Positions 1-16,043 of a stretch of 16,043 nt of DNA are shown in pieces (the first letter of the stretch is position 1; the number at the start of each line of letters is the position of its first letter). Origin of the DNA: Desulfobacteraceae bacterium 4572_19 (GTDB lineage Bacteria; Desulfobacterota; Desulfobacteria; Desulfobacterales; NBLS01). The stretch spans positions 1 through 16,043 of the forward strand of contig NBLS01000008.1 in NCBI GenBank assembly GCA_002084385.1. The letters run 5' to 3'. Under the pieces are notes generated by a model. That model was not told where the DNA came from and searched no databases. It saw nothing but the letters and a program-made list of their open reading frames with translations. The translations under genes and the position numbers were made by a program.

Positions 1-48
1 TATATTATCATTTCTCTCAAAAAACTCCTTGCATTATCTATCAGACTA

Positions 49-201
49 CTATATTAAACCCATAGAGTTCAAGGGATTATCGCAACCGTCCACGGCATTG
101 TTCAACTGCATTTTATCAATAATCCCACTCGTATAATTAAAGTTGGCTTTATCTGAGTGATAGAGTTCATGTGGAGTTTTATTTTTTTGTAGTGGGACTA
201 T
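49..201 (-). pseudogene. Possible C-terminal gene remnant, unidentified
   Basis: On the minus strand an open frame of about 50 codons runs from an upstream in-frame stop to a TAG at 49-51. It has no convincing start codon. The composition (mixed charged and polar residues, an internal NYTSGIIDKMQLNNA stretch and an ending of NPLNSMGLI) looks protein-like rather than random. It would be the tail of a gene whose 5' part is missing. I do not recognise the family. The neighbouring DarT/DarG remnants make decayed genes plausible here, but chance is also possible. The rest of 1-242 shows nothing else I can support. Confidence 0.2.
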
Positions 202-242
202 TTATAAAACGCTATTAGTTAGTTTTTTTGTTGAGGGATTTA

Positions 243-786
243 ATGCCTTTGCCAGGACAACCTAAAATTTGCCACATTTTGCATTACGACAAACTTGCTT
301 TTGTCATTAATGACGGTTTCCTTCAGCCATCCAGATTTATATGTTGGAAATTGTGTGCCATTCTATTTTTGACCTCGTTCAATTATGTTATATTTACTAC
401 ATATGAAAAATCATGAACTCACATATAAAGGTGGACAAGAACCGATTATTCACTTAGTTGCAGACCTTAAGCAAACGATCAATTGGGCAAATAGGAATGG
501 TAAAAGATGGGTGTTTTCTACAAGCAATGCCGGTTCATATTATTTTGAAGATTATTGTGATCTTAAAGATTTAAATAAAATTAACTGGAACGTCATTAAC
601 GAAACACAATGGGCAAACTGTAAAGAAGAGAAACAAGCTAAATTCTTAATTGAAGATCAATTCCCTTGGAAATTAGTGGAACAAATCGGTGTTATATCTC
701 CTCAATATTTCAGAATAGTTAATCAAATATTAACTCACACAAAATACCAACCACCAGTCAACGTGAAACCTAAATGGTATTATTAA
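243..786 (+). pseudogene. darT: DarT-type DNA ADP-ribosyltransferase toxin, decayed
   Basis: DarT transfers ADP-ribose from NAD+ to thymidine in DNA and is countered by DarG. The N-terminus starts at ATG 243 (MPLPGQPKICHILHYDKLA, a DarT-like opening) and is readable to about 321. Homology resumes in another frame at about 328 (HPDLYVGNCVPFYF) and then meets a TGA at 370-372. That codon lies where I recall DarT proteins having Cys (FYF-C-PRS). The frame continues through SYKGGQEP-like and SNAGSYYFED motifs to KWYY and a TAA. Compared with a usual length of about 210 residues, roughly 30 residues are missing at the frame change, a region that in characterised DarT includes an active-site Arg. 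The conserved KQAEFL motif, thought to hold the catalytic Glu, reads KQAKFL here. Three independent lesions make a functional toxin very unlikely. The darG remnant begins 15 nt downstream, as in intact darTG operons. Family assignment is from memory of the motifs. Confidence 0.82.
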
Positions 787-801
787 TATAAGGGACATGA
801 T

Positions 802-1413
802 ATGATAAACTACAAAGTGGGCAATCTGTTTAAGAAAAATAGCGAAGCAATAGTAAATACAGTCAATTGTGTCGGTGCAATGGGAAGAGGGATAGCCCTA
901 CAGTTTAAAAAAGCGTATCCAGATAACTATAAAGCATACTCTTTAGCCTGTAAACACAAAGAAGTGGTTCCGTGAAAAATGTTTGTTTTTAAAACTGGTG
1001 AAATGTTCGATCCTAAATTCATCATCAATTTTCCTACAAAAAGGCATTGGAGAGGTAAGAGTCGGATAGAAGATATTGAATTAGGCTTAATAGATCTTCG
1101 AAAAGTGATAGTAAAAAATAATATTAAATCCATTGCAATTCCTCCCCTTGGATCAGGGTTAGGGGGATTAAATTGGAATAAAGTGAAAAGTTTGATCGAA
1201 AATGCTTTAAAATCTTTAAATGATGTTAACATTGTTATATTTGAACCTAAAGGTGCTCCCAACGCTAAAGAAATGATAAAAAATAAAGAAATCCCTAAAA
1301 TGACTCACACATGGAACGATAGAAAAAAACAATTCAGTAATCGTCAAATAACAATTGCCGTTAATACGCTCAATAAGAATGGATTAACACCACTGAATTC
1401 GTTAGATATATAG
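802..1413 (+). pseudogene. darG: DarG-type macrodomain antitoxin, interrupted by TGA
   Basis: DarG removes ADP-ribose from thymidine through an N-terminal macrodomain and binds DarT with its C-terminal domain. Translation from ATG 802, behind an AAGGGA ribosome site at 790-795, gives MINYKVGNLFKKNSEAIVNTVN and GAMGRGIALQFK, classic macrodomain ADP-ribose-binding motifs. An in-frame TGA at 973-975 (codon 58) follows EVVP. Homologues are expected to have Gly there (GGA to TGA is one change). The frame then continues with KMFVFKTGEMFDPKFIINFP, KRHWRGKSRIEDI and IPPLGSGLGGLNW. After IPKMT (about residue 169) the sequence no longer resembles DarG, and it ends at 1413 after about 203 codons instead of the roughly 350 of full-length DarG, so the DarT-binding domain is absent. 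Re-initiation at ATG 979 could give a 144-residue product lacking half of the ADP-ribose pocket. Confidence 0.83.
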
Positions 1414-1518
1414 GCTATTAAAATGAATGATATTGAGCTTTAGAAAATATTTGTAAGTCTTTATGTTCCAAGTTTAATCGGAAATAAGATATATAACAAC
1501 AAAAATGAAAGGTAAGAT

Positions 1519-1776
1519 ATGGCTCTTAATCAAAACCCTGTATTTCGTGATCCTGTAGCACCATGGCATGACACTAAACTTCCATGCAATATTCAAATAG
1601 GTTTTATGATTATTGTAATTATATTTTCAATAGTAGGGATATTTACATCATTTGGTCGTCCTGAATTTAAGGGTCTTTGTGGAATACCCATACTTCTTTT
1701 TATATTAAGCTGTTACGTACTTATATCCACAACAATACGACTTAGCAAACGCAAAACATCAAGAAGCAAAATATAG
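1519..1776 (+). CDS. Small two-helix membrane protein, unknown function
   Basis: The 85-residue product has a hydrophilic N-terminus (MALNQNPVFRDPVAPWHD), two strongly hydrophobic segments at about residues 24-46 and 55-72, and a basic tail rich in Arg, Lys and Ser. The positive-inside rule suggests that the tail is cytoplasmic. The start is supported by a GAAAGG ribosome site at 1507-1512, seven bases before the ATG. The opening resembles short hypothetical membrane proteins I associate with Desulfobacterales, but I know no function for them. It lies alone between the darG remnant and the convergent thioredoxin-like gene, so context gives no role. A weak AGAAAC/GTTTCT stem between the two convergent stops may help end transcription. 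Confidence 0.7.
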   Translation: MALNQNPVFRDPVAPWHDTKLPCNIQIGFMIIVIIFSIVGIFTSFGRPEFKGLCGIPILLFILSCYVLISTTIRLSKRKTSRSKI

Positions 1777-1802
1777 CAGAAACGCATTATAAACTGTTTC
1801 TA

Positions 1803-2273
1803 TCAGGGCTTTGCAAGAAAATCCTGAAAACTCATTTTTTCATAACTGCCTGACCCCAAAAACTTTAAAATATTTATCATTGAAGTAGCAGGAACAAATC
1901 CCGGGAGATTGCTTATTTTAGCACCATCTGATTTTAAAAACCATGTACTGGGATATGATCTCACTTTATAAGAAGATGCAATTTTTTTGTTCTTATCATT
2001 TTTTTCAGTGTCTAATCTAACTGAAATAAACTTCTCATTTAAGTATTTCACCACAGGAGCATCTTTAAAGACCTCTTTGTCCATTTTTCTGCAATATCCA
2101 CACCATTTTGTAAAAAAATAAACAAGTATTGGTTTATCTTGTTTTTTTGCCATAGTCATTGCCTTGTCATATGTAACCCAGTTAACATCTTCTGCGATTA
2201 CAACACCGGGCAATAAAAATACTGCCAAAACGATACCTATAATAATTGTCTTTAAACCATGTTCCACATTCAT
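1803..2273 (-). CDS. Exported thioredoxin-fold protein with CGYC motif
   Basis: This is a probable periplasmic thiol-disulfide protein of the thioredoxin/DsbD-gamma type. From the chosen start it has 156 residues: a signal peptide (basic start, hydrophobic core at about 9-24, likely cleavage after VIA near residue 27), then the fold beginning NWVTYDKAM. Further on are the redox motif WCGYC (Cys58 and Cys61) after ILVYFFTK, and the cis-proline loop RSYPST (Pro108). Such proteins reduce or exchange disulfides in exported or cytochrome c proteins; the partner here is unknown. The open frame begins at TTG 2277-2279, but the AAGGAG ribosome site is only one base from that codon and seven from ATG 2271-2273, so the ATG is preferred. 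The stop is a double TGA-TAG. It is monocistronic, with its own promoter at 2365-2393. Confidence 0.88.
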   Translation of the reverse strand: MNVEHGLKTIIIGIVLAVFLLPGVVIAEDVNWVTYDKAMTMAKKQDKPILVYFFTKWCGYCRKMDKEVFKDAPVVKYLNEKFISVRLDTEKNDKNKKIASSYKVRSYPSTWFLKSDGAKISNLPGFVPATSMINILKFLGSGSYEKMSFQDFLAKP

Positions 2274-2364
2274 TGCCAAACTCCTTTTTTAAAATTACAT
2301 CCCATCCAAACTTACTATTTTGCAAACACTTGCACTATTTTCAAGTAACCCTTTCAACTGTCTG

Positions 2365-2393
2365 AATATATACACACTAAAGAGTGAAGTCAA
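2365..2393 (-). promoter_or_regulatory. Sigma-70-type promoter of the thioredoxin-like gene
   Basis: On the minus strand TTGACT (2388-2393) and TATATT (2365-2370) are separated by exactly 17 bases, a near-consensus pair, about 92 bases upstream of the ATG at 2273. The spacer contains a small CACTC...GTGTG imperfect dyad that might be an operator, although it may be chance. No other gene lies in between, so this is the most likely promoter of the thioredoxin-like gene. Confidence 0.6.
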
Positions 2394-2432
2394 CCCTTCA
2401 TTATTGCACCTTTAACAAAAATCATTTCTTTT

Positions 2433-2511
2433 TATATGAAAGTCCATAGAAAAGCCACATCGTACAGATTTTCATTTTTTGTTGTGACATACTATTCGCT
2501 GTAGCAAATTA
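2433..2511 (+). repeat. Family B palindromic repeat, copy 1
   Basis: It begins TATATGAAAGTCCATAGAAA and continues through a TTTTCATTTTTTGTTGTGAC core to a diverged TTCGCTGTAGCAAATTAT end. The first stem (TGAAAGTC with GACTTTCA in better copies) is partly eroded here. It is recognised by alignment with copies at 5203, 6555, 8436 and 11381. Confidence 0.7.
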
Positions 2512-2520
2512 TTAAAAAAT

Positions 2521-2537
2521 TTGTAAGCGTTCACAAC
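2521..2537 (+). repeat. Family A end fragment
   Basis: TTGTAAGCGTTCACAA matches the 5' end of full family A elements, but the rest of the element does not follow. It is either a truncated insertion or a solo end, and a family C half-hairpin comes 34 bases later. Confidence 0.55.
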
Positions 2538-2570
2538 GTAACCCAATCAAGCATCTCAACATCCAAGAAA

Positions 2571-2595
2571 TACAATTTATTTTTTTGTGAACCCT
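2571..2595 (-). repeat. Family C half-hairpin
   Basis: This stretch is the reverse complement of the left half of the 8284-8330 hairpin (TACAATTTA, a T-run, then GTGAACCC), differing by one T and the last base. The other arm is not present next to it. A shorter GTGAACCCTT occurs at about 3512-3521, upstream of the DivIVA-domain gene. Confidence 0.55.
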
Positions 2596-2656
2596 AAATA
2601 TTTTTTTTACAGCCTACATAAAAGTTCTTGATTTTATATGTAGTATAAAATATAGT

Positions 2657-2812
2657 AACCGTTCACGACCATGAAATGTGATTTTTCGGTAATCTCACAT
2701 TTGTAAGCGTTCACAAGTGCCCTATATTCGCATAAACAGCTTGGCATATAATAGTTGTCCTATATATGACAAGCTGTTTATGACAAAATATAAAAGAAAG
2801 CATAAGTGTTAG
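2657..2812 (-). repeat. Family A element, copy 1, right arm eroded
   Basis: In reverse orientation it starts AACCGTTCACGACCATG, then has the small hairpin (AAATGTGA...TCACATTT), then GTAAGCGTTCACAAGTGCC and the long palindrome with AGCTTGGCATATA...TATATGACAAGCTG. After GTTTATG the final arm is badly diverged (ending CATAAGTGTTAG instead of GAACGCTTAC). No clear flanking duplication is visible, consistent with an old copy. Confidence 0.75.
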
Positions 2813-2942
2813 AAAGTTATTTGTGTAACGGTCTATAAGATTGTTACTTTACGAATTTTATATATTCGTCATTTTATGTATTCGTCATGGGGGGAGGACT
2901 GCCCACCACAACAAAACTCTTTCAGTTTAACAAAGGTTTTTT

Positions 2943-3245
2943 ATGTTTATTGTTGCAAATTTTTTACAGGCATTAGCTGTTATTCTAGATTATGGACTTA
3001 CTTTTTATATGTGGATAATTATTGCAAGAGCTGTACTTTCATGGGTAAATCCGGATCCATATAATCCTATTGTTCGTTTTATCAATAATACAACTGAACC
3101 TGTGCTTTACAGGTTAAGACAACTTATTCCGGCAAGCTATGGTGGTATTGATTTTTCGCCTATTATTGTAATATTAGTTATTATTTTTTTACAACAATTT
3201 GTAGTAAACAGCTTAATTATGGCTTCTCAAAAAATGTTTATGTAA
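2943..3245 (+). CDS. yggT: YggT-family membrane protein
   Basis: The 100-residue product has two hydrophobic blocks (about residues 4-34 and 71-92) separated by the signature loop LSWVNPDPYNPIVRFINNTTEPVLYRLRQ-like region. The W-NP-P and TEP-L-R motifs are typical of YggT (CcmB-like, Pfam YGGT) proteins. These small integral membrane proteins are found beside DivIVA/SepF or proC genes and have been linked to cell-envelope or division-site functions and, in E. coli, to osmotic tolerance; the exact role is unsettled. An AAAGG site at 2933-2937 precedes the ATG. The next + strand gene encodes a DivIVA-domain protein, the neighbour commonly seen in Deltaproteobacteria, but here a 300-base repeat-filled gap separates them. 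Confidence 0.9.
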   Translation: MFIVANFLQALAVILDYGLTFYMWIIIARAVLSWVNPDPYNPIVRFINNTTEPVLYRLRQLIPASYGGIDFSPIIVILVIIFLQQFVVNSLIMASQKMFM

Positions 3246-3270
3246 ATAATACCTTGTTCTATCGAAATGT

Positions 3271-3424
3271 TGTAAGCGTTCACAAGCACCTCGTCTTCAC
3301 ATAAACAGCTGTCATATATAGGATAACTATTACATAACAAACTGTTTATGCGAATATAAGGCACTTGTGAACGCTTATAAATGTGAGATTACCGAAAAGT
3401 CATATTTCTTGTTCGTGAACGGTT
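3271..3424 (+). mobile_element. Family A element, copy 2, with near-perfect 9-bp flanking duplication
   Basis: This 154-bp element starts TGTAAGCGTTCACAAGCACC and ends GTTCGTGAACGGTT. Its flanks are TCGAAATGT (3262-3270) and TCGAAATAT (3425-3433), identical at eight of nine positions, which is what a 9-bp target duplication with one later change would look like. Inside, a long imperfect palindrome (arms of about 45 bases around a short loop near 3320) is followed by a small hairpin TGTGAGATTACCGAAAAGTCATA. No coding capacity is visible, so it must be non-autonomous. Confidence 0.75.
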
Positions 3425-3434
3425 TCGAAATATT

Positions 3435-3482
3435 TTATATGAAAGTCCATGAAAAATCTGTATTATAAAGACTTTCATAAAA
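3435..3482 (+). repeat. Family B repeat, copy 2, truncated
   Basis: It keeps the first stem-loop (TATATGAAAGTCCATG ... AAGACTTTCATA) but lacks the second half found in full copies. It lies directly against the family A element, with the likely target duplication in between. Confidence 0.65.
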
Positions 3483-3545
3483 AATTTAGGGATGTCTGCC
3501 TGAATTTTGATGTGAACCCTTAAAAAAACATAGAATGGAGATTTT

Positions 3546-4046
3546 GTGCTACTCACCAGTGCCAAGATTCAACAACAACAATTTAAAACCAGATTTAGAG
3601 GTTTTGACGTTCAAGAAGTTGATCTGTTTCTTGAACATATTGCTTTAGATATGGATAAATTCTTAAAAGAGAATAATAAACTTAAAGAGAAAAATAAAAG
3701 CCTTGAATTTGAAAATCAAGGTTACAGAAAAAGGGAAGAGTCCTTTAAGAGGATAATGCTCAATACCCAAAAAACCATTGAACAAATGAAAGACAATGCA
3801 AAAAAGTCTGCGGAACTCGTTTTGGCAGAAGCTGAAGTAAGAGCTGAAAAATTATTAAACGGTGCCCATAACAGACTCGCTCAACTTTATAGTGATATTT
3901 CGGAATTAAAACGTCAACGTATGCAAATTGAAGTACAGATACGGTCAGTTATTGATTCTCATACAAAACTGCTTGAAATTGGTAAAGAAGAATCACAACA
4001 GGCGGACGAAATGGATACTACAATTAAACTTTTTAAAAGTAATTAA
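3546..4046 (+). CDS. DivIVA-domain protein
   Basis: The 166-residue product opens with the DivIVA N-terminal module: LTSAKIQQQQFKTRFRGFDVQEVDLFLE (residues 3-30). This carries the FKTRFRGFD-EVD-FL pattern that in DivIVA/GpsB proteins binds curved or septal membrane. The rest is predicted coiled coil (about 31-155) rich in Lys, Glu and Gln. DivIVA proteins form oligomeric scaffolds at poles or septa. The start is GTG at 3546-3548, five bases after GGAG; no in-frame ATG lies near the domain start. yggT upstream and pilT 40 bases downstream are on the same strand, so co-transcription with pilT is likely. A role in polar placement of the pilus motor is an attractive but unsupported idea. Confidence 0.88.
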   Translation: MLLTSAKIQQQQFKTRFRGFDVQEVDLFLEHIALDMDKFLKENNKLKEKNKSLEFENQGYRKREESFKRIMLNTQKTIEQMKDNAKKSAELVLAEAEVRAEKLLNGAHNRLAQLYSDISELKRQRMQIEVQIRSVIDSHTKLLEIGKEESQQADEMDTTIKLFKSN

Positions 4047-4086
4047 GGGTTCGCTTATTATTCGTTTACTTGTTAAAGGATAAAAA

Positions 4087-5169
4087 ATGGCTAAAATAGA
4101 TGCTTTTTTCAAACTGACACATGATCAGGGTGCTTCGGATTTACACCTTATTGCAGGGCAACCTCCGGCATTAAGGTTACATGGAGCAATTGAAAGAATA
4201 AAATATGACACTCTTGATGATGACAACTTAAGAAGTATGTTATATGAAATTACTCCCGAAGAAAAAATTAAAGAGTTCGAAGAGACAGGAGATATTGATT
4301 TTGCATACGAGATCCCAGGTCTTGCCCGATATAGAGGAAATTATTTTATGCAAAAATATGGTGTAGGAGCAGTATTTAGAGAAATTCCTTCTGAAATCCT
4401 TACATCAGAGCAGTTAGGTCTTCCCGAAGTAATATCCCAATTAGCAGGACTTCCAAGGGGATTAGTATTAGTTACAGGACCTACCGGCAGTGGAAAGTCA
4501 ACTACTCTTGCAGCTATTATTGATGTGGCAAATTCAACACGAAAAGATCATATTATCACGGTAGAAGACCCTATTGAGTTTGTCCATAAAAGCAAAAAAA
4601 GTATTGTAAATCACAGAGAAGTAGGTCTTCATACAAAAACATTTTCTTCGGCACTCAGGGGAGCTCTTCGTGAGGATCCTGATATTATTCTTGTTGGAGA
4701 GATGAGAGATCTCGAAACAATATCCCTTGCAATTGAAGCTGCATCCACCGGACATCTTGTTTTTGGGACCCTTCATACATCAAGCGCTACTAAAACAATT
4801 GATAGAATAATTGAGGTATTTCCAGCAACAGAACAAGCTCAAATTAGATCTACTCTTTCTGATAGTCTTAAGGCTGTTGTAGCACAAGTTCTTTTTAAAA
4901 GGATCGATAAGGTAGGACGCTGTGCAGCACTTGAAATTTTAATTGCAACGCCTGCTGTACGAAATCTTATAAGAGAATCAAAAATCCATCAAATACCATC
5001 AGCAATCCAAACCGGGAAAAAACTTGGAATGGCGTTTCTTGATGATTCAATTATGGAACTTCATAATAAAGGCTGGATAAGTGCAGAAGAAGCTTACGCA
5101 AAGGCTAATAATAAAACAAAGTTCAAACCCCTTTTATCTGCTCCTCCGGCAGATTTTACTGATGCTTAA
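4087..5169 (+). CDS. pilT: Type IV pilus retraction ATPase PilT
   Basis: PilT is the hexameric cytoplasmic ATPase that depolymerises type IV pili and powers twitching. At 360 residues its length is normal. It has the PAS-like N-terminal domain (about 1-100), Walker A GPTGSGKST (131-139), Asp box VEDPIEF (159-165), Walker B DIILVGEMRD (199-208, catalytic Glu205), His box TGHLVFGTLHT (221-231) and the PilT-specific C-terminal AIRNLIRE-type motif as AVRNLIRE (290-297). Every catalytic element is intact. The start has an AAAGGA site at 4075-4080. It follows the DivIVA-domain gene by 40 bases. No pilin or pilus assembly genes are in the window, so the rest of the machine lies elsewhere. Confidence 0.96.
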   Translation: MAKIDAFFKLTHDQGASDLHLIAGQPPALRLHGAIERIKYDTLDDDNLRSMLYEITPEEKIKEFEETGDIDFAYEIPGLARYRGNYFMQKYGVGAVFREIPSEILTSEQLGLPEVISQLAGLPRGLVLVTGPTGSGKSTTLAAIIDVANSTRKDHIITVEDPIEFVHKSKKSIVNHREVGLHTKTFSSALRGALREDPDIILVGEMRDLETISLAIEAASTGHLVFGTLHTSSATKTIDRIIEVFPATEQAQIRSTLSDSLKAVVAQVLFKRIDKVGRCAALEILIATPAVRNLIRESKIHQIPSAIQTGKKLGMAFLDDSIMELHNKGWISAEEAYAKANNKTKFKPLLSAPPADFTDA

Positions 5170-5202
5170 ATTCTCTTAAAAATAGCATTCGCAAAGATTT
5201 TA

Positions 5203-5289
5203 ATATAACTTGCCATGACAAATGATACGCCACAACAAAAAATGAAAGTCTTTGTATGTAATATAGCTTTTCTATGGACTTTCATATAA
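5203..5289 (-). repeat. Family B repeat, copy 3, abutting a ribosome site
   Basis: A full copy in reverse orientation: TATAACTTGCCATGACAAAT, then GATACGCCACAACAAAAAATG, then TATGGACTTTCATATAAAA. Its last bases run into AAAGGA, the ribosome site of the next gene, so the 5' untranslated region of the second PilT-like gene is essentially this repeat. Confidence 0.75.
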
Positions 5290-5302
5290 AAGGATAATTA
5301 CC

Positions 5303-6463
5303 ATGAAAAAGCAGGAAATTGATCATATCTTAATAAGAATGCTTAATTCACACCCCAACGTTTCTGACCTTAATCTTACAGTGGGCAAACCTCTTCAGGT
5401 AGAATCTTCAGGCGAGCTTATGCCTGTAATTATGAAGCCTGATTTTAATATTCTTACACCTTTTCAAACAGAAGTTTTTGCACTTACTCTTATAAATGGT
5501 GACCACAGGCTTACAGAAATTCTTATTAAAAATGGTTCTTGCGATCTTTCATATAGCCTTGGTACTAAAGCACGTTTCAGGGTAAATATTTTTTCCCAAT
5601 CGGGAAAATATTCTATTATCATGAGAAAACTTGAAACGAAAATCCCCACTATTAAAGAATTAAATCTCCCTGAACCATTTTTTAAAATGGCTCGGGAAAA
5701 AAATGGAATTATTTTTGTAACAGGCTCAACAGGCTCTGGAAAATCCACATCTCTTGCCGGAGTGCTCAATGAAATAAATGAAGAAAAATCTGTACATGTA
5801 ATAACCTTGGAAGACCCCATTGAATTTCAGCACCCCCAAAAAAAAGCTACATTTAATCAACGGGAACTCGGTAGTGATTTTGATTCATTTGCCAATGGAC
5901 TACGTGCAGCACTAAGGCAAGCTCCAAAAATAATTCTTGTTGGTGAAATGCGAGACAGAGAGACGGTTGAAATAGGTTTAAGTGCTGCAGAAACTGGCCA
6001 CCTTGTGGTCTCGACCTTGCATACAGTTAATGCCGGTCAAACCATAAATCGAATATTAGGGATGTTTAACACTGACGAAGAGAGACAAATTCGAATCCGG
6101 CTTGCCGATACAATAAGATGGATTGTATGCCAAAAACTTCTTCCTAAAAAAGGAGGTGGTAGAGTTGCTGCTTTTGAAATACTTGCTACAAATCTAAGGG
6201 TTCAAGATTCTATTCTAAATGGTGAATCAGAAGGTAAAACTTTTTACGATATTATTCAGGATGGCAAAATAGTTGGTATGACGACTTTTGACGACTATAT
6301 AATAAGTCTTTACAAACAAAATCTTATTACCGAAAACATAGCCATGGCATATGCATCCCGCAAGGGTGTTGTAGGCAGGGGGCTTGACTCTATTAAAAGT
6401 TCAAGAGGGGAATCCACCACAAATATTCAATCTTTAGAAATTGACCTTGAATATAAAACGTAA
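5303..6463 (+). CDS. Divergent PilT/PilU-like ATPase
   Basis: A second retraction-type ATPase of 386 residues, probably an accessory (PilU-like) or specialised paralogue of the neighbouring pilT. It has Walker A GSTGSGKST (141-149), Asp box LEDPIEF (169-175), Walker B IILVGEMRD (210-218, Glu215) and His box TGHLVVSTLHT (231-241). It departs from PilT at two places: the usual REDPD ahead of Walker B reads RQAPK, and the AIRNLIRE motif is replaced by LRVQDSILNGE (298-308). The latter motif is needed for retraction by PilT, so this protein may act only alongside PilT in a mixed or stacked motor, as proposed for PilU; that is inference. The C-terminus is extended and Ser-rich. An AAAGGA site precedes ATG 5303. 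A 133-base gap holding a family B repeat separates it from pilT. Confidence 0.9.
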   Translation: MKKQEIDHILIRMLNSHPNVSDLNLTVGKPLQVESSGELMPVIMKPDFNILTPFQTEVFALTLINGDHRLTEILIKNGSCDLSYSLGTKARFRVNIFSQSGKYSIIMRKLETKIPTIKELNLPEPFFKMAREKNGIIFVTGSTGSGKSTSLAGVLNEINEEKSVHVITLEDPIEFQHPQKKATFNQRELGSDFDSFANGLRAALRQAPKIILVGEMRDRETVEIGLSAAETGHLVVSTLHTVNAGQTINRILGMFNTDEERQIRIRLADTIRWIVCQKLLPKKGGGRVAAFEILATNLRVQDSILNGESEGKTFYDIIQDGKIVGMTTFDDYIISLYKQNLITENIAMAYASRKGVVGRGLDSIKSSRGESTTNIQSLEIDLEYKT

Positions 6464-6554
6464 TTGTATTTTATTTAATTTATCACTAATTTTATTGGTT
6501 TTTATTTTTTATAAATAATTTCTGCCGTGAAATTTAAAACAAGATACATGTAAT

Positions 6555-6637
6555 TTTATATGAACGTCCATAGAAAATCTATATTATAAAGACTTTCATT
6601 TTTTGTTGTGGCGTATTATCCGCCATGGCAAGTTATA
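6555..6637 (+). repeat. Family B repeat, copy 4
   Basis: This is the cleanest full copy: TATATGAACGTCCATAGAAA, AAGACTTTCATTTTTTGTTG, then TGGCGTATTATCCGCCATGG and CAAGTTATA. Both stem-loops are visible (TGAACGTC/GACTTTCA with one mismatch, and TGGCG/CGCCA). It ends 31 bases before the ATG of the zinc-ribbon/receiver gene. Confidence 0.8.
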
Positions 6638-6668
6638 TTATAAAAACTTCGCTGTAAAAGGAAATACT

Positions 6669-7301
6669 ATGAATGTTGTATGTAATAATTGCCAAAGCAG
6701 GTTTAATATCCCATCTGATAAAATCCCTTCAGGAACAAAAACATCTTTTACCTGTCCGAAATGCAAAAACACAATAACAATAAATAAAACCGTGAATCAT
6801 GCGTCAGAACCAGAATCGTCAAAAAAAGACTTATTAAAAAATGATTTTTTTAATCTTCCTAACGAAGGGAAAAGTGCCCTTATATGCGAATCCAATCCCA
6901 TATTAAAGCAAGAAATTATAAATGCTATAAATAAATTAGATTATCATAATATTGAAGCTACAAATGCCGATGATGCAATAAAAAAAATACGTTATCACCC
7001 TTTTGATCTTATTGTTATTAATGAAAAATTTGGTAAATCCAATCCCGATTCAAATCAACCTTCTGAAGATGCAATAACAGATTTTTTACGTCAAATGAAT
7101 ATGGTCGAAAGGCGTAATATATTTATTGCATTAATAAGCGACACACTTCGCACCATGGATAATATGGAAGCTTTATGTCAAAGCGTTAATGTTATAATAA
7201 ACGTAAATGATATTAAAAATATTGGTAATACTTTATCACGTACAATAGGCGAACATATTGCACAATATAAAGTTTTTAAAGATTTAATGGGGAAAAGATA
7301 A
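6669..7301 (+). CDS. MJ0042-type zinc ribbon with degenerate receiver domain
   Basis: The 210-residue product starts MNVVCNNCQSRFNIPSDKIP and has a CxxC pair at Cys5/Cys8 and a second at Cys29/Cys32, the MJ0042-type zinc ribbon common at the N-termini of Deltaproteobacterial regulatory proteins. A polar linker (about 36-65) leads to a receiver-like domain (about 67-190): ALICESNPILKQEIINAI, then PFDLIVINEKF, where the residue normally serving as phospho-acceptor Asp is Asn118. It is therefore probably a pseudo-receiver that works by protein contact rather than phosphorylation. The start is ATG 6669 with AAAAGGA at 6657-6662. A longer frame from 6603 would begin inside a family B repeat and lacks a ribosome site, so I reject it. 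Its place after the two PilT genes suggests a motility or polarity role, but this is only context. Confidence 0.82.
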   Translation: MNVVCNNCQSRFNIPSDKIPSGTKTSFTCPKCKNTITINKTVNHASEPESSKKDLLKNDFFNLPNEGKSALICESNPILKQEIINAINKLDYHNIEATNADDAIKKIRYHPFDLIVINEKFGKSNPDSNQPSEDAITDFLRQMNMVERRNIFIALISDTLRTMDNMEALCQSVNVIINVNDIKNIGNTLSRTIGEHIAQYKVFKDLMGKR

Positions 7302-7304
7302 ATG

Positions 7305-7353
7305 TAAATGTGAAATCACCGAAACATCACATTTTTTGTTCGTGAACAATTAC
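7305..7353 (+). repeat. Family A 3'-end fragment between convergent genes
   Basis: Only the small hairpin (AAATGTGAAATCACCGAAAC and TCACATTT) and the terminal TTGTTCGTGAACAATTAC of family A are present. It begins four bases after the zinc-ribbon gene's stop and lies 20 bases from the end of the convergent DHH gene. The hairpin plus T-run could serve as a transcription terminator for one or both genes. Confidence 0.65.
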
Positions 7354-7372
7354 AGATAAATATTATTGGGTT

Positions 7373-8257
7373 TTACTGATTTTTATTTAAAATATCTAAC
7401 ATTTCTGAAATATAAAGTGTTGATTTATTTGCAGGAAAACTGCACCCTCCGGCACCAAAATGTCCGCCTCCATTGTATTGTGAAAGCATCTGCCCTATAT
7501 TCACCTTGCATTTTTTATTAAAAATATTATGCCCAACACTTAAATTTACTCTATTTTGATCATGTTCATCAAATCGAATTTTCATGCTTACCAAAGTTGT
7601 GGGATACATGGAATATACCATAAAACGATTGCCTGAAGGAGGCGTACTAAATTTACGAAGATCAATAACTGATACATTGCCGTTAATATTAGTATGCTTC
7701 TTTAAAATTTCTTTATACTCACTGTTTTCTTTAATTACCTTATCACATCGTTTTTTTACTTCCGGAATTTCAAGTATCTGATAAATATTATATTTTCCAA
7801 GAAGCTCCACAAGTAAATTCCAGTAATCCAAGTCACCTGCACCCCTATTGGTAATGGTCATGGAAAGTAGCATATATGGATATTTTTCAGGATATTGTAC
7901 CTCATCCATGGAAAGAAGTGCCGCATCAATTCTATCAGTCTCTTCTATCAGTTCATCATAATTTTCCTTAAGTCCATCTTTATAATAATTATATACGATA
8001 CCGGCAGCTGATGGTGCTACTTTAAAATCTCCCGGGAACGAAGTTGCTCTTTGGTTGGATATATGGTGATCAAACCATTTGGAACATCTATCATCAAATG
8101 GAAGATTAGCAATAATATCACCTTTTTTAATTTCAGCATCTCCACTTTGAATATCACCTGGCTCTATCCACTTAACAGGCTCTGTAATTTCTTCCATTTT
8201 TTGAATAATAACGGCACAAACAACGCCGTCAAAATCTGGTCTTGTTACAATTCGCAT
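7373..8257 (-). CDS. DHH-family phosphoesterase
   Basis: The 294-residue product belongs to the DHH/DHHA1 metal-dependent phosphoesterases (relatives of NrnA nanoRNase, cyclic-dinucleotide phosphodiesterases and exopolyphosphatase). Metal ligands are visible in RPDFDG (Asp8 and Asp10), the NLPFDDR stretch (51-57) and WFDHH (Asp63-His64-His65). The C-terminal DHHA1 nucleotide-binding domain carries YNGGGHFGAGG (261-271). The substrate cannot be told from sequence; NrnA-like proteins are of similar size, but the DHD of the first motif is DFD here. The start ATG has AAAAGGA upstream on the minus strand. It is monocistronic and convergent with the zinc-ribbon gene. Confidence 0.87.
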   Translation of the reverse strand: MRIVTRPDFDGVVCAVIIQKMEEITEPVKWIEPGDIQSGDAEIKKGDIIANLPFDDRCSKWFDHHISNQRATSFPGDFKVAPSAAGIVYNYYKDGLKENYDELIEETDRIDAALLSMDEVQYPEKYPYMLLSMTITNRGAGDLDYWNLLVELLGKYNIYQILEIPEVKKRCDKVIKENSEYKEILKKHTNINGNVSVIDLRKFSTPPSGNRFMVYSMYPTTLVSMKIRFDEHDQNRVNLSVGHNIFNKKCKVNIGQMLSQYNGGGHFGAGGCSFPANKSTLYISEMLDILNKNQ

Positions 8258-8283
8258 GTTAATTTTCCTTTTATAAGTGTATT

Positions 8284-8330
8284 AAGGGTTCACAAAAAAA
8301 ATAAATTGTATTTATTGTTTGGTGAACCCA
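8284..8330. repeat. Family C hairpin GGGTTCAC...GTGAACCC
   Basis: It is an inverted repeat with GGGTTCAC and GTGAACCC outer arms and AT-rich inner arms (AAATAAATTG and TATTTATTG), 27 bases upstream of the DHH gene. Half copies occur at 2571-2595 and about 3512-3521. The GTTCAC core is shared with family A ends, which suggests a related origin or a common binding protein. Confidence 0.6.
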
Positions 8331-8435
8331 TATTTATCAAATACCGGTATTATACTTTAAATGTACAGAGAACTTCAAGAAAATAATTTACATGTATAAT
8401 ATAAACCTTTACAAATTATGTCTTAAACTATATTT

Positions 8436-8514
8436 TATAGGAAAGTCTATAAAAAGGCTGTATTATAAAACTTTTATTTTTTATTGTGATGTACTATCTG
8501 TCATGACAAGTTAT
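8436..8514 (+). repeat. Family B repeat, copy 5
   Basis: A full but diverged copy: TATAGGAAAGTCTATAAAAA, AAACTTTTATTTTTTATTGT, GATGTACTATCTGTCATGAC, AAGTTATA. It is followed after nine bases by a family A element. Confidence 0.7.
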
Positions 8515-8523
8515 ATGAAAATT

Positions 8524-8677
8524 CATAAGCGTTCACAAGCACCTCGTCTTCGCATAAACAGCTTGTCATATATAGGACAACTGTTATATGGTCAAGCGTT
8601 TATGCGAATATAAGAACTTGTGAACGCTTACAAATGTGAGATTACCGAAAAATCACATTTCTTGTTCGTGAACGGTT
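8524..8677 (+). repeat. Family A element, copy 3, apparently nested in family B
   Basis: The 154-bp copy runs from CATAAGCGTTCACAAGCACC to GTTCGTGAACGGTT, with a nearly intact long palindrome and small hairpin. Left of it is TATATGAAAATTCA, the start of a family B unit. Right of it is ATAACTTTCATTTCTTGTTA, the middle of one. The element therefore appears to sit inside a second family B copy. A clear 9-bp duplication is not visible. Confidence 0.75.
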
Positions 8678-8680
8678 ACC

Positions 8681-8728
8681 AATAACTTTCATTTCTTGTT
8701 ATGCGTCACTTCACAATGACAGTTATAC
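8681..8728 (+). repeat. Family B repeat, 3' portion
   Basis: AACTTTCATTTCTTGTTATG followed by CGTCACTTCACAATGACAGT and TATA matches the second half of family B. Its missing first half corresponds to the TATATGAAAATTCA just left of the family A element. Confidence 0.6.
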
Positions 8729-8780
8729 AGTGCGTTAAGAGATTATACTATAAACCGAATTTATTTACATTGAGAACCGA

Positions 8781-11084
8781 ATGCAAAATGACTCACAAAC
8801 ACCAAAGGGTTGCATAGATGGTCCATATCCTCTTTTTGGAAAAATTGCTTTAAAGTATCGGACTATTACACGGGAACAGTTAGAAAAAGCGACGGTTATT
8901 TTTAATGAAAAATATAAAAATAACCCTGAGTTTCCGTTTAGTAAAGTTCTGATTGAAGAAAATATGGCATCAACTGATCAGATTGATCTTCTTCAGGTGA
9001 TACAAGAGTATTGGGATGCACGTTTTGCAGGAGAAAAATTTGGATCGCTGGCTATTAGCAAAGGGTATTTAAGCCAAAAGGATATCACCTTTGCCCTAAA
9101 AATACAAAAACGTGAATTTTTTTCAAAAAAAATAAACCAGCGTATAGGTGATATTCTTGTTGATCAGGGTATTTTAACTGATGCACAATGTAGCGAGATT
9201 ATTGCTGAACAAACAAAAACGCAGGCTCCTTCTTTGCCAAAGGAAGAGTCCGGTGCAATACCTGTAAATGATCCAAATTTTTTAGATGAAAATGAAGCCG
9301 GAATTACAGACCTTGAAAGACAATATCGTAAAACATTAAATAGGGATAGAAGTTTTATTGAAATAGCGATAAGTAAAGGGTTTACATCCCAATTAGAAAT
9401 TGACAGGGCTCTTCTTAAGCAGGAGATGGAATATACAATTCGAAAGTTACTACGAACAATTAATGAAATTTTAATTGAGGAGAAACATATAACCGAGAAA
9501 CAGTGTGATGAAGTCTTTGAAGTGCTTAAACAAAAAATAAATAAAAAAACAGATTCTTCAGATGTTTCTATGGAACATCTAAGAGATTTTATTAAAATAG
9601 TTGTATCTGAAGATAAATTATCAGCTTATATTCAAATAAAAAAAGATATTAAAGATAAAGTTTCTGTTGCATTTATAAAAGGTCTAATTGACGAAAAAAA
9701 AATTACGCTTGGGGTTATTGATAAACAGAAAATAGCAGATTTTATTAAAAATGGATTATCTGCATTAAGTACACTGAAAATTGCACAAGGTATAAGACCT
9801 CAGACGGTAAATGATATATCTGTAGATTATTTATTTGAATCAAATGGAGTTGCAGGTAAAAAAACCAGTGGTAAACCACCCTCGGTAATAAAAGGTGATA
9901 CCATTGCCAAATTAGAGCAAATGATCCAAGGGATGCCCGGAAAAGACATTTTTGGAAATATGATAGCTCCTCCTCCTTTAGCTGATGCTTCGTTAATGTG
10001 CGGAAATGGTGTCAGGCTGGCAAATAATAAAAAAACATTGATTGCGTCTATTAGTGGAACACCTTGTAAAACACTTGACGGTAAATTTAATGTTTTTTCA
10101 AAAACTATAATTCACGAAGATGCAGATGTTCGAACAGGTCCTATAAAAGGCAAAACAAATATATATATTGCAGGTACATTAACCGGAGCTTTTCCTGTTA
10201 GTGGAGGCACCCTTTCAGCTAATGAAATAAGAGGTGCAAATGCAAAATTAACTGGTGATGTAACAATCGCCACCGGAATTACAGATGCTGTTATTGTAAC
10301 ACAGGGAAATGTATCGGCAAAATATATATTAAATTCCAAAATTTCAGCTTTTTTAGATGTAACTGTCGAAAATGAAATTATTGACTCGACTGTGCTTACA
10401 AGTGGAAAGTGCAAAGTTGAAAAAAGTAGAATTCTTGCATCTGATATTACTGCAAAAAAAGGTGTATTCGCTGTTGGTATCGGTAGCAATGGTACACAAG
10501 CATGCAATATAACAGTGGGAACCGAAGGACATATTCAAAGTGAAATTAATAAAATAGATACTTCGATTTATAAATTGCGGAGTAAGTTAGATGATAAAGA
10601 GAATAAAAAAAGTGAATTTAAAGCTCTAAGGGATAAAATAAATAAAAAAACAAAAAAATTAAATGCAATTAATTCAAAGGCAGGGAAAATTTTAACATCT
10701 TTGCAAAAACAAACACAAAACGATAAAACAAAATCTTTAATAGAAGAAGTAACTGCAAAGAAAGATGAAACTATTGTATCCTTAAAAAAATTGGGAAAAG
10801 AAAAAAAATCTGTTGGGAAAAAAATTATAAAAATTACAAAACTCATTGAGACGATAAGCCCGGGCATTCAATTAGCGATAGTAAAGTTACAGAAAAAAAA
10901 GGAAGTATTTCTTGATTGGGCAAAAAATAAACAAGGGATTCCGGAAATAAGAGTTACGGGGCAGGTTAAGAAAGGCACTCTGTTTAATGGTTTAAATGCT
11001 ACGGTAACTATTGATGAAGATTGTAAAAACATATTATCTAAGGAAGTTAAGAATCAAGAAGAGATGGTAGTAATTAAAAAATAA
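8781..11084 (+). CDS. FapA-family (DUF342) protein with N-terminal repeat modules
   Basis: The 767-residue protein has three related helical modules before the FapA core. Each has the pattern FG-LAI-KGxLTxxDIxxALxxQ followed by IGEILxxxxxITxxQxxEIxxxQ, at about residues 19-78, 87-145 and 192-252; they resemble the small repeats seen in MshE/GspE N-terminal-like regions. The DUF342/FapA part spans about 340-590: GMPGKDIFGNMI (384-395) marks the domain, followed by a Gly/Val-rich right-handed beta-helix with GDVTIATGI and GHIQSEI. A long Lys/Glu coiled coil (about 588-710) and a short beta tail (about 720-745) close it. FapA-type proteins are widespread in Deltaproteobacteria and are of uncertain function, with suggested roles in polar or pilus assembly. 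It is cytoplasmic, with no signal peptide. The ribosome site is weak (TTGAGAA). The proximity to pilus genes is suggestive only. Confidence 0.85.
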   Translation: MQNDSQTPKGCIDGPYPLFGKIALKYRTITREQLEKATVIFNEKYKNNPEFPFSKVLIEENMASTDQIDLLQVIQEYWDARFAGEKFGSLAISKGYLSQKDITFALKIQKREFFSKKINQRIGDILVDQGILTDAQCSEIIAEQTKTQAPSLPKEESGAIPVNDPNFLDENEAGITDLERQYRKTLNRDRSFIEIAISKGFTSQLEIDRALLKQEMEYTIRKLLRTINEILIEEKHITEKQCDEVFEVLKQKINKKTDSSDVSMEHLRDFIKIVVSEDKLSAYIQIKKDIKDKVSVAFIKGLIDEKKITLGVIDKQKIADFIKNGLSALSTLKIAQGIRPQTVNDISVDYLFESNGVAGKKTSGKPPSVIKGDTIAKLEQMIQGMPGKDIFGNMIAPPPLADASLMCGNGVRLANNKKTLIASISGTPCKTLDGKFNVFSKTIIHEDADVRTGPIKGKTNIYIAGTLTGAFPVSGGTLSANEIRGANAKLTGDVTIATGITDAVIVTQGNVSAKYILNSKISAFLDVTVENEIIDSTVLTSGKCKVEKSRILASDITAKKGVFAVGIGSNGTQACNITVGTEGHIQSEINKIDTSIYKLRSKLDDKENKKSEFKALRDKINKKTKKLNAINSKAGKILTSLQKQTQNDKTKSLIEEVTAKKDETIVSLKKLGKEKKSVGKKIIKITKLIETISPGIQLAIVKLQKKKEVFLDWAKNKQGIPEIRVTGQVKKGTLFNGLNATVTIDEDCKNILSKEVKNQEEMVVIKK

Positions 11085-11087
11085 ATG

Positions 11088-11103
11088 TCCCTTGTCAAGT
11101 ATT
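11088..11103 (+). repeat. 16-bp direct repeat, left copy
   Basis: TCCCTTGTCAAGTATT occurs here, directly after the FapA-family stop, and again identically at 11467-11482. Between the copies lie a family A element, tRNA-Gly and a family B element. Confidence 0.8.
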
Positions 11104-11106
11104 CGT

Positions 11107-11260
11107 AACCGTTCACAAACAAGAAATGTGATCTTTCGGTAATCTCACATCTGTAAGTGTTCATAAGTGCCTTCTATTCGCATAAACAGCTTGTCATATA
11201 ATAGTTGTCCTATATATGATAAGCTGTTTATGTGAAGATAAGGTGCTTGTGAACGCTTAC
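11107..11260 (-). repeat. Family A element, copy 4
   Basis: In reverse orientation: AACCGTTCACAAACAAGAAA, the small hairpin, GTAAGTGTTCATAAGTGCC, the long palindrome, and a GAACGCTTAC end. The flanking nonamers AGTATTCGT and TGTATCCTT agree at only six of nine positions, too weak to call a target duplication. It ends 21 bases from the 3' end of the tRNA-Gly gene and could help end FapA-family or tRNA transcripts. Confidence 0.78.
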
Positions 11261-11281
11261 TTGTATCCTTTATGTTACAAA

Positions 11282-11356
11282 TGGAGCGGGAAACGAGATT
11301 TGAACTCGCGACTTCGACCTTGGCAAGGTCGCACTCTACCACTGAGTTACTCCCGC
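11282..11356 (-). tRNA. tRNA-Gly (anticodon GCC)
   Basis: The 75-base gene includes an encoded CCA. Acceptor arm GCGGGAG pairs with the 3' TTCCCGC (one G-U), followed by discriminator U and CCA. The D arm is AACTCAGTGGTAGAGTG, the anticodon stem CGACC/GGTCG closes a TTGCCAA loop with anticodon GCC at 11322-11324, and the T arm GCGAGTTCAAATCTCGT is standard. It reads GGC and GGU glycine codons. A family B repeat whose AAGTTATAAA end could act as a -10-like box lies 24 bases upstream of its 5' end. Confidence 0.97.
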
Positions 11357-11380
11357 CCAATAATTCGTCCTTTCCAGCTT

Positions 11381-11463
11381 TATAACTTGCCATGGCGAGT
11401 AATAACGCCACAACAAAAATGAAAACCTTTGTACTAAAACTTCGCTATGGACTTTCATATAAA
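11381..11463 (-). repeat. Family B repeat, copy 6
   Basis: A full reverse copy: TATAACTTGCCATGGCGAGT, AATAACGCCACAACAAAAAT, TATGGACTTTCATATAAAA. The GGCGAGTAATAACGCC stem is perfect. It sits between tRNA-Gly and the second 16-bp direct repeat. Confidence 0.78.
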
Positions 11464-11466
11464 ATA

Positions 11467-11482
11467 TCCCTTGTCAAGTATT
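11467..11482 (+). repeat. 16-bp direct repeat, right copy
   Basis: The second identical copy of TCCCTTGTCAAGTATT, 379 bases downstream of the first and 14 bases from the end of the dppDF gene. Read on the minus strand it contains TTGACA, which could be a -35 element for tRNA-Gly, although no well-placed -10 follows. Confidence 0.8.
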
Positions 11483-11495
11483 TTTTGGTGTATCC

Positions 11496-13424
11496 TTATA
11501 CATTATGACATGAAATTTGACGACCTTTAAAAGTTTTCAGTTCCGGTCGTTTTTCAGTACATTTTTTTGTCATAATTGAGCAGCGTTTATGAAAAGCACA
11601 TCCTGATGGCGGATCAAGTGGAGAAGGAAGTTCTCCGTCAAGATGTATTTTCTTTTCACGATTATCTTTATATACTCGTGGGGTTGCTGCAAGTAAGGCT
11701 TTGGTGTAGGGGTGTAAAGGATTTTTAAAAATCACCTCTTTGGGCCCCTGTTCTACCGGTCTGCCAAGATACATAACCATTAAATCATCTGCGATATGAC
11801 GTACAACACTTAAATCGTGGGAAATAAAAAGATAAGAAAGATTCATCTCTTCCTGAAGATCCATTAACAGGTTTAAAGCCTGAGCCTGAACAGATACGTC
11901 CAATGCAGATACTGGCTCATCTGCTACGATAAGTGATGGTTTTAACATAAGTGCTCTGGCGATTGCTACTCGTTGACGCTGACCACCGGAAAACATATGG
12001 GGATATCTACTGTATTGTTCTTTTGTCATACCAACTTTTTCCATCATCTCTAAAACTTTTTTTCGTCGTTCAGCAGCTGTAAGGTTGGTATTGATTTTTA
12101 ATGGTTCCTCAAGAATTGTTCCAATTTTTTTTCTTGGATTCAGCGAACCATAGGGATCTTGAAAAATAATTTGAACACGGCTTCGAAGTTGTTTTAATAA
12201 GGCTTTATCTTTTGTTGAAGTGTCTTTTGTTGTTAAAGCATTAATGCCTTCAAGATAAAAATCACCTGAAGTTGGTTTTTCTATCATAGTGATTAAACGG
12301 GCAAGCGTTGATTTTCCACATCCTGATTCACCCACAACCGCAAGTGTTTTACCTGTTTGAATTTTAAAAGATACACCGTCAAGTGCTTTTAGATCAACAT
12401 TTCCTGTGAAAAAACCACCTTTGCGTACCTTATAATATTTAGTAAGGTCATTTGCTTCTATTATCAGATTGTTATCATTGCCAAGTGGAAAATGACATCT
12501 AATTACACCATTCCCATCCTGCTTTAATTCAGGGGGAGTATTTTTACATTTATCTGTTGAAAATTTACAACGGGGGTTAAATAAACAACCCGAAGGTCTA
12601 TTATATTTTCCCGGAACCACTCCAGAAATGGTAGGTAGCCTGTTATTTCCTATACTTTTTTCAGGAAGTGCATCTAACAGGGCGGATGTGTATGGATGTC
12701 TGGGATTTTTAAATATTTCATAGGCAGAATGCTGTTCTACCACCTGGCCCGCATACATTACAATTACCTGTTCTACAGTCTCTGCAACAACTGCCATATC
12801 GTGAGTAATCAAGATAAGTGCCATATTGTTTTTTTGCTGAAGGTCAAGAAGCAGATCAAGGATTTGTGCTTGTATGGTAACATCTAATGCAGTTGTTGGT
12901 TCATCGGCAATTAAAAGACGAGGGTTACAAGCAATTGCCATAGCAATCATTACTCGCTGGTTCATTCCTCCAGAAAGTTGATGGGGAAAATTTTTCAATC
13001 TTTTTCCGGCCACTGGAATTCCAACTTGATCAAGCAGTTCAATAGTCCTTTTTTTTCTTTCGGTAGAACTTCCACCTTCATGGACTTTCAAAGCCTCCAT
13101 AATCTGGTAACCCACTGTAAAGCAAGGGTTTAAGCTCGTCATTGGTTCCTGAAAAATCATTGAAATTTCTTTGCCGGTTATTTTACGACGCTTTTTTTCA
13201 GGCAAGCTTAAAAGATCAGTATTGTTAAAAGATAATTTTTGGGCTTTAATTATTCCAGGGTAAGGTATAAGACCCATTAAAGCAAGTTGGGTAACACTTT
13301 TGCCGGAACCAGATTCTCCGACTATACCAGTTACCTCTCCCTCATTAAGGGTAAGGCTCACATCATCAACAGCTTTAAAGCCGTCAAAATCAACAGATAG
13401 TTTATTTATTTCAAGTAATGACAT
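11496..13424 (-). CDS. Fused DppD-DppF-type peptide transporter ATPase
   Basis: The 642-residue protein contains both ATPase halves of a dipeptide/oligopeptide importer. Half one: Walker A GESGSGKS (36-43), signature LSGGMNQR (150-157), Walker B LLIADEP (170-176) and HD switch THDM (207-210). Half two: Walker A GESGCGKS (365-372), FSGGQRQR (478-485), LIVADEP (498-504), SHDL (535-538). Each half ends with the peptide-transporter C-terminal domain (RHPYT...GC-F-P-RC...KC...C) and keeps four cysteines (280, 286, 293, 310 and 609, 615, 622, 639), which in DppD/DppF relatives bind an iron-sulfur cluster. It drives import of peptides through DppB/DppC. The ATG overlaps the dppC stop (TAATG), showing translational coupling. 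The catalytic motifs look intact. Confidence 0.95.
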
Positions 13425-14323
13425 TATCGTTTCATCTTTGGATCTAAAGCATCCCGAAGTCCATCTCCGGCAAGGTTAAAAGCAAGAACTGTAAATAAAA
13501 TAGCAAGTCCGGGAAAAGTTACAACCCACCATGCACGCTGTACAAATTGAAGTGCATTAGCAAGCATTGCCCCCCATTCAGGAGTTGGCGGCTGTGCCCC
13601 CATTCCTAAAAAACCAAGGGCAGCAGCATCTAATATTGCAGTTGAAAAACCAAGTGTTGCCTGTACAATTAAAGGTGCCATACAGTTAGGAAGAATTACC
13701 TTAAACATTAAACGAAAAGCCCCTGCACCACTTACACGAGAAGCTGTAACGTAATCTTTGTTTTTTTCAGAAATAGCGGACGCACGGGTTAATCTAACGT
13801 AATGAGGCAGCACAACTATGGCAATGGCAAGAATTGCATTTTTAAGGCTTGGTCCCAAAATGGCAACTATTGCCATTGCAAGAAGCAAGCTTGGAATTGC
13901 CAGCATTACATCCATAATTCTCATAACTATTGTCTCAAAGGGTCTTCCAAAATAACCGGATGTTATACCAAGAATAATACCGGTTGCAAGTGAGATGGTT
14001 ACAACAATAACGCCTACAAATAAACTTAATCTTGCCCCATACATAAGACGCGACATCATATCACGACCAACATCATCAGTTCCGAGGGGATACGTCCAGA
14101 CACCACCTTCCATCCATACAGGAGGAGTTAAAATTGCATCTCGATACTGCTCAAATGGATTGTGGGGAGCAAGAAAATTAGCAAATATTGCCACCAATAC
14201 TATAAATATTATAAAAAGAAGCCCTGCAACAGCTCCTTTATTTTCACTAAAATATTGCCAGAATTCTTTTAATGGATGTGGTGCAACCGTACTTTGCATT
14301 GGTATGGTTTCTGAATTTATCAT
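13424..14323 (-). CDS. dppC: Dipeptide/oligopeptide transporter permease DppC
   Basis: The 299-residue inner-membrane permease has a first membrane helix at about 31-52, the [20 protein letters not shown] segment (81-100), further helices to about 285 and the EAA coupling loop around [23 protein letters not shown] (174-196) that docks on the ATPase. It ends [14 protein letters not shown], typical of DppC/OppC. It should pair with DppB to form the pore, but the upstream dppB is truncated. The ribosome site is weak (AAGAAAG about 12 bases upstream). A promoter at 14415-14444 would give a leader of about 85 bases. It is translationally coupled to the fused ATPase gene downstream. Confidence 0.95.
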
Positions 14324-14414
14324 AAAATCATTATCTTTCTTACTTCAATAAACAACAATATAAATTTAATTTTATTGGAATATTATTAATAACATTCTCA
14401 CACATAAACGACGC

Positions 14415-14444
14415 AACATAACTTTAATTTATTTATTTTGTCAA
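14415..14444 (-). promoter_or_regulatory. Sigma-70-type promoter upstream of dppC
   Basis: A minus-strand consensus -35 TTGACA (14439-14444) and a -10 TATGTT (14415-14420) are 18 bases apart, in AT-rich DNA about 90 bases before the dppC start. The -35 box overlaps the stop of the toxin stub. It may drive dppC-dppDF independently of the interrupted upstream genes. Confidence 0.5.
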
Positions 14445-14491
14445 GGACAATAATTATTAGTATCAATAAGGGTATCAAGGAGAATATTCAT
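14441..14491 (-). pseudogene. Possible 5' stub of a PIN-domain (VapC-like) toxin
   Basis: Starting two bases after the antitoxin stop, ATG 14489-14491 opens a 16-codon frame MNILLDTLIDTNNYCP followed by TGA. MNILLDT is the standard opening of VapC-type PIN toxins, whose first Asp is catalytic, and its position is exactly where the toxin gene follows a Phd/YefM antitoxin. The other 120 or so residues are absent. The match is only seven residues, so confidence is limited. Confidence 0.45.
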
Positions 14492-14493
14492 AT

Positions 14494-14748
14494 TTACTCT
14501 GGAAAAATTGGTAAATTATAGAAACGATCAAAAGTTTCTTCATCAGTATCATTAAAATCATTAGAAATTTCCACATTGCCCTCCCAACTTCCACCCAGCT
14601 GACGTGGAAATTTGTTTTCTTTAAAAGCCGACAAAATAGCAACTGGTTTTCCTGCTTTACCTATAACCACGGATTGATTTGTTTCTTGAACTGTTTTTAT
14701 CAAATATGACAAATTAGCTTTTACATCAGATATATTAGTAATTTGCAT
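14494..14748 (-). CDS. Phd/YefM-type antitoxin, toxin partner missing
   Basis: The 84-residue protein has the Phd/YefM DNA-binding fold: MQITNISDVKANLSYLIKTV (a typical I-EAK-LS-LI opening) and SVVIGKAGKPVAIL (26-39, the G-P-A-L strand). A C-terminal tail rich in acidic and aromatic residues (ISNDFNDTDEETFDRFYN) would wrap the toxin. Such antitoxins repress their own operon and neutralise PIN or RelE toxins; the GSWEG-DFDE-type tail is characteristic of those paired with VapC. The start has an AAGGGA ribosome site six bases upstream. Only a 16-codon stub follows where the toxin should be. A family A element lies 20 bases upstream and may have cut the gene from its own promoter. Confidence 0.85.
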   Translation of the reverse strand: MQITNISDVKANLSYLIKTVQETNQSVVIGKAGKPVAILSAFKENKFPRQLGGSWEGNVEISNDFNDTDEETFDRFYNLPIFPE

Positions 14749-14768
14749 AACAAATCCCTTATTCTTTG

Positions 14769-14922
14769 GGAAGCGTTCACAAGCACCTCATCTTCGCATA
14801 AACAGCGTGTCATATATAGGACAACTATTATATGCCAACCGTTTATGCGAATATAAGGCACTTGTAAACGCTTACAAATATGAGATTACCGAAAAATCAC
14901 ATTTCTTGTTTGTAAACGGTTA
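14769..14922 (+). mobile_element. Family A element, copy 5, with perfect 9-bp flanking duplication
   Basis: This 154-bp copy runs from GGAAGCGTTCACAAGCACCT to TTTGTAAACGGTTA. It is flanked by identical TATTCTTTG at 14760-14768 and 14923-14931, the clearest target duplication in the window. The element separates the antitoxin gene from DNA upstream and supplies the last few codons and the stop of the truncated dppB frame. Confidence 0.8.
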
Positions 14923-15484
14923 TATTCTTTGTAATATAGCATCTGTTAGAATATAGTTTGATTACTAACAATAATACATTAAATTTAATTACAGGTGTCC
15001 ATCCCAAATGAACTGAAAAAAACAGGATCAATAATAATCCCCACCAGAAGATTGGCATTGAGTATCCGGTAAGGGAAACGCCCATAACCGAATGGTCAAA
15101 TACAGTACCTCTTTTGACACCTGCAATAATTCCGGCAGGCAATCCTAATAAAATGGCAAAAATTATGGCACAAAATCCAAGCTCTAATGTAGCAGGGAAA
15201 AGAGTCATAAACTCTTTAAATACCGGTTGTCTGGTAACATAGGATGTGCCAAGGTCACCGTGCATAACCTTATTTATATAGCTAAGATATTGAATATAAA
15301 TTGGTTTATCTAATCCCATTTTAGCCTTTAGGGCAGCATGCCTTGCGGGGTCTATTCCGCGTTCTCCTGCAAGAAGTTCCACAGGATCACCTGGGATAAG
15401 ATGAATTAGGGTAAAAGTAAGTAGAGTAACCCCTATAAAGGCCGGAATAATTTGAATCAAACGTTTAAAAAAAAACTGAATCAT
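14897..15484 (-). pseudogene. dppB: Truncated permease gene dppB
   Basis: DppB is one of the two permease subunits of the peptide importer. The frame starts normally (MIQFFFKRLIQIIPAFIGVT, first helix at 9-30; HLIPGDPVELLAGERG; GDLGTSYVTRQPV at 76-88; PATLELGFCAIIFAILLG). It reads as a good DppB through about residue 165 (YSMPIFWWGLLLILFFSVHLGWTPV). After that the sequence is unrelated, lysine- and tyrosine-rich, and ends at a TGA inside a family A element after 195 residues instead of roughly 310-340. The last helices and the EAA coupling loop are missing. The breakpoint is near 14990, and the missing part is not found before dppC. The protein cannot be a working permease. A misassembly over repeats is the main alternative. 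Confidence 0.85.
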
Positions 15485-15521
15485 AATTTTATTTTTTGCG
15501 GTTGTTTATAAATAAATTTGT

Positions 15522-15673
15522 AAACGTTCACGAACAAGAAATGTGATTTTTCGGTAATCTCACATTTGTAAGCACTCACAAGTGCCTTATATTTGCATAA
15601 ATAGCTTGGCATATAATAGTTGTCCTATATATGACAAGCTGTTTATGCGAAATGAGGTATTGTGAACGCTTAG
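15522..15673 (-). repeat. Family A element, copy 6
   Basis: A reverse-orientation copy of about 152 bp: AAACGTTCACGAACAAGAAA, the small hairpin, GTAAGCACTCACAAGTGCC, the long palindrome, and a GTGAACGCTTAG end. It faces copy 5, so the dppB fragment lies between two inverted elements about 600 bases apart. The flanks are too AT-rich to judge a duplication. Confidence 0.75.
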
Positions 15674-15683
15674 AATTTTTTTA

Positions 15684-15756
15684 TCCACAAATCCCCCATA
15701 TTTGTATCATGCCTCATGTATAAAAGACTAATAATGCAAAGATGGGGTATCTGTGA
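15684..15756 (-). terminator. Imperfect dyad downstream of dppA
   Basis: TCCACAAATCCCCCATATTTG (15684-15704) pairs imperfectly with GCAAAGATGGGGTATCTGTGA (15736-15756) across a loop of about 31 bases. It starts 27 bases past the dppA stop and is followed on the minus strand by an AT-rich run, so it may attenuate or end dppA transcription or protect its mRNA, as between periplasmic-binding-protein and permease genes elsewhere. Confidence 0.4.
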
Positions 15757-15782
15757 ATGTGATATTTTGAGTAACTGCCTTA

Positions 15783-16043
15783 CTATTTTAAATCAACTCC
15801 ATAAAATATATGATTACCAAATGGATCAATTTTATAATCAACAACATTTTTGCTCATTGGCATAAAGACAATTGAGTGTGCGATGGTTGCCCATGGAGCC
15901 TCTTCTTTAAATACTTCCTGTGCTTTTTTATAAAGGCGAGTACGTTCTTTAAAATCTGAAACCTCTTTTGCCTTCATAATAAGGTCGTTAAACTCCTTGT
16001 TGCACCATTGGGCACGGTTTGCACTGCCAACCGCATCACAGCC
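15783..16043 (-). CDS. dppA: Dipeptide-binding protein DppA, C-terminal part
   Basis: The last 86 codons of a periplasmic peptide-binding protein (SBP family 5) run in from the window edge, so the gene is partial only because the window stops there. The frame reads GCDAVGSANRAQWCNKEFND, then ERTRLYKKAQEVFKEEAPWATIAHS, and ends NVVDYKIDPFGNHIFYGVDLK before TAG. The CDAVGSANRAQWCN segment and the PWATIAHS-F-P motif closely match the DppA C-terminus. It captures dipeptides in the periplasm and hands them to DppB/DppC. It is the first gene seen of the minus-strand dppA-B-C-DF locus; the dppB that follows is broken. Confidence 0.93.
   Translation of the reverse strand, partial: GCDAVGSANRAQWCNKEFNDLIMKAKEVSDFKERTRLYKKAQEVFKEEAPWATIAHSIVFMPMSKNVVDYKIDPFGNHIFYGVDLK

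What the first reader, a model, noticed from the sequence alone, without database searches (positions are those of the whole stretch)
2657..15673. A 154-bp palindromic element (family A) in six dispersed copies
Six full-length or near-full-length copies (2657, 3271, 8524, 11107, 14769, 15522) plus two fragments (2521, 7305) occur in 13 kb, in both orientations and always between genes. Four copies measure 154 bp when delimited the same way. The architecture is unusual: the GTAAGCGTTCACAAG end motif occurs once at the 5' end, once inverted in the interior (CTTGTGAACGCTTAC), closing a hairpin of about 110 bp, and once as a variant at the 3' end (GTTCGTGAACGGTTAC) after a second small hairpin. 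This is a two-hairpin element with three copies of its end motif. I know of no named family with this structure. It may be the non-autonomous passenger of an undescribed transposon or a recognition site for a host protein.
Basis: seen in the sequence. Interest (0 to 1): 0.85.

Follow-up and report, generated by a model that had tools for sequence, protein, structure and literature searches.

The report
Three-ended IS66-type miniature transposon
The repeated palindromes are copies of a tiny jumping DNA element without a gene of its own, part of a kin group found in many sulfate-reducing bacteria, probably moved by the enzyme of a known transposon family (IS66), and unusual in having three end motifs and a fold that is better on one strand than on the other.

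Summary
The repeats are real: five full-length copies (154-156 bp), one truncated copy, one 50-bp derivative and one end fragment. Delimited as GTAA...TTAC, three of six testable copies have 8-bp target duplications (8/8, 8/8, 7/8). They are a non-autonomous mobile element. In other Desulfobacterales genomes I found IS66-family elements (ISBst12-like, one ~475-aa transposase, ~1.57 kb) with the same end motif and 8-bp duplications (15 of 17 copies in one genome), and two further subfamilies of the same plan: motif, 50 bp, motif, ~108-bp hairpin, motif. In 47 such copies the outer motifs bound a duplication of at least 7/8 in 28; the inner boundary in 0 of 58. Profiles built from either side find the other (E 1.6e-5, 1.1e-7). 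The hairpin is strand-asymmetric: transition mismatches are G-U rather than A-C on one strand (28 v 8 positions), and that strand folds better in 74 of 75 copies, across subfamilies with unlike interiors. This suggests selection on RNA or single-stranded DNA. Not shown: a partner transposase in the window's own genome, actual transposition, or a function; many element-bearing genomes show no IS66 transposase. Nine literature searches of an open-licence library listed no description.

The parts
3272..3426 (-). full-length copy (strand = the one on which the 48-bp end module comes first); duplication GAAATGTT 3264-3271 / GAAATATT 3427-3434, 7/8
8525..8679 (-). full-length copy; flanks match 3/8, no recognisable duplication
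14769..14923 (-). full-length copy; duplication ATTCTTTG 14761-14768 / 14924-14931, 8/8
11105..11260 (+). full-length copy; flanks match 5/8
15520..15673 (+). full-length copy; flanks match 4/8
2655..2787 (+). copy with intact end module and inner motif, far end lost
7304..7353 (-). 50-bp derivative: end module only, between exact AGATAAAT repeats (7296-7303 / 7354-7361), 8/8
2523..2537 (+). solitary end motif GTAAGCGTTCACAAC

Best explanation
Family A is a miniature gene-less transposon, moved in trans by an IS66-family (ISBst12-like) transposase. The enzyme uses the outer end motif of the 48-50 bp end module and the inverted motif at the far tip of the hairpin, and inserts the whole 154-160 bp unit with an 8-bp target duplication. 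Shown by sequence: the unit, its ends, the duplications, the matching ends of autonomous IS66 elements. Inferred: that this enzyme does it. The third, inner motif is not seen to act as an end; it pairs with the far end motif and closes a ~107-bp hairpin. Why the hairpin does not move alone is unknown. The hairpin is also kept better folded on one strand, for a reason not known.
For: Window duplications 8/8, 8/8, 7/8 in 3 of 6 copies, chance about 7e-8. Same plan in other genomes: 47 of 58 fetched copies keep the outer motif, of which 28 have duplications of at least 7/8 (19 exact) against 54 of 2116 mismatched flank pairs; inner boundary 0 of 58. Second subfamily with exact duplications in L250 and L255. 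IS66 elements with this end motif (0-4 mismatches) and exact 8-bp duplications: L220, L224, L151, L228, L132, and 15 of 17 copies in G331. IS and element together in G331, G328, G168. Profiles each way: E 1.6e-5, 1.1e-7.
Against: No genome is held for the window, so a partner IS66 there is unproven. No PF03050 transposase in 9 of 17 and 5 of 8 genomes searched, among them some with many copies. Three of six window copies lack a clear duplication. Part of the profile score is the 12-bp end motif itself, which could be shared because the same enzyme needs it. The window subfamily was found in no other genome.
Confidence: 0.82

Rival explanations
1. The element is moved by a transposase of another family that happens to share GTAA...GTTCAC ends and 8-bp duplications.
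For: Fourteen of 25 genomes searched lack a detectable PF03050 transposase (9 of 17, 5 of 8), including G340, G167, G128 and G279, which hold 22, 36, 19 and 3 pattern hits.
Against: The ends and duplications match several separate IS66 elements, three of them in genomes that hold the element. Many of these genomes are fragmented and may miss IS copies. I did not search for other transposases at these ends.
Confidence: 0.1
2. The repeat is primarily a host-useful RNA hairpin or regulatory site that spreads or is kept because of its effect on neighbouring mRNAs, as proposed for NEMIS and ERIC.
For: Strand-asymmetric folding in 74 of 75 copies; paired changes in 11 of 39 pairs; almost only intergenic (37 of 38 places).
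Against: No preference for orientation to genes: upstream neighbour co-directional in 15 of 34, downstream in 18 of 33. Clear transposon hallmarks. No Rfam match.
Confidence: 0.08
3. The strand asymmetry is only descent from three ancestral copies plus mutation bias, without selection.
For: Copies within a subfamily are related; counting all aligned mismatches weakens the skew (30 v 17 distinct in subfamily I, 15 v 7 in the window); in four simple palindromes isolated mismatches were 6 G-U v 1 A-C.
Against: Three subfamilies with unlike interiors lean the same way relative to the end module; II and window have 17 v 0 isolated events; both T-G and G-T changes occur (17 and 13). The four simple palindromes show strand energy differences of only about 0.5-6 kcal/mol, in both directions.
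Confidence: 0.35

Closest known systems
IS66 family, ISBst12 group (ISDge4 in PMC12898284, passages seen; and L264, L151, L220, L224, L228 here)
   Different: They are about 1.57 kb with a ~475-aa transposase; the element has no gene, and a third motif plus a long hairpin
Bacterial MITEs such as RUP of pneumococcus (PMC2229807, section 5 part 1) or MITECca01 (PMC9769881, passages)
   Same: Short, gene-less, mostly intergenic, ends shared with a full-length IS
   Different: RUP is attributed to IS630-Spn1 with TA targets, MITECca01 to an IS982-family element; the passages I read describe two terminal repeats, no conserved third motif
Correia/NEMIS elements of Neisseria (PMC2229807, section 5 part 1)
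   Same: Similar sizes (about 107 and 155 bp, differing by 50 bp), intergenic, RNA hairpin proposed as RNase III target
   Different: There the 50 bp is internal and carries an IHF site; here it is an end module. End sequences not compared by a tool
CIR repeats of Caulobacter (PMC2229807, section 5 part 1)
   Same: Intergenic, two-arm RNA structure joined by a linker
   Different: CIR mobility is said to be unclear; no IS66-type ends or 8-bp duplication is mentioned there

Membership tests
MITE (general) | Short, several copies, no transposase gene | tested here: met
   154-156 bp, five full copies in 16 kb; no ORF of 80 aa or more lies within a copy
MITE (general) | Terminal inverted repeats and target-site duplication | tested here: met
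   3 of 6 window copies at 7/8 or 8/8; 28 of 47 copies elsewhere
MITE (general) | Ends shared with an autonomous element of the same genome | not testable with these tools
   no genome held for the window; met in three relatives' genomes G331, G328, G168
IS66-type ends (ISBst12-like) | Ends begin GTAA (recalled hallmark; seen here on other IS66 elements too) | tested here: met
   variants GTAC, ATAA, GAAA, GGAA occur in single copies
IS66-type ends (ISBst12-like) | 8-bp duplication | tested here: met
IS66-type ends (ISBst12-like) | Movement by the IS66 transposase | not testable with these tools
   needs a transposition assay
Correia/NEMIS | TA target duplication (recalled) | tested here: not met
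   8-bp duplications
REP/REPIN | RAYT transposase and no long duplication (recalled) | tested here: inconclusive
   8-bp duplications argue against; RAYT not searched
Rfam RNA family | Match at gathering score | tested here: not met
   only a tRNA in the window; no match reaching its gathering score in 7 loci

The most novel reading that the evidence does not exclude
The element is both a transposon passenger and a strand-specific nucleic-acid unit: in three subfamilies with unlike hairpin interiors, selection keeps a ~107-nt hairpin on the strand that begins with the end module, using G-U pairs so that the RNA or single-stranded DNA stays folded while the double-stranded DNA is not a perfect, unstable palindrome. 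As copies lie in either orientation to genes, the selected molecule would serve the element itself, for example an element-derived RNA or a single-strand intermediate engaged by the IS66 transposase.
Probability: 0.3. Interest if true: 0.85.

Novelty: new variant of a known kind. Interest (0 to 1): 0.6.

Why it matters
It ties an abundant intergenic repeat of sulfate reducers to a transposase family whose transposition is little studied, with exact ends and duplications that an assay can use. A conserved third motif at a fixed 48-50 bp spacing and a strand-specific fold are not predicted by the usual picture of a MITE. If the fold is selected, a selfish DNA element depends on an RNA or single-stranded form, which can be tested directly.

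Tried and rejected
Rejected: an artefact confined to the window (same plan elsewhere); the 107-bp hairpin as the mobile unit (0 of 58 inner-boundary duplications of 7/8 or better); the small hairpin as a conserved structure; a known Rfam RNA; Correia and REP (see membership). Integron attC sites were considered from memory only and not tested.

Weakened on checking: I first thought that the end module is always of the tnp-3' type of the IS (GGGGT after the motif) and the far end of the other type, so that the hairpin alone lacks one type. That fits L224, L132, L151 and subfamily I, but in L264 (G331) it is the other end that reads GGGGT, and subfamily II and the window modules lack GGGGT. I keep it only as a guess.

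Led nowhere: exact tail pattern in genome contigs and viral contigs (0); blastn in phages and plasmids (no match); blastn of a window copy in 10 and 389 genomes (0; only 2 candidates per genome were scored); architecture pattern in IMG/VR (one hit, L285; no inverted third motif in the stretch shown, judged chance); FapA-like protein to place the host (no close genome); folding and pattern scan for promoters (not above shuffles by much, 10 v mean 6.9).

Rows dropped: one search counts 47 of 58 copies (outer motif at least 9/12; one, L175, has no left flank and counts as no duplication). A2 used 39 of the 58 (mostly those with flanks matching at least 5/8), A3 18 of those plus 5 window copies. 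Searches used 57 of 58 subfamily I copies, 5 of subfamily II and 5 window copies. One search used those 57, copies from 13 of the 30 loci (the four not's set I included subfamily II again) and 5 window copies; the flipped copy L261 was not given to it (1 G-U, 1 A-C). G072 forms two of its 27 groups. One search counted two places twice (L161/L256, L174/L258).
Full report
What is in the window. The window is probably a whole metagenome contig: its FapA-like protein is listed on one contig, 16,043 bases long, and no genome is held for it. The host is tentatively Desulfobacterales-like: PilT is 82% identical to a Desulfobacula MAG (L027) and 77-81% to several Desulfobacterales MAGs, though some Syntrophaceae reach 77-80%. 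With ends set at GTAA...TTAC the five full-length copies are 154-156 bp.

Mobility. Delimited so, the flanking 8-mers match 8/8 (14769-14923, ATTCTTTG), 8/8 (the 50-bp derivative 7304-7353, AGATAAAT), 7/8 (3272-3426), 5/8, 4/8 and 3/8. Random positions 155 bp apart in the window reach 7/8 with frequency 0.0015, so three of six has p about 7e-8. The 7304 copy keeps only the end module inside an intact duplication; in-place loss of the palindrome is the simplest reading (inference; palindromes are known to be deletion-prone, recalled).

Which transposon. The recalled IS66 hallmark (GTAA ends, 8-bp duplication) suggested a search. GTAASCGTTCACRA gave 101 hits in 59 of 389 genomes drawn from the order of G001; the reversed control gave 41 hits in 37 genomes (my counts from the table, 59 is the tool's). 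The enrichment is therefore moderate, but of the 30 loci fetched four showed a palindrome bounded by the motif with an exact 8-bp duplication (L113, L100, L125, L116; a fifth, L097, 6/8). IS66 transposases (PF03050) were then located in three sets of genomes (matches in 12 of 20, 8 of 17, 3 of 8). Elements with the same ends: L220 and L224 (1578 bp, both ends 12/12), L151 (1565 bp), L228 (1560 bp, up to 4 mismatches), L132 (2577 bp, a distant transposase), and 17 copies of a 1564-bp element in G331, 15 of the 17 with exact duplications. The transposases of L264, L151, L228 and L220 are 49-72% identical; L132 about 26%. Other IS66 elements in these genomes have different GTAA ends but also exact 8-bp duplications (for example L126, L127, L154, L218). 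A paper describes an active ISBst12-group element with one ORF, ends GTGACTACTCAGCA / GTAACTGCTCAGCA and an 8-bp direct repeat (PMC12898284, passages only).

The wider family. L116 (genome G340) carries a 159-bp element of the same plan: outer motif, 50 bp, inner motif in the same direction, 109-bp hairpin ending in the inverted motif. blastn with it matched 18 of 116 relatives of G340, at most 7 places scored per genome. Of 58 copies examined 47 keep the outer motif; the module is exactly 50 bp in 38 of 47, the hairpin 109 bp in 30 of 47; duplications reach 7/8 or more in 28 of 47 (8/8 in 19) at the outer boundary, in 0 of 58 at the inner one, and in 54 of 2116 mismatched flank pairs. A pattern blind to the interior, CGTTCACN{32,46}GTAASCGTTYAC, matched 23 of 389 genomes (122 hits by my count; one hit for the reversed control). 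On reading the 30 fetched loci I judge that 14 of the 23 genomes hold the three-motif element and 9 hold other motif pairs (one of the 9, L251 in G048, does end in an inverted motif but has no duplication). A second subfamily (G128, G072, G114, G271; 50 + 107 bp) has a different interior; duplications are exact in L250 and L255, 7/8 in L252 and L262, 6/8 in L233. In L261 (G328) the hairpin is inverted relative to the module and the duplication is perfect, so its orientation is not essential for movement. A shorter three-motif relative is in L016 and a contig-edge copy in L017.

Is the window family part of this? A profile from 39 non-window copies hits all six window copies with E 1.6e-5, 1.3e-4, 9e-4, 0.002, 0.014 and 0.029; the best hit outside family A has E 2.5. 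A profile from the five window copies, run on 284 loci (1.84 Mb, rich in such elements), ranks subfamily II first: L262 E 1.1e-7 and L233 8.3e-7, both over nearly the full length. Part of these scores is the end motif itself, so the claim of common descent rests mainly on the full-length subfamily II matches. I count the window family as a third subfamily (48 + 107 bp). It was found in no other place searched.

Strand asymmetry. In A2, 11 of 39 hairpin pairs have changes on both sides (shuffled mean 4.2, 0 of 500 shuffles as high) and 97.9% of cells pair. To avoid the bias of an RNA folder, the two arms of each hairpin were aligned with a strand-symmetric scheme. Counting every aligned mismatch, G-U exceeds A-C on the module-first strand by 30 v 17 distinct events in subfamily I and 15 v 7 in the window. 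Counting only isolated mismatches within stems: 20 v 8 (I), 6 v 0 (II), 11 v 0 (window), together 37 v 8, p 1.5e-5; merged across families 30 v 8; one vote per position 28 v 8, p 0.0012. Transversion mismatches are as common (37 in the merged count) and do not bear on strand. RNA folding favours the module-first strand in 74 of 75 copies and in the mean of 27 of 27 groups; the exception is window copy 8525 (+0.4 kcal/mol). Window examples: -66.0 v -46.0, -58.0 v -40.6, -51.1 v -51.5 kcal/mol. Controls: four simple palindromes with the same ends differ between strands by about 0.5-6 kcal/mol in both directions; their mismatches are 8 G-U v 11 A-C overall but 6 v 1 when only isolated ones are counted, which counts somewhat against the test. 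Copies within a subfamily are related, so the effective number is small; the weight lies in three subfamilies with unlike interiors leaning the same way. Neighbouring genes show no orientation preference (15 of 34 upstream, 18 of 33 downstream co-directional) and 37 of 38 places are intergenic by a crude ORF criterion, so a role in host mRNAs is not the obvious cause. The mechanism is open.

Weak points. No partner transposase is known in the window's genome. Nine of 17 and 5 of 8 genomes show no PF03050 match; the element and an IS66 with matching ends are together in three (G331, G328, G168). My idea that the two ends must be of different type is contradicted by G331's element and not supported by subfamily II or the window (see Tried and rejected).

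Literature. Nine searches of an open-licence library listed no paper whose title or abstract start describes this element. Seen in part: PMC12898284, PMC9296519, PMC9769881, PMC9208149 (passages), PMC2229807 (outline and section 5 part 1). Two key IS papers were not held, so absence from print is not established.

Noticed in passing
window about 2414-2512, 3432-3478, 5197-5291, 6538-6636, 8432-8518, 11381-11465: A second repeat family (about 85-100 bp, ATGAAAGTC...GACTTTCAT) in both orientations. Family A ends lie 6-11 bp from it at 2523, 3426 and 8525.
   Followed up: partly
window 8283-8333, with similar half-sites near 2586 and 3511: A third small palindrome, GGGTTCACA...TGGTGAACCC.
   Followed up: no
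window 385-786 and 802-1413: DarT-like frame that matches only profile positions 70-201 of 201, followed by a macro-domain (DarG-like) frame with an in-frame TGA at 973-975: looks like a decayed DarTG pair.
   Followed up: no
window 14494-15484: DppB-like permease frame is truncated (PF00528 positions 1-56 of 184), with a family A copy and a Phd/YefM-type antitoxin frame between it and dppC.
   Followed up: no
L261 (genome G328): Subfamily I copy whose large hairpin is inverted relative to the end module, with a perfect 8-bp duplication TATTTTTC.
   Followed up: partly
L016 near 1000-1124; L017 1-124: Shorter three-motif relative (about 125 bp) in the Pseudomonadota MAG CSMAG_1789, and a contig-edge copy in a Desulfobulbaceae MAG.
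   Followed up: partly
L113 1399-1514, L100 1501-1636, L125 1501-1644: Simple two-ended palindromes (116-144 bp) with the same end motif and exact 8-bp duplications in other genomes.
   Followed up: partly
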